Shown in pieces: positions 1 through 58,071 of a DNA stretch of 58,071 bases. The notes beneath the pieces were generated by a model. It ran no database searches and was not told the origin of the DNA. It saw nothing but the letters and a program-made list of their open reading frames with translations. Each line of letters begins with the position of its first letter. Position 1 is the first letter of the stretch. The stretch spans positions 1-58,071 of the forward strand of contig JAEOSX010000016.1 of NCBI GenBank assembly GCA_016840135.1, read 5' to 3'. This stretch comes from Candidatus Hermodarchaeota archaeon. GTDB taxonomy: Archaea; Asgardarchaeota; Hermodarchaeia; Hermodarchaeales; Hermodarchaeaceae. A program made the translations under genes and the position numbers.

Positions 1-60
1 ACCACACTTTCTGGCTTTGTTCCTTGGCTGCATTTAGCCTTTTGGGAACTGGCATTAACA

Positions 61-603
61 TCAGTTGTCCTTGGGTGCTGTCAAGTGTTCAAACACTTGT
101 TTGAAGATACTAAAAGAAGTGGGGTCGTAGAGGCAGAAGATGACACGCCGTAGTCTAGAAGTACCTTGCTTTAGGTAGTCGATTGCAGTGGATAGAATCA
201 CCTGGGCTGCTCGATCCTTAGGAAAACCAAAGATTCCAGTACTTATTGCAGGGAATGCAATACTGCGAAGCTGACGACTATCTGCTAGTTTCAGTGCATT
301 GAGAACGGTGTTAGCTAACTTTTCATCCTCATGCCCTTCTCCCCACTTGGGGCCTACGCAATGAATTACAAACCTGGCTTTCAGGTTACCACCAGTTGTT
401 ATAACAGCCGTTCCAACTGGAGTTCCTCCAATATCGTCGCATTCTCTTTGGATTGCTGGACCACCTCGCCTACGAATAGCACCCGCAACACCCCCACCCA
501 ATTGGAGCTCCTCATTGGCTGCATTCACAATAACGTCTGTAGCAATATCAGTAATGTCACCTTGGACCAGTTCGACAGTCACCTTACCTACGAGGCGCCG
601 CAT
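61..603 (-). CDS. Macro-domain (ADP-ribose/O-acetyl-ADP-ribose hydrolase-like) protein
   Basis: VELVQGDITDIATDVIVNAANEELQLGGGVAGAI and AFPAISTGIFGFP motifs typical of macro domains. Confidence 0.93.
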   Translation of the reverse strand: MRRLVGKVTVELVQGDITDIATDVIVNAANEELQLGGGVAGAIRRRGGPAIQRECDDIGGTPVGTAVITTGGNLKARFVIHCVGPKWGEGHEDEKLANTVLNALKLADSRQLRSIAFPAISTGIFGFPKDRAAQVILSTAIDYLKQGTSRLRRVIFCLYDPTSFSIFKQVFEHLTAPKDN

Positions 604-718
604 TCACCTTTCACCTACTCAAAAATGCTGCATCAGCACTAAATTCAACTTGGGTGTTTTTATTACTACCAGATGGTTTATACGCTTCCCTCAGACCTTT
701 TCTTTGTAGGATGGTCTA

Positions 719-1372
719 CTAGACTGGAAAGAGTGGCCCCATTAAGAACCCTGTGACACCAGCAAGGAAGATAAGTATCCAGCAGCATATGATGAACGAC
801 AAACTTCCGATGAGAAGACCCCACCTAGTTTTCGAATCCAAGATGCCCAATTGCTCGTCGAGGTATTCAGTTTTGAAGGCAGTCCGAACATAGGCGATTG
901 CGGCTATCCCGAAAGGTACCCAAACAAGGTCCACGATAGTCAAAACTGTAGCTATTGCAGCTACGCCGAATAAGTAAAGATCTGCGATTACAAAACCTAC
1001 AGTTTCCCACAAAACGCCGATTATCATCGCAATAACTTCTAGGCCATACCCTCCTTTGAACGTTTTACGGCTGATAATGCCTATGAGGAGAGCTTCAACA
1101 CCCCGTACTGCGATAACACCAGGAATGAAAACTGCAGGATAGCCATAGAAGCTAATCAGTAAGCCTTTGCCTACGAACTGGCCGATACATGTTATTGATA
1201 CACCAATGGCAGGACCATAAAGAATCGCAACTAAGAAGATAAGAACAGAGGAGGCATCGATGCTTCCCAAAGGCGGGGGAACAACAATGCTTGCGTATGA
1301 CAAAACTGCCATCAGTGCACTCATAATCCCAACTGTAGCGATATTTAGTGAAACTGACCCTTTTCCTTGCAT
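719..1372 (-). CDS. ECF transporter S component-like integral membrane protein
   Basis: Multi-TM hydrophobic protein of S-component type; start refined to the ATG at 1372 (MQGKGSVSLNIATVGIMSAL). Confidence 0.6.
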   Translation of the reverse strand: MQGKGSVSLNIATVGIMSALMAVLSYASIVVPPPLGSIDASSVLIFLVAILYGPAIGVSITCIGQFVGKGLLISFYGYPAVFIPGVIAVRGVEALLIGIISRKTFKGGYGLEVIAMIIGVLWETVGFVIADLYLFGVAAIATVLTIVDLVWVPFGIAAIAYVRTAFKTEYLDEQLGILDSKTRWGLLIGSLSFIICCWILIFLAGVTGFLMGPLFPV

Positions 1373-1508
1373 TTCTAAACCTCCTAGGAGGGTTGAACAT
1401 TCAATACTTTGGTATTTGTTATATAAGCCTTTTTTGCTATATGATTCGTTAGGGGAGAATTGATAAGATTCCAAAGAACAGCATTACGAAATCGGTCGAG
1501 GTGCAATC

Positions 1509-2069
1509 ATGCAAGATTTAGTTCGAAAGGAGGTGGTCACTCAACTGGTTCAAAGTATAGACGCGTTGGAATCTTTACAGGGTTTTGCTCAGCTAGTCCC
1601 AGAGGTTGGCAGCAACCTTGTCTACTGCTTACCTAATGCTGTTCAGAAAGAGGAGGTGGCAGGACTCACTGGCCGTATAATCCTTGTGCGTGGACGCCCG
1701 AAAGCCTGCGGCGATGTTGATTTTGGCTGGGCACCATTCATGGGACGTGTTATATTAGCAGCTCACAAGATGGAGGCTTCAGTCCGATCTGCTATTTCTC
1801 TTCGTTTTTCTTCTGAAATTATAGCTGCTTGTCAGATGCAAGAATTAGAACCTGTGGAGTTTCGGTGGCCAAGAAAACAAGCTCCTCCAAGTTGTTTGAC
1901 CTTGGCTGCTTTGGAGGCGATTGGTTATGTTCCTAAAGTCCTATATGATCAGGGCGCACAAGGACTTGAAGCACTTGTGGTTGTGTTTGGCGAAAACCCG
2001 ATGACTATTGTTGAGCGGGTGCGGCTTATTTGTGAAGGAGAGAGTACTGGTGAGTGCGTTGGAGAATAA
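1509..2069 (+). CDS. Standalone ThiN-like domain protein (thiamine-phosphate synthase family)
   Basis: VGSNLVYCLPNA...GRIILVRGRPKACGDVDFGWAPFMGRVILAA resembles the ThiN domain; no ThiD or HTH domain attached. Confidence 0.75.
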   Translation: MQDLVRKEVVTQLVQSIDALESLQGFAQLVPEVGSNLVYCLPNAVQKEEVAGLTGRIILVRGRPKACGDVDFGWAPFMGRVILAAHKMEASVRSAISLRFSSEIIAACQMQELEPVEFRWPRKQAPPSCLTLAALEAIGYVPKVLYDQGAQGLEALVVVFGENPMTIVERVRLICEGESTGECVGE

Positions 2070-2802
2070 TCTTTCAGCCTCTAAGGAACACAAGCTGGCT
2101 GTTGGCACAGCTTTTGGAGGCATCGCTCGATTCTATGATGCATGGTACTCAACGCCACTCGGTAATTATGTCTGGAAGGTGGAATCAGCAGCAATTGCTG
2201 CGGCACTACCTGCTAGAATAGAGGGGATAGCACTGGACCTTGGCGCGGGATCAGGCATGTCGATGGAGTTGTTGCTTCAAAGAGGTGCTTACACTATCGG
2301 TGTTGACCTTTCATGGCAGATGATAGCGGTTGCCCGAGAAAAGTTACACACCCACCCTCGGGCAGATTTTCTAGTTGCAGATGGTGAACAGTTACCTTTT
2401 CGGGAGGGGATAGCTGGCCTAGTTACAGGCATTACTGTGCTAGAATTTGTACCAAATCCTCCACAATTGCTTGAACAAATCCATAGAACATTGCGTTCTG
2501 GTGGTCAACTAGTTCTTGGTATCCTGTCTTCAACCAGTGTCTGGGGAGTTGAACGAAGAATACGTACGTTTACCCGACGAGATATTTTTGCTTATGCACG
2601 GTTTCTGACTCCTTGGCAGGTCACTCGTTTGCTCCGTCGAGCATCCTTCGCTGCCATTGAATATCGTGGATCAGTATACGTGTCCACATTCACACCAACA
2701 CGATTCCTAGCCTGTCTTGGACAACTTGATGACTGCTGGGGAACGAGATGGCTTTCAAGAAGTCTAGGTGCATTCCTCGTCTTCCGCGCAATACTACCTT
2801 AG
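2050..2802 (+). CDS. SAM-dependent class I methyltransferase
   Basis: LDLGAGSGMSMELLL motif I and LVTGITVLEFVPNP; in-frame GTG at 2050 after GGAGAGAG preferred over the listed 2008 start. Confidence 0.88.
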   Translation: MSALENNLSASKEHKLAVGTAFGGIARFYDAWYSTPLGNYVWKVESAAIAAALPARIEGIALDLGAGSGMSMELLLQRGAYTIGVDLSWQMIAVAREKLHTHPRADFLVADGEQLPFREGIAGLVTGITVLEFVPNPPQLLEQIHRTLRSGGQLVLGILSSTSVWGVERRIRTFTRRDIFAYARFLTPWQVTRLLRRASFAAIEYRGSVYVSTFTPTRFLACLGQLDDCWGTRWLSRSLGAFLVFRAILP

Positions 2803-2814
2803 GAGAATGAGAAT

Positions 2815-3432
2815 ATGGTAAAATCAGGTTTTCCATCCTGTCATGGATGTGATGGTAACGCTGAATTTCGCTGCACGATTTGTGATAAACCATTGTGTGG
2901 ACGTCATTCGAAGTTCCGTGTTATATGCTCAACTTGTATCAAATCAAAAAACTTCACCTATAGTATAAGGTCAGCACGCTGTAAAGATGTTGAGATTCTG
3001 AAAGACCTAGTTCTCTTATTTTGGGGCGACTTGGAACAGCAGATGTTCGGTAAACGCTATATTGTTACAGACACGCCAGCAATAGTGGCTATTCAAGATG
3101 AGGAGATTTTGGGTTTTCTTTTCTATACTATTTTCGAAGAGGAGAGTGTATTAATTGTGGCATTAGGGGTTCGTCCTCAATATCAAGGCGGCGGAATTGG
3201 ACAAGCTCTTATCGATGCAGTTGAAGAATTTGCAAGGAGTGAGCAGAAATCTCGACTTCTCGTTGTTACCTCAAATGATGACTTGCCTGCACTTGCCTTC
3301 TATCAAAGTTTAGGATTCCAAATATTCGAAGTGGCACCTGATGTGGTTGAAGAGAAGCTAGGTGAACAGGTCCTTGGAATAGGTAATATCCCTGTTCGTG
3401 ATGAACTGCGTCTTCGCAGAACGATCAAGTAG
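2815..3432 (+). CDS. GNAT acetyltransferase with N-terminal Cys/His zinc finger
   Basis: N-term CHGCDGNAEFRCTICDKPLCGRHSKFRVICSTC; GNAT core VALGVRPQYQGGGIGQALIDAVEEFA and ALAFYQSLGFQ. Confidence 0.88.
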   Translation: MVKSGFPSCHGCDGNAEFRCTICDKPLCGRHSKFRVICSTCIKSKNFTYSIRSARCKDVEILKDLVLLFWGDLEQQMFGKRYIVTDTPAIVAIQDEEILGFLFYTIFEEESVLIVALGVRPQYQGGGIGQALIDAVEEFARSEQKSRLLVVTSNDDLPALAFYQSLGFQIFEVAPDVVEEKLGEQVLGIGNIPVRDELRLRRTIK

Positions 3433-3456
3433 CAAGTTTCTGAGAAAGGCGTTAAG

Positions 3457-4443
3457 CTACTTGATATGAGATGTATAATCCCTGTATGGATCGTGACCCA
3501 TTGACAAGGGAGCGGTTTCGCCCCCACGATTGAGAAGGAGTTGCTGGTTGGAGGTAAACCCGCCGATAATCGCTGCGGGGCGATTCTGACGCTTTAACTC
3601 GTATAGGATATCAGAAGCCCTATCTTCGGCTGTAGCTATTAGGAAGCTGCCAAAGGAGGAACAATGAAGAGGATTCCATCCCAAATTGGTGCAAAGCCGT
3701 AGGATGACGCTATCCCAAGGTATCGAATCAAATTGGATAGTTAAACCAAAACCTGTAGCCCTACATAATTCGGTTAAAGAGGTAGCTAGCCCACCTTCTG
3801 CCAAATCATGCATCAAGAGTATTTTCTTTTGGGAGAGAGAACACGCAACTGATGCCACGTTAAACGGATTCAAATCCCTAGCTACTTGTTTGCGCTTCTT
3901 TGATCTTAATACCTCATCGACCTTTTCAGGTTCAACGTTTGCTAGAAACCAGGTGGTTTCCCTCCCTACGGGACCAGCTGCAATAAGGATATCCTTGGGC
4001 TTCACAGAACGAGGTGAAAATGGTTTTTCTGGAAGAAACCCCAAACAGGTCGAGGAGATTATTGGGAGAGTGAGTCCGTCGTAGCCTCCTGTGTGGCCGC
4101 CAAGAATGTTAATGTCAAGATCCCGAGCTGCATCCCCAAGTTGACGCATATTGCTCTCCAACCATTTCTCAGAGGTACCCGGTGGATAATAAACACCCAA
4201 TGTAAGGTACTGCGGAATTGCAAAGGACATTGAGATATCTGCGGCTGAGTAGTGGACTGCAAAGAACCCGTAATATTCGAGGGGGACTCCGATTACTGGA
4301 TCAGAGGCTGCAACGATATTGCCAGAGGTCTGAGCGGTAATGAAATCAAGTGGCACCTCCCGTGAATCATCAACACGTGGAAGATGCCGAAACACCAGCC
4401 GCTCTAAATCCGCGAATCCTAGCTTACCTTTGGGAAGACTCAA
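3457..4443 (-). CDS. AIR synthase-related (PurM/HypE/SelD-like) protein
   Basis: ILGGHTGGYDGLTLPIISSTCLGF, ILIAAGPVGRE, MHDLAEGGLATSLTELC motifs. Confidence 0.82.
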   Translation of the reverse strand: MSLPKGKLGFADLERLVFRHLPRVDDSREVPLDFITAQTSGNIVAASDPVIGVPLEYYGFFAVHYSAADISMSFAIPQYLTLGVYYPPGTSEKWLESNMRQLGDAARDLDINILGGHTGGYDGLTLPIISSTCLGFLPEKPFSPRSVKPKDILIAAGPVGRETTWFLANVEPEKVDEVLRSKKRKQVARDLNPFNVASVACSLSQKKILLMHDLAEGGLATSLTELCRATGFGLTIQFDSIPWDSVILRLCTNLGWNPLHCSSFGSFLIATAEDRASDILYELKRQNRPAAIIGGFTSNQQLLLNRGGETAPLSMGHDPYRDYTSHIK

Positions 4444-4514
4444 TAATTACCACTCTTTTTTGTAGAGAACTGCAGCTTTCAATGTTTTAACCGATGTGGT
4501 AATGTTTAGTTGAT

Positions 4515-7500
4515 TCACAAATCGTGTAATATTTGTTGGATTTCTTCGAGTTCTTCTCCGCTCGATGGGTCTATGACAAGGCAACATCGCTGGACCCGTT
4601 CTTCTCCTGGTTGTAACCAGAAGTTTGCATCTAAGTTACCAAACCATGCAGCCATTCCAATGTGGAGAGCGAGCAAGGTCTTTCTTCTACCAGCTGTGAG
4701 AAGTGCTAGTCCTTCTGGAGGTTCAGATTCTGAGGGTACTCGTCTAAGCCAAGCAGCCCCGGTGTCAGGTGTGAAAGCTGCAGGAGTAGGACTGGGCCTA
4801 ATCTCTGCAAAGCTATCGCCCCAACGTGCTTGCATAACGGAGTCTGTCACAGTCCCGTTAAATCCAAGATCTATCAACAGCGCTGTGAATAGCCGAAGAG
4901 GAGCGGATGTGGTATTGTTGAAATGCCAGTCTATCAGAATCAGTGGACTTCCTGGGGCTGTGAGGTACTTCAATTTGAAATCGACACCTCGACAGACTGG
5001 TTGAATTTCACTTCGCCAAGATACTTCGACGCCTTTCCAGATTTTACCTAGAGTGCAGGGGCTAGCATCCATTTTCTCTAAATTCGTCTTTGCGGCGAAT
5101 GTATCCTCGTCCACGCCTGAGATGACTGGTTGCACTCCACCATGGTAATTTTGGATGAATATCTTTGGCTGGGGTTTCGGGAATGCTGAGCAGAGCAGTT
5201 CTGTACTCTGTTCGTTCTTTAATGAGTAGAGGCAGCCTCCAAAGTCGGGGGACACAGCAAATTCCAGTAGACCATTTCTTACTCGAAATACTTTGAGGTC
5301 CTCTTCACGCTCTTCTGAGATGTCAACTTTGCTTCCTGTTGTACCTAGCTGAAGGATAGAGAAGGATTGGCGTGTTTGAACGGGAGTCTGCCAAGTCATA
5401 TTTGTTTTGAAAAGGGCGAATTTATCGGGTATAGATTTAGTTGGAGAAAGCGTCAAGCGAAGGGCAGGTGGATTATCGCTGGTTATCTCGGAAAGCATAA
5501 TAGGAGAAGTACTACTCTCGGCGTCTAGAAGGTTTAGTTTGGTGGACCATCCTTTCAGAGGGTCAATGGACAAGGGACCTGACAGGGGTGAACTCGCTAA
5601 ATAGCGTATAGAGAACTCGCAGCTAACTTTTTTCCGGTGAGGAAGCACGATAGTTGGGGGAGTAATCCGCAAAACTGCGGTGGTCTCGGGGGGTGTTCGC
5701 AAATCGCCTAATTGAGGAATATGGTGTTTGATTTTTTCCTGCCAAACTCTTTGGATTGCAGTCCAGTCTGGTGCCTGCATGATATGCCATACTCTTGAGA
5801 GACACTTCTGTTCGCCTGGTCCTACGGTAACTTGGCGATACTGAAGTTGACTAATGCGCCCTGTATTTACTTGTATTTCTTCTAGATTCTCAGGATCCCA
5901 GATTTGGCCAATTGTTAGTGATTCTGTCTTGATGGCAATCCATTCTTCGCCAAAGATTTCTGGATTAGTTTGAATGGATGGATAACTCATCAAGTTACTG
6001 GAAGTTGATCCTTCGATTGTACCAGAGGTTAGCGGGATTACTGCTGTTCCAGTGCTTAGAGATATTCCTCCCCCAGGACCTATGAGTCTGAGCTGGAAAC
6101 TATGTTCTTCTTTCCCAGTGTTAATCGCTAAGGTTTCCTGAGAAATCACAGAGGAGTTATGGGGGAATGTGAGTCTGGTTACTACTTTGAGTGGTCGCTC
6201 TGGGTGAACTGCTGTTAGTGAAACAATCGTTGTTGAGGCGGATTGGTTTACATCTATTTCTTGTTCAGCGAACCGGAAGGGACTGAGACCAAAGGGAGGT
6301 CCTACTTCGTTTCTTAGACGGAGCGCAGGGACTTGTTCTATTTGACTGAGTATTTGTATTTGTCCTCCTTCCCGAGCTATACGAGCAGAGTAATCGGCGC
6401 TCACAACATGGAGTTCGCGCCTACGGTCATCTTCGCCAACAGTGACACCTCCTTCTGGGATACAATAGACGGGGAGGCGATATTTCCGTGTGGTAACCTT
6501 CAAACCCTTGTCAGTGTTTTCTTGAAGATGGAGTGAAGCCCACAGGTCGTATGTCCCAAGAGGAGAATCCTCCTTTGCCGAAATCTCAATTACGGCACCA
6601 GCTAAACCCTCAGGTGTAACCTCTACACTGCATTCCATCGGTGAGAGGGAAAGAGAAGTGTGGGGAGGGTCGAATCGGAGTTTTCCTCGAAGAGGAGTGG
6701 AAGTGTTGCTAGTTATTGTGAGTGGGAGAGGGGTTGTGCCCCCTGGTGTTATTCGCGTTTCACCGAAGTGTGTGATTATTTCTGCTGCTGGTTTTATCTT
6801 CAATCCCGTGTACAGTGTTACTTCAGTATCAGCTAGTTTCAACTTTGCCTTAATTAATGGGGACTTTTGGTCCTTACGAAAGATTGGGGCTGAGGAATCA
6901 AGATGAAAGGGCACTGACCAAACTGAGAAATTCCCAGCTGGAACCTTTAGGACATTTTCGTGTTTTTCTTCAAAATGAAGTGCATCGAAACCCTCTAGCA
7001 CGATAGAGAGTTCAATATCTTCCTTGGTCTCGTTGGTAATCTCAAGCAAGTAGGAAGAGGGGATTCCGCAAAGAGTTAGCTGGTCAGGTACACGAGCTTG
7101 GATTTTTAGGCACTCGCCGTCGATGACCCTCTCTACCCCTGTTATGGCCCTAGCGTAACGGTCAACAACTACTCTGAGAGAATCATTCTCTGATTTGAAC
7201 TCGTAGATGAACACGTTCATTTTCCCTTCTTGCATAACATCAGGGGCCTGCGTGAGTTCTCGCTGCTGCAATGTATACCAGGCTAGGGGATCCGAATGTT
7301 TCTGGAAAAATGGAGCACACAGAGGATGTTGAAGGATTCCGGAAATCCAGCCCTGGAGATAGACACCATCTGTTTCAGGATTCCACATAAGCCCAATTTT
7401 CTTATAGAGAGGAACTGCCCGAAGATTTCCTGCCCACGTATTCAGGTCTACACGGAGATACCCTTTTTCTGTGGCGATAGCAATACTTCTTAGGAGGAGC

Positions 7501-7808
7501 CGTTTGCCAACTTTCTTCTTCAGAACTTCTGGAGAAACTCCGAGTAGTCCTATGTAGGCTGCTTCTGGGTCCCGCCAGTGCTGTAGGAGGGAGAGGAAAC
7601 CAACAGGTTTGTCCTTGTCCATTGCTATCAGAATGGAGATTGCCCGCATTTTAGAATAGATTTTGTGAACGCGTTCTGCTGTATAGGGTACGCCTCCTGT
7701 GAAGCCTCCAGGCCACAGGTCGTCCCAGCCGTTGAACATCTCAGCTATACGTGGAGCAAGGTCTTCACGATAACCTTCTATGATTTCGATGTCTTGTTCT
7801 TCTGTCAT
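4515..7808 (-). CDS. Giant GNAT - beta-sandwich - mutarotase-like multidomain protein (paralog 1)
   Basis: N-term GNAT (YIGLLGVSPEVLKKKVGKRLLLRSIAIATEKGYLRVDLNTWAGNLRAVPLYKKIGL), then ~900 aa beta-rich region ending in NGLLEFAVSPDFGGCLYSLKNEQSTELL; start set at MTEEQD (7808). Confidence 0.85.
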   Translation of the reverse strand: MTEEQDIEIIEGYREDLAPRIAEMFNGWDDLWPGGFTGGVPYTAERVHKIYSKMRAISILIAMDKDKPVGFLSLLQHWRDPEAAYIGLLGVSPEVLKKKVGKRLLLRSIAIATEKGYLRVDLNTWAGNLRAVPLYKKIGLMWNPETDGVYLQGWISGILQHPLCAPFFQKHSDPLAWYTLQQRELTQAPDVMQEGKMNVFIYEFKSENDSLRVVVDRYARAITGVERVIDGECLKIQARVPDQLTLCGIPSSYLLEITNETKEDIELSIVLEGFDALHFEEKHENVLKVPAGNFSVWSVPFHLDSSAPIFRKDQKSPLIKAKLKLADTEVTLYTGLKIKPAAEIITHFGETRITPGGTTPLPLTITSNTSTPLRGKLRFDPPHTSLSLSPMECSVEVTPEGLAGAVIEISAKEDSPLGTYDLWASLHLQENTDKGLKVTTRKYRLPVYCIPEGGVTVGEDDRRRELHVVSADYSARIAREGGQIQILSQIEQVPALRLRNEVGPPFGLSPFRFAEQEIDVNQSASTTIVSLTAVHPERPLKVVTRLTFPHNSSVISQETLAINTGKEEHSFQLRLIGPGGGISLSTGTAVIPLTSGTIEGSTSSNLMSYPSIQTNPEIFGEEWIAIKTESLTIGQIWDPENLEEIQVNTGRISQLQYRQVTVGPGEQKCLSRVWHIMQAPDWTAIQRVWQEKIKHHIPQLGDLRTPPETTAVLRITPPTIVLPHRKKVSCEFSIRYLASSPLSGPLSIDPLKGWSTKLNLLDAESSTSPIMLSEITSDNPPALRLTLSPTKSIPDKFALFKTNMTWQTPVQTRQSFSILQLGTTGSKVDISEEREEDLKVFRVRNGLLEFAVSPDFGGCLYSLKNEQSTELLCSAFPKPQPKIFIQNYHGGVQPVISGVDEDTFAAKTNLEKMDASPCTLGKIWKGVEVSWRSEIQPVCRGVDFKLKYLTAPGSPLILIDWHFNNTTSAPLRLFTALLIDLGFNGTVTDSVMQARWGDSFAEIRPSPTPAAFTPDTGAAWLRRVPSESEPPEGLALLTAGRRKTLLALHIGMAAWFGNLDANFWLQPGEERVQRCCLVIDPSSGEELEEIQQILHDL

Positions 7809-7926
7809 TGGTTCTCGCCTACGTTGCTGCTTATTGGGTTTGGTAATAAGATTTGTGGAAAACAAGGTTTTGGGATACATCGTTTACCGCTATACCTTGT
7901 CACACGAGATATATCGTGAGGTAAGG

Positions 7927-8865
7927 TTATTTAAGGTTTTTGGAACGGGTTAAGAGTTTCATTTCAACTGCGATAAGAACACTAGCGAGGAGAATGAGAA
8001 CAGCCCCTATTAGCTGCCAGAAGGCGATGACTTGGTGCATGAATAAATAGCCCATGATGACAGCGCTGATTGGGTCGAGTAATAGAATGATTGCTGCAGC
8101 GGAGGCGTCAATATCCTTCAAACCAACATTTACCAATGTATAGGGAATAGTTGTGCTCACAAGCGCAAAGCCCAAGATTAAGAGCCATGCAAGTGGTGGC
8201 AGAAAAAGCTGGAATCCCACGATACGTGGATCTGTCACAACAAGATTTGTAGTAAAGGTTAGTGGGCACATCCAGATGAGGGCGAATGTATAACCCCAGT
8301 AAGTTGTCGTTGTGGATTTGTAACCCTCGCGGACGCTCCATTTACCAAATAAAACATAGAATGCAGCAAATACTCCATTGGCGATAGACAAAATTACTCC
8401 TAGTAGAGGTATAGAACCTAACTCCAGGTTAATTGGTAATGAAACTATAACCGCCCCTAAGACGGAAAGGGGTACAGCTGCTATGCGAACAGGGTTTAGG
8501 GATTCTTTCAATAGCAGGCGGGCAAGGACTAGCGTTATTGCAGGATACAAATAGGTCAGGGAGACTGCGATTACAACAGGAGTGCCGATTGCTATTGCTG
8601 TAATGTATGCCATGATTGAGCTAGCTATCGCAAAAAGTCCGTAGAGAATAAAGAGAAGTCTGTGTTCGCGGCGAATCTTCAACCCCCGAAAATGGAAAGC
8701 CACACCGATGCCGATGAAGAGAAAGACCACTGTGAAGAGTATGCGGAAGAGTGCTTGCTGGAGAGAGGGCACTCCAAAGGCACTCAAGTAGTAAGAGAAA
8801 ACCGGGATACTACCAAAGCAAACGGCGGCGACAATGAGGCTCAAGTAGTTCATAATTCGTGGCAT
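7927..8865 (-). CDS. EamA/DMT-superfamily transporter
   Basis: Ten-TM-like hydrophobic pattern with two EamA-like halves (PVVIAVSLTYLYPAITLVLARLLLKESL; AAAIILLLDPISAVIMGYLFMHQ). Confidence 0.9.
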   Translation of the reverse strand: MPRIMNYLSLIVAAVCFGSIPVFSYYLSAFGVPSLQQALFRILFTVVFLFIGIGVAFHFRGLKIRREHRLLFILYGLFAIASSIMAYITAIAIGTPVVIAVSLTYLYPAITLVLARLLLKESLNPVRIAAVPLSVLGAVIVSLPINLELGSIPLLGVILSIANGVFAAFYVLFGKWSVREGYKSTTTTYWGYTFALIWMCPLTFTTNLVVTDPRIVGFQLFLPPLAWLLILGFALVSTTIPYTLVNVGLKDIDASAAAIILLLDPISAVIMGYLFMHQVIAFWQLIGAVLILLASVLIAVEMKLLTRSKNLK

Positions 8866-8907
8866 TACAAACCGCCTTCCTTTGACGGTCCATATCTAAA
8901 TAACCTC

Positions 8908-9477
8908 TTAATAGGGAGTGACAAGCTCAGCGCCGCGATGAAGGGCTCGTAAATTTTCCTTGGCGAACTGCCCTAGTTTTACATCGTTTTGAATCGTTTC
9001 CTCTAGAAATCGAATTTCGATTCTATCATCAACCTTTGTAATAGCTCCGAGCGAAGCAACTCCTAGGTACCTTACGTGCTCCAGCTCTTCTGCAACCTGA
9101 CTCAAATCTGATTTAAAAATCTGGGTTACGCCCTCCTGCTTGATATCTGCAAGCGTCGATTGAATAGATGGATTACTTAACAAATCGGATTCGATAATGA
9201 GAATGTTGCTGCTCAAATCGGGACTGATTGAACAACATTTCAAAAATGCAGAAGCTGTAAGCGCGGCGAGTATATCAGGTCGATCGAAGCCAAGTTCAAA
9301 GATTGGATTGGAAGAAGCGGTGAGATCTGCGGTACAAGAGCCACCTCGGGCGGCTGCACCGTGGGACTCAGTTTGTAGTGTATGGTAACCTTGTTGAGTA
9401 AAAGCAAGCCCAAGAATTCGGCTAGCTGTTACTACGCCATATCCACCATACCCAGCTAGTCTTATTGTTATGTGCAA
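8908..9477 (-). CDS. korC: 2-oxoacid:ferredoxin oxidoreductase gamma subunit (KorC-like)
   Basis: IRLAGYGGYGVVTASRILGLAFTQQGYHTLQTESHGAAARGGSCTADL; last of a four-subunit cluster. Confidence 0.9.
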   Translation of the reverse strand: MHITIRLAGYGGYGVVTASRILGLAFTQQGYHTLQTESHGAAARGGSCTADLTASSNPIFELGFDRPDILAALTASAFLKCCSISPDLSSNILIIESDLLSNPSIQSTLADIKQEGVTQIFKSDLSQVAEELEHVRYLGVASLGAITKVDDRIEIRFLEETIQNDVKLGQFAKENLRALHRGAELVTPY

Positions 9478-9492
9478 TGATTATTCACCTTG

Positions 9493-10380
9493 TTATTTCC
9501 AGAGGGATTGAAGTGTCTCCGTTAGTGTGGAACGCTCTTCTCTGATGAACACGCCAAGTTCGATGGTTTGGTCCTTCAGAGTAAGTTCATAGCGGGGGTG
9601 ACCAAGATTTTTGCCTGTTCTCTTACCCTTGAGGGCCTTTAGCATCCACGCGCCGGGATTTCGATGAAACTGCTTGCGCTCTTTAGGAGATAGTGAGTCT
9701 CTGTACTCGTTAAAGAATCGTGCCGCGTAGGTTGGGCATTGCGATATGATTTCGATGAACACAAATCCCGGGTGGAGAAGTGCTTCTTGCATTGAAGTAA
9801 TAATATCGTCTATGTGATATGTGGTCCATCTTGCCACATAGCTGGCTCCTGCACCAAGAGCCAGGCGGCTGAGATCGAATGGAGGCTCGGGGTTACTCTG
9901 ATAAGTAGAGGAGTGAACCCCAAACGGGGTTGTAGGAGCGGATTGTCCTCCCGTCATTCCATAAACTTGGTTGTTTACTAGTATCACCTTCAAGGGTATG
10001 TTGCGGCGAGCGGCGTGAATGAGGTGATTGCCTCCGATAGCTGCCCCATCACCGTCACCCGTGAAGACAACAACTTCGAGTTTTGGGTTCATGATTTTTG
10101 CGCCAGTCGCAAAGGCGATAGCCCTACCGTGGGTTGTGTGCAGTGTGTCTCCTTTGAAGTAAGGGCTTGGAATCCAAGCTGAGCAACCTATTCCTGAGAC
10201 GCAGAGGAGATCTCGTTGTTGCAGCTGCTTTCCAACAACCAGCGCATCGACTGCACGGACGAAGCAGCCTAGAATCGAACCGTTACCGCAGCCCGTGCAG
10301 AAAGCTGTCGGAAGATTACGCAAGTATTTTTTACGGTAGTATTGTTGCTGCTTCCCGAGGGGAGTTGTTTGTTGGCTCAA
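9493..10380 (-). CDS. korB: 2-oxoacid:ferredoxin oxidoreductase beta subunit (KorB-like)
   Basis: FCTGCGNGSILGCFVRAVD; TPP-binding GDGDGAAIGGNHLIHAARRN. Confidence 0.93.
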   Translation of the reverse strand: MSQQTTPLGKQQQYYRKKYLRNLPTAFCTGCGNGSILGCFVRAVDALVVGKQLQQRDLLCVSGIGCSAWIPSPYFKGDTLHTTHGRAIAFATGAKIMNPKLEVVVFTGDGDGAAIGGNHLIHAARRNIPLKVILVNNQVYGMTGGQSAPTTPFGVHSSTYQSNPEPPFDLSRLALGAGASYVARWTTYHIDDIITSMQEALLHPGFVFIEIISQCPTYAARFFNEYRDSLSPKERKQFHRNPGAWMLKALKGKRTGKNLGHPRYELTLKDQTIELGVFIREERSTLTETLQSLWK

Positions 10381-10386
10381 TTGATA

Positions 10387-11511
10387 TCATCCTCTAATTT
10401 TTTGGAGTATTTCGTTGGAGTGATGGATTTCACCGCCAACTTTGGGTATCCCTGTCACCTGAGCTTGGCACCCTACTCGTTCGATTTCCCGTATCATCAT
10501 TCCCATGTTCATCTCAACTACGAAGATGCGCTTCATGTCTTTGACAAGCTTGGTCAGTTGGTTTTCTGGGAAGGGCCAAAGTGTCTTGAGGCGGATGAAC
10601 CCAATGGATTCACCTTCTTTCTGGGCTGCGAGTACCGCTTTGTAAGCGGGTCGCGCTGCTGCACCGAAGCTGATTATCACTGTATCAGCGTTGTCAAGAT
10701 TATGTACCTCAAGGTCTAGTCCTTCTTGTTGGAGTGCTTTGCCAGCCTCCTTCTGTTTCTCGAAGAGCCAGTGAATAGTGGCTCGGTGGTATCTGGGAGA
10801 GTAATCTCGCACCCCTGTAGGACGGTGAGCGGACCCGGTGACCAGAAGATCGTGACCGTCGCCGAATTTGGGCATTTCATAGCGTAAGAATATTTCATCT
10901 GGATTGGGGTCATCCTTTGAAAGGCTGCGTCGATTTACTATGGGTAATTCGCCTTTTTTGGGGATGTTCAGCGGTTCACGCATATAGCTAATTGCACCAT
11001 CCGCCATGAGGAGTACAGGAGTGCGGAACCTTTCAGAATAGTTGAAGGCATAGACTGTGAAGTCAAACATCTCTTGGACTGACCAAGGCGCAAAGGCGAT
11101 TGGAGCAATATCTCCATGCGTTCCGTACCGTGCTTGCATAACATCTTGTTGAGCTGGCATTGTGGCTTGACCAGTGCTAGGTCCTGAGCGTTGAGTGTCA
11201 ACGACAACCAGTGGTGTCTCTGTAAGATACGCGTAGCCCAGGTTTTCTTGCATTAAGCTGAAACCAGGACCGGATGTCGCGGTCATCGCCTTTCCACCAG
11301 CCCAAGAGGCACCAATTATCGCCGCCATAGAGGCGATTTCGTCTTCCATTTGAACGTAGTAGCCACGTAATTGAGGTAGACGTTCAGCCATACGTTTAAC
11401 AATACTGGTCGCTGGTGTTATTGGGTATCCAGCGAAGAATCGACAGCCAGCGTAGAGGGCGCCTTCAGCGCACGCTATACCGCCATCGACGAAGTATAAT
11501 CCTTGCTTCAT
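10387..11511 (-). CDS. korA: 2-oxoacid:ferredoxin oxidoreductase alpha subunit (KorA-like)
   Basis: GGIACAEGALYAGCRFFAGYPITPATSIVKRMAERLP; TSGPGFSLMQENLGYA. Confidence 0.93.
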   Translation of the reverse strand: MKQGLYFVDGGIACAEGALYAGCRFFAGYPITPATSIVKRMAERLPQLRGYYVQMEDEIASMAAIIGASWAGGKAMTATSGPGFSLMQENLGYAYLTETPLVVVDTQRSGPSTGQATMPAQQDVMQARYGTHGDIAPIAFAPWSVQEMFDFTVYAFNYSERFRTPVLLMADGAISYMREPLNIPKKGELPIVNRRSLSKDDPNPDEIFLRYEMPKFGDGHDLLVTGSAHRPTGVRDYSPRYHRATIHWLFEKQKEAGKALQQEGLDLEVHNLDNADTVIISFGAAARPAYKAVLAAQKEGESIGFIRLKTLWPFPENQLTKLVKDMKRIFVVEMNMGMMIREIERVGCQAQVTGIPKVGGEIHHSNEILQKIRG

Positions 11512-11753
11512 TCTTCTACCACCTCAACATTGATCGCAGCATCTGGGCATCGTTTTTCACAACGGCGGCAAGCCACACCCTTCTCCCCTCGAACTAGCAT
11601 GCATTTAGTTTCTCCCCCTTCACAAAGGCGTGGTCTATGACCTCCATGAACGGTTGACTCGCCTGCTTCGAGAATTTTAGCAGGACAAAAGAGAATACAG
11701 ATTCCACAGCCTTTGCACAAGGATTTGTCAGCGATGATTTTGACGTGCCGCAT
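11508..11753 (-). CDS. korD: 2-oxoacid:ferredoxin oxidoreductase delta subunit, 4Fe-4S ferredoxin (KorD-like)
   Basis: CKGCGICILFCPAKIL and CRRCEKRCPDAAI; 4-bp overlap with korA. Confidence 0.9.
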   Translation of the reverse strand: MRHVKIIADKSLCKGCGICILFCPAKILEAGESTVHGGHRPRLCEGGETKCMLVRGEKGVACRRCEKRCPDAAINVEVVEE

Positions 11754-11788
11754 CTAGCTGTTTCCCCCTTTTTGAGGGTACTTCAGGG

Positions 11789-12700
11789 TTGAACGGTGAG
11801 GCTTTAACACCTCCTAAAACCTTTAGGGAACAACGATACAACGAGCTGAACATGGCAACCTTTGGAAAACCGATGCTTCCCCGTTGGCTGACAGCAATTC
11901 TGATGTTCCTAATTTCCCTAATGTTACTCATCGCTTCGTTATTCCATGATTTTGTAGGGGCCCTCTACTACTTTCTAAGTTTGATGGTTTGCCTTCTGTT
12001 ATGGTTGTTTGTGGATCGGCAACAGCCTGAAGGGCTTGGTCTTGACTTCTCTAGAAGGTGGTGGCTTGGACTCTTAATAGGACTGGCTCTCGGCGCTGGC
12101 ATGATGGCGAGTATAGTAGTTGTTGAGCTTGCTTTTGGTTGGATAAGCCTAACTGTGGTACTCACTGTAGAGCAAGAAATTTTGCTTGGTGCGATGCTGG
12201 CTGTTTACGTAGTTTGGCAATGCTTAGTAGCGTTTGCAGAGGAGCTAGTTGGGCGAGGTTACATCCAACAGAACCTCAACACCAGCTTGACAGTGCCCCT
12301 TACTGTGACATGCTCAGCTCTTATGTTCGCAGCCCTCCATTTACCCAGCATCCTGACACAATCCCTCCCACTACCACTTTCTGCTATTATGCTGCTGAAC
12401 CTTACTCTCGGTGGGCTACTTTTAGGTTGGTCCTTCGTGAAGACCCGAACATTATGGCTCCCCATAGGCATTCATTTCGCCTGGAACTTCATCCAGTACC
12501 ACATTGTCGGTTTCGGCTTCATTAACCAGGGCATCTACACGGTCCAAAACCTTGGATGGGAAGTGATTACCGGTGGAGTGGTGGGACCAGAAGCAGGTTT
12601 TATAGGAACCCTTGCCTTTCTCTTACTCCTACTGATAATGTGGCGGCTCCCTAGTCGATGGCTGACAGGAGTGAGTGAACAATCAACTAATGAGATTTGA
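11789..12700 (+). CDS. CPBP-family intramembrane metalloprotease (CAAX protease-like)
   Basis: AFAEELVGRGYIQQNL, FAALHLPS and GIHFAWNFIQ motifs in a multi-TM protein; actual start may be internal (e.g. ATG MATFGKPM). Confidence 0.85.
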   Translation: MNGEALTPPKTFREQRYNELNMATFGKPMLPRWLTAILMFLISLMLLIASLFHDFVGALYYFLSLMVCLLLWLFVDRQQPEGLGLDFSRRWWLGLLIGLALGAGMMASIVVVELAFGWISLTVVLTVEQEILLGAMLAVYVVWQCLVAFAEELVGRGYIQQNLNTSLTVPLTVTCSALMFAALHLPSILTQSLPLPLSAIMLLNLTLGGLLLGWSFVKTRTLWLPIGIHFAWNFIQYHIVGFGFINQGIYTVQNLGWEVITGGVVGPEAGFIGTLAFLLLLLIMWRLPSRWLTGVSEQSTNEI

Positions 12701-12711
12701 GTAGAAACAAG

Positions 12712-13341
12712 ATGCCAGAAGATGACGCAGCTCACGATATTTGTCTACGACGCAGCCCCTCTGACTGTAATTCTTGTACCATCAAGGAAAGTGTCGAGTG
12801 CCGCTTTCAACAACGATCCCTACTCCGATTCGCTGCGATATTCCTTTGCTGTGCCATCCCCGCATTCACCGGAGTTATCCTCGCTGGATTTGGTTGGTTC
12901 TTGGTAGGCTGGATTGCCTACATCGCGTTCTTCCTACAAGTTTGGGAGAACCGCATTCTTTGTAGTCACTGTCCCTACTATGCTGAAGAAGGACGAAGCC
13001 TTCGTTGCCATGCTAACTATGGGCTCTTAAAAATCTGGAAGTACAATCCAGGCCCGATGAGCCGATGGGAAAAGCTCCAGTTCATCATTGGCATCATCAT
13101 TTTCGTAACCTACCCTCTTCCCTTCATGGCCTTAGGGGGTCAGTACGCCTTCTTCTTATTATCCTCTCTGGGCATCTTGGTGTTCTTCGCAGTTCTTTAT
13201 ATGAAGATGTGTATTCGATGTGTGAATTTTTCCTGCCCCCTCAACCGTGTTCCCAAGGAGGTTGTGGACACCTTTCTCAGACAAAACCCAGTAATGAAAC
13301 GGGCTTGGGAAGACGCTGGATATAAACTAGACAATGAGTAG
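12712..13341 (+). CDS. Cysteine-rich multi-TM protein of unknown function
   Basis: Paired Cys clusters (CNSCTIKESVEC; CSHCPYYAEEGRSLRC; CIRCVNFSCP) between TM segments; ATG at 12712 preferred over listed TTG. Confidence 0.65.
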   Translation: MPEDDAAHDICLRRSPSDCNSCTIKESVECRFQQRSLLRFAAIFLCCAIPAFTGVILAGFGWFLVGWIAYIAFFLQVWENRILCSHCPYYAEEGRSLRCHANYGLLKIWKYNPGPMSRWEKLQFIIGIIIFVTYPLPFMALGGQYAFFLLSSLGILVFFAVLYMKMCIRCVNFSCPLNRVPKEVVDTFLRQNPVMKRAWEDAGYKLDNE

Positions 13342-13376
13342 ACGACAGAATCCTTGGGTGTATAGACGAGGAGATT

Positions 13377-14015
13377 CTATTCCTTTTTGAGTTGAATGGC
13401 AAGACGAGCGATGCGCTCCCCTACGAGTTGGCTGTTCCGGATGGCAATCTCATCCTTTGGTGTGCCACGCCAGGTGAACCCTTCGCTCTGAAGCCCAGTC
13501 ATACCTGCCCAAGATTCCTTGATGGGGTTTCCGACCCCACCAGCCACGATCATTCCCTGAGCGAGCGCATAGGTAATGATTGTATTTGCTGTCGTTTCCT
13601 GGCCGCCATGTCGGAGCCCTGCTGAGGTGATAACTCCCACCACTTTATCACGAAGACCATGGTCTTTCATTTTCAATGTCCTCGAGCGGTCCATCAGATT
13701 CTTTAACAGGCCTGGAACCGTGCACCAGTAGGAGGGGCTAGCGAAGATTATTGCATCTGCAGTCTGCATTTTCCCCAGTATCTTTGGGATATCATCTTTG
13801 GCGTCTTCAGGACAGGGCTTCTGGCGAACGCAGTTATCGCATCCAGTGCAAGTGAGAATTGTATGGTCTGCCAAGCGAAGCAATTCGGTTTCCACACCAT
13901 CAATTTGGGCTGCTGCCTCCAGTGCTTTAGCTAGAAGGAATTCAGAACTCGATTTTGCCTGCTTTGGGGAGCCGCAGATACCTAGTACTTTAACTGACAT
14001 CTTTGTATTCCTCAC
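13377..14015 (-). CDS. NADPH-dependent FMN reductase / iron-sulfur flavoprotein-like
   Basis: LGICGSPKQAKSSSEFLLAKAL, CTGCDNCVRQKPC, IIFASPSYWCTVPGLLKNLMDR. Confidence 0.9.
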   Translation of the reverse strand: MRNTKMSVKVLGICGSPKQAKSSSEFLLAKALEAAAQIDGVETELLRLADHTILTCTGCDNCVRQKPCPEDAKDDIPKILGKMQTADAIIFASPSYWCTVPGLLKNLMDRSRTLKMKDHGLRDKVVGVITSAGLRHGGQETTANTIITYALAQGMIVAGGVGNPIKESWAGMTGLQSEGFTWRGTPKDEIAIRNSQLVGERIARLAIQLKKE

Positions 14016-14157
14016 AAAGTCTTTGGCGTAGGTTTGTACGAGCAGCCACTCTTAAGAAGGTTTGTGGCTTGCTGACGCAACTAATATCAATTGAGGAAGC
14101 GCGTGAAAGAATCGGATTGTGGCAGGAAGAGAAATCCTGCCACAGTTATCGAATCAG

Positions 14158-14721
14158 TTAGGAAGTTGGCAAATCCCAGGATGTGAACATGCCTGGTAAA
14201 AACCCTAGGGAGGGGGCTATCCATACACCTGGAATTGTTGACGTCATGATGTTGTATGTGTTGATTGCTGCGTTATAGTCAAGCTTAGCATTAGTAATGC
14301 GGTTCTCGGTGCCGGTAATCTCGTTCATCAAGTTTAGCCAGAGAGAGTCAAATTCCACACCAGGGTAACTTTCGGCTGTTGCGATAAAGAGCGTGAAGTA
14401 TTGGTCTAGTGTATCTGAAGCATTTGCAGGTCCTGAAACACCACCATCCGCTATTTCGCTCAACCAATCAGTACGCAACGCAGTAATGTTCGTAATCCAC
14501 TCCGTCATCTGGTCAGTGTACGACGTAACAATTTCTGTTAGTTGTGGAATGAGATCATACTTCCGCTGATATTGAGTGTAGACGTTGTTTAACTTAAGGT
14601 CGATATCCCATCTAGATGTGACCAGTGAGTTGTAGGTCAGAAAGTAAAATCCTACAAAGCCGCCGCCGATAATGAGGGCGGTAAGTCCTACACAGATTAT
14701 CGCTGTACTTGTACTGCCCAT
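14158..14721 (-). CDS. LemA-family protein
   Basis: N-term TM then YNSLVTSRWDIDLKLNNVYTQYQRKYDLIPQLTEIV. Confidence 0.85.
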   Translation of the reverse strand: MGSTSTAIICVGLTALIIGGGFVGFYFLTYNSLVTSRWDIDLKLNNVYTQYQRKYDLIPQLTEIVTSYTDQMTEWITNITALRTDWLSEIADGGVSGPANASDTLDQYFTLFIATAESYPGVEFDSLWLNLMNEITGTENRITNAKLDYNAAINTYNIMTSTIPGVWIAPSLGFLPGMFTSWDLPTS

Positions 14722-15602
14722 TGTTTTATTTCTCCTTTGAATGGACGGCTTAGTCTGTAGCTGAAGCCGCCACCAGCTGTTCCGCCCCCGCCGCCGATTA
14801 CCCTAGTCGCGCCGCTGAATGCGGCTGTTCCTCCAAAGCCAACGAGAAGCGTCGTGAAGAATACTGTTAAAGTGGGGTCCAAGAGCCATGCTAACACTAG
14901 TATACCAATGGCGATGAAGAGTGGAATACAGAAGGCTCCGGGGTTTTTACTAAAGAGAAGATAAAGCATCATTCGGAAATCAATAGCGAGAATGACACCT
15001 AGAATGAATCCGAGGAGTTGACCGTTGTTGAGAACCCAAAGAGTAAGGGGATTCGGTGGGGGAAGCTGTGAGCGGACTGTTGGATCATCTTTGAACTCGT
15101 TATAGAGGGCGAAGAGACCTTCTTCGAATCCATCGTAGATATGGGATTCCCCCATATCAAAATGGGTTACCGTTAGGTTTGCGATATTTGCGGCTTCGGA
15201 ATCAGTGATTGCTCCTTCCATCCCTTGTCCTACTTCGATTCTGAACTCGTAATCAAAGTCGATTTCGTTGTGCCAAGTGATATAGAGCAACATTAGGAGC
15301 CCGTTGTTAACATCCGCCTTACCAATTCCCCAGGCATTGAAGAGCTCGTAGGCATATCGCTCTAGGTCGAGTCCTTCTAAATCATTAGTAGTTACGATGT
15401 AGAGTTCCACGGTCGTTTCTATGTCGATGTTCCGACAGTATTCTTCGAGATATTCTTCCTCATAGCCCCACAGCGCATGACCGAAATCGGCGCACATATA
15501 GCCAGGATGTAGTGGTACAGCTCGAACCGGAATCGCTAGCCCTAGTAGAACTAGGAATGCCATCGTGGTCAATAGGAGGATTTTGGTTCGTGGCGAGAAC
15601 AT
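14697..15602 (-). CDS. TPM-domain membrane protein
   Basis: Signal peptide plus VELYIVTTNDLEGLDLERYAYELFNAWGIGKADVNNGLLMLLYI; overlaps the LemA gene by 25 bp. Confidence 0.88.
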   Translation of the reverse strand: MFSPRTKILLLTTMAFLVLLGLAIPVRAVPLHPGYMCADFGHALWGYEEEYLEEYCRNIDIETTVELYIVTTNDLEGLDLERYAYELFNAWGIGKADVNNGLLMLLYITWHNEIDFDYEFRIEVGQGMEGAITDSEAANIANLTVTHFDMGESHIYDGFEEGLFALYNEFKDDPTVRSQLPPPNPLTLWVLNNGQLLGFILGVILAIDFRMMLYLLFSKNPGAFCIPLFIAIGILVLAWLLDPTLTVFFTTLLVGFGGTAAFSGATRVIGGGGGTAGGGFSYRLSRPFKGEIKQWAVQVQR

Positions 15603-15678
15603 TATAGATAGCTTGTTCTGTTCACGCTTTTCAGCTTTATGCAGGAATAAAGCATTCGAGGAATCTTGGGATTTCTTT

Positions 15679-16341
15679 TCAGTCAGCCCCGTACCGCTCT
15701 ATTTGGGCTAGGATTTTTTTCAGTTTTTGAAGGTCCGCTGGTGTGTTAACGTTAAGTAAGGTTCGGAGTTTTGGGTCGAAGCGCTGTAATGCGTTTGTTG
15801 AGAGGTAGATAACCCGATTAAGAGCGGCAATAAGTGCGCGCATACGGGCTTCCTTCTCTTTCAAGCATTGTTCTGCAATTTGTGCTGCTGTTTCTGTGTG
15901 ATAGACTGAGTGGAGAGGTTCAATCCACCCGTTTGGCCAACGGGGTACTGCTGCCTGGTATCCCTCGACCATGCCCCAGAGGATTTCGAAGAAAATCGGG
16001 TGGATGAGAGGAGAATCGCAAGGGAGTAGCTGAGTATAGGGATTGCTAGCGTGCTGAAAGGCTGTGAATGCGCCTACAAGAGGGCATATCGGTTCCTGTA
16101 AAACGTCGACAACAATTTGATCTATTGGGAAGTATTTCGTGAACTGGGCGTGGTCTTCTTTGGTGTGTACAACGATGAACACTTCGTCAGTATGAGCTTT
16201 ACAGGCTTCAAAGGTATGGAGTATTAGAGGTTTGCCTGCTACTTCAGCGAATGCTTTGGGCCTCTGGAATCTGTTGCTTTGCCCGCCTGCAAGAATTGCG
16301 ACACTCGCTTGAATCACGAACGATACCTCACAGTACTTCAA
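15679..16341 (-). CDS. MobA-like nucleotidyltransferase (molybdenum cofactor guanylyltransferase family)
   Basis: ASVAILAGGQSNRFQRPKAFAEVAGKPLI; LLPCDSPLIHP. Confidence 0.82.
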   Translation of the reverse strand: MKYCEVSFVIQASVAILAGGQSNRFQRPKAFAEVAGKPLILHTFEACKAHTDEVFIVVHTKEDHAQFTKYFPIDQIVVDVLQEPICPLVGAFTAFQHASNPYTQLLPCDSPLIHPIFFEILWGMVEGYQAAVPRWPNGWIEPLHSVYHTETAAQIAEQCLKEKEARMRALIAALNRVIYLSTNALQRFDPKLRTLLNVNTPADLQKLKKILAQIERYGAD

Positions 16342-16406
16342 GTAATTAGTGTATGCGTTTGAAAACCCAAGTATCCTTAAAGATACTGGAAGCCTCCCGT
16401 TTTTCT

Positions 16407-17327
16407 TTAACGACGAGATTCAAAGATAACTTGTAGAAATCGGTCTACAACTCTTTTTGCGATATCAAAGTCAGTGACCTGCTGAAGTCCTTGCCAGCCG
16501 CTGCTACTATTCACTTCAGTAACGACAGGTCCCCGCTTTGTTTCAAGTATATCAACTCCAGTATATTCAAGACCGATAACTTCTGCACACCGCACTGCAA
16601 GTTTGGCAAGCTTTGGTGTGAGCTTACAAGGTTCAGGACGGGCACCGTGTCGGATTGTGGTTTTCCAATCGAATCCAACCCGGTACATTGCAGCAATAGC
16701 TTCTCCGCCAACAACAAAAACCCGAATGTCTCTAAGACCGTGCTCTAGGTATTCTTGGATATACATGACATAGTGGTTGGCTTCTAATGCACGGAATACG
16801 CGGCGGGCAATTTCATGGTCGTCGACACGCGTCATGCCTACTCCGCCTGAACCGAAGAGCGGCTTTACAACTACGTCCTTGTAGCGGCGGAAGGCTCGAA
16901 GTGCGTCTTTAGCATATTGAGTCACAACTGTTCGGGGAACTGGAACCTCCGCCATGTCCAATAATCTAAGCGTATAGTATTTGTCGACTGCTTTCTCGAT
17001 TGCATTGGGCCGGTTCATGAAGGGGATTCCCAAGCGCTCTAGACAATGTAGGAGGTCCATTCGAAGTATTACTTGTTCTAAAGAGCCGCCTGGAACTGCG
17101 CGTGTAAGTATTCCATCTAATTTGGTGAGGTCAAGTCTCTTGTATTGAGCTGCAGGCTTTACGTCACCAACGCGGACAACGCTCTCAGAGACATTGAAAA
17201 CAATACAGTCCACTCCTCTCCCTTCAATATCAGAAACCAGTCGGCTAGTTTCCCATCCTTCAGGTTCCGCTGAGGCAACCCCTACTTGGCGGATTTGTTT
17301 TGTATCTGTTGTTGGCATATCTGTCAC
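16407..17327 (-). CDS. RimK-like ATP-grasp glutamate ligase (MptN/CofF-type)
   Basis: VVVKPLFGSGGVGMTRV, YTGVDILETKRGPVVTEVNSSSGWQGLQ; 4-bp overlap with cofE. Confidence 0.85.
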   Translation of the reverse strand: MTDMPTTDTKQIRQVGVASAEPEGWETSRLVSDIEGRGVDCIVFNVSESVVRVGDVKPAAQYKRLDLTKLDGILTRAVPGGSLEQVILRMDLLHCLERLGIPFMNRPNAIEKAVDKYYTLRLLDMAEVPVPRTVVTQYAKDALRAFRRYKDVVVKPLFGSGGVGMTRVDDHEIARRVFRALEANHYVMYIQEYLEHGLRDIRVFVVGGEAIAAMYRVGFDWKTTIRHGARPEPCKLTPKLAKLAVRCAEVIGLEYTGVDILETKRGPVVTEVNSSSGWQGLQQVTDFDIAKRVVDRFLQVIFESRR

Positions 17328-18103
17328 CGGCGGAAAATATCCTTACTTTCTTCACGAACTAGAACCCGTGCTGATGTTTCTGCTTTTTCATAAGGATAGC
17401 CTCGGATGATAACTACCGGAACTCCTTCGTCTGCTTCGCCCATCACTAACTCTGCTGCTGATGCCAACTCATCTGCTACTGCAACAGCTGTTGAGCGAAG
17501 TGTGTACCCGAAGAGATCCGGTTGACCTACGAAAACCTTCATGGGCGCAATTCCGGAAGTACCTATTGCCACGTTAATTGCTCCCTTCCGGAAGGGGCGA
17601 CCATGAGTGTCCGAGATAATCACTGCAACATCTACGCCGTAATCCTGTTTAATGGTTTGTCGTATCAGTTGAGCTGAACGATCAGGATTTTCAGGGAGTA
17701 GTGTTACATGATTTCGTCGATGTACATTCGAAGAATCAACACCAGCGTTTGCACATACGAAGCCATGATGGGTCTCTACAATCAAATGACCCTGTTCAGC
17801 CCGAACCACTCGCTTCGATGCTTGGAGTATCACCTCCACCAGCTCGGGACGTTTGCCTAGCTTTGAGGCAAGCCTCTTGGCCCGACGGGAGGGTTTAACT
17901 GAAGCTAAATCTACAATCGCACCTTCGGCCCTTGACACGATAGTTTGCGCAATCACCAGAATATCATCTTTCTCTAAGGGAAAAACTGTTTTTCGACAAG
18001 CAGCACAAATTAGTACGCCGATATCGTCGTCCTCTTTGATAACACCCATGCCCTCAAGTGGGATTACTGAGTAGGCTGGAGAATTGGTAGATTGCGTCAT
18101 CAT
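17324..18103 (-). CDS. cofE: Coenzyme F420-0:L-glutamate ligase
   Basis: DDILVIAQTIVSRAEGAIVDL, CANAGVDSSNV, VIISDTHGRPFRKGAINVAIGTSGI. Confidence 0.94.
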   Translation of the reverse strand: MMTQSTNSPAYSVIPLEGMGVIKEDDDIGVLICAACRKTVFPLEKDDILVIAQTIVSRAEGAIVDLASVKPSRRAKRLASKLGKRPELVEVILQASKRVVRAEQGHLIVETHHGFVCANAGVDSSNVHRRNHVTLLPENPDRSAQLIRQTIKQDYGVDVAVIISDTHGRPFRKGAINVAIGTSGIAPMKVFVGQPDLFGYTLRSTAVAVADELASAAELVMGEADEGVPVVIIRGYPYEKAETSARVLVREESKDIFRR

Positions 18104-18170
18104 ATTTCAAATCCATCGAGAGTCAGCGTTCTCAGCTTAAGAGTTTGACGAGTTAGCGGCACAAACCAGA

Positions 18171-18181
18171 GAATATAAAAA
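18171..18181 (+). promoter_or_regulatory. Putative TATA box for the gelsolin-like gene
   Basis: GAATATAAAAA about 36-46 bp upstream of the ATG at 18217. Confidence 0.45.
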
Positions 18182-18216
18182 CTTCTCAATAGCAAGAAGC
18201 TTTGACGTGACAAGGA

Positions 18217-18822
18217 ATGACTGAATTCACGAAATATCATGTCGCCAAGGGTCAAATCGTAAAAGTGCCAGAAGAGCACATGGGCGATTTTGCCGAAGGC
18301 GATGTCTATCTAGTAGATGCTGGTTCAATCATATATCTCTGGTGCGGCAAGACTTCATCACCAGATGAAAGATTTGTAGGTGCCATAACTTCGGTGATGG
18401 GTGACCGTACACGCAGGGGTCACACACGTCTTATAACAGTGGACCAAGGAGAAGAGCCGAAAGAATTTCTCAGCCTTTTCGGTGGCAGCATCACAGTCAC
18501 CGCACAAGACACTGAAGGTATTTTGCGGCGTGTAGCCTTGAAGAAACGGGAATACAAGCTCTTCCGAGTTCACATCGAAGGTGATATCAGCCTTTTCTAC
18601 GAAGTGAAACGCATACGTTCTTCGCTCACTTCAGATGACGTTTATCTTCTGGACACTTTCAACAAGATATTCATTTGGCAAGGAAAGGGCTCGACTAGTG
18701 AGGAAAAGGAGACTGGCTTCATCATCGCACAAAAATACGATTCTGAACGAGCTGGACCCCAAGAAATCATACCTCTACGTGAAGGAGAAGAGACTAAGGA
18801 ATTCTTTAAGGCACTGAAGTGA
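18217..18822 (+). CDS. Gelsolin/villin-like protein with two gelsolin repeats
   Basis: GDVYLVDAGSIIYLWCGKTSSPDERFVGAI and DDVYLLDTFNKIFIWQGKGSTSEEKETGFIIAQKY are two gelsolin-type repeats. Confidence 0.9.
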   Translation: MTEFTKYHVAKGQIVKVPEEHMGDFAEGDVYLVDAGSIIYLWCGKTSSPDERFVGAITSVMGDRTRRGHTRLITVDQGEEPKEFLSLFGGSITVTAQDTEGILRRVALKKREYKLFRVHIEGDISLFYEVKRIRSSLTSDDVYLLDTFNKIFIWQGKGSTSEEKETGFIIAQKYDSERAGPQEIIPLREGEETKEFFKALK

Positions 18823-18854
18823 CATGCTTCTCTTTGAAACTTGATTTAGTCTTT

Positions 18855-19235
18855 CTAGCTCTGGTTGGCTAGTTGACCAACTGCTGTGAGTAACTTTTCC
18901 ATGCTAAAAGGTTTAGTAATGAAAAGATCAGCCCCCGCCTTACTTGTTCTTGTTTTCACTGTGAAGTCAGCACTAATGAAGAGTATTTTACAGGAAGGGA
19001 GTAATCGTTTCAGCTCTGAAATGACTGAGAGTCCATCCATTACTGGCATCCTGTGATCCACAATGATGATGTGTGGAGGATGCTTTAGCCGTTGAAGTTT
19101 GGCGATTGCTTCGATCCCGTTGAGTGCAACTCCTACAACTCTGTGTCCTGCTTGAACAAGTATAGCTTTGTAGAGTTTGTGTAAGATTTCCTCATCTTCG
19201 ACGATGAAGACAGTTACGATTGCTTCTACCCCCAA
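18855..19235 (-). CDS. Response regulator receiver (CheY-like) protein
   Basis: VFIVEDEEILHKLYKAIL, IIIVDHRMPVMDGLSVI, KPFSMEKL. Confidence 0.92.
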   Translation of the reverse strand: MGVEAIVTVFIVEDEEILHKLYKAILVQAGHRVVGVALNGIEAIAKLQRLKHPPHIIIVDHRMPVMDGLSVISELKRLLPSCKILFISADFTVKTRTSKAGADLFITKPFSMEKLLTAVGQLANQS

Positions 19236-19305
19236 TTTAGTTAACTATTCGATTGATTGTGTGTCGATGATTATTTTCAACACCTTTCTGAGAGAATCTT
19301 AGTGT

Positions 19306-19662
19306 TTAATCTGACTGGATATACCCGGCGAGAATTAGACTAACAAACTCGCCGAGTCTACCGGATTTCTTTATCATCTTGAGGAGCTGCACTTCAAGAA
19401 CGGACCTATTCTGAAGTATAGTATTGTCTCGAATGATTGTTAGTTCCACAAGAAGATTCTGAACACGACGGAGTTCAGTAAGTTTAACCAAAGACGTTAA
19501 TCTTTCGAGGAGACGAAATAAATCATCAAGAGTAACGCCCTCCAATCGCTGAATCCTGGAGGGAACTTGGCGACCCTCTAGATATTCTAATGTGATCTGC
19601 CAAAGATCGGGGATTTCACTAATTTTCCCTTGATTCACAGGACTCCCTCGAGGAAACGTCAC
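19306..19662 (-). CDS. Hypothetical protein
   Basis: Ends 3 bp before the 19665-19937 ORF, same strand. Confidence 0.6.
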   Translation of the reverse strand: MTFPRGSPVNQGKISEIPDLWQITLEYLEGRQVPSRIQRLEGVTLDDLFRLLERLTSLVKLTELRRVQNLLVELTIIRDNTILQNRSVLEVQLLKMIKKSGRLGEFVSLILAGYIQSD

Positions 19663-19664
19663 AC

Positions 19665-19937
19665 CTATTCGTACTCTTTGAGGGTCCAGGTGGAATCTAC
19701 CGTTTTTTCTAGTGCTATGCTTATTCGTACACCATTAATTCGCTTTTCCACAGAGATGAGCCCAGAGAGACCACAGGCTTCCTGAATGGTTTCCACCAAC
19801 AGAAGACCTATTGCTCCGATTTCTCGTAGGTTTTCATCACCTGTGTGTGGTGTCACGTCGAAAACAATCCGATTTTCAACATTTACACCTACCCCTTTAT
19901 CTTGTGCTTTCATCCTTACTTCAGTTATTACAATCAC
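19665..19937 (-). CDS. Hypothetical small protein, possibly GHKL/HATPase C-terminal-like
   Basis: GAIGLLLVETIQEACGLSGLISVEKRINGVRISIALEK resembles the end of HATPase domains; weak. Confidence 0.5.
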   Translation of the reverse strand: MIVITEVRMKAQDKGVGVNVENRIVFDVTPHTGDENLREIGAIGLLLVETIQEACGLSGLISVEKRINGVRISIALEKTVDSTWTLKEYE

Positions 19938-20286
19938 CTCAAATTTGGTTTCGGATTAGTTGGATTTTCTTCGCACTTGGAAGTTATGTAGGGTTAGAAT
20001 TTCACCAAGGTTCTGGTTTAGGAGGAATTCTTGGAGCCATTTTTTCACCTCACTTTGCTGTAATGAAGAACTCTGTCAAGTATACTATAAATGAGGATAC
20101 TATTTGATGATGTTAGTAGTCTAATATACCTTCAAACACGATTTAGCACCCTAAATAGCCTTATAATGATATTTTAGTGGATATTAAGCGCCTTAACAAG
20201 TTTCAAGAAGCTAATAATGCCTATTGTTAGGAGTTAATTCGTCAAAAAGAAACTTTTTTCTCCTAAGCTTGTCTTTTTGTCAAAAT

Positions 20287-21717
20287 ATGCTTGTGAAGAC
20301 ACAACCAGAAGCTCTAACCCTTATAGAACTCCTAAAGGCTAGAATCTCCAAAGCCATTACATCTCAAAGAGAGCGAACTGAAATTATACTTCTACTTGAT
20401 AATTTGGCAGTTTACGTGAAGCGAATCCTAGGGATAACACTCACAGAGACTGATCTAAACTTGTCGGAACACCCGCATATTAGTGGTTTAGTGGCGATTC
20501 CTCATCAGCGTACACACAACTCGATAGTAAGGCGGCTACGAGTAGTGATTAGATTCAACATAACCTCTTATGACAAGTTGAAACGAGATTTATTACTAGG
20601 GCTCTTTCCGCAATACGCTGACCCATTAAAAGGTAGAGAAGTCACCCTGCTTTCATTATTATACCAGCAACCAAGATTATCAACACCACAATTAGCAAAG
20701 GAGTTAGAGGTTAGTACACCTACTGTGAGAAAGCAGATGAAAGAATTAGAGGAGAAAGTAGGATTACGTTTTACAAATTTCGTGGATTCACGAAGATTCA
20801 AATTACGACATTTTGTTGTGTGTTTTAAAACCCGAGGAGTGGAAGCTTCATACAGGCTAGAACAGTTACTTGAAGAGGAGATGTCAACGTATATCAAAAC
20901 AGCCGTTTTTGATGCTGCATATCAGCGAGGTTATGCATCCTTCCAAATCCCAGATCAAGTAAGACCCCTTCGATTATTTCGAAAGCAAATCACGAAGTTA
21001 GAAGAAGTATTTCTTGAAACAATACAAATACACGACATAACAGCAAATTACATGTCAATAAATTTTGATTCTTTTGATTTCGAAACTGGAGACTGGCTCA
21101 TTGAGGGAGATGTCACAACCCTTGGATTAATCACCTTCGCTAAAGAAAACTGGGAGATACTGCCAAAGCCTAGAGGTTTGCCTAACACCCAAACGAGGTC
21201 TTTCGATCAATTGGACTTCTATTTAGCAATATTTCTCATAATGGAGGGCCGAGTGCAAGAAAAGAATCTGATAGACCGACTCGTAAGAGTAGGAATCAGG
21301 AGACCCCGGACTACGATTTCTACAAGAAAGAACAAACTGTTGCAAGAAAAAACCCTGTTGCCTTACATACTCTTTGCGTCACCATTATTACCTGTCTTCC
21401 TTACTTTCGCTATTCGGTGCAACCCTCAGATCACGGAGTTACTAGTTGTGGCAACTGCACAGATGCCGTATGTCTTCATCTCCACTTCTGAGGTTGGCTG
21501 CTTAATAGGAGTTAATGTGTCAAGCCAGTGTCTAGGTTCAATTATCCATCTTCTGTCCTCACTACAAAGAGAGAAGGGAGTTCAGGAAGTAATGCAGATT
21601 CAACAATACAAGAATCTAGGCACAAGGAGTATGGTACGAATCGGGTCAAAGTGGAATGGTAGTTATTGGACTTGGCATGAGGAGGAATTCCTACTGCCAT
21701 CGTTGGGATTAAAATAA
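20287..21717 (+). CDS. Large HTH-domain transcriptional regulator-like protein
   Basis: LLSLLYQQPRLSTPQLAKELEVSTPTVRKQMKELEEKVG is a winged-HTH core; ATG at 20287 preferred over the TTG at 20224. Confidence 0.7.
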   Translation: MLVKTQPEALTLIELLKARISKAITSQRERTEIILLLDNLAVYVKRILGITLTETDLNLSEHPHISGLVAIPHQRTHNSIVRRLRVVIRFNITSYDKLKRDLLLGLFPQYADPLKGREVTLLSLLYQQPRLSTPQLAKELEVSTPTVRKQMKELEEKVGLRFTNFVDSRRFKLRHFVVCFKTRGVEASYRLEQLLEEEMSTYIKTAVFDAAYQRGYASFQIPDQVRPLRLFRKQITKLEEVFLETIQIHDITANYMSINFDSFDFETGDWLIEGDVTTLGLITFAKENWEILPKPRGLPNTQTRSFDQLDFYLAIFLIMEGRVQEKNLIDRLVRVGIRRPRTTISTRKNKLLQEKTLLPYILFASPLLPVFLTFAIRCNPQITELLVVATAQMPYVFISTSEVGCLIGVNVSSQCLGSIIHLLSSLQREKGVQEVMQIQQYKNLGTRSMVRIGSKWNGSYWTWHEEEFLLPSLGLK

Positions 21718-21750
21718 TCGTATCATTTCTTCATTCTCGGTTATCGTCAT

Positions 21751-22776
21751 ATGCCCAATCGAACTGCCCGTGAAGGCGATTTCATCGAGACAATGGAGGG
21801 ACTTATTTTCGATGTGAAAGGGCTGGTTCATCCACCAGAACGAGCTATTGCCTTTTTGCGATATTATCCCTTAGAAACTGGTTCTCGGCAACGAGCAGGA
21901 TGCACCTACGGGAAAGTCTACAAGCTAGAAGACCGATTTGAAATTCTACGCAAAAACCATCCTCAATACTTGTACGAGGACCCTATATTTGGGCTAAAAC
22001 TTCAGGGAGTTCCTTTATCATCAATACGTCAGGTATGCCAACCCATCGAAGTGCTTGAGCAACTAAGGAATCAAGAGAACCGAGATGCCCTTCAAGAGGA
22101 TACTGTCACCTTAGCTAGGCTAATCCAAGAAGCTTCCAGCATTGAACCTAGTAAACTCGGAATATCGGGTAGTATCCTTGTAAACCTACACGAACCCGAC
22201 TCAGACATCGATCTCATTGTTTATAGCCGCCAAGCCGCCCGAGCAGTTCAAAGATCTCTTCGGCATATTCACAGAACAAAGAAAGACGGGATAGCTGGAT
22301 ATAACCAAGAAACGTATCAGCCGATTTTCGACCTAAGATGGAAGAGTAGTGGATTATCCTTTGAGGAGGCACTGGAAATCGATTCTCCAAAAGCAATGCA
22401 TGGTACATTTTATGAGAGACACTATTTCATTCGCGCGATACTGGATTGGGATGAAGTTGACGAAACTTATGGTGATCGTCGTTATCAGCAAATTGGTTAT
22501 GCCAGAGCCCGTGTACGCATCACTGATCACTCGGAAGGGTTGTTCACACCTTGCAGCTATAAAATACAGGAAGTAAGTATACACGGTGCTAAGAAGATTC
22601 GAGAAATCGTGAGTTTCAGGGGGCGATTCAGTGAACAAGCCCAGAAAGGGGATATAGTTGTTGTCAGGGGAACCTTAGAAGAAGTATTGACAAAGAATGA
22701 TCGATGGACAAGGTTCGTGCTAGGCAGTAATCCGCAAGACATTCTAATCCCGGAGAAACTGGTGAAGATAGATTAG
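21751..22776 (+). CDS. Predicted nucleotidyltransferase (MNT/Pol-beta fold), tandem copy 1
   Basis: LGISGSILVNLHEPDSDIDLIVYS fits hGS...DhDh. Confidence 0.8.
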   Translation: MPNRTAREGDFIETMEGLIFDVKGLVHPPERAIAFLRYYPLETGSRQRAGCTYGKVYKLEDRFEILRKNHPQYLYEDPIFGLKLQGVPLSSIRQVCQPIEVLEQLRNQENRDALQEDTVTLARLIQEASSIEPSKLGISGSILVNLHEPDSDIDLIVYSRQAARAVQRSLRHIHRTKKDGIAGYNQETYQPIFDLRWKSSGLSFEEALEIDSPKAMHGTFYERHYFIRAILDWDEVDETYGDRRYQQIGYARARVRITDHSEGLFTPCSYKIQEVSIHGAKKIREIVSFRGRFSEQAQKGDIVVVRGTLEEVLTKNDRWTRFVLGSNPQDILIPEKLVKID

Positions 22777-22840
22777 AGAAAAAACTAGTTCCATACTTCA
22801 TGTTAATCAATTCTAGTAATAGAATCGGAGTCTACTGTAG

Positions 22841-23872
22841 ATGCGTAAACCAAAAGACAAGGATTTCATAGAGACTTCTGAAGGACTGATATTTTGCGTG
22901 GTTGGATACCTTCACCCACCAGACGCGTACACTGCTTACCTTAAGTATCGTCCTGGGAAGGAGGGAAAGTGGAAACGAAGCGGTGTTCGTTATAAAAGGA
23001 TGATACAGCTTTACAGCGCAGCCAAAATACAAACTGGTAGCAGCTGGCTACGCAAACACTACCCCGAATACATATCACTATGCAATGTCCGTGGAATTGA
23101 GCTTCCGTTAGTTCCACGAAAACATGTTACGCGATATTATAACCCAGAAGCACGGTTACCTGAAGTGTTGGATAGACCAAGGGATTCCTTGGAAGTAAAA
23201 ACAGCCCGTCTGGTAAATCACCTCTCGGAATCATCTGGTGTAGAGACCAGTAAATTCGGAGTAACTGGTTCGATTCTGTTAGGAACTCATCACCCAAGGT
23301 TTTCAGACATTAACATCACAGTTCTTGGTGACTCCAATGCCCAGGGGATTCTCGAGTCTTGTGATTCAATTTACGAGAAAGAAATTGAGCCTTTCTCAGC
23401 AAAGGAGATTGAGATATGGCAAAAGGAGAGAGCCCACCTTCTCGGTATTCCTGACCACTACAAAGACCAGATATTGTGGCCACATTGGCTTAGAGGTCGC
23501 ATCAACGACACACCCTTCCACCTTCACCCCACGCGAACAGACGAGGAGATAACTAGCGAATACGGAGAAGAATACTTCACTGCTCTAGAACCTATTGAAC
23601 TTACAGCCACCATCATAGATGATAGTGAAAGTCTGTTTGCACCAGTAAAATTCGGTATTGATGACATTGAAATCATCAAAGGACCTCAGAAACCGCCCCT
23701 GATAACCCGAATCATATCCTTCGAAGGAATTTTCGTCGGTTGCGCAAGCAATGGTGACCGAGTACAAGTTCACGGTATACTAGAAGAGGTGAAAGATAAA
23801 GAGGGTCAGCTTCTACGGCATCAGGTTGTTATCGGCACTTTCAGTACAAAAGGGTGGATTATAGCCCTCTAA
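22841..23872 (+). CDS. Nucleotidyltransferase-like protein, tandem copy 2 with altered DxN motif
   Basis: Paralog of the upstream gene: FGVTGSILLGTHHPRFSDINITVLG. Confidence 0.78.
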   Translation: MRKPKDKDFIETSEGLIFCVVGYLHPPDAYTAYLKYRPGKEGKWKRSGVRYKRMIQLYSAAKIQTGSSWLRKHYPEYISLCNVRGIELPLVPRKHVTRYYNPEARLPEVLDRPRDSLEVKTARLVNHLSESSGVETSKFGVTGSILLGTHHPRFSDINITVLGDSNAQGILESCDSIYEKEIEPFSAKEIEIWQKERAHLLGIPDHYKDQILWPHWLRGRINDTPFHLHPTRTDEEITSEYGEEYFTALEPIELTATIIDDSESLFAPVKFGIDDIEIIKGPQKPPLITRIISFEGIFVGCASNGDRVQVHGILEEVKDKEGQLLRHQVVIGTFSTKGWIIAL

Positions 23873-23936
23873 TACCTGAGGAAGAGATTTATTGAGGTAG
23901 AATGTAAACGATTGCTATCAGGAGCAGTTTGTAGTA

Positions 23937-24335
23937 ATGCCTAGCCTGGAAATCATTTTAGTAACAGGTCGAACCCGACGTCAAGGGGTCGGTCTCGAGC
24001 TCGGAAAACTCAGCGAGACATATTTTGAGGCGACTACGCAGGTACGTCTTGATCCTACAGATATTGAGAAACTCGGAGTAGAAGCTGGAGACACTGTCGA
24101 CGTCAAGACAGAGCACGGAAATGTTATTTTAAAGGTCGTTGTCGCGCCCAGACCAAGCGTTGGTATAGCGTTTATTCCATACGGGCCTTGGGCTAATCTA
24201 CTCATTGGTAGTGAAACCGATTCCACTGGAATGCCAACGATGAAGGGACTTAAAGCTACAATCAGCCCTGCACCTGGTAAGCAGGTGCTTACTCTTCAGG
24301 AATTATTCGCCGAGCTACGAGCCACCATTAGTTAG
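23937..24335 (+). CDS. fwdD: Formylmethanofuran dehydrogenase subunit D
   Basis: Molydopterin-dinucleotide-binding-type domain (VRLDPTDIEKLGVEAGDTVDVKTEHGNVILKV...GIAFIPYGPWANLLI), directly upstream of fwdB. Confidence 0.9.
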   Translation: MPSLEIILVTGRTRRQGVGLELGKLSETYFEATTQVRLDPTDIEKLGVEAGDTVDVKTEHGNVILKVVVAPRPSVGIAFIPYGPWANLLIGSETDSTGMPTMKGLKATISPAPGKQVLTLQELFAELRATIS

Positions 24336-24347
24336 AGGTATTGAGTC

Positions 24348-25754
24348 ATGACAACCGATCCGAAAGATACTGCTGGTATTCTTGCGACTCCTCGTGCACG
24401 TATTGTGAAGAACGTTGTGTGCTGTTTCTGTGGAGCTCTTTGTGATGATATCCAGGTAGCGATAACGCTCACTGGTCCTTTACCCCGAGTACCTGAAGGT
24501 ACAATCATTGAGGCGTTAAACGCTTGTCGCATTGGACATACTAAGTTCCTAAAACTTCGTGATGAACATCGTATTCTAAAACCAGAACTACGCTCGGGTT
24601 CTGACAAGTCTGAGATACGCCAAGTTTCATTAGAAGTTGCTGTGAAAGAGGCGGCGAAGATTCTTGCAAAGGCAAAACGCCCTTTGATTTATGGACTTGC
24701 TAGCACCTCAAATGAAGCTAATGTAAAGGCGCTAGAATTAGCCGAGGTCTGTGGAGGTGTTGTAGACAACACATCCTCGGTCTGCCATGGCCCAGGCATC
24801 GAGGCTGTCCAACGTGCCGGCATTGGAACTGCAACACTAGGTAAAATCAAGAACTATGCGGATATAGTGATTTATTGGGGCTGCAATCCTGTTGCAGCGC
24901 ACCCGCGACATACTCGTCGTTATTCTCAGTTCATTGAAGGCATGTTCCGCAAGGAAGGAGAGCGTAAGGTTTACCATATCGATGTCCGATCTACACGATT
25001 CTCAGATGAAGTTACAGATTTTATCCAAGTCAACCCTAGTGAGGATTACGAGCTAATGGCGGTCATTAGGGCTATGCTTCGAGGACGGGAAATTCAGCGG
25101 GATTCGGTCGCCGGTGTTTCAATGCGTCAAGTGAGAGAGTTTGTTGCAACACTGAAGGATGCAGAGTTCGTGGCAATCTTCTTCGGTTTAGGCCTAACCC
25201 AGAGCTCAGGAAAGGATCATAATATTACACAGGCTATTGACCTTACTGCAGAACTCAACCATCACGCCAAGGCTGTTATTATGCCGATGCGCGGTCATTT
25301 CAACGTGAACGGGTCTAACCATGTCTCAACTTGGACCTACGGGTTTCCATTCTCAGTTAGCCTCGAAACAGGGGCCCCCTATTACATGCCTGGTGAAACT
25401 AGCGCTGTAGATGTTCTAGCAAGAGGTGGAACCGATGCCGTCTTTATCATTGCCGCTGATCCAGCAGCTTCCTTTCCAGCATCAGCTGTAAAACATATGC
25501 TGAAAGTACCGGTAATCACTGTTGATCCGAAGCGCTCAGCAACAACCGAGATTTCAGATGTCGTAATTCCCTCTGCTTATGTTGGCATCGAGGCGGAAGG
25601 CATTCAGACCGCTTATAGGATGGATGGAATTCCCCTTCAATTGAGAAAGATAATCGACGCGCCTAAGGGGATAGAGAGTGACGAACACATACTCGATTTG
25701 CTAGTTCGTGAAGTGTGTCGTCTTAAGGGTATAAAGCGCTATAAACAAACCTAG
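24348..25754 (+). CDS. fwdB: Formylmethanofuran dehydrogenase subunit B
   Basis: VVCCFCGALCDDIQV, SSVCHGPGIEAVQRAG, YADIVIYWGCNPVAAHPRHTRRYS. Confidence 0.95.
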   Translation: MTTDPKDTAGILATPRARIVKNVVCCFCGALCDDIQVAITLTGPLPRVPEGTIIEALNACRIGHTKFLKLRDEHRILKPELRSGSDKSEIRQVSLEVAVKEAAKILAKAKRPLIYGLASTSNEANVKALELAEVCGGVVDNTSSVCHGPGIEAVQRAGIGTATLGKIKNYADIVIYWGCNPVAAHPRHTRRYSQFIEGMFRKEGERKVYHIDVRSTRFSDEVTDFIQVNPSEDYELMAVIRAMLRGREIQRDSVAGVSMRQVREFVATLKDAEFVAIFFGLGLTQSSGKDHNITQAIDLTAELNHHAKAVIMPMRGHFNVNGSNHVSTWTYGFPFSVSLETGAPYYMPGETSAVDVLARGGTDAVFIIAADPAASFPASAVKHMLKVPVITVDPKRSATTEISDVVIPSAYVGIEAEGIQTAYRMDGIPLQLRKIIDAPKGIESDEHILDLLVREVCRLKGIKRYKQT

Positions 25755-25764
25755 CTTGACTGTC

Positions 25765-26460
25765 CTATGCCTGGGGCGACGCTCTCCGTCGGATTCGCCT
25801 GAGTAACTTGGTAATGGTCCACTCACTGAAATCAGAGATGATAAGGGAAGCACTTTGAAGCGCCTCGGGGGAGCTATTGGTTGCAACCGCTATACATTGC
25901 ATATGAGCAGCTTTTACAGCTTCAATACCAACAGGAGAGTCCTCAAAAGCAAGACATCGGGCGACAGGAATTTGTAGGTGTTGGGCAGCTAACAAGTAGC
26001 CTTCAGGATTGGGTTTAAGAAATCGTACATGACTTGAGTCGATTACGGGATTCTCACCCTCAATTCCAAGTGAACGAAGGGCAGCGGCGACATTTGCTGG
26101 GTCACCAGAACTCACAAAGGCGATTTTCAGCCCTGCCTGTTTGACACTTGAATAGAAATCGAGGAAGCCTGGAACTGGGTCAAGTGCCCCTTCAGCAACA
26201 CGCTTCTGGTAGAGCTGGCGGCGCTTGCTAATCCAATCGACAGGGTTCTCAGATACTCCTTTCTCGGAAAACATTGTTTTCATGATATCAAGGGAGCCCA
26301 TGCCAAGGAATCGGTTCTGCCAATCCTTTTGAGTGATTTTGATACCTAGTGATGCGAGGACCTCATTGAAAGTATCTAGATGTAGAAGCTCGCTGTCCAC
26401 CACGGTGCCATCGACATCAAACAATACGGCTTCAACTGGAAGACCAGAAACCCTACGCAT
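25765..26460 (-). CDS. HAD-family hydrolase (beta-phosphoglucomutase-like)
   Basis: AVLFDVDGTVVDSE, AFVSSGDP, CLAFEDSPVGIEAVKAA. Confidence 0.93.
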   Translation of the reverse strand: MRRVSGLPVEAVLFDVDGTVVDSELLHLDTFNEVLASLGIKITQKDWQNRFLGMGSLDIMKTMFSEKGVSENPVDWISKRRQLYQKRVAEGALDPVPGFLDFYSSVKQAGLKIAFVSSGDPANVAAALRSLGIEGENPVIDSSHVRFLKPNPEGYLLAAQHLQIPVARCLAFEDSPVGIEAVKAAHMQCIAVATNSSPEALQSASLIISDFSEWTITKLLRRIRRRASPQA

Positions 26461-26483
26461 AACAACACTACCATTTGACTGGC

Positions 26484-27242
26484 TTATTCAAAGAGTACAT
26501 GTTCAACATCATGGAGGGAGCCACGCCAATCTATTTGGAATTGGGGTTCGTCCACACCTTCGCTGGCCTGATTACCCATATGAGTTGAAACCATACCTAA
26601 GCGGGCTATCTCCTCTTCATTTTCGACAAGGTATGTTCTAATCCCGATTATAGAAGCGCTCATATCGCTCACTGGATCATTCCCCACCATTAAGCATTCC
26701 TGCGGTTGGTTTCCTAGAATTTCTAATATTTTTTGATAGTATTCCGGTCTTGGCTTGCAGTAGCTCATATTCTCAGCATCAGTTATTAGATTGATATCAA
26801 GGTCTGCGATGTTTGCCCACTTGAGACGGTGGGTTGTAGCTCTTTCGGGGAATATCGGGTTAGTAGCTATTACGACTTTCAGCCCTGCCTCAAGAGCGTG
26901 TTGTACAAGTTGGCGACCCGCGATTGCAGGAGTAGTTAGGGAGCCTAAATGTTGGAAGGCCCCTTGATAGAATTGGTCAAATCGGTTGTAGCAACTCTCA
27001 TAATCGAGGGAAGGAAGATCTGCTAAGAAATGATTAGTAAAAGCTTCAACATTACTCATGGCACCATTGTTTTTCATCATATGCATCGTGGAGGCTAGCA
27101 GTTTCCGGAAGAACGTTTGTCCATCTAGGGTATCGGAAAAGTATGGTGCGGCTAGGCGTGCATATTCTAGAAGGAACTTGTCTTCATCGAACAGAATCAA
27201 TGTATTATCCAAATCAATGAGAAGTGCATCAAATAATGACAG
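26484..27242 (-). CDS. HAD-family hydrolase, probable non-canonical start
   Basis: Extending upstream in frame gives (L)SLFDALLIDLDNTLILFDEDKF with the complete DxD motif; LMVGNDPVSDMSASIIGI. Listed start at 27212 (TTG) truncates motif I. Confidence 0.85.
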   Translation of the reverse strand: MSLFDALLIDLDNTLILFDEDKFLLEYARLAAPYFSDTLDGQTFFRKLLASTMHMMKNNGAMSNVEAFTNHFLADLPSLDYESCYNRFDQFYQGAFQHLGSLTTPAIAGRQLVQHALEAGLKVVIATNPIFPERATTHRLKWANIADLDINLITDAENMSYCKPRPEYYQKILEILGNQPQECLMVGNDPVSDMSASIIGIRTYLVENEEEIARLGMVSTHMGNQASEGVDEPQFQIDWRGSLHDVEHVLFE

Positions 27243-27328
27243 GCCACTCTACCTCTATCTACCTTGAGCGCTCATTCGGAAAAATGAGAAGGGGGGAGGA
27301 TTAAGGGTTTTGAATATCCTAGAATCCT

Positions 27329-27751
27329 CTACTTCGCGAAACCAGGTACTTTTAGACCAAGCTTGGGCGCAATGTTCTCGATAAAGTAACCAATTGCGAA
27401 CGGGATTGCATTGTATTCTTGCTTGAACCCATCGAATGTGAGTACTTCGAGACCCTCATGACCTACGACACCAACGTCGCCATTTCCAGTTAAAATGAAT
27501 TTAACTTCTGCCAGGTTTCCATTCGCTATGAGTAGCTCTTTTGTAAGCGCTAATAGGTCAACACTACCAAGTTGTTCTTGGGATACAATGCGTGTGTGGA
27601 ATCTTACCCATCGATCTGACCGATCAATCACGACATAGAAGGTTCTTTCCTTGATTAGGTATGGTAGGATAAATCGGTCTTCTGAGGGGACTTTCTTGTA
27701 TTTGAGGTCCATCTGCTTCAGAAATTCTTCAATTTTGTCTGTGGCAGCCAT
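27329..27751 (-). CDS. Conserved protein of unknown function, tandem paralog A (possibly YbjN/secretion-chaperone-like fold)
   Basis: Shares LLxANxxLAEVKF...GDVGVVGHEGLEVLTFDGFKQEYNAIPF with the 27825-28286 ORF. Confidence 0.65.
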   Translation of the reverse strand: MAATDKIEEFLKQMDLKYKKVPSEDRFILPYLIKERTFYVVIDRSDRWVRFHTRIVSQEQLGSVDLLALTKELLIANGNLAEVKFILTGNGDVGVVGHEGLEVLTFDGFKQEYNAIPFAIGYFIENIAPKLGLKVPGFAK

Positions 27752-27824
27752 TTCTTTTCACCTTGGGAACTCTATCTCCTCAACTCTCTGTCACCAAAAA
27801 AAGGTTTCTAGTCTTCTCAACCTG

Positions 27825-28286
27825 CTAACCGTAGATTGAGAGCTGATCCTTTGATATCCCGGAGATTCTCAGACCAAATTTTGGTGCAATCTCGGTGATG
27901 AAGTAGTTTATACCGAAGGAAACCGCGTTGAATTCTTGACGGAAACCATCGACCGTTAGAGCCTTCAATCCTTCATGTCCAACAAGGCCTACATCCCCCT
28001 TGGGGGTGATGAAGTATTTTACTTCTGCTAAATCAGAATTTGCCTTTAGTAGAGCCTTGTAGAGTTCGATTTGTTTTTCTGGGCCACGTATTTTTTCATG
28101 AGGGAGGATTATGGTCCAGAATCTTATCCATTTGGCTGACTGATCGATTACTACTGAGAACCTGTTATTCTCTGAATCAACAAAAGGAACGAAGAGACGG
28201 TTTACTTTTCCACCTTCTGGACGCACTTCATAAGTTAGGCGCATAGCTTCAAGATAGCCCTTGATTTTTTCCATGACATTTGGCAT
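27825..28286 (-). CDS. Conserved protein of unknown function, tandem paralog B
   Basis: Shares LLKANSDLAEVKYFITPKGDVGLVGHEGLKALTVDGFRQEFNAVSFG with paralog A; start refined to ATG 28286. Confidence 0.65.
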   Translation of the reverse strand: MPNVMEKIKGYLEAMRLTYEVRPEGGKVNRLFVPFVDSENNRFSVVIDQSAKWIRFWTIILPHEKIRGPEKQIELYKALLKANSDLAEVKYFITPKGDVGLVGHEGLKALTVDGFRQEFNAVSFGINYFITEIAPKFGLRISGISKDQLSIYG

Positions 28287-28439
28287 ATTGGATCTCCTAC
28301 CGCAAAGAAGTGCTTCCCTGAGCCATTTAGGCTCAGAAAAAGGTTTTGCAGCAAATACCAATTAACCAAAGATTTGAGAAAAAAAATCCTCTTAAATAGT
28401 GGACTTGTTTAAGAGATACTTGAAGTTGAGTATCTTGCT

Positions 28440-28649
28440 TTAGGGTTCGAGGGAGAGTGGTCTGCCACAGTTCCTGCAGAGAATGTGTTCCTTCCCCTTT
28501 GCCTTGAGCCAGAAGAAAAAGCGTTTCCTTAGGATGTTATTGTGGTAACAGGCGTAGCATACGATGGTTACCGTTGTTGACCTGGTCTCTGAGGTTTGAG
28601 CCCAGGAATCCAGTACTGCCAACGTATTATCACATCCTTTATTATTCAA
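28440..28649 (-). CDS. Small putative zinc-ribbon protein
   Basis: Two CxxC knuckles (CYAC...CRNCG) in 69 aa. Confidence 0.45.
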   Translation of the reverse strand: MNNKGCDNTLAVLDSWAQTSETRSTTVTIVCYACYHNNILRKRFFFWLKAKGKEHILCRNCGRPLSLEP

Positions 28650-29001
28650 AGATTATCTAGTTGCTTACATATATAGATTCGGAAAAGAAGGTATTTAAAC
28701 CCTTTGTTTTCAGTATACGACTCTATTTTCTTTTGAATTTTATTTTATTCTTTTAATAGCCCATTAGAGGCTGAAAGACGAAAAAAACCCGTCTTAAACT
28801 AAGAAGAACGAGGAAATAACCCTTGAATGCTTCTTTTAATTATCCAGTAATATAGTCGCCCTCAAACACTGAACTAGTCTTTGAAGCCAGACGACATTAA
28901 GAGAGGGACACCATTTGTCAGCAACTTGTAAAAACTTATGAACTCAAAACAGCTTGATAGGAATCCTATACTTCGAGGAAAAATGACGGATTGGTAGCAC
29001 C

Positions 29002-29424
29002 ATGAAATCATCTCAAGCAATTACTGAGAAAGAGAAAGAACTCATCGAGTTGGCACGTACAGCATTGCAGCACGCGTACACACCCTATTCTGGTTTCAAA
29101 GTAGGTGCAGCTCTTCTTACTGGAGATAACCAGATATTCACTGGCTGCAACGTTGAAAACACATCATTTGGCTTGACCGTTTGCGCGGAACGAAACGCCG
29201 TTTATGCAGCAGTATGCAAAGGCGACACAAAATTTCGAAAGCTTGTCATCATAGTGGAGCAAGAGAATCCTTCGCTACCTTGCGGAGCCTGTCGACAGGT
29301 ATTGCTTGAATTCAGTCCAGAACTCGAAGTATTAGCTGTGGGCAATACGGGCCAAATCCAGCGCATGAAGTTGTCAGAGCTGCTTCCCCACGCGTTCAAA
29401 TACAAGCCCGGAAAAATCCGCTAA
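29002..29424 (+). CDS. cdd: Cytidine deaminase
   Basis: AYTPYSGFKVGAALLTGDNQIFTGCNVENTSFGLTVCAERNAV; PCGACRQVLLEF. Confidence 0.96.
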   Translation: MKSSQAITEKEKELIELARTALQHAYTPYSGFKVGAALLTGDNQIFTGCNVENTSFGLTVCAERNAVYAAVCKGDTKFRKLVIIVEQENPSLPCGACRQVLLEFSPELEVLAVGNTGQIQRMKLSELLPHAFKYKPGKIR

Positions 29425-29789
29425 TGGGAGTCTAGTCCCTGAAACAGTGTGCGGATATATCGAAAGACGAGTAAAAGAAGTTCAAAATCAAGGACTGGAC
29501 CAAAAGATATTCTGTGCCTGCCATTGGGCTCAGTGTAAAGGAATATGTTAGCGTTTCTCTTGACGACAATACTGCCTTGAGTGTCTTCGGTATAGACATC
29601 AAAGTTTTTAAAAAAACTTCTAACGAACACGGGATCTAAGGGGCGATTAAGAGTGATAGTAGCATAACCTGATTCGGTTGCTTGAATCCTTAGTTTGCCT
29701 ATGGTAAGTGTGTCCCCACTTTCAATTAATGGTTTCGCGCCATCAAGTAACTTAACAAGTGATTGTTTCACCAAGTCCTTCCTAGTCAT
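29421..29789 (-). CDS. Hypothetical protein
   Basis: 122-aa ORF from MTRKDL, converging on cdd with a 4-bp overlap. Confidence 0.5.
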   Translation of the reverse strand: MTRKDLVKQSLVKLLDGAKPLIESGDTLTIGKLRIQATESGYATITLNRPLDPVFVRSFFKNFDVYTEDTQGSIVVKRNANIFLYTEPNGRHRISFGPVLDFELLLLVFRYIRTLFQGLDSH

Positions 29790-29997
29790 TTTTACTGCCT
29801 CCTCGGGGACATGCAGAGAGAAGTCGGAGCACCTCACGTCACTCTAGACCACTCAAATGCAAGCTAGTCCTAGAAACCGCACTAAATTAAACTTTCGTTT
29901 TTCTCAACCCAAGCGTTAGAACCTTCTGCCCAAGAATTATTAGTTAGTGCATACAAGCTGAATCGAATAAATCTGGTAAGAATCCCTGGATTTGGAC

Positions 29998-30342
29998 ATG
30001 ATGATAGTAGCACGCTTTGAAGAAAGAGCAGAAGAGAAAGTAACAAAGTACGGGACTACTGGAACTACAATCCGGTGGCTCATCAATAAGGATAATGGGG
30101 CACGCACTTTTGCTATGCGACGCATCGTAATTCAACCAAAGGGGAAAATCCCCCTTCACACCCATCCTGAAGAACATGAAATCTATGTGCTGTCAGGCGA
30201 AGGGGCTGTCCTCAAAGAGAAAGGAGAAATCCCCTTCCAACAGGACATGTTCATATACGTATCGCCTAATGAGACACACGGTTTTCGGAACAGGGGCACA
30301 AAGCCTTTAGTAATTCTCTGTATGATTCCCTTACTTGGGTAG
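29998..30342 (+). CDS. Cupin-domain protein
   Basis: PLHTHPEEHEIYVLSGEGAVLKEKGE...IYVSPNETHGFRNRG. Confidence 0.92.
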   Translation: MMIVARFEERAEEKVTKYGTTGTTIRWLINKDNGARTFAMRRIVIQPKGKIPLHTHPEEHEIYVLSGEGAVLKEKGEIPFQQDMFIYVSPNETHGFRNRGTKPLVILCMIPLLG

Positions 30343-30359
30343 CCGTCGTTGGACGACCA

Positions 30360-31229
30360 TCAGTCTAATGGAAGGTCACGGTTGAGTTTTTGACCTGTAG
30401 GAGTGTTGGCTAAGCCTCCCTGGGCTGTTTCACGAAGGCTTTCAGGAAGGGCTTTCCCTATCTCGTCCATAGCACCAATCACTTCATCTACTGGAATCCG
30501 ACTTTCAACCCCTGCTAGGGCAAGCTCTGCAGCTAAAAGCGCCTGCATCAAAGCCCCAGCATTGCGAAGGATGCATGGTACCTCGACCAGCCCCGCCACT
30601 GGATCACATACTAGCCCTAGCATATTGCTAAGGCAGAGTGCAGCTGCATGACCCACTTGTTTTGGTGTGCCTCCGGCTAGTTCGGTGAGGGCACCTGCTG
30701 CCATAGCGGCAGCAACCCCGCACTCTGCTTGGCATCCCCCTTCAGCACCCGAAATCGAAGCATTAATTGAACAGACTATTCCAATTCCTGCTGCAGTAAA
30801 CAGAGCAAGAATTACATCCTCTTCTGAGAGCTTAAGACGATTTGCTGCTTCTGTGAGCGCAGCAGGTACAATTCCACAGCTTCCAGCTGTTGGACATGCA
30901 ACAATCTTTCCCATTGCGGCATTAACTTCAGCGACACCGAGTGCCATAGCCACAGCTTTGAGGATTCGGCGGCTTAGGAAACTAGGTTTAGTCTTGGCAA
31001 CAAGTTTTGCATCTCCACCACTGAGACCACTCACTGATCGGTTCTCCTCGGCAAGTCCTCGGCGGATAGAGGCTTGCATTACCCTCCAAACGGTGACCAT
31101 TTCCTCACGAACCTTTTCAGATGTCATGTCTTTTTGCTCTGCTTCTACGGCTATCACGATTTCCCCGATTTTTTCTCCGCGTTTTTCTGCGAGACGAATT
31201 AAATCCCGTAAATTCCTATAATTCATCAA
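30360..31229 (-). CDS. sdaAA: L-serine dehydratase, iron-sulfur-dependent, alpha subunit
   Basis: KIVACPTAGSCGIVPAAL, AEGGCQAECGVAAAMAAGAL, CDPVAGLVEVPCILRN. Confidence 0.95.
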   Translation of the reverse strand: MMNYRNLRDLIRLAEKRGEKIGEIVIAVEAEQKDMTSEKVREEMVTVWRVMQASIRRGLAEENRSVSGLSGGDAKLVAKTKPSFLSRRILKAVAMALGVAEVNAAMGKIVACPTAGSCGIVPAALTEAANRLKLSEEDVILALFTAAGIGIVCSINASISGAEGGCQAECGVAAAMAAGALTELAGGTPKQVGHAAALCLSNMLGLVCDPVAGLVEVPCILRNAGALMQALLAAELALAGVESRIPVDEVIGAMDEIGKALPESLRETAQGGLANTPTGQKLNRDLPLD

Positions 31230-31246
31230 GACACCTCGAACCTTTG

Positions 31247-31924
31247 CTAGTAAACTGGCTGAATGAATCGAACTATCTGAGCAACTTTCTCTAATTGTTT
31301 GACTGCCTCAAGAGGGAGTGGTTGGTCCATTTCTATTGCCATCACGGCAAGCCCTCCCCTGCGTTGACGTGTTACGTTAGCAGTAGCAATGTTCACATTA
31401 TTCTTAGCTATGATTTCAGAGGCCTGCGCCACAATGCCTGGCTGGTCTTTGTGAATCGTTATGAGCGTATAATATTCCCCTGACAGTTTGATTGGAAGCC
31501 CATTAAGCTCTATCACCGAAATGTTACCGCCTCCAACACTGATAGCGGTGATTTCAAAGTTTGTACCCTTATTGCCCTGAAGGAGTAAGCGCGCTGTATT
31601 TGGATGGTAATCATCACCAAGGTCCACGCGGCGGAATTTCACTAACAATCCCTTCTCTTTTGCTATCTTAAGAGATTTAGATATGCGTTCATCTGCAGCA
31701 CCGAAGCCCAAGAGCCCTGCGACGAGGGCTTTGTCTGTGCCGTGACCCTTACCGGTGAGAGCATAGGAACCGTGAAGATATATCACTGCTTTAACCGCAG
31801 GTTCGCTGAGAATAGCTCCAGCAATTTGACCAATGCGAACAGCCCCAGCGGTATGGCTGCTCGATGGACCAATCATTATGGGGCCAATAACTTCGAAGAC
31901 ACTATCCGCTTTACCCATATACAA
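31247..31924 (-). CDS. sdaAB: L-serine dehydratase, iron-sulfur-dependent, beta subunit
   Basis: VIGPIMIGPSSSHTAGAVRIGQ and C-terminal ACT-like DQPGIVAQASEIIAKNNVNIATANVTR. Confidence 0.95.
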   Translation of the reverse strand: MYMGKADSVFEVIGPIMIGPSSSHTAGAVRIGQIAGAILSEPAVKAVIYLHGSYALTGKGHGTDKALVAGLLGFGAADERISKSLKIAKEKGLLVKFRRVDLGDDYHPNTARLLLQGNKGTNFEITAISVGGGNISVIELNGLPIKLSGEYYTLITIHKDQPGIVAQASEIIAKNNVNIATANVTRQRRGGLAVMAIEMDQPLPLEAVKQLEKVAQIVRFIQPVY

Positions 31925-31995
31925 AACCGCCTTAACGACAGAATATCTCTGTGCATCTTTCTCATTTAAGAATTCGCCATAAAACTAGAAATCAG

Positions 31996-32340
31996 TTAGC
32001 AAACTCGCTCGTATTCTTCTTCGAAGATTTCGCCAAAGACCTGAATGAAGTAGCGGCGGGCGTCAGCTAATCCTTCTTTGCCTTCCTCAGTGAGTTGGTA
32101 GACGACTTGACGTCCTGTACGAGTGGGTTGGATGAGCCCTTTGTTGGAAAGTTCCTTTAGAGCAGGGTAGATGGTGCCTGGCGTGGGTTTGCTACCACGG
32201 CGTTGGGCGAGTTCTAAGGCGATTTGCTGTCCGTTCATAGGTTTACTGCTGAGGAGCCAGAGTATCTGGAAGGAGAGAAGGCCGCGCATATCGCAGCACC
32301 CTGGTGGACAGCATTGATCTTGTGATTCTTCAGGAGACAC
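31996..32340 (-). CDS. PadR-family transcriptional regulator with N-terminal CCxxxCC cluster
   Basis: MSPEESQDQCCPPGCCDMRGLLSFQILWLLSSKPMNGQQIALELAQRRGSKPTPGTIYPALKELSNKGLI; GTG start; divergent from arsM. Confidence 0.9.
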   Translation of the reverse strand: MSPEESQDQCCPPGCCDMRGLLSFQILWLLSSKPMNGQQIALELAQRRGSKPTPGTIYPALKELSNKGLIQPTRTGRQVVYQLTEEGKEGLADARRYFIQVFGEIFEEEYERVC

Positions 32341-32345
32341 GAGTA

Positions 32346-32363
32346 GTATTGGGTGCCCGATAC
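32346..32363. promoter_or_regulatory. Operator-like imperfect palindrome, site 1 (padR side)
   Basis: GTATTGGGTGCCCGATAC; shares TATTGG-N4-CCGATA with site 2. Confidence 0.7.
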
Positions 32364-32364
32364 A

Positions 32365-32374
32365 TTTAAATATT
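32365..32374. promoter_or_regulatory. AT-rich, near-symmetric TATA-like element between padR and arsM
   Basis: TTTAAATATT between the two palindromes; could serve either direction. Confidence 0.45.
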
Positions 32375-32393
32375 CTCCGCCCCCACGCCCGTA

Positions 32394-32411
32394 ATATTGG
32401 ACATCCGATAT
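32394..32411. promoter_or_regulatory. Operator-like imperfect palindrome, site 2 (arsM side)
   Basis: ATATTGGACATCCGATAT; shares TATTGG-N4-CCGATA with site 1, 48 bp apart. Confidence 0.7.
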
Positions 32412-32428
32412 CTCGTCGGTGGTAAACA

Positions 32429-33184
32429 ATGGGTAAACCAAAACAAGTCTCAAAATTATCTGATGAAGAAATTAAGGATGAGGTTCGAGCTGCCTACGCT
32501 AGAGTAGCGATGACTCGACGCGGCAGTTGTTGTGACAAAGCATCTTCCTGCTCCTCAGATAGTCTAGCATCACGGCTAGGTTATGATGTCGATCACCTAC
32601 CAGCAAGTGTAACTGAGTCATTTGCAGGTTGTGGTAACCCAACCGCACTAGCCGAACTCCGAGAAGGAGAAGTCGTTATGGATTTGGGTAGCGGTGCGGG
32701 TCTTGATGCTTTTTTGGCAGCCGAAAAGGTCGGCAAGACAGGCCGCGTAATTGGAATTGACATGACCTCTGAGATGCTTCAAAAAGCCCGTGACAACGCG
32801 GTCAAGCTTGGTGTCACGAACGTTGAGTTCAGGCAGGGCGATATTGAAGCCCTTCCGGTAGAAGATGAATCAGTTGATGTAATAATCAGTAATTGTGTCA
32901 TTAACCTCGCACCTGACAAGTCCAAGGTGTTCCGTGAAGCCTTCCGTGTTCTCCGCCCCGGCGGCAGACTGTTAGTTTCAGATATGGTTCTAAGGGGAGA
33001 GCTTCCAGAAGAAATACGTGAGTCGATTCGAAGCTATACTGGCTGTGTTGCAGGAGCAGTTCCCGAATCGGAATATCTAGAGATGCTTCGAGAGGCAGGT
33101 TTCGAGGAAGTTGAAGTTCTTGAACGTTCAGGTTCTGGTGCTGTTGTAAGCTCGAAAATCAAAGCTGTGAAACCAGCCGCCTAG
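32429..33184 (+). CDS. arsM: Arsenite S-adenosylmethionine methyltransferase (ArsM-like)
   Basis: [54 protein letters not shown] with conserved Cys. Confidence 0.92.
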
Positions 33185-33266
33185 ACTCTACACCTTAGCG
33201 ATAACAACAAAAATACACTTTTAGTAGATAGTCAAAAAGCTAGAAGGTCCTTCTCAGCTAGAAAAT

Positions 33267-34103
33267 CTAACCGAGTAATCGGGGCAGAGGGAGAAGGAAA
33301 GTGTATTGCCAGAGGAGAAGACTGGTGATGATTAGGCTGGCTATTGTAATAATCCAATCAACACTGCGAAAGCTAGGTTGCCTGTGATATGTGCGTGTTT
33401 TCGCGTATCCGAACCCGCGACCGTCCATTGCCAGCGTGAGATTATCGATGCGGTTTAGAGCGGAAAAGACGAGGGGAAAGAAAGTGTATCGGATTCTAGT
33501 AAGGAACCCGCGTATGACCCCTCGATCCACAGGGATGCCACGGGTACGTTGCGCGTCTTGAACAATAGCGGATTCTTGGTCGAATAGAGGTACTAACCGC
33601 AATGTCAATACAAACAGGAAGCTGTAGCGATAAGGAATTCGAAGACGAGTTAAAGCAACAGCGAAGAGCGTGGGATCGGTGGTTGCTATGAAAATGGCGC
33701 TGACAAGAACGATGTTGATTAGCCGAAGACCAAGGACAATAGCATTAGAAACACCAGACATAGTAATGGGGAAAAATGGGCCTAATCCAGGCGCAAGGGG
33801 TGGAATAAGGAAGAAGAGAAGAGCACCATAGGAGGTGAAGATGAGCTGGACAACAGCGATAAAGAGAGCAAAAACAAAGATGCTGCGGAGACGGCTAATA
33901 ATTTGACGCAGACTTATTCCAGCAGCAAAATAAGAGAGGAGGAGAAATGCTAGAAGGACAAGAGAAGTGATATCCGAGTTGAAAAGAATAGTGAGGAGAG
34001 CGATACAGGTCAGGACAGTGAGCTTGGTTAATGGGTTTAGACGGTGAATAACGGAGCTATGTGGGAGATATCCAAAATGGAGGTGCTTTCCTTTCATTCT
34101 CAT
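33267..34103 (-). CDS. ECF transporter T component
   Basis: Multi-TM protein with RTRGIPVDRG and DNLTLAMDGRGFGYAKTRTYHR motifs of EcfT. Confidence 0.9.
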   Translation of the reverse strand: MRMKGKHLHFGYLPHSSVIHRLNPLTKLTVLTCIALLTILFNSDITSLVLLAFLLLSYFAAGISLRQIISRLRSIFVFALFIAVVQLIFTSYGALLFFLIPPLAPGLGPFFPITMSGVSNAIVLGLRLINIVLVSAIFIATTDPTLFAVALTRLRIPYRYSFLFVLTLRLVPLFDQESAIVQDAQRTRGIPVDRGVIRGFLTRIRYTFFPLVFSALNRIDNLTLAMDGRGFGYAKTRTYHRQPSFRSVDWIITIASLIITSLLLWQYTFLLPLPRLLG

Positions 34104-35698
34104 TTTGGCACCTCTCTGAAACTAGCCGATTTGTCTGGATGTGGTGGAATGTATTCCGCTTCTCCCAGCCTCCTTAAATGGGAAAAGGCTTGGTGAACAG
34201 GAGCGTCAAGGAGAAGTTTGCCTTCACTGAGGAAGAGGAGGCGCGTGCAGTAGGCGTGGACTATTGCTGGGTCATGAGTTGCTAGGAGAACAGCAGCACC
34301 CTCATTGGCAGCCTGTTTGATGATGGTCATCATCTGATTTACGTTTCTATAATCCAACCCAATGAAAGGCTCGTCAAGGAGGAGAAGACTGGGACGATGG
34401 ACTAAGATTGAAGCAATTGTTAAACGGCGTTGTTCTCCTAGACTGAGTGAAAAGGGGGAGCGTGAAGTGAAGGCGCTTAGACCAAAATCCACGAGTAATG
34501 ATTTTGCTCTGGTTTCGGCTTCATTTGGAGCTGGTTTCTTTATGTGACGGCTAGTAAGAAGTAGTTCATCTAGGACTCTGCGTTCGAAGAGTTGGTGGAG
34601 CGGGTTTTGGAAAACGAAACCCACCTCACGTGCTAATTCAGAGACTGGGCGACCAGAAACAGGACGTCCGTTTATCTCGATGTTGCCTCTATCAGGCGAT
34701 AGTAGACCTATCAGATGCTGCAGCAGAGTTGTTTTCCCCGAGCCGTTAGCCCCAATGAGACCAACTATCTCTCCGGAAGAAATAGCAAAGGAGATATCCT
34801 TGAGCGCAAACCCATAGGTTGAAGAATCATGGGTCGTTGGGTAGGAGAATTCGATTTCGCGAACTGTGAGAGTGGGTGATTCATCTCTTTCTAGCCTCGA
34901 TAAAGGAAACCTAGTGTTTTCGAGGGGTGAAAGATACACTCCAAGTTTCTGAAGAATTGAAGGGTGCTGACGTAGCTGAGAAGGATTTCCATCGAAAACT
35001 AGGCGTCCGGCATTCATTAGGAGGCAACGGGAAGCAATTGGAAGAAACGGAGATATTCTGTGATCGACAACAAGGATTGTGGTTCCCGAAGCTTGGTTCA
35101 ATTGGACTAGAGATGATATTACCTCACGTGCGGTAGGTGGATCAAGGCGGGCTGTGGGTTCATCTAGTAGAAGAATTGGAGATTGGAGGGCTAAAAATGA
35201 AGCGAGAGCAAGTTTCTGTTTTTCTCCACCAGAAAGAGTAGATGTGCTTCGATTTTTAATTTTCAGTGCATTAACTGTAGCTAAAGCCGATTTGATTCGC
35301 TGCACTAGTTCAGATTGGGGGGTTTGGAAATTCTCTAGACCGAAGGCTATCTCATCAGCCACGTTAAGGGTTACAATCTGGCTATCTGGGTCCTGCTGTA
35401 CTAGACTAATTGTTTTCGCAAGTTCATAGATTGGTAGAGTGCGAGTGTCAACGCCTTGAATTCGAACAGTGCCTTTGGATTTCCCTGTGAATTCGTGGGG
35501 GATAAATCCAGCTAAACTGCGGGTGAGTGTGCTCTTCCCGCAACCGCTCGGACCTGTAAGTAGAACGAACTCGCCTGCTTGAATAGTTAAAGTAATGTTA
35601 TGTAGAACTGGTTCAGTAGAACCCCCATATGTGAAGGAGAAATCATCTACCTTAATGGCTGGGGCTGAAGAGGAAGTGCCCTTGTTAACTGATGACAA
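34100..35698 (-). CDS. ECF transporter ATPase with two fused nucleotide-binding domains
   Basis: Two ABC cassettes: GPSGCGKSTL...LSGGEKQKLALA and GANGSGKTTL...LSLGEQRRLTIA; overlaps both neighbours. Confidence 0.93.
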   Translation of the reverse strand: MSSVNKGTSSSAPAIKVDDFSFTYGGSTEPVLHNITLTIQAGEFVLLTGPSGCGKSTLTRSLAGFIPHEFTGKSKGTVRIQGVDTRTLPIYELAKTISLVQQDPDSQIVTLNVADEIAFGLENFQTPQSELVQRIKSALATVNALKIKNRSTSTLSGGEKQKLALASFLALQSPILLLDEPTARLDPPTAREVISSLVQLNQASGTTILVVDHRISPFLPIASRCLLMNAGRLVFDGNPSQLRQHPSILQKLGVYLSPLENTRFPLSRLERDESPTLTVREIEFSYPTTHDSSTYGFALKDISFAISSGEIVGLIGANGSGKTTLLQHLIGLLSPDRGNIEINGRPVSGRPVSELAREVGFVFQNPLHQLFERRVLDELLLTSRHIKKPAPNEAETRAKSLLVDFGLSAFTSRSPFSLSLGEQRRLTIASILVHRPSLLLLDEPFIGLDYRNVNQMMTIIKQAANEGAAVLLATHDPAIVHAYCTRLLFLSEGKLLLDAPVHQAFSHLRRLGEAEYIPPHPDKSASFREVPK

Positions 35699-36743
35699 GG
35701 CTAGAGACCTTCCTGACCCAAAATTCTCCAGAATAATTTGTTGCGACGAGCCGCAGCCCGTTATCGACTATGATAATTATATCTGAATCACTAAGCACGT
35801 CTAACAGAGAAAAAGTTGCAGAATAACCATCAGATGCCAAAACAAGCAAAGCTGAAGCACCATCTGCTGGCCGGGCGTGTGAAAGAACAACCGCTAAGGG
35901 AACTCCTGTGTAATTCTGTGGAGGGACATAAGTAACCGAGCCGACCAATTCTGCTTCGACAATTATCTCCTGTGAAGAGAACGCAGAATAGGTGAATCTG
36001 TAGGGATTGCCAACCTGACCTGTTACATCACACCCTAAGGGGTCTACAGCTGGGCGCCACACAAACACTGCGTAAAGACCTGCACCGATGACAATTACCG
36101 AAAGGAAGACTACTGCTGAGACTTTGTAGGGATCAGGAAACCGCCTCTTGGCACGGGTTTTCGTGACGGGGGAAGGCGATGTTGCCCTGACTCGCGTTAC
36201 ATTTGCTTCGATGACTAAATCAAGAGTGGCTTTACCGAAATATCCAGCGAATATTATCCCAGAGGAAAAAGCAAGAACCACTAAGAGCAGAAAGAACATC
36301 AACGGTATTCCTGAGAAGTAGAGTAGCTGAAACAATACTACATTGGAAGCAGCAGCAAAACCACCAATAACACAGAAGAGTGGAAGGGAATTTCTGTGAC
36401 TGGTAACTGTCAGACCAGCGTCTATGATTAGCCCTTGAGCGAGACTAACAAAAACGATGATAATACCATGGGGATTGCCCGTGAAGAACTCTACTAAACC
36501 CTTCATTAGACCCGTAAGTGATGCAGCCCCTGCCCTCCTAATTAGCCCAGCTGCTAAAATTATCCAAAACACATGTAGTCCACTAAGAAATTGACCTGCT
36601 CCAAAAGGCACACCGACTGCAACATTTACCAACCGTCCTAGGTAACCCACATAGGTGCTTAAGGCGCCACCGAGCGCACTCAGTACCCCAATAGTAACCA
36701 AATCGCGAGTGCGAAAATAGTAGCGTGGAGGGGTTGAATTCAT
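35685..36743 (-). CDS. YkoE-like ECF S component with extra C-terminal beta-rich domain
   Basis: N-term membrane region (LVTIGVLSALGGALSTYVGYLG...GNPHGIIIVFVSLAQGLII) then TM and soluble domain containing NYTGVPLAVVLSHARPADGASALLVLASDGYSATF. Confidence 0.8.
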   Translation of the reverse strand: MNSTPPRYYFRTRDLVTIGVLSALGGALSTYVGYLGRLVNVAVGVPFGAGQFLSGLHVFWIILAAGLIRRAGAASLTGLMKGLVEFFTGNPHGIIIVFVSLAQGLIIDAGLTVTSHRNSLPLFCVIGGFAAASNVVLFQLLYFSGIPLMFFLLLVVLAFSSGIIFAGYFGKATLDLVIEANVTRVRATSPSPVTKTRAKRRFPDPYKVSAVVFLSVIVIGAGLYAVFVWRPAVDPLGCDVTGQVGNPYRFTYSAFSSQEIIVEAELVGSVTYVPPQNYTGVPLAVVLSHARPADGASALLVLASDGYSATFSLLDVLSDSDIIIIVDNGLRLVATNYSGEFWVRKVSSLVIS

Positions 36744-36744
36744 T

Positions 36745-38001
36745 TCAAGTAACTTCTCGAACTTTTAATACAGGAACACCATCGATTGCCACCAAATTGA
36801 TTGACCTCTCTACAAGAGAGTCGAATGGCTGGGCATCAATATCAGAGATTAAACTCAATCCCTTCGGGTTTGTGGATGAAGTGATCGTGTGAATAGGGGG
36901 ATACACGTCTGAAAGAATTTCTATGGTAAGAGTGTTCCTCACCCATCTAGCACCAGCACTTCCAAAGAACCAGGAAGGATGAGTTGTCAATTCAGCATCA
37001 GTGACATTATACGCTTCATCTGGTGGAAGAAATACTGTTTGGGGACCATCAGCCCAACCAGGGGCTTTTGTATCATTCAAGGAGTAAGCAAGGACCAGAT
37101 CACCCTGAAGGGCATAGATACTCGAGTTCGGATAGAGATTATAATAGGCATAGGACACGGAGTAGCCATCACTCGCGTTGACTCTTACGATATCGTTCTG
37201 ATCAATAGTTCCGATTAATTCCACGATGTCTGAAAGCAATGGACCAATGTATGTGCCATTCCCACGCCAGTTAAAGTATTTGTTCTGATATGCTGAGAAG
37301 CCCTGAATAGTGTCCATCAGCGCAAGTTCTAGCCAATACACTTTCTCCTCTTCTTCCCCATCAATGAGACGAATATAATTGAAACCACCGAAGTAGGTAT
37401 CTCGGAAAACCTCGATTCGCACGACATTTCTGGTCCAGCGAGCGCCTGCACTACCATCAAACCATGCAGGGTGAGTGGTTTGGTTTGCATCGTCAACACT
37501 GTATCCCAAATCAGAGGGTAAAAAGGCGATGAGGGGACCGTCTTGCCATGGGTTCGGGTTGGAGTCTGGCGTGGTTCCATTGTATGAGTAAGCTAGGATA
37601 AGATCTCCTTGGATGTTGTGAAAGCTTGCGTTTGGGTAGAGGTTGTAGTAAGCGTAGCATTGGGCATAGCCGTCACTAGCTGTAGCCTTAACTGTGTCAT
37701 TTTCGCCGATGATGAAGTTGGCGGATTCGAGAATGGTGGAAAGCCTAGGGCCGATGTAAGTCCCTCTACCGCCCCAGTTCATGAACCGGTTCTGGTATGA
37801 CGAGTTGCCTTGAAGTAGGCTCATAGTGGCGAGCTGGGTGAGGGTGAAGTTGACTTCATTATCTCCATCGATAACACAGATGCTAGAAGAAGTATCCCCA
37901 AGTGGAGGAGGCATGAAATAGGGTAGAAGGATAAGAGTTCCACCAGCGATGATTATTGCAGCAGCGACAATGGCAAGTCCAATCTTCATATCTCGGCGCA
38001 T
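36745..38001 (-). CDS. Membrane-anchored extracellular protein with two tandem copies of an ASDGY-type domain
   Basis: N-term TM/signal anchor, then two ~160-aa repeats (YQNRFMNWGGRGTYIGPRLS...ATASDGYAQCYAYYNLYP / YQNKYFNWRGNGTYIGPLLS...VNASDGYSVSYAYYNLYP); ATG start at 38001. Confidence 0.85.
   Translation of the reverse strand: MRRDMKIGLAIVAAAIIIAGGTLILLPYFMPPPLGDTSSSICVIDGDNEVNFTLTQLATMSLLQGNSSYQNRFMNWGGRGTYIGPRLSTILESANFIIGENDTVKATASDGYAQCYAYYNLYPNASFHNIQGDLILAYSYNGTTPDSNPNPWQDGPLIAFLPSDLGYSVDDANQTTHPAWFDGSAGARWTRNVVRIEVFRDTYFGGFNYIRLIDGEEEEKVYWLELALMDTIQGFSAYQNKYFNWRGNGTYIGPLLSDIVELIGTIDQNDIVRVNASDGYSVSYAYYNLYPNSSIYALQGDLVLAYSLNDTKAPGWADGPQTVFLPPDEAYNVTDAELTTHPSWFFGSAGARWVRNTLTIEILSDVYPPIHTITSSTNPKGLSLISDIDAQPFDSLVERSINLVAIDGVPVLKVREVT
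36907..37884 (-). repeat. Internal tandem duplication within the ECF-associated surface protein (about 37399-37884 and 36907-37377)
   Basis: Conserved landmarks in both halves: YQN-FNW-G-GTYIGP-LS, ASDGY, AYYNLYPN, QGDLxLAYS, DGP, TTHPxWFxGSAGARWxRN. Confidence 0.85.
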
Positions 38002-38046
38002 AAGCAAACCTTTAGGGTCTGGTTGATTCGTGTCAACTTAGCTAGG

Positions 38047-38109
38047 ATATGCACGGCGGTGCATATATCGCCTAAGGCGACCGCCCTGCTAAATAAGCCT
38101 TATGCACGG
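38047..38109. promoter_or_regulatory. Inverted/direct repeat cluster upstream of the ECF operon (operator or structured leader)
   Basis: ATATGCAC-GGCG-GTGCATAT (38047-38066), TCGCC-TAA-GGCGA (38068-38080), third TATGCACGG copy (38101-38109). Confidence 0.55.
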
Positions 38110-38262
38110 TACAGAATTGGACAACCTTTTTTTAGAGTGAACAAGCCCCGAGGTCGTACTTTGATAACCCTTAATAGTCCTTAAACATGTTAAACGTGTA
38201 TATCATCTCAAAGAAGAATGTAAAAGAAATCAAACTGGTGTTTCGCCTTGCAGAAGCGTACT

Positions 38263-39954
38263 ATGATTATTCGGAACGGATTTGTCGTGGATCCGAAGAA
38301 CAAAGTCCACGAGGTCAGGGACATCGAGATAAAAGACGGAAAGGTTGTTGAATCCGTCGATTCAGATGGAGCAGAAATCATTGACGCGAAGGGGCTCCTA
38401 GTCGTACCCGGTGGAATCGAAATCCATGCCCATCTCGCTACACCTAAAGTGGACTCTGGACGCGTTCTTCGCTGCGACCAGTCAAGAATGGATCCATACA
38501 CTTACTCGGATATCTGCCGCGCCGGAGTGTGGGCTAGCGTCCCCCCGACCCACATCACTGGTTACAAGTACTCTGAACTTGGCTACACTTTTGTAACGGA
38601 AGCAGCCACAGCCGGATTAGTAGCCCGACACACCCATGAAGAACTCAGCGAAATCAATCCTCTTGACAAAATCATGTTTCCCCTCTTTGGGAACCATCAA
38701 CTTTTCATGGAATATGCACGGGAGAAGGATTATGACAAACTTGCTGCTTTTGCGGCGTGGATGTTACGTGCCACAAAGGGGTTTGCACTAAAGGCTGTGA
38801 ATCCAACAGGAGTAGCCGATTGGTCATGGGGCGGAAACGTCGAATCGCTTGACCAGAAAATCCGTGCCTTCGATGTTACCTCACGCGAGGTAATCGTCGG
38901 TCTTATCGAAGCCTCTGAACGGTTGCGAACACCACATCCAGTACATCTTCACGCGAACATGCTTGGTCGACCAGGCAATACTGCAATCACAATAGAAACT
39001 ATGGAAATTGCTAACAACTTACCCACAAACCGCGAATCGGACATCAATTTGCACATGACTCATATCCAGTTCCATGCTTATGGTGGCGAGGATTTTGCTG
39101 GTTTCCGCTCAGGTGCAGAGCCTGTCGCTGATTTTCTCAAGAAACACAAGAACATCAGTACGGATCTAGGACAAATCGTCTTCTCTGACACGACTACAAT
39201 GACTGCAGATGGTCCTTGGGAATGGATTCTCCGAGGCATTTCAGGAAGCCGCTGGGTTAATGATGACATAGAAGTTGAATGTGGCGGTGGTGTTGTACCT
39301 TACGAGTTCAAGCGGAGTTCCCGGGTTAATGCAATCCAGTGGGCTATCGGTCTTGAAATTGCTTTGATGGTTAATGATCCTTGGCGCGTCTTCCCCACTA
39401 CGGACCATCCGAACGCTGGAACCTTCATTAATTATCCACATATTGCTGCGTGGCTTATGAGTCGGAAAGCCCGTGAAGACGTGCTTGATGAGATGAAGAG
39501 GAGCGCCAAGGCACGTATGGTCCTGCCTTCTCTTGAAACAGAATTCTCGCTAAAGGACTTCATCATCGCTACTCGCCCTGGACCAGCACGTTCCCTAGGA
39601 TTGTTCCATAAAGGTCATCTGGGAGCTGGAGCTGATGCTGACATTGCAATCTACAAATTAGATGCTCAGAAGGACTATTCATCCAGCCCTGCCAAATTGG
39701 TTCGAGCCCTCACTCAAGCTGAATATACTATAAAGGACGGGCGTATCGTTCAGAAGAAGGGGAAGATGGTGGCTTTGCCCAAAGGGCGCACATACTGGGT
39801 TGACGCCCGAGTAGAGCCTGATCTAGAAGCAGCTGTAGAGCGTGACATTCGAGAGAAATTCCAGAAACACTACTCAATCCAGTTTGAGAATTACCCTGTT
39901 TCCAAACGATACCTAGACTGGTCCGCTCCAATTCGTCCTCACCTTACTTCCTAG
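38263..39954 (+). CDS. fwdA: Formylmethanofuran dehydrogenase subunit A
   Basis: GGIEIHAHLATPKVDSGRVLRCDQSRMDP amidohydrolase-type protein with LKAVNPTGVADWSWGGNV and FPTTDHPNAGTFINYP; ATG at 38263 preferred over TTG 38248. Confidence 0.95.
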   Translation: MIIRNGFVVDPKNKVHEVRDIEIKDGKVVESVDSDGAEIIDAKGLLVVPGGIEIHAHLATPKVDSGRVLRCDQSRMDPYTYSDICRAGVWASVPPTHITGYKYSELGYTFVTEAATAGLVARHTHEELSEINPLDKIMFPLFGNHQLFMEYAREKDYDKLAAFAAWMLRATKGFALKAVNPTGVADWSWGGNVESLDQKIRAFDVTSREVIVGLIEASERLRTPHPVHLHANMLGRPGNTAITIETMEIANNLPTNRESDINLHMTHIQFHAYGGEDFAGFRSGAEPVADFLKKHKNISTDLGQIVFSDTTTMTADGPWEWILRGISGSRWVNDDIEVECGGGVVPYEFKRSSRVNAIQWAIGLEIALMVNDPWRVFPTTDHPNAGTFINYPHIAAWLMSRKAREDVLDEMKRSAKARMVLPSLETEFSLKDFIIATRPGPARSLGLFHKGHLGAGADADIAIYKLDAQKDYSSSPAKLVRALTQAEYTIKDGRIVQKKGKMVALPKGRTYWVDARVEPDLEAAVERDIREKFQKHYSIQFENYPVSKRYLDWSAPIRPHLTS

Positions 39955-39966
39955 GAGAGAGATTCA

Positions 39967-40827
39967 ATGTCGGTAGGCCCGACTCCTTCGGAGCTACGTA
40001 TCAAACTAATGCTGCCTGAGCATCTAGAATCCGTTGTATTGATGATGCGAGAGGAGGGCTGGACACCCACCCGTGGCGATCTAGAGAACGTGTTAAGCTA
40101 CGAGCCGGAGGGCTGTTATGTCGCTGAAGTCAATGGAGATATTGTGGGGTCAGTTACCACCACGTTATACACCCATTTCGGCTGGATTGGGATGATGATG
40201 GTGAGAAAAGACCTGAGACGCCGCCATATCGGATCGACCTTACTTGAAGCTGCCCTAAAGTTCTTCAAGGAGAAAGGTGTCCCTACTGCCCGGTTGGAGG
40301 CGGACCCACCGGGTGTCCCACTCTATGAGAGCTTTGGCTTCGTGAAAGAGTGTGACTCACAGCGGTGGTTTGGGAAACCCTTCAAAATACGGAATGTTCC
40401 TGGAACAGGGCGTGCAACGAAGGTCGACCTTGATGCCGTGCTAGCCTTAGATAAACAAGCCTTTGGTGATGACCGCAGTCGCGTCCTCAGGCGCTTATTT
40501 GATTATTCAGATTTTGCCTTCAAAGTTCGCAGAGAACCCAGTTTAGGGATTATAATGGGTCGAAAGACTGCTGCTGGGACAATGTTAGGACCCTTTATTG
40601 CAGCTAATGCAGATGTTGCAAAACGACTACTGCGCTGGGCTGTAGGGTTCATAGAAGAGGGGGAAGCCTACGTAGGTATCCCTGAAACAAGTGGGAATGC
40701 ACGACTGTTATTAAGTACGCAACGGTTCCGAATGCGTACAGTACTCACACGAATGTATCTGGGTGACCCGCCTCGAAGCGGCAATCCACAGTTCGAATAT
40801 GGTATTGCGGCTTCGGCTACAGGCTAG
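39967..40827 (+). CDS. GNAT acetyltransferase with C-terminal Acetyltransf_18-like domain
   Basis: MMMVRKDLRRRHIGSTLLEAALKFFKEKG and VLALDKQAFGDDRSRVLRRLF. Confidence 0.88.
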   Translation: MSVGPTPSELRIKLMLPEHLESVVLMMREEGWTPTRGDLENVLSYEPEGCYVAEVNGDIVGSVTTTLYTHFGWIGMMMVRKDLRRRHIGSTLLEAALKFFKEKGVPTARLEADPPGVPLYESFGFVKECDSQRWFGKPFKIRNVPGTGRATKVDLDAVLALDKQAFGDDRSRVLRRLFDYSDFAFKVRREPSLGIIMGRKTAAGTMLGPFIAANADVAKRLLRWAVGFIEEGEAYVGIPETSGNARLLLSTQRFRMRTVLTRMYLGDPPRSGNPQFEYGIAASATG

Positions 40828-40944
40828 CTTTTCTTATCATTCTGATTCCCAAAACAGAATACTTATAACACGTAGCGGATTGCCTTTCTGCTGCTTTACT
40901 TCTCTTAGTGCGACTAAGTTTGAAGGAGCGAGGAGCACTACCCA

Positions 40945-43900
40945 ATGCATGAAATCCGAGACTTCACGCCAGATGACGCTGCAAGCCTTGCCCAGTCCAT
41001 GAACGAGAGCGAAGGCGGCTGGCCAGGCGGGATTACAGGCGGCGTGCAATACACTGCGGAACGCCAGCTGGAGGACTGGGAACAACAATACAAAATTACC
41101 TGGCTCATCGCCCTCAGTAAAGACAAGGTCGTGGGTATATCAACACTTCACCCGCATTGGGAAGACCCTGAAGCAGCGTATCTTGGATTCCTCAATGTCG
41201 CCGACGCGTACCGGAAGCAAGGCTTCGGGAAAGCACTCCTCCTAGAATCAGTGCGGCGCGTGGCGAAGGAAGGCTATCGACGCCTATACTTGGGTACATG
41301 GGCGGGAAATTTGAATGCGGTTCCTGTTTACAAGCGTACGGGGTTTTTCTGGGAGCCTGGAACAAGCGTTTGGATGCGGAACTATATTCCGTTAATATTG
41401 GCGCTTCCCATCGCTCAGCCCTTCTTCAAAAGGCATCCAGACTGGTATAGTTGTTATGTTCGGAAAATAGATCAGGAACCGGATGATATGAAGCACCGCG
41501 GGCTTCGCGTATTTGAGATGAAATGGCAAGCCGATGACAACTTGTTACGTGTCATCATTGACAGGGAGAGTCGGGAGCCTACACTGGTTGAAACCGAGAA
41601 TCTAATGGTTGAGTGTTGGATAGCCAATCCCGATCCTCCATTAGGTATTCCACTCCAAGTAGAATGGGCTATTCATAATAAAAGTGAGAATAAGTCAATA
41701 CGTTGCCAGCTCACACCTCGCTTGCCAAAGGGATTTCGGTTCACGAAGACACCGCCCAAAAAAGTTGAAGTAGCTCCAAAGACAACGGTAACGGTCAGAG
41801 GAACTGTACTGGGACAGGTGGATGTGATTCCCCGACCAAAGGACAAGGTAGCTTTCACTCTCAAGTCTAAATTTATCCTTGATGAGCTGTCGGTGGATTT
41901 AGAAACGGGACTTCGTATTAATCACCCCATCAATGTCAGTACCATTCCTCGCACCTTGTGGTGCCGCCCCGGAAACCAAATTACGCTTGCTCTCACACTC
42001 AAGAGCAATCTCCACAAAAGAACCAAGGGTACAGTCTTTCTGAATACACCGAGTCATGTCACCCTTTCCCAGACTGAATTTGAGGTAGACTTTGAACCTG
42101 AAGGCTTCGCGGGTGCAAATATCGAAGCGACGATTGATTCAGATGCTGGTACAATGGCGTTGCCTATCCAAATCCATACAATACTCCAGGTTGATGGGCA
42201 GCAGCTCAGAACTCGCACTGAAACTCGCTACATCCATTGCCTGACTTCAGGCGGGGTTCTAGTGACTCCTTCTGATGATGGACGGCGGCTGCAGGTTCAC
42301 ACGGAAAATCTCCACTTTGACATAAATCTCATGAAAGGAGCGCATCTTGACCGCTTGTACACAAAGGTTTCAGGACGTCAGCATCTTCGCGCGCATTTCC
42401 GAGAGAGCTTGGGTCCACCCTTTTGGCCTTCAGAGCAAATGCGCACTCACTTCAAACACCGTGTCGAAACCCCGGGTGATGGCACAACCCGTATTGTAAC
42501 ATGGATGGATAGCGAGAAATACATGAAGCTCCGCTTCACCAAGACATACGTTCTAACGAGCGGCTCTTTACTTGTTCGTGTTGATTACGGATTTCACAAT
42601 ACTCATCCCTCCAACGCTTATCAAACTCGGCTGCAAGTTGGTGGGATGATATGGAGTGCTAGTCACACACATGTGCTACCTCTAAGTGATGGAATACTAC
42701 GTGAAGAGATGGTGGAGGATGAATTCTTCGCTAGCAGCCGTGAAGTACCACGAGAAAAGGAGGAGTGGGCGGAAACATGGTATTGCACAGAATACCCAGA
42801 AACCGGAGAAGTCACAGGTATTCTCTGTAATCCTACAGTCCTCTATAAAATATCAGGAAGAGACTTTCTTGACTTTGAGCTGCAAGTTCCACTCATATCC
42901 CCTAGAAGTAAAGTGACTCTTCCTCCCTTTTACATAATGGTGGGGCCGGGTACTTGGCAACATGTACGGGAGCAATGGCATCAACTTTGTCATCATCAAC
43001 CCCACGCGGTACGACGCCCTTTGCATTCCGAGCGAGTACTAGAAGTAGTCACTAATCCTACGCCTATTCTACTTGATGCAGCGGATTCACTTTCTGTGCC
43101 GCTTGTTTTACGGCATCGCGTTCACCGTCCAATAGATGGTACTCTTCAACTCAAAGCGCCAAAGGGATGGCAGGTTACACCCTCAACTTCACGATTTGAG
43201 AAGATTGAACGAAAAACCCAATTCCGTCTCGATTCAACCCTTACCCGCAAGGAAAGCACACACGCTACTCCTGAACTCCTCACGCTAGAAGCGAAAGTTA
43301 GAATGCCTCTTCGTGATTATGCCTTTGATTTACCGGTCATCTTGAGTGGTAAATCTGGAGAGGTAAAGGTAATAAAATCAAGCGAGGAGGAAACTGAGAT
43401 TTTTGTAATTGATAACGGTGCGTACATCCTCAAGATTGCACCTAGCTTCGCAGGTAGTGTTTTCGCCCTAATCGATAAGGCGACTGGCATCAACTACTTG
43501 AAATCACTCTTCCCCAAGGCAGGACCAATGGTATGGATCAATCCTTGGTATGGTGGAATCCAGTGTGATCCCTTTGCTGCTGGTGCACTTCCATGGGTTC
43601 CAACGCAACTAGATGAAGAGCGTTGGACGGCAAAACCCACTACGCGAAAGGGCTGGACTGGGGTTGTGCTCTCTACAAGACCAAAGAAAAAGGCGAAGGA
43701 GCTTAAGGGCTTCAAAATCGAATTGCTCGCCTTAACTCGACCAGAAAGCAATATCCTCGCCCTAATAAGCCGCTACACCAACCTGACAAAAGCACCGCGC
43801 CAGATACACCATCGAATTCATGCGTCTGTTCAGCCAGGTGGAAAGATGACTGGGCTTGAAACTGTCGCTCCTCGAGCCCTCGGACCGATACGCCGCCGCC

Positions 43901-44175
43901 GTACAAAGACCTTCGGATACCTAGACACAACTCAACCCTTTGCTGGTGTGGAACACAGTAAACGCAGCGAAACCGTCCTCTTCGTTGCGCCGCACGGACC
44001 GGAAGGATTCTTTGATCTCTGGGATACACCACCACACCAGATTTTGTTAAGGGGTACTGACCTCCTAACTCTGCCACCACGCGGAAAGGCAGAACGCAGC
44101 GCTTACCTTGTTATTGCGAAGACTTCTTGGAAACATGCCAAGCACTATGCAGCCCTCGCCCAATTCACGCTTTGA
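40945..44175 (+). CDS. Giant GNAT - beta-sandwich - mutarotase-like multidomain protein (paralog 2)
   Basis: N-term GNAT (YLGFLNVADAYRKQGFGKALLLESVRRVAKEGYRRLYLGTWAGNLNAVPVYKRTGF), then beta-rich segments and ENLHFDINLMKGAHLDRLYTK / NGAYILKIAPSFAGSVFALIDKATGINYLKSLF. Confidence 0.86.
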   Translation: MHEIRDFTPDDAASLAQSMNESEGGWPGGITGGVQYTAERQLEDWEQQYKITWLIALSKDKVVGISTLHPHWEDPEAAYLGFLNVADAYRKQGFGKALLLESVRRVAKEGYRRLYLGTWAGNLNAVPVYKRTGFFWEPGTSVWMRNYIPLILALPIAQPFFKRHPDWYSCYVRKIDQEPDDMKHRGLRVFEMKWQADDNLLRVIIDRESREPTLVETENLMVECWIANPDPPLGIPLQVEWAIHNKSENKSIRCQLTPRLPKGFRFTKTPPKKVEVAPKTTVTVRGTVLGQVDVIPRPKDKVAFTLKSKFILDELSVDLETGLRINHPINVSTIPRTLWCRPGNQITLALTLKSNLHKRTKGTVFLNTPSHVTLSQTEFEVDFEPEGFAGANIEATIDSDAGTMALPIQIHTILQVDGQQLRTRTETRYIHCLTSGGVLVTPSDDGRRLQVHTENLHFDINLMKGAHLDRLYTKVSGRQHLRAHFRESLGPPFWPSEQMRTHFKHRVETPGDGTTRIVTWMDSEKYMKLRFTKTYVLTSGSLLVRVDYGFHNTHPSNAYQTRLQVGGMIWSASHTHVLPLSDGILREEMVEDEFFASSREVPREKEEWAETWYCTEYPETGEVTGILCNPTVLYKISGRDFLDFELQVPLISPRSKVTLPPFYIMVGPGTWQHVREQWHQLCHHQPHAVRRPLHSERVLEVVTNPTPILLDAADSLSVPLVLRHRVHRPIDGTLQLKAPKGWQVTPSTSRFEKIERKTQFRLDSTLTRKESTHATPELLTLEAKVRMPLRDYAFDLPVILSGKSGEVKVIKSSEEETEIFVIDNGAYILKIAPSFAGSVFALIDKATGINYLKSLFPKAGPMVWINPWYGGIQCDPFAAGALPWVPTQLDEERWTAKPTTRKGWTGVVLSTRPKKKAKELKGFKIELLALTRPESNILALISRYTNLTKAPRQIHHRIHASVQPGGKMTGLETVAPRALGPIRRRRTKTFGYLDTTQPFAGVEHSKRSETVLFVAPHGPEGFFDLWDTPPHQILLRGTDLLTLPPRGKAERSAYLVIAKTSWKHAKHYAALAQFTL

Positions 44176-44294
44176 GCGTACACATCAAGAACCTTGAGAG
44201 TAGTGGATTCGTTTTTCCTCTTCTTTTGTGAGTAGTAATAGGGAAGGGCTTAATACAGCCGTTATTTGTATTCAATAATATCGAGGACTGAGAT

Positions 44295-44738
44295 ATGTCT
44301 GAAGTGCCAAAAGAGCGTCGTCCATTCAAGCAGTTGATTATGGATTTACTTCTACAGAATAAAGTAACAGCTGAATCAGCTAGAGCTGTTGCAGTTGAAG
44401 TAATTGAGAAATCAACAATGGACACACCGATGGAAACCATTCGAAGTATGATAGTAGATAGCCTTGAGAAAAGGAATCAAGCTGCTGCCAAACGATTGGC
44501 TGAGCGATTCGCCAAAATTAAGCAATACTTGAGTATTCAAAGTGGGGATTCACCAGAGAGCACGGCTGATGAAATCTACGACGAAGAAACGCGAGATCAA
44601 CTATTGGATGATGATGAAATTACAGCTGCTGAAGCCTTCTTCATGGAGGGACGCGAGGGACATTTGTGGCTTCGAAAAGAACGACATCGTGATACAAAAT
44701 CTGTGGAACTAGCTGAGGAAGACTATTTCGATGACTAG
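44295..44738 (+). CDS. Hypothetical acidic C-terminal protein
   Basis: 147-aa ORF starting ATG after a spaced intergenic region; no recognised family. Confidence 0.6.
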   Translation: MSEVPKERRPFKQLIMDLLLQNKVTAESARAVAVEVIEKSTMDTPMETIRSMIVDSLEKRNQAAAKRLAERFAKIKQYLSIQSGDSPESTADEIYDEETRDQLLDDDEITAAEAFFMEGREGHLWLRKERHRDTKSVELAEEDYFDD

Positions 44739-44763
44739 ATTCTCCGGGGGGAATCAGATCCTT

Positions 44764-45129
44764 TTATGTTGCGACCATTAACTGAGTGATAAGCGTGTAC
44801 AATTCTCGAGCACGTATAGGCTTGACCTGAAAGACTTTTGCCCCTGCCTCAATAGCTTTCTGACGAACTGTTTCATCAGCGCTCACAAAAATAATCTTGC
44901 ATTTAGGACATAGCCGTTTCAGTTCGCGTGTCGCGCTTATACCATCCATTTTTGGCATACGATGATCCATCATGATGATGTCAGGTTTAGGATCAAGCTG
45001 GGAGTATTTCTCTATGGCTTCGTCGCCATCGAATGCTGAAGCTACGACTATGTGCCCTTTCACTGACAAGAGGGCTTTGTAGATGTAATGAAGGTCTTCT
45101 TCATCCTCTACGATGAAAATTGTAGCCAA
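44764..45129 (-). CDS. Response regulator receiver (CheY-like) protein
   Basis: IFIVEDEEDLHYIYKALL, IIMMDHRMPKMDGISAT, FVSADE, VKPIRAREL; similar to 18855-19235. Confidence 0.93.
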   Translation of the reverse strand: MATIFIVEDEEDLHYIYKALLSVKGHIVVASAFDGDEAIEKYSQLDPKPDIIMMDHRMPKMDGISATRELKRLCPKCKIIFVSADETVRQKAIEAGAKVFQVKPIRARELYTLITQLMVAT

Positions 45130-45298
45130 TAGAAAGCCTCCGCAATGGCAGCCAATACTTGCACGACTGTGTTCACTTTATATACTTTCTTCTAATATTT
45201 CTACTAATATATCTATTATTAATATTACTATTGAAAAGGATAGATGAAAAATCAACAGCTAATATTACCTTACAGCCCTCTTCTCAGATGTTAAGGCA

Positions 45299-47731
45299 TC
45301 ATGCCACCTTGAATCTCCCAAGTAACAGAGCATTCGTGACAACACTCACACTTGAAAAAGTCATTGCCAGTGCTGCCCACTCTGGCTGCAAGACAATAAG
45401 AGGTGACAGGAGGCCCGCGGCGATTGGGAGTAGTATGAGGTTATAGATTAGTGCCCAGAAGAAGTTCTGCTTGATTTTTGTCATAGTTCTTTTCCCCAAT
45501 TCGATGGCAGCAACAACATCCATCAAATCATCTTTTACAAGGACTATGTCACCAGTTTCTACCGAAACGTCGGTTCCTGACCCTAGAGCGATTCCCACAT
45601 CGGCTTGAGCTAGTGCTGGTGCATCGTTTACTCCATCTCCCACCATTGCAACTACCTGGTCGTTGGATTGGAGCCGCTCTATTTCGCTTGCTTTGTCTCC
45701 AGGCAGCACTTCAGCCACTACTTGTTCTATCCCTAGGCTTTGGGCGATGGCTTGTGCTGTTCTCGTCTTATCACCTGTCAACATAAGTACATCAATATCC
45801 ATTTGGCGCAGACGCTCAACTGCTCTTACCGAGTTATCTTTTAGTGTGTCTGCGATCCCCAGAAGGACTAGTGGTTCATTATCCTTTGCGGCAAATACAG
45901 TAGTTTTCCCCTCTCGCTGCAATCCTTCTAGATGCCCTTCCAGCTCGCTTATGTCAATTGCGTTCTCTCGCATGAAGCGATCACTACCCACCCGGATGAT
46001 AGCCCCCTCTATTTCAGCTCTTACACCTCGACCTGATACAGCAGCGAATTTAATTACTGCCGGAAGTTCTATGCTTTGTTTCTCAGCGAATTTTACGATT
46101 GCCTCAGCAAGAGGGTGTTCACTGTTCTTTTCTACCGCAGCGACTAACGCCAGTGCTTGTTGCGCTTCAACGTTTCTTGCAGGAATTATGTCAGTTACTG
46201 TTGGTCTTCCAACAGTGAGAGTTCCAGTTTTATCAAAGACCACTGTGTCTATTTTTGGGATTGTTTCAAGACCTGCACCTGATTTGATGAGAATCCCAAG
46301 TTGTGCACCACGGCCTATACCCACCATAAGAGCTGTTGGGGTAGCTAGTCCTAGTGCACAGGGGCATGCAGCAACAAGAACCGCAATCATGAAACTGAGG
46401 GCAGTCACCCAATGTTGTCCAAAGATAAAGAACCAAAACATGAAGGTTGCAGCCGCAACCAGAAGAACGACGGGTACAAAAACGCCTGCAATCTTATCTG
46501 CCATTCGTTGGATGGGCGGCTTCTGGGCTTGCGCCTGCTCCACCATCCGCATGATTTGTGATAGAACAGTATCCTGACCCACCTTCGTCGCAAGAATTGT
46601 GAGCACACCATTTTGGTTCATCGTTGCACCCACCACTCCGTCGCCTGCATGTTTACTGACTGGGAGGGACTCACCAGTAACCATTGATTCATCCACCGAT
46701 GATTGCCCTTCGATTACCTCGCCGTCGACGGGTATCTTCTCCCCAGGTTTTACTAGGAGTTTGTCTCCCACTTCAACATCTTCAATTGGTATGGTGATTT
46801 GCTTACCTTCCCGGATAACCACGGCAACCTTGGCTTGCAAATCCATTAATGCACGAATAGCCCGTGATGTGCGACCCTTAGCGATAGCCTCAAGAGTTCT
46901 ACCAAGGAGAATGAATGTAATCAACATTGCAGAGGTATCATAAAATGCACTGACCCCTGTAAGGAGAAAGGTTGCCGCCACTGAGTAAAAGTAAGCCGCA
47001 CTTGTCCCTAACATGATTAGGGTGTCCATGTTTGTTTTACCATGTCTAGCTGCTCTAAGGCTCGCCTTGTAGAACGGATAGCCCGCAATGAATTGGATTG
47101 GAGTTACTAATAAGAAGCTAAACAGCGGTGGTGAGAGCCACGGCGGCAAGAAGGGAAGTATCAGCCAAGGCACAAACATCACTAGAACCACAGGAACCGT
47201 TAGTGTAGCGGAGAATGCTAGGAGCCGAGAATAGTATCGGATTTCCCGTTCACGAGCCAGGGTCTCTCGATCAATATCGGATACTTCACTTTCTCCAGCT
47301 TCAAATCCCTGGCTTTTCAGTAGTTTCTTGATTATCTTGAAGGTCACGAGGTTTTCATCATACTCGATGAGAAGCCGACTAGTAGATGGGTAAGCTGATG
47401 TCGTTATGACACCATCTATCTGCTGAATCGATTCTGTAATGCTCTCCCATTCGTCTTCTTGAGGCATGGGGGTCAGAGTAAATATCATCTTTGCCCGTTT
47501 GGGCTTGTAGCCCGTTGACTCGACGATTTTTTCTAGTGTTTCGCGGTCAGCTAGTTTTGGGTTGAACGAGATTACAGCTTTCTCGTCTAGAAGACTGACA
47601 GAGGCTTGGGTTACGCCTTCGTGCTCTAGTAGTGCCTCCTCAATGGAGGATACACATGATGCGCAATGCATTCCTTCTATTCTCATCGATAGTCGTTTTG
47701 ACTCTCTGCCTTCTTGTTCTTGCTCGCTCAT
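45299..47731 (-). CDS. copA: Copper-translocating P-type ATPase
   Basis: N-term HMA ([19 protein letters not shown]), [37 protein letters not shown]; start ATG 47731 overlaps padR stop by 4 bp. Confidence 0.95.
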
Positions 47732-48216
47732 GTAGTTGAATCCTCCTTTAGGTGTTGTTTGTAGGAGGCAGCGCAATGGCTGCAACAGAAGGCCCGTAGC
47801 TTTCCTTGAATCTCCTCATAATGGGTTCCTTCATAGACTTTGCATCCACAACTCGCGCATATTTCTAAATTTGATTCAAAGGCTGCTGCGGTGATGGAGG
47901 CGAAGCGTTGAAAGAGTTGGTTAACAGCTTTTCGTCCCTTGGTAGTTAGCTGATATTCTCGGCGGGGGCGTTTGCCTACAGGTTTGTCAAGGGAGGAAAC
48001 GATGTCTTGTTGTTCCAGCTGCTGCAGGAATGGATAGAGTGTTCCTGGACTAAGAGCCTGACCTGTACGTCGACGATACTTAGTTAATATGCCGTAGCCG
48101 TGGCTGGGTGCCTCGTGGAGTATGATTAGAATATAGAACTTTGAGAGGTCATCCAATGCATCTGCTAATGGTGGTTGCGCCAGTGGGATCGGCTCCTGAT
48201 AATGGGGTTTGTTCAA
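47728..48216 (-). CDS. PadR-family regulator with C-terminal TRASH-like metal-binding domain
   Basis: PadR wHTH ([48 protein letters not shown]) then [37 protein letters not shown]. Confidence 0.88.
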
Positions 48217-48251
48217 ACTCCAATAATATTTTGTATTTGATTAATAAAGAA

Positions 48252-48267
48252 TAACATTTAAATGTTA
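48252..48267. promoter_or_regulatory. 16-bp perfect palindrome between padR-TRASH and the YHS gene
   Basis: TAACATTTAAATGTTA is its own reverse complement; contains an ATTTAAAT TATA-like core. Confidence 0.6.
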
Positions 48268-48316
48268 CGGCACCGATATATCCATACAGACATACTACCC
48301 TAACAAGGTGTGATCT

Positions 48317-48457
48317 ATGCCAAAAGACCCTGTATGCAATATGGAAGTCGATGAAACAAGTACGCATTGGACCGAACACGAAGGAAAGACCTACTACTTC
48401 TGCTGCCCTGGCTGCAAGGCAAGATTCGAAAAGGACCCAGAGAAGTACCTCTCTTAG
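48317..48457 (+). CDS. YHS-domain small metal-binding protein (46 aa)
   Basis: [46 protein letters not shown]; below the size cutoff of the ORF track. Confidence 0.9.
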
Positions 48458-48691
48458 AGGATTTTTTAGTAATGACCAAGCAGTCTAGCCTCTTGATAGA
48501 CCCATCTAGCGGAGGCATTATCAATACGAAAGAACGATTGGTGAATTGGATAGGACATATTTGTGAGTGGGGGCTGGTTAATGGGATGGGGAACACCTGA
48601 TCTGTATGAGGATTTACGTATTAAACACAGAATGTACTTGAAATTGCTCACAAGGTAACTAACAGGCTCAAACCCAAGTACGTCTTGATTG

Positions 48692-50884
48692 CTACATTTC
48701 AGCGAGGGGCAGGAGGACGCGAAAGGCTGCTCCTTGTCCTTTTTGTGGTTTCAGTAGTTCGATTGAACCCCCATAGGCTTCTAGGACACGTTTACATAAA
48801 TTCAGTCCCAAGCCCGTACCCGTAGAAGAGATGCCCCGCTGGAAGAGTTTTGGTAGGAGTTCACTGGGGATGCCAGGTCCATCATCGATGATGTCGATTT
48901 GTACGTGGTCACTAACAGGTGTAACTGTGACACGAACCGTTGGGTTAGGACCCGCGTGTTGAGCGGCGTTACGGAACAGGTTTTCAAAGACCAAGGGTAG
49001 TAGCCGCCCACTACTTGTGTACAAGGACCGCGCCTTGGGGTCAGATTCTATTACTACAGTTAGGTTGCTGTGGATTTGCTGGGCGCGTTGACCGAGATGT
49101 TCTAGGAGAGTGACAATTACTTTCTCCTCTTCCATTGGGATATGGAGCAGGGCGAGTAAATCAGCTATCCGATTAACAGCCACCCCTACCATCCGAAGAG
49201 TACTCCCAAGTTCGGAGTCTTTTGGTAGCTGTGTTTGTGCAAGTTCATAACTGCTCATGATTACCTGTAGGTCATTACCAATATCATGATGGAGCAGAGC
49301 AGCATAGAGCTCAAGATCTTTGTAAGCATTTAGGAGTTCTAGCTCGAATCGTTTTCGAACCGTGATATCGGAAACGATGCCGATAAGAGAAGTAACCTTT
49401 TCATCGCGTCTTATGGGAGCCAAGTGCAATTCCAAGTATTCCATATCGTTGCCAGGACTAGCACTTTGAACCTCAAGGGTCACGGTACGACTCTTTTGGA
49501 CTACCTGTTTTATGACCTCGTTTATTCTATTGTGAAACATCGGTTTGACGAAATCTAAAATACTGCTTCGTAATATCTCCTCTTTTGATAAGCCTGAGAT
49601 ACCCTTATTTGTGAAATAGATTTCGCCTTCAAGATTTGTCAGAAATATTACTGCAGGCGAGTTTTCTACTAGAGAACGGAACTTCTCCTCTGACTCCTTT
49701 AGCATTAATTCGGCATGCTTGAGCTCGAGGGGGACGCCGATGTGTTCAGCAATAACGTTGATTAATTCGCGTTCCTCTTTAAGGAATGGCCCCTCATGTA
49801 TGTCAGGTTTCTCCTCAAGGTAGTAGACCTCAACGCTTCCCACCAGTTTCCCTTGGATGATAATCTCCGCTGCCTGTTTCCAAGGCGTTTCACGGAAATT
49901 TGGAGTGGTGACAAGATGGTCTTTGAAGCTGATGCGACCGCAAGTGATTTCTGGGTACTGCCATGCTGGCGGGAGGATTTTCACAGCCTCTTTGAGAAAA
50001 GAAGGGATATCAAGATGCGGTCGGTTAGCAAGTAGTGTGATTCCATAAAGGCAGTTCAATTCCTTTAACCGCTCCCTCAGCGCCCACTCCACACGCTTTT
50101 GGCTAGTAATGTCTTGTACGGTACCCATCACTTGGATAACTTCATCATTTTCGTCACGAATGATTGTGGCGATTTCGTGGACATATCGAACTGTTTTGTC
50201 TGGGCACACTATTCGGTGTTCAATATCGACATCGCTTCTCTCCTTTAGAGCCCTTTCACGCTCAGCAATGAATGCCTTATAATCGTCAGGATGGATGGTC
50301 GCTTCAAATGATTCAACTGTTACTTCAAACTGGCTAGGATCCTGTCCGAAGATTTGGAACACTTCCTCAGACCAGTGGAGTTCATTTGTTTTCATATACC
50401 AATCCCAATAACCTACGTGAGTTAGATGCTGAGCATGACGTAGGCGTGCCGCGCTTACCCGAAGCGTCTCCTCCATCTGCTTTTGTTCGGTAACATCACG
50501 CCAAATACTCAGGATGTGCACCCCCTCTTTCGACTCTTGGTCTAGGCGTGATGCGTTTACAATGAAGAATTTCGACGCCTTCTCTGTCGACATCTTGAAA
50601 TGAATTTTGTAACCTGTTCCCTTGCTGTAGATGTGTTGCTCTAATTCTCCCCAACGTTTCAGAGCATCTCCTCCAAGTTGTTCAACCCAACTGGAGAGGG
50701 GGGTTCCTACTACATCTCGCCTCATCTTACCAAAGATAGAGCAGAATGCTTGGTTGACGACAACAATATTCTGGGCTGTATCTGTAATAATAATGCCGTC
50801 TGCTGAGGCGTGCAATGCACTCTCAAGAAATCTGATTGTACGTTGTGTTATGGTTAATTCATCTCTCCTACTCTGTTCATTCAA
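48692..50884 (-). CDS. Multi-PAS sensor histidine kinase
   Basis: Several PAS segments, H-box YAALLHHDIGNDLQVIMSSYELA, HATPase motifs FRNAAQHAG, IIDDGPGIPSELLPKLFQRG, GTGLGLNLCKRVLEAYGG. Confidence 0.93.
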   Translation of the reverse strand: MNEQSRRDELTITQRTIRFLESALHASADGIIITDTAQNIVVVNQAFCSIFGKMRRDVVGTPLSSWVEQLGGDALKRWGELEQHIYSKGTGYKIHFKMSTEKASKFFIVNASRLDQESKEGVHILSIWRDVTEQKQMEETLRVSAARLRHAQHLTHVGYWDWYMKTNELHWSEEVFQIFGQDPSQFEVTVESFEATIHPDDYKAFIAERERALKERSDVDIEHRIVCPDKTVRYVHEIATIIRDENDEVIQVMGTVQDITSQKRVEWALRERLKELNCLYGITLLANRPHLDIPSFLKEAVKILPPAWQYPEITCGRISFKDHLVTTPNFRETPWKQAAEIIIQGKLVGSVEVYYLEEKPDIHEGPFLKEERELINVIAEHIGVPLELKHAELMLKESEEKFRSLVENSPAVIFLTNLEGEIYFTNKGISGLSKEEILRSSILDFVKPMFHNRINEVIKQVVQKSRTVTLEVQSASPGNDMEYLELHLAPIRRDEKVTSLIGIVSDITVRKRFELELLNAYKDLELYAALLHHDIGNDLQVIMSSYELAQTQLPKDSELGSTLRMVGVAVNRIADLLALLHIPMEEEKVIVTLLEHLGQRAQQIHSNLTVVIESDPKARSLYTSSGRLLPLVFENLFRNAAQHAGPNPTVRVTVTPVSDHVQIDIIDDGPGIPSELLPKLFQRGISSTGTGLGLNLCKRVLEAYGGSIELLKPQKGQGAAFRVLLPLAEM

Positions 50885-50895
50885 GAGAAATCCTC

Positions 50896-53007
50896 CTAAC
50901 TCTTACCCTTTTGAAGCTTGGTGATTTTTACTGCAGTGTATTTATACTCAGGTTGTTTGGAGTGTATATCATAGACCGGATTTGTAACAAGATTTGCCAA
51001 TTGACCCTCACCGACACCAAGTAATTCACCATAATGAAAGGGTATGAAGACGGTCCCTGTCGCGACCTGATTTGAAAGACGTGCTGGTAGATGAGCGATG
51101 CCTCGGCGGGAGGTAACCTCTACCTCGTCATCCCCAGTGATACTGTAGCGTTCAGCATCTTTTGGATGAATTTCAATGAAGCCTAAGGGTTCGATGGAGT
51201 TGAGCTCTGGAGCTCGACCAGTGCGGGTTCGGGTATTGAAGTGCGACTTTACTCGACCGGTAATTAAAATGAGTGGGTACTCCGAGTCGACTGATTCAGC
51301 TGGCTCAAAGTAGTCCCGGGCAAGCAGCGCAGCACGGCCACCAGAACGGGGGAAGCGCCTATCAATGAACAGTCTAGGCGTGCCCTTATCATCAGGTATT
51401 CGGCAGGGCAGTTGCAGCCCCACCTTGCCTTGCAGGCGGTGGTAGGTGATACCACTTGCGTCGCAGATGCGGTCGCGAGTAAACCGCTTCCACTCCTCAA
51501 ACACCTCAACTGGTTGATTGTAAGGAAACTCCGCTTTGAAGCCCATAGCTCTAGCTACTAACCAAATGATTTCATAATCAGGTTTTGCTTCTCCTGGGGG
51601 TTCAATTATCTTCTCAACTAGCTCAATTCGCCGTTCGGAGGAGATGAAAGTCCCAGTCTTCTCACACCACTGAGCTGCAGGTAATACAACATCGGCAAGA
51701 CCAGTTGTTTCGGTGGGGAAGATATCTTGTACAATGAGAAGATCCGCTTTCGCTAGCCCCTTTCTGACCCATTGGCTGTGAGGTAAAGAAGCCGCGGGGT
51801 TTGTAGCCATCACCCATAGAGCGCGTATGTCACCTGAGTGTAGTCCCTTGATGATATCCAGAATTGAGCGGCCCACTAGTGGAGATAACTTTTCCACGGG
51901 AATATCCCAGAGAGTTGCCACTTCCTGACGGTGCTGGGGATTAGTTACCAAACGCATACCAGGTAGAAGATGAGATAACGCTCCCACCCAACGATTACCC
52001 AATGCATTAGCTTCACCTGTTATTGAAAGAGGACCAGCACCAAGGCGGCAGAAGTTGTCTGTCAGTAAGGATAGATTGAGCAGCGAGTTGACCTTGAATA
52101 CTGCCTGAGTTGAATGATGATACCCTTGGAACCAGAAGGTAAGCATCGCCTTTGCCTGACCAATAAGACGAGCCGCCTCAATGATTTTTTCTTCAGGACA
52201 TCCGGTAATAAATGCAGCTCTCGAGGGCGGATACAATTGCACGAGCGCTTTCAGATCATCGAAACCAGTACAGAAATTCTTGATACGGTCTTCATTGACC
52301 AAGCCCTCCTCTAGTAATACAAAAGCCAAAGCGTTGTTCAAAGCAACATCAGTACCCGGCTGTATTTGCAGATGAATGTCCGCGATAGCGGCAGTTGAGG
52401 TTCGCCTTGGATCAATAACGATAACCTTAGCACCATTATCCTTCTTAGCCCTCTGCAGGCGACGGAACAAGACAGGGACGCTGATAGCCATATTATTACC
52501 TGCAATAAGAAAGAGGTCAGCTTCTTCGATATCGTCGTAGCAGGTTGGTGGGGCATCCGCACCAAATGTTGAATGGAACCCCATTGCAGCGCTAGCCATA
52601 CAAAGACGGGTACTGCATTCCAAGTTGTTAGTGCCGATAGCAGCCCTCATCAACTTGTTAATTAGGAAATATTCTTCCGTCAAATTAATGGCTCCACCGT
52701 AGAAGGCTATGGCCTGAGGCCCATATTCTTGAATAATACTTTGGAGTCCACTTGCAACATGCAAGATTGCTTCTTCCCATTTCACAGGTAGTAGCGATCC
52801 TTCATTTCGTATCAGGGGCTGTGTCAGCCGGTCCTTTGCAGTGAAAATTTGGGGGTAGCTGGCAGGTAGAAGGCAAATGTCACCCTTGTTCGTGGGGTGG
52901 TCTTCCATACCACGGATACTTACAACCTTTCCCCCTTCGACACCAGCCATCAATCCGCATCCAAGACCACAAAACGAACAAGTTGTTTTATGCCATATGG
53001 TGGTCAT
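50896..53007 (-). CDS. Molybdopterin oxidoreductase (formate dehydrogenase alpha / assimilatory nitrate reductase-like)
   Basis: 4Fe-4S motif CSFCGLGCGLMAG...GDIC; STRLCMASAAMGFHSTFGADAPPTCYDDIEEADLFLIAGNNMA; C-terminal molydopterin-binding LITGRVKSHFNTRTRTGRAPEL. Confidence 0.9.
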   Translation of the reverse strand: MTTIWHKTTCSFCGLGCGLMAGVEGGKVVSIRGMEDHPTNKGDICLLPASYPQIFTAKDRLTQPLIRNEGSLLPVKWEEAILHVASGLQSIIQEYGPQAIAFYGGAINLTEEYFLINKLMRAAIGTNNLECSTRLCMASAAMGFHSTFGADAPPTCYDDIEEADLFLIAGNNMAISVPVLFRRLQRAKKDNGAKVIVIDPRRTSTAAIADIHLQIQPGTDVALNNALAFVLLEEGLVNEDRIKNFCTGFDDLKALVQLYPPSRAAFITGCPEEKIIEAARLIGQAKAMLTFWFQGYHHSTQAVFKVNSLLNLSLLTDNFCRLGAGPLSITGEANALGNRWVGALSHLLPGMRLVTNPQHRQEVATLWDIPVEKLSPLVGRSILDIIKGLHSGDIRALWVMATNPAASLPHSQWVRKGLAKADLLIVQDIFPTETTGLADVVLPAAQWCEKTGTFISSERRIELVEKIIEPPGEAKPDYEIIWLVARAMGFKAEFPYNQPVEVFEEWKRFTRDRICDASGITYHRLQGKVGLQLPCRIPDDKGTPRLFIDRRFPRSGGRAALLARDYFEPAESVDSEYPLILITGRVKSHFNTRTRTGRAPELNSIEPLGFIEIHPKDAERYSITGDDEVEVTSRRGIAHLPARLSNQVATGTVFIPFHYGELLGVGEGQLANLVTNPVYDIHSKQPEYKYTAVKITKLQKGKS

Positions 53008-53209
53008 ACCTTCACCTCATTTTGATTTGAGCCTCATTGGAGCTCTGGAATAAGGAAAACGGGTACAGCTACAAATCGGGAATCTATCCTTCTCTAACTT
53101 CCTAACCAGCTAGAGTTGGTAACCACTTCTGATAAGCTTTTGTAATCGTTAAGGAACCTAGGCTAGAAGCCTGCTGAAAGGCGTTTAATAATTTGAGGAG
53201 AGAGGAATG

Positions 53210-54109
53210 CTAATCGACTAGATTCTTTAGGTGAATTTTATGTTGGCCGAGTTTTCCGTCGAAGTTAACTGCGGATAGGCGAACAAGACCGGGAGATTTA
53301 GCTGCTGCATGGAGTGCTGCCTTCATTCCAGCCTCCACAGCTTGCCTGTTCAACCCATTGAGTACAATTTCTAAGACGCTAGTCACACCCTTGGGGACTA
53401 GGCTGTCAGGGACTTGTTCGCGAAGAGTGGGGCAGAGGCGCGTGTTCGTGGTTGCCTTGAGGAATTGATGACGATTAGCACCGACCTTACTTCCGCTGCG
53501 GCAGATACCACCAGGAAAGGGAGCGACGCATCCATCAACTTCATGGATTGCAGCAACAGCAGCTTCAGCAGCCTTGAGTGTTCCCTCAGGCGTTTTACCC
53601 ATTAATATTAAGTTCCCGCCGCCGACGCCCTTGGCGATTCCGAATTTTTCATCAATTATGAATTCGCCTTCGATTACAGGAATTCGCCACATAAGGAATT
53701 TTTCGCCAACGCGTTTCCGGTCTTCGAATCCGTCACCAAAGTATCTGAGTTGATCACCAACATCAGCCCATTCAGTAGCATTGTCTAGGGCGTTGAAAAC
53801 AGCAGTTGTTGGACAAGTCAGTATACACTGCCCTGTACGTTTCCGCAGTTGTTTGGCAAGGTCTTTTGTCTTGAGGGCGGCGAAGAGGAGTGTTATACCT
53901 GGTCGCCCATCGGGGGTCTCAGATGCTGGTATTATCCTATCGATTCCTGCTTCAATTTTACATTCAATTACAGAAGTTGCGAAGCCAGCAGTGCTTAACG
54001 CTGCAGTTCTCACCCATTCGGGAGAGGCTGCGGTAAACAGAATCCTGGCGACCTGCATGTCAAAGGCTTCTGCAAAAGTGTCTTCGATTTCTACGCCGTT
54101 TAGTTCCAT
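53210..54109 (-). CDS. ftr: Formylmethanofuran--tetrahydromethanopterin N-formyltransferase
   Basis: MELNGVEIEDTFAEAFDMQVARILFTA...ILTCPTTAVFNAL...YFGDGFEDRKRVGEKFLMWRIPVIEGEFIIDEKFGIAKGVGGGNLILMGK. Confidence 0.95.
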   Translation of the reverse strand: MELNGVEIEDTFAEAFDMQVARILFTAASPEWVRTAALSTAGFATSVIECKIEAGIDRIIPASETPDGRPGITLLFAALKTKDLAKQLRKRTGQCILTCPTTAVFNALDNATEWADVGDQLRYFGDGFEDRKRVGEKFLMWRIPVIEGEFIIDEKFGIAKGVGGGNLILMGKTPEGTLKAAEAAVAAIHEVDGCVAPFPGGICRSGSKVGANRHQFLKATTNTRLCPTLREQVPDSLVPKGVTSVLEIVLNGLNRQAVEAGMKAALHAAAKSPGLVRLSAVNFDGKLGQHKIHLKNLVD

Positions 54110-54158
54110 ATTGCGAACCCCGAACCAGATGAACTGAGGTGAGATAATAAAGTTTGCA

Positions 54159-55022
54159 TCAAATCAGATATGTTATCGCAAAACCGATGTAGGTAATTAC
54201 AAACAAGAGGTACATGTGCTTCCAAGAAACATGGTTTCCCTCTAATGTTAACTCATCAGGTTTTCTGAGAAGCAGGTAAACAATGTATAGTCCGTAGAAA
54301 GCTAGCATCGTTAGTGGTAGGGCTGCCGCAGATAGTATGGTAAATGATACGCCAATTGGGATTAGAAAGAATGGTAGCACGAGGAATGGAGAAATTATTT
54401 GTGCTGCTCTTTTTGGCCCATATCTGACTGGCAGTGTCATGATACGATAAACGCGATCACCTTTGATATCACTGAAATCCTTTGTAGTGGCTGCCCCCAG
54501 AAGGTAGAATCCAAATATACCTCCTATAAACCAGGGTAGTGCGATCTCGACAGGTTTTATAGTCACCCAGCCCGCGACAAATAGTAGACAACCCCTTACC
54601 AATGCTATAGACAGATTAGAGAGCACTGTGTGATTCTTCAGTCTAAGAGGCGGCGCGGAATAGAAGATAGTGATAACTACGGTGATCAACATGATTAGGA
54701 AAAATACTGGGTTTACGATATAAGAAAGGGTTACCGAGGCAGCGTAGATGACTCCTCCAAAGATTCCTGCCTGCCTCTTAGATAATCTCCCTGAAGGCAG
54801 GGGTCTTTCAGGCTTGTTAATTGTGTCTACATCGACATCAAAAACCTGATTCACTGCATTGGAGGCCCCATTAGCAAGCAGAGCAGCTAACGCTCCGACT
54901 AGGATTAATGGTGTGAAACTGACCACCGGTTCTACGTTCATTGCGATTAGAGCAGCTGTGGTAAATGCTATGAAGGGCGCTAATAGCGTGAAGGGTCTAA
55001 GTAACAGAAGATAATCCTTCAC
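54159..55022 (-). CDS. UbiA-family prenyltransferase
   Basis: NAVNQVFDVDVDTINKPERPLPSGRLS and YSAPPLRLKNHTVLSNL; GTG start at 55022 just after the radical SAM stop preferred over listed 55100. Confidence 0.9.
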   Translation of the reverse strand: MKDYLLLLRPFTLLAPFIAFTTAALIAMNVEPVVSFTPLILVGALAALLANGASNAVNQVFDVDVDTINKPERPLPSGRLSKRQAGIFGGVIYAASVTLSYIVNPVFFLIMLITVVITIFYSAPPLRLKNHTVLSNLSIALVRGCLLFVAGWVTIKPVEIALPWFIGGIFGFYLLGAATTKDFSDIKGDRVYRIMTLPVRYGPKRAAQIISPFLVLPFFLIPIGVSFTILSAAALPLTMLAFYGLYIVYLLLRKPDELTLEGNHVSWKHMYLLFVITYIGFAITYLI

Positions 55023-55024
55023 CT

Positions 55025-56200
55025 TTAAGCCCTCAATAGTTTCAGTTTGAAATAAGCCCTGAAAAGAGCTTTCATAATACTTAGTCGTAACCTCTTCCAC
55101 AAGTATCTTTTCTCAGTCAGGTATTTGCCTTCGTCGGGGAGCATGATAATACTCACGAGTATGTTTGGGGCGATGCCGATTGGTATGTTATTTTCTAGAC
55201 ATACTTCATAGACCCTCTTAAAGAGTGGAACCATGTCCTCCGTTTTAGGCGGATTCTCCTTCTCCAAGTCAGTTCCCACACAAGGTCTGAACACACATAC
55301 ATTACTTACTATCCCCTTAGAAGCAAAATGTTCTATGGCTTCAATTGTGCTTTCTGTACTTTCTAATCCTGCGATTATCTCACCAGAAACTTTTCCCTTT
55401 CCGAACAAACCTACACAGTATTCCATTGCATCCATGTATACTTTCTGTCCTATGTGTTGGTGTTTTCCAGGACATACCTCCTTGAACCTTCTTGGGTCGA
55501 ATATCTCTAAGCAGAAAGAGACATGATCAACCCCCAGCTCTTTGAGCCTATCATACTTTTCCAAGCTCTTGGAAGGAGGGCATTGCACCCCCACAAGCAG
55601 CCCTGTTCTATCCTTTATTGCTTGTATATAGGGTTCAAGCTCGTCTAGTGATGTACCCTCATAGTATCCAGTATTGAAATGCACAAATGTAATACCCACT
55701 TCTTTTCGTGCGGCTTGGACTGTTTCAACTACCTCTTCCACGGTTTTTTCGAGCTCTTCTGTCTCCCCCAAGGTTATTCCCACAGAACAGAACCTGCAGT
55801 TCTGTTTGGGTTTCATAGTCCAGAACCCGCATACCTTTGTAGGGTATATTGCAAGGTAAGTACCCTGCATCACCCCTATTCTAGACATCGGCTTTCCAGA
55901 ACTCGTCTTCTGAACATAGAAATGCGGTTCTTTAGGTAGAGTTACTCTGAATACTAGATCAGCGTCTTTTCTTAATACATACCTTCCTTTTTCTTTGTGT
56001 AATGTATAGGGAGAGTCCTTGCAGAAATGCTCTACAACGGGAGCGTTGACCCGGATGTTTTCAGGGAGAATCATTTCAAGACCACTTCCCAGTCCACCCC
56101 GGGTACGAAGTATCGGTGTGCCGTCTTTTTCCAGTTCGCAACTTTTATCGATACGCAGACCTTTACAGAACAAGTCTAGCTTCACATAGCCAGGGTTCAA
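55025..56200 (-). CDS. Radical SAM protein with C-x10-C-x2-C cluster motif
   Basis: YPTKVCGFWTMKPKQNCRFCSVG; FVHFNTGYYEG; LGVDHVSFCLEIFDPRRFKEVCPGK; GLESTESTIEAIEHFASKG. Confidence 0.85.
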   Translation of the reverse strand: MNPGYVKLDLFCKGLRIDKSCELEKDGTPILRTRGGLGSGLEMILPENIRVNAPVVEHFCKDSPYTLHKEKGRYVLRKDADLVFRVTLPKEPHFYVQKTSSGKPMSRIGVMQGTYLAIYPTKVCGFWTMKPKQNCRFCSVGITLGETEELEKTVEEVVETVQAARKEVGITFVHFNTGYYEGTSLDELEPYIQAIKDRTGLLVGVQCPPSKSLEKYDRLKELGVDHVSFCLEIFDPRRFKEVCPGKHQHIGQKVYMDAMEYCVGLFGKGKVSGEIIAGLESTESTIEAIEHFASKGIVSNVCVFRPCVGTDLEKENPPKTEDMVPLFKRVYEVCLENNIPIGIAPNILVSIIMLPDEGKYLTEKRYLWKRLRLSIMKALFRAYFKLKLLRA

Positions 56201-56391
56201 GTCAAAAGCTCCATTTTATAGCCGTTTATTGCCCCTCAGAATGCAGCATTGGTCTACTCGCCAATTTTTTATACAGCTTGCCGTACAACCTAAAACCGTT
56301 TAGGTCAGTTTCAGCCAATTCGAAGATGTTAAGCTGAAATATGGTACACCCCCTATAAGAGCTAGACCAACATCAAATGGAGTAAAAAACC

Positions 56392-57276
56392 ATGCCAAAA
56401 CGAGACGGAACGAAAGTTGTATTGCATTCAGAAATTGACCCAGAAGACCGTATCCCAATCAATGCAAGTGTTCTAACGCCTGACGTTATTGTGGGAAAAT
56501 CTATAGAAAAAATCAGGAAAATCAAACTATGGCATGGGAACAAACAGGTTCCACTAAGTAAGCTCTTTAGAGCAGGTTTCTCTGCCGGTTTGGACATGGG
56601 GGGTCCAACCCTTGATATACACGGCCCCATTTCGACTGTGCGACATCTGGGAGAAGATATGGAGAGAGGGAAAATCATTGTTCACGGCGATGTGGGGATG
56701 CACTGTGGCGTTCGAATGAAAGGCGGATTCATCAGAATAACTCGAAACGCGGACCATTGGCTCGGAGCTGAGATGTCGGGCGGCAAAATTCTAGTGGAAG
56801 GCGATGTAGGCGATAAAGCAGCCTCTGCATATCTTGGGAGCAAATATGGAATGAAGGGAGGTAGCCTTCACATCAAAGGCAATGCGGGTCACGAGCTGGG
56901 AATGGGAATGCGTCGTGGCGTCATCGTAGTTGAGGGCGATACTGACTCTTTTACTGGAACGCGGATGCTTGCTGGTACAATTTTTGTAAGAGGCAAACTC
57001 GGAAAGCGGGCTGGTGCTTCCATGCGCTATAAGGGTAGCATCATCGCTATCGGTGAAGCGACCGATCTGTTACCAACACACGTCTATAATGGTGAATACA
57101 AGTCGATGCTCTTTCTCCGCCTACTCTTTGACGCAATAGAGGGAGAAATCGCAGGAATCAAGTTCACAGAAAAAGAACGCGAAGGACCTTACAGACGCTT
57201 CACCGGCGATTTTGCGGCTGGCGGTCAAGGCGAACTCCTCTTCTTAAGCGAAAACAACACAAGCCTAGGAGGCTAG
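56392..57276 (+). CDS. fwdC: Formylmethanofuran dehydrogenase subunit C
   Basis: Repeated GxxMxGGxIxVxGDVG beta-helix pattern (GAEMSGGKILVEGDVGDKAASAYLGSKYGMKGGSLHIKGNAGHELGMGMRRGVIVVEGD). Confidence 0.94.
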   Translation: MPKRDGTKVVLHSEIDPEDRIPINASVLTPDVIVGKSIEKIRKIKLWHGNKQVPLSKLFRAGFSAGLDMGGPTLDIHGPISTVRHLGEDMERGKIIVHGDVGMHCGVRMKGGFIRITRNADHWLGAEMSGGKILVEGDVGDKAASAYLGSKYGMKGGSLHIKGNAGHELGMGMRRGVIVVEGDTDSFTGTRMLAGTIFVRGKLGKRAGASMRYKGSIIAIGEATDLLPTHVYNGEYKSMLFLRLLFDAIEGEIAGIKFTEKEREGPYRRFTGDFAAGGQGELLFLSENNTSLGG

Positions 57277-57280
57277 AACT

Positions 57281-58071
57281 ATGACTGATAAACGAAGCCT
57301 AAACAAACTCGCATTAGCTGCGGTAAAACAACTAGTTAAGAATAGTGACACATTACGTGTTAAAATTCACCGCGATAAAAACAAAACCACAATTATCGAC
57401 TGTGGAATAGAGGTCCCTGGAAGTCTTGAAGCGGGAAGACTCGTCGCTGAAGCCTGTATGGGAGGACTCGGCACCGTAGATATTGGTTCAACAGCTGTTG
57501 GTGAACATTTCTTTCCAACCGCGCAGGTCAGAACCGATGACCCTGCCCTAGCTTGCCTTGGCGCACAAGTTGCAGGGTGGAGCATCAAAGTGGATGACTT
57601 CTTCGCATTGGGATCAGGCCCTGCCCGCGCCCTTGCCCGCGTTGAAAAGAAACTCTTCGACCATCTCCACTACACCGATAAACACAATGAAGCAGTATTG
57701 CTGCTAGAAACTAGGACAATCCCTGGCTCAGCAGTCTGTGAACATATCGCTGAAAAATGTGGAGTAACGCCTGAGCACCTACACCTTCTAGTTGCTCCCA
57801 CCGCCAGTATCGCAGGATCTGTCCAAATCGCTGCCCGCATTGTAGAAACCCCCATCCACAAACTCGAAAACCTCAAATTCGACCCCCACAAAATCATTAG
57901 CGGAACAGGCGTCACTCCGATTGTACCAATTGCAAGAAAGGATAACCGCGCAATGGGTTTAACGAATGATGCAATCTTGATGATGGGACAGACCTTCTTC
58001 TACATCAAGTCAACCGAGGACGACGACATTGGGGCACTAGTGCAGAAGGTGCCCTCATCAACTTCCTCATC
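57281..58071 (+). CDS. mch: Methenyl-H4MPT cyclohydrolase, truncated by window end
   Basis: Direct translation from ATG 57281: MTDKRSLNKLALAAVKQLVKNSDTLRVKIHRDKNKTTIIDCGIEVPGSLEAGRLVAEACMGGLGTVDI; open to the end; absent from ORF track. Confidence 0.93.
   Translation, partial: MTDKRSLNKLALAAVKQLVKNSDTLRVKIHRDKNKTTIIDCGIEVPGSLEAGRLVAEACMGGLGTVDIGSTAVGEHFFPTAQVRTDDPALACLGAQVAGWSIKVDDFFALGSGPARALARVEKKLFDHLHYTDKHNEAVLLLETRTIPGSAVCEHIAEKCGVTPEHLHLLVAPTASIAGSVQIAARIVETPIHKLENLKFDPHKIISGTGVTPIVPIARKDNRAMGLTNDAILMMGQTFFYIKSTEDDDIGALVQKVPSSTSS

Follow-up and report, generated by a model that had tools for sequence, protein, structure and literature searches.

A predicted GNAT, Ig-like and supersandwich domain architecture in a Hermodarchaeota genome is shared by archaea and bacteria

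The window analysed here, a 58,071-nucleotide stretch of a Hermodarchaeota contig, carries two genes encoding large proteins, P0001 and P0002 (Table 1), which are the only copies of their family in the 81%-complete source genome. The single continuous reading frame that the initial annotation had recognised for P0001 is real, and its strand is minus, running from the ATG at 7808 through the stop codon; coding on the plus strand was rejected, as the interval is full of stops in that direction. An in-frame ATG further upstream, at 7880, would yield a protein of 1121 aa; the orthologs begin at the 7808 ATG. P0001 lies within a same-strand run of genes (3457-11753, minus strand) that includes 2-oxoacid:ferredoxin oxidoreductase genes (ferredoxin, alpha, beta and gamma), an EamA transporter and an AIR-synthase-like gene. 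P0002 is preceded (38248-40824, plus strand) by fwdA (formylmethanofuran dehydrogenase subunit A, TIGR03121) and a gene for a 286-aa protein whose two GNAT domains are Acetyltransf_1 and Acetyltransf_18. The adjacency of fwdA and P0002 is kept in Hermodarchaeota and was seen only there, and the window has fwd genes at several dispersed sites, so the adjacency is not taken as evidence of a functional link between the two. Other genes that by eye resemble C1 genes (fwdB, ftr, fwdC and mch) or a cofactor gene (cofE) are dispersed without clustering between 24348 and 58071, and a 201-aa reading frame at 18217-18822 (plus strand) resembles gelsolin on visual inspection, which would be expected in an Asgard archaeon.

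Table 1. Coordinates of the two family members in the window and of the predicted domains of P0001.
Feature	Position	Strand	Basis
P0001, GNAT-Ig-Ig-supersandwich-Ig-supersandwich, 1097 aa	4515..7808	-	ORF, ortholog starts, model
GNAT domain, residues ~1-195	7224..7808	-	Pfam, conservation, model
Ig-like domain 1 (Ig1), residues ~196-340	6789..7223	-	model; weak FixG_C Ig matches; hhalign to Ig2 95%
Ig-like domain 2 (Ig2), residues ~341-445	6474..6788	-	model; hhalign to Ig3 96%
Supersandwich (mutarotase-fold) domain 1 (SS1), residues ~446-700	5709..6473	-	hhalign to SS2 97%, 222 columns; conservation
Ig-like domain 3 (Ig3), residues ~711-825	5334..5678	-	model; hhalign
Supersandwich (mutarotase-fold) domain 2 (SS2), residues 822-1097	4518..5345	-	separate AlphaFold model; Foldseek to galactose mutarotases
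P0002, second family member, same architecture, 1076 aa	40945..44175	+	sequence comparison; tree

Pfam recognises just a GNAT domain and a weak Ig-like match in P0001. The former, to Acetyltransf_1 (PF00583; residues 54-139, E 9e-13, 48.9 bits against a cut-off of 20.7), together with intact core positions, bears out the N-terminal GNAT core that had been proposed previously. In a full-chain AlphaFold model for which 66 full-length relatives were aligned (pLDDT 88.3, pTM 0.81), the chain is mixed alpha/beta up to approximately residue 195 and all beta thereafter. When profiles were compared within the chain using hhalign, two domains of ~260 residues (450-705 and 832-1097) proved related to each other (97% over 222 columns) and three Ig-like domains of ~120 residues proved mutually related (78-96%), while the GNAT domain scored at most 1% against any tail domain. 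Because this comparison pairs the SS domains and the Ig domains, the order of P0001 is read from profiles and model as GNAT, Ig1, Ig2, SS1, Ig3, SS2. What had been described as a mutarotase-like region of ~900 aa therefore retains its fold but not its unity, as it resolves into three Ig-like and two related supersandwich domains. Likewise, the "Ig/NEW3-like" segments survive only in their Ig part: weak FixG_C Ig-like matches were obtained in 8 of 16 family members, whereas NEW3 (PF10633) has no Pfam match in P0001 or 15 relatives.

When SS2 was folded alone, a highly confident model resulted (pLDDT 94.2, pTM 0.92), for which Foldseek returned 127 PDB matches at E <= 0.001, including GalM of B. 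subtilis (4bze; TMq 0.68, E 4e-9), hexose-6-phosphate mutarotases and the supersandwich domains of GH36, GH38 and GH94; the mutarotase and GH supersandwich matches span TMq 0.50-0.68. The periplasmic domain of YidC is also among the top matches. Thus, the mutarotase/CAZyme-like fold anticipated in the initial annotation was recovered by structure prediction, and the model confirms SS2 as a galactose-mutarotase-type supersandwich, the fold of galactose mutarotase/aldose 1-epimerase, whereas SS1 is assigned to the supersandwich fold through its profile match to SS2. A sequence-only search of the PDB with SS2 gave no match, and a search with the tail gave nothing beyond the GNAT part save weak CD109 matches to the Ig region. 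Full-chain Foldseek matches to multi-Ig proteins (ciliary apparatus, complement and macroglobulins) were discarded at TM 0.07-0.16, and the single match in a viral structure library at E <= 0.001 was uninformative.

Despite the shared fold, the tail differs from mutarotases and glycoside hydrolases in several respects. It lacks sequence matches to solved mutarotases, no column of SS1 or SS2 holds a histidine in at least 40% of the 66 sequences, so that the catalytic His pair of mutarotases is not conserved, and the model beyond residue 195 is all beta save for short helices, leaving no catalytic (beta/alpha)8 or (alpha/alpha)6 domain of the kind found in glycosidases. Because both the conserved His pair and the glycosidase barrel are absent, the tail is unlikely to be a mutarotase or glycosidase, and the unconserved histidines make any carbohydrate enzyme activity unlikely; for the same reasons, it looks like a receptor or scaffold. 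Across the 66 sequences, E621 and W623 of SS1 are invariant, E911 and W924 of SS2 are nearly so, and residues 851-950 form the most conserved stretch outside of the GNAT domain. The tail may consequently contain candidate binding sites.

The GNAT domain shares with its superfamily (PF00583) the core fold, the motif A region, and the invariant Asn and general-acid Tyr positions. In all 66 aligned sequences, which come from a wide range of archaeal and bacterial phyla, W32, Y85, T124, W125, G127, N128, Y135, G139, W142 and D190 are invariant; Y135 and N128, each found in 66 of 66, occupy what we take to be the usual GNAT general-acid and CoA-contact positions, respectively. CoA-binding motif A (Q/R-x-x-G-x-G/A) is canonical in most members, such as P0002 (RKQGFGK), and altered in the P0001 clade, where LKKKVGK replaces QGKGFGK; only the last glycine is kept, with the remainder of the GNAT domain conserved. 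Given the intact GNAT positions, the domain very probably uses CoA as the donor of an acyl group and an amine as its acceptor. The nearest named GNAT models (WecD, RimI, PaiA and MshD) all match far below cut-off, and the family is set apart from named GNATs by its W-P-G-G and TWxGN signatures and its 900-aa all-beta tail. WecD, a dTDP-amino-sugar acyltransferase, is the best match in 16 of 16 members, although P0001 scores 31.2 bits against an NCBIfam equivalog cut-off of 219. Weak similarity to streptothricin, arsinothricin and polyamine acetyltransferases was also detected, and PADLOC anti-phage defence models gave no match.

One could envision from these features a protein or peptide N-acyltransferase, in which the Ig and supersandwich tail would serve as a scaffold recruiting a protein substrate, while the GNAT domain acetylates a lysine or N-terminus in the manner of RimI. 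Weak matches to RimI models, on a par with those to other GNAT models, occur in 9 of 16 members, Ig-like arrays often act as protein-interaction modules, and we know of no sugar role for the YidC supersandwich. On the other hand, none of the conserved neighbours is an obvious gene for a protein substrate, and the family-specific aromatics of the GNAT domain (W32, W125, W142 and W177-Y178), as well as the sulfatase and amidohydrolase neighbours described below, better fit a small-molecule or glycan acceptor. We consider a protein substrate improbable.

Several observations indicate that the entire chain is a maintained unit. Firstly, P0001 is under strong purifying selection: compared with a congener, dN/dS is 0.107 overall and 0.031 for the GNAT part, the strongest constraint of the protein, and both the enzyme part and the tail are therefore maintained by selection. 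Secondly, the protein occurs in 84 of 228 Asgard genomes, usually as one reading frame of 1,040-1,150 codons. A scan of GTDB species genomes yielded 253 candidate stretches encoding relatives, and the 80 of 253 that were kept include archaea (Hermod-, Thor-, Loki- and Heimdallarchaeota, Bathyarchaeota, Thermoplasmata and Thermoprotei) as well as bacteria (Armatimonadota, Chloroflexota, Latescibacterota, Zixibacteria and Bacillota). Whole-genome searches detected it in 85/201 genomes of Paenibacillaceae, the family of Paenibacillus, in 10/201 of Chloroflexota, in 18/151 of Armatimonadota and in 14/16 of the phylum of the Latescibacterota genome; phages yielded no relatives. An artefactual or chance fusion, through read-through or misassembly, would have only the oddity of the architecture in its favour. 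It carries almost no probability and is already refuted by the recurrence of the same order as one reading frame in well over a hundred genomes from many phyla, by a dN/dS of ~0.1 and by the confident full-length model. Two types of variants were also encountered: shorter GNAT-first relatives of ~815-900 aa in other Asgard families (L047 7595-10036, L048 7533-10217, L049 6999-9641 and L050 3243-5867), two of which stand beside genes resembling hydantoinase/oxoprolinase pairs, and a copy (L040 7296-10622) split by a TAA into a GNAT part (256 aa) and a tail (852 aa), either through sequencing error or as a real split gene.

The paralog already suspected from the first reading is P0002, which is 28% identical to P0001 over 1003 columns (E 1e-81). 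In the tree, P0001 falls within a Thor/Loki/Hermod clade near Bathyarchaeota and Thermoplasmata, while P0002 belongs to a separate Hermodarchaeota clade; because of these separate clades, the two are paralogs of long standing and did not arise by recent tandem duplication. The GNAT-Ig-Ig-SS-Ig-SS architecture itself is that of an old, widespread family of archaea and bacteria, instead of being restricted to archaea. The initial annotation knew of no named family with this order, and this stands: the NCBI name of one member, WP_233811912.1 of Cytobacillus spongiae (~1,026 aa), is just 'GNAT family N-acetyltransferase', with no function assigned, and a literature search found no paper describing the architecture. 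The novelty is accordingly an unnamed, widespread architecture and not an archaeal oddity.

The clearest partner gene is found among the Paenibacillaceae, where the GNAT protein and an Amidohydro_2 gene are present in the same 85 of 201 genomes, both are missing from the other 116, and none has one alone, a count inflated by shared ancestry. In all 40 loci inspected, the Amidohydro_2 gene lies directly downstream on the same strand, separated by gaps of about -14 to +32 nt; a gap of -858 in one pair is a stop-finding artefact. Even allowing for the inflated count, such patchy co-occurrence constitutes a strong functional link. An amidohydrolase-GNAT fusion suspected at one locus (L163) was rejected, since the translation has a stop between both genes, and the Cytobacillus plasmid copy, also from Bacillota, has no amidohydrolase partner. 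No ortholog of the Bacilli amidohydrolase was found in Asgard genomes, which encode just generic amidohydrolases of 25-34% identity, none of them adjacent, and it was rejected as an Asgard partner on this basis. The strict two-gene module could point to a small-metabolite acyltransferase of salvage or detoxification: the GNAT domain would acylate a free amine (an amino acid, amino sugar or antibiotic-like compound), the Bacilli amidohydrolase would open or hydrolyse the product, and the tail would provide oligomerisation and active-site closure as opposed to glycan binding. The weak similarity to antibiotic and polyamine acetyltransferases is in keeping with such a role, and the substrates of Amidohydro_2 (PF04909) enzymes include small lactones, amides and carboxylates. 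Nevertheless, a conserved 900-aa tail with its invariant E621 and W623 and its 851-950 block would be costly for a plain small-molecule enzyme, and the partner genes differ between phyla, which leaves this scenario rather unlikely, though less so than a protein substrate.

Elsewhere, the neighbourhoods are more varied. In five Latescibacterota loci, the gene directly upstream encodes a sulfatase, and one Anaerolineae locus has a sulfatase fragment on the downstream side. The closest solved relatives of these sulfatases are a mixture of glycosaminoglycan, aryl- and choline sulfatases, and a specific identity as N-sulfoglucosamine sulfohydrolase was rejected for that reason. Some Armatimonadota have heparinase-II/III-like or amylase genes nearby. 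Among the Thorarchaeota, third-clade copies are preceded by two membrane-protein genes, an ArsR-type regulator (HTH_5) and a LiaF/toastrack-like gene (LiaF-like_C), an upstream operon conserved in 14-17 Thorarchaeota-type loci (for example, L092 2558-5841). This operon would fit an envelope-stress device whose tail detects a precursor of the envelope or an intermediate of a cell-surface glycan, upon which the GNAT domain either modifies that compound or signals. However, it is limited to one of three Asgard clades and is absent from the P0001 and P0002 loci, and we regard a general role of this type as quite improbable, more so than either of the previous alternatives. In several Thorarchaeota, P0001-type copies have co-oriented upstream genes for ~181-aa proteins without a Pfam match (L058 5278-5820 and L080 5279-5821), beyond which a molybdopterin oxidoreductase is divergently encoded.

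Where the protein acts can be addressed from its hydropathy. Since the peak 19-residue value is 1.19, at residue 575, and residues 1-40 contain no hydrophobic stretch, no signal peptide is visible in P0001, in agreement with the cytosolic location suggested at the outset. Our preferred reading, which we put slightly short of even, is that the P0001/P0002 family comprises cytosolic CoA-dependent N-acyltransferases with a non-catalytic tail. CoA would donate an acyl group, probably acetyl, which the GNAT domain passes to a primary amine, while the tail would hold this acceptor, for which the simplest candidate is an amine that bears a sugar, for example an amino sugar within an oligosaccharide or a nucleotide sugar; in Bacilli, the co-inherited amidohydrolase-superfamily enzyme would share this metabolite, acting either ahead of the acylation or following it. 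That the tail holds the acceptor rather than catalysing is the reading we favour as probable. That the acceptor carries a sugar or glycan is a tentative proposal, suggested by the fold, the sulfatase and glycan-degradation neighbours, the weak WecD similarity and a precedent from fungi. RmNag is a GH3 beta-N-acetylglucosaminidase that ends in a GNAT glucosamine N-acetyltransferase, whose pocket reportedly contains an aromatic sugar platform, and hence unites GNAT and carbohydrate-enzyme parts in a single chain (PMC4680927). Its architecture is not homologous to that of P0001, as it has the opposite order, tandem GNAT domains and an active GH3 catalytic part, whereas P0001 has a single GNAT domain. 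Against a sugar acceptor, supersandwich folds occur in proteins without a sugar role, such as the YidC periplasmic domain. Against the model as a whole, the sugar-related neighbours turn up sporadically in different phyla and do not flank the Asgard copies, the Bacilli partner has no Asgard ortholog, and P0001's own gene run (oxidoreductase, EamA and AIR-synthase-like genes) is conserved in the genus and close relatives only.

These results describe an architecture of about 1,100 residues that is present in approximately a third of the sampled Asgard genomes and common in Paenibacillaceae, yet hidden under a generic 'GNAT family N-acetyltransferase' label, and which combines two well-known folds in a way absent from the papers searched. 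It suggests that mutarotase-type domains are reusable as non-catalytic acceptor holders. Because the perfectly co-inherited partner enzyme occurs in culturable bacteria, function should be directly testable through Paenibacillus genetics instead of in uncultured archaea. A bolder and somewhat unlikely extension would view these proteins as ancient, cross-domain, cytosolic "receptor-acyltransferases": the two disarmed mutarotase-fold domains would bind a conjugate of a glycan or amino sugar so that its free amine is offered to the GNAT domain, and the partner enzyme would be a hydrolase in Bacilli and a sulfatase in Latescibacterota. If true, receptor-acyltransferases would be a prokaryotic, soluble counterpart of glycan-amine N-acetylation.
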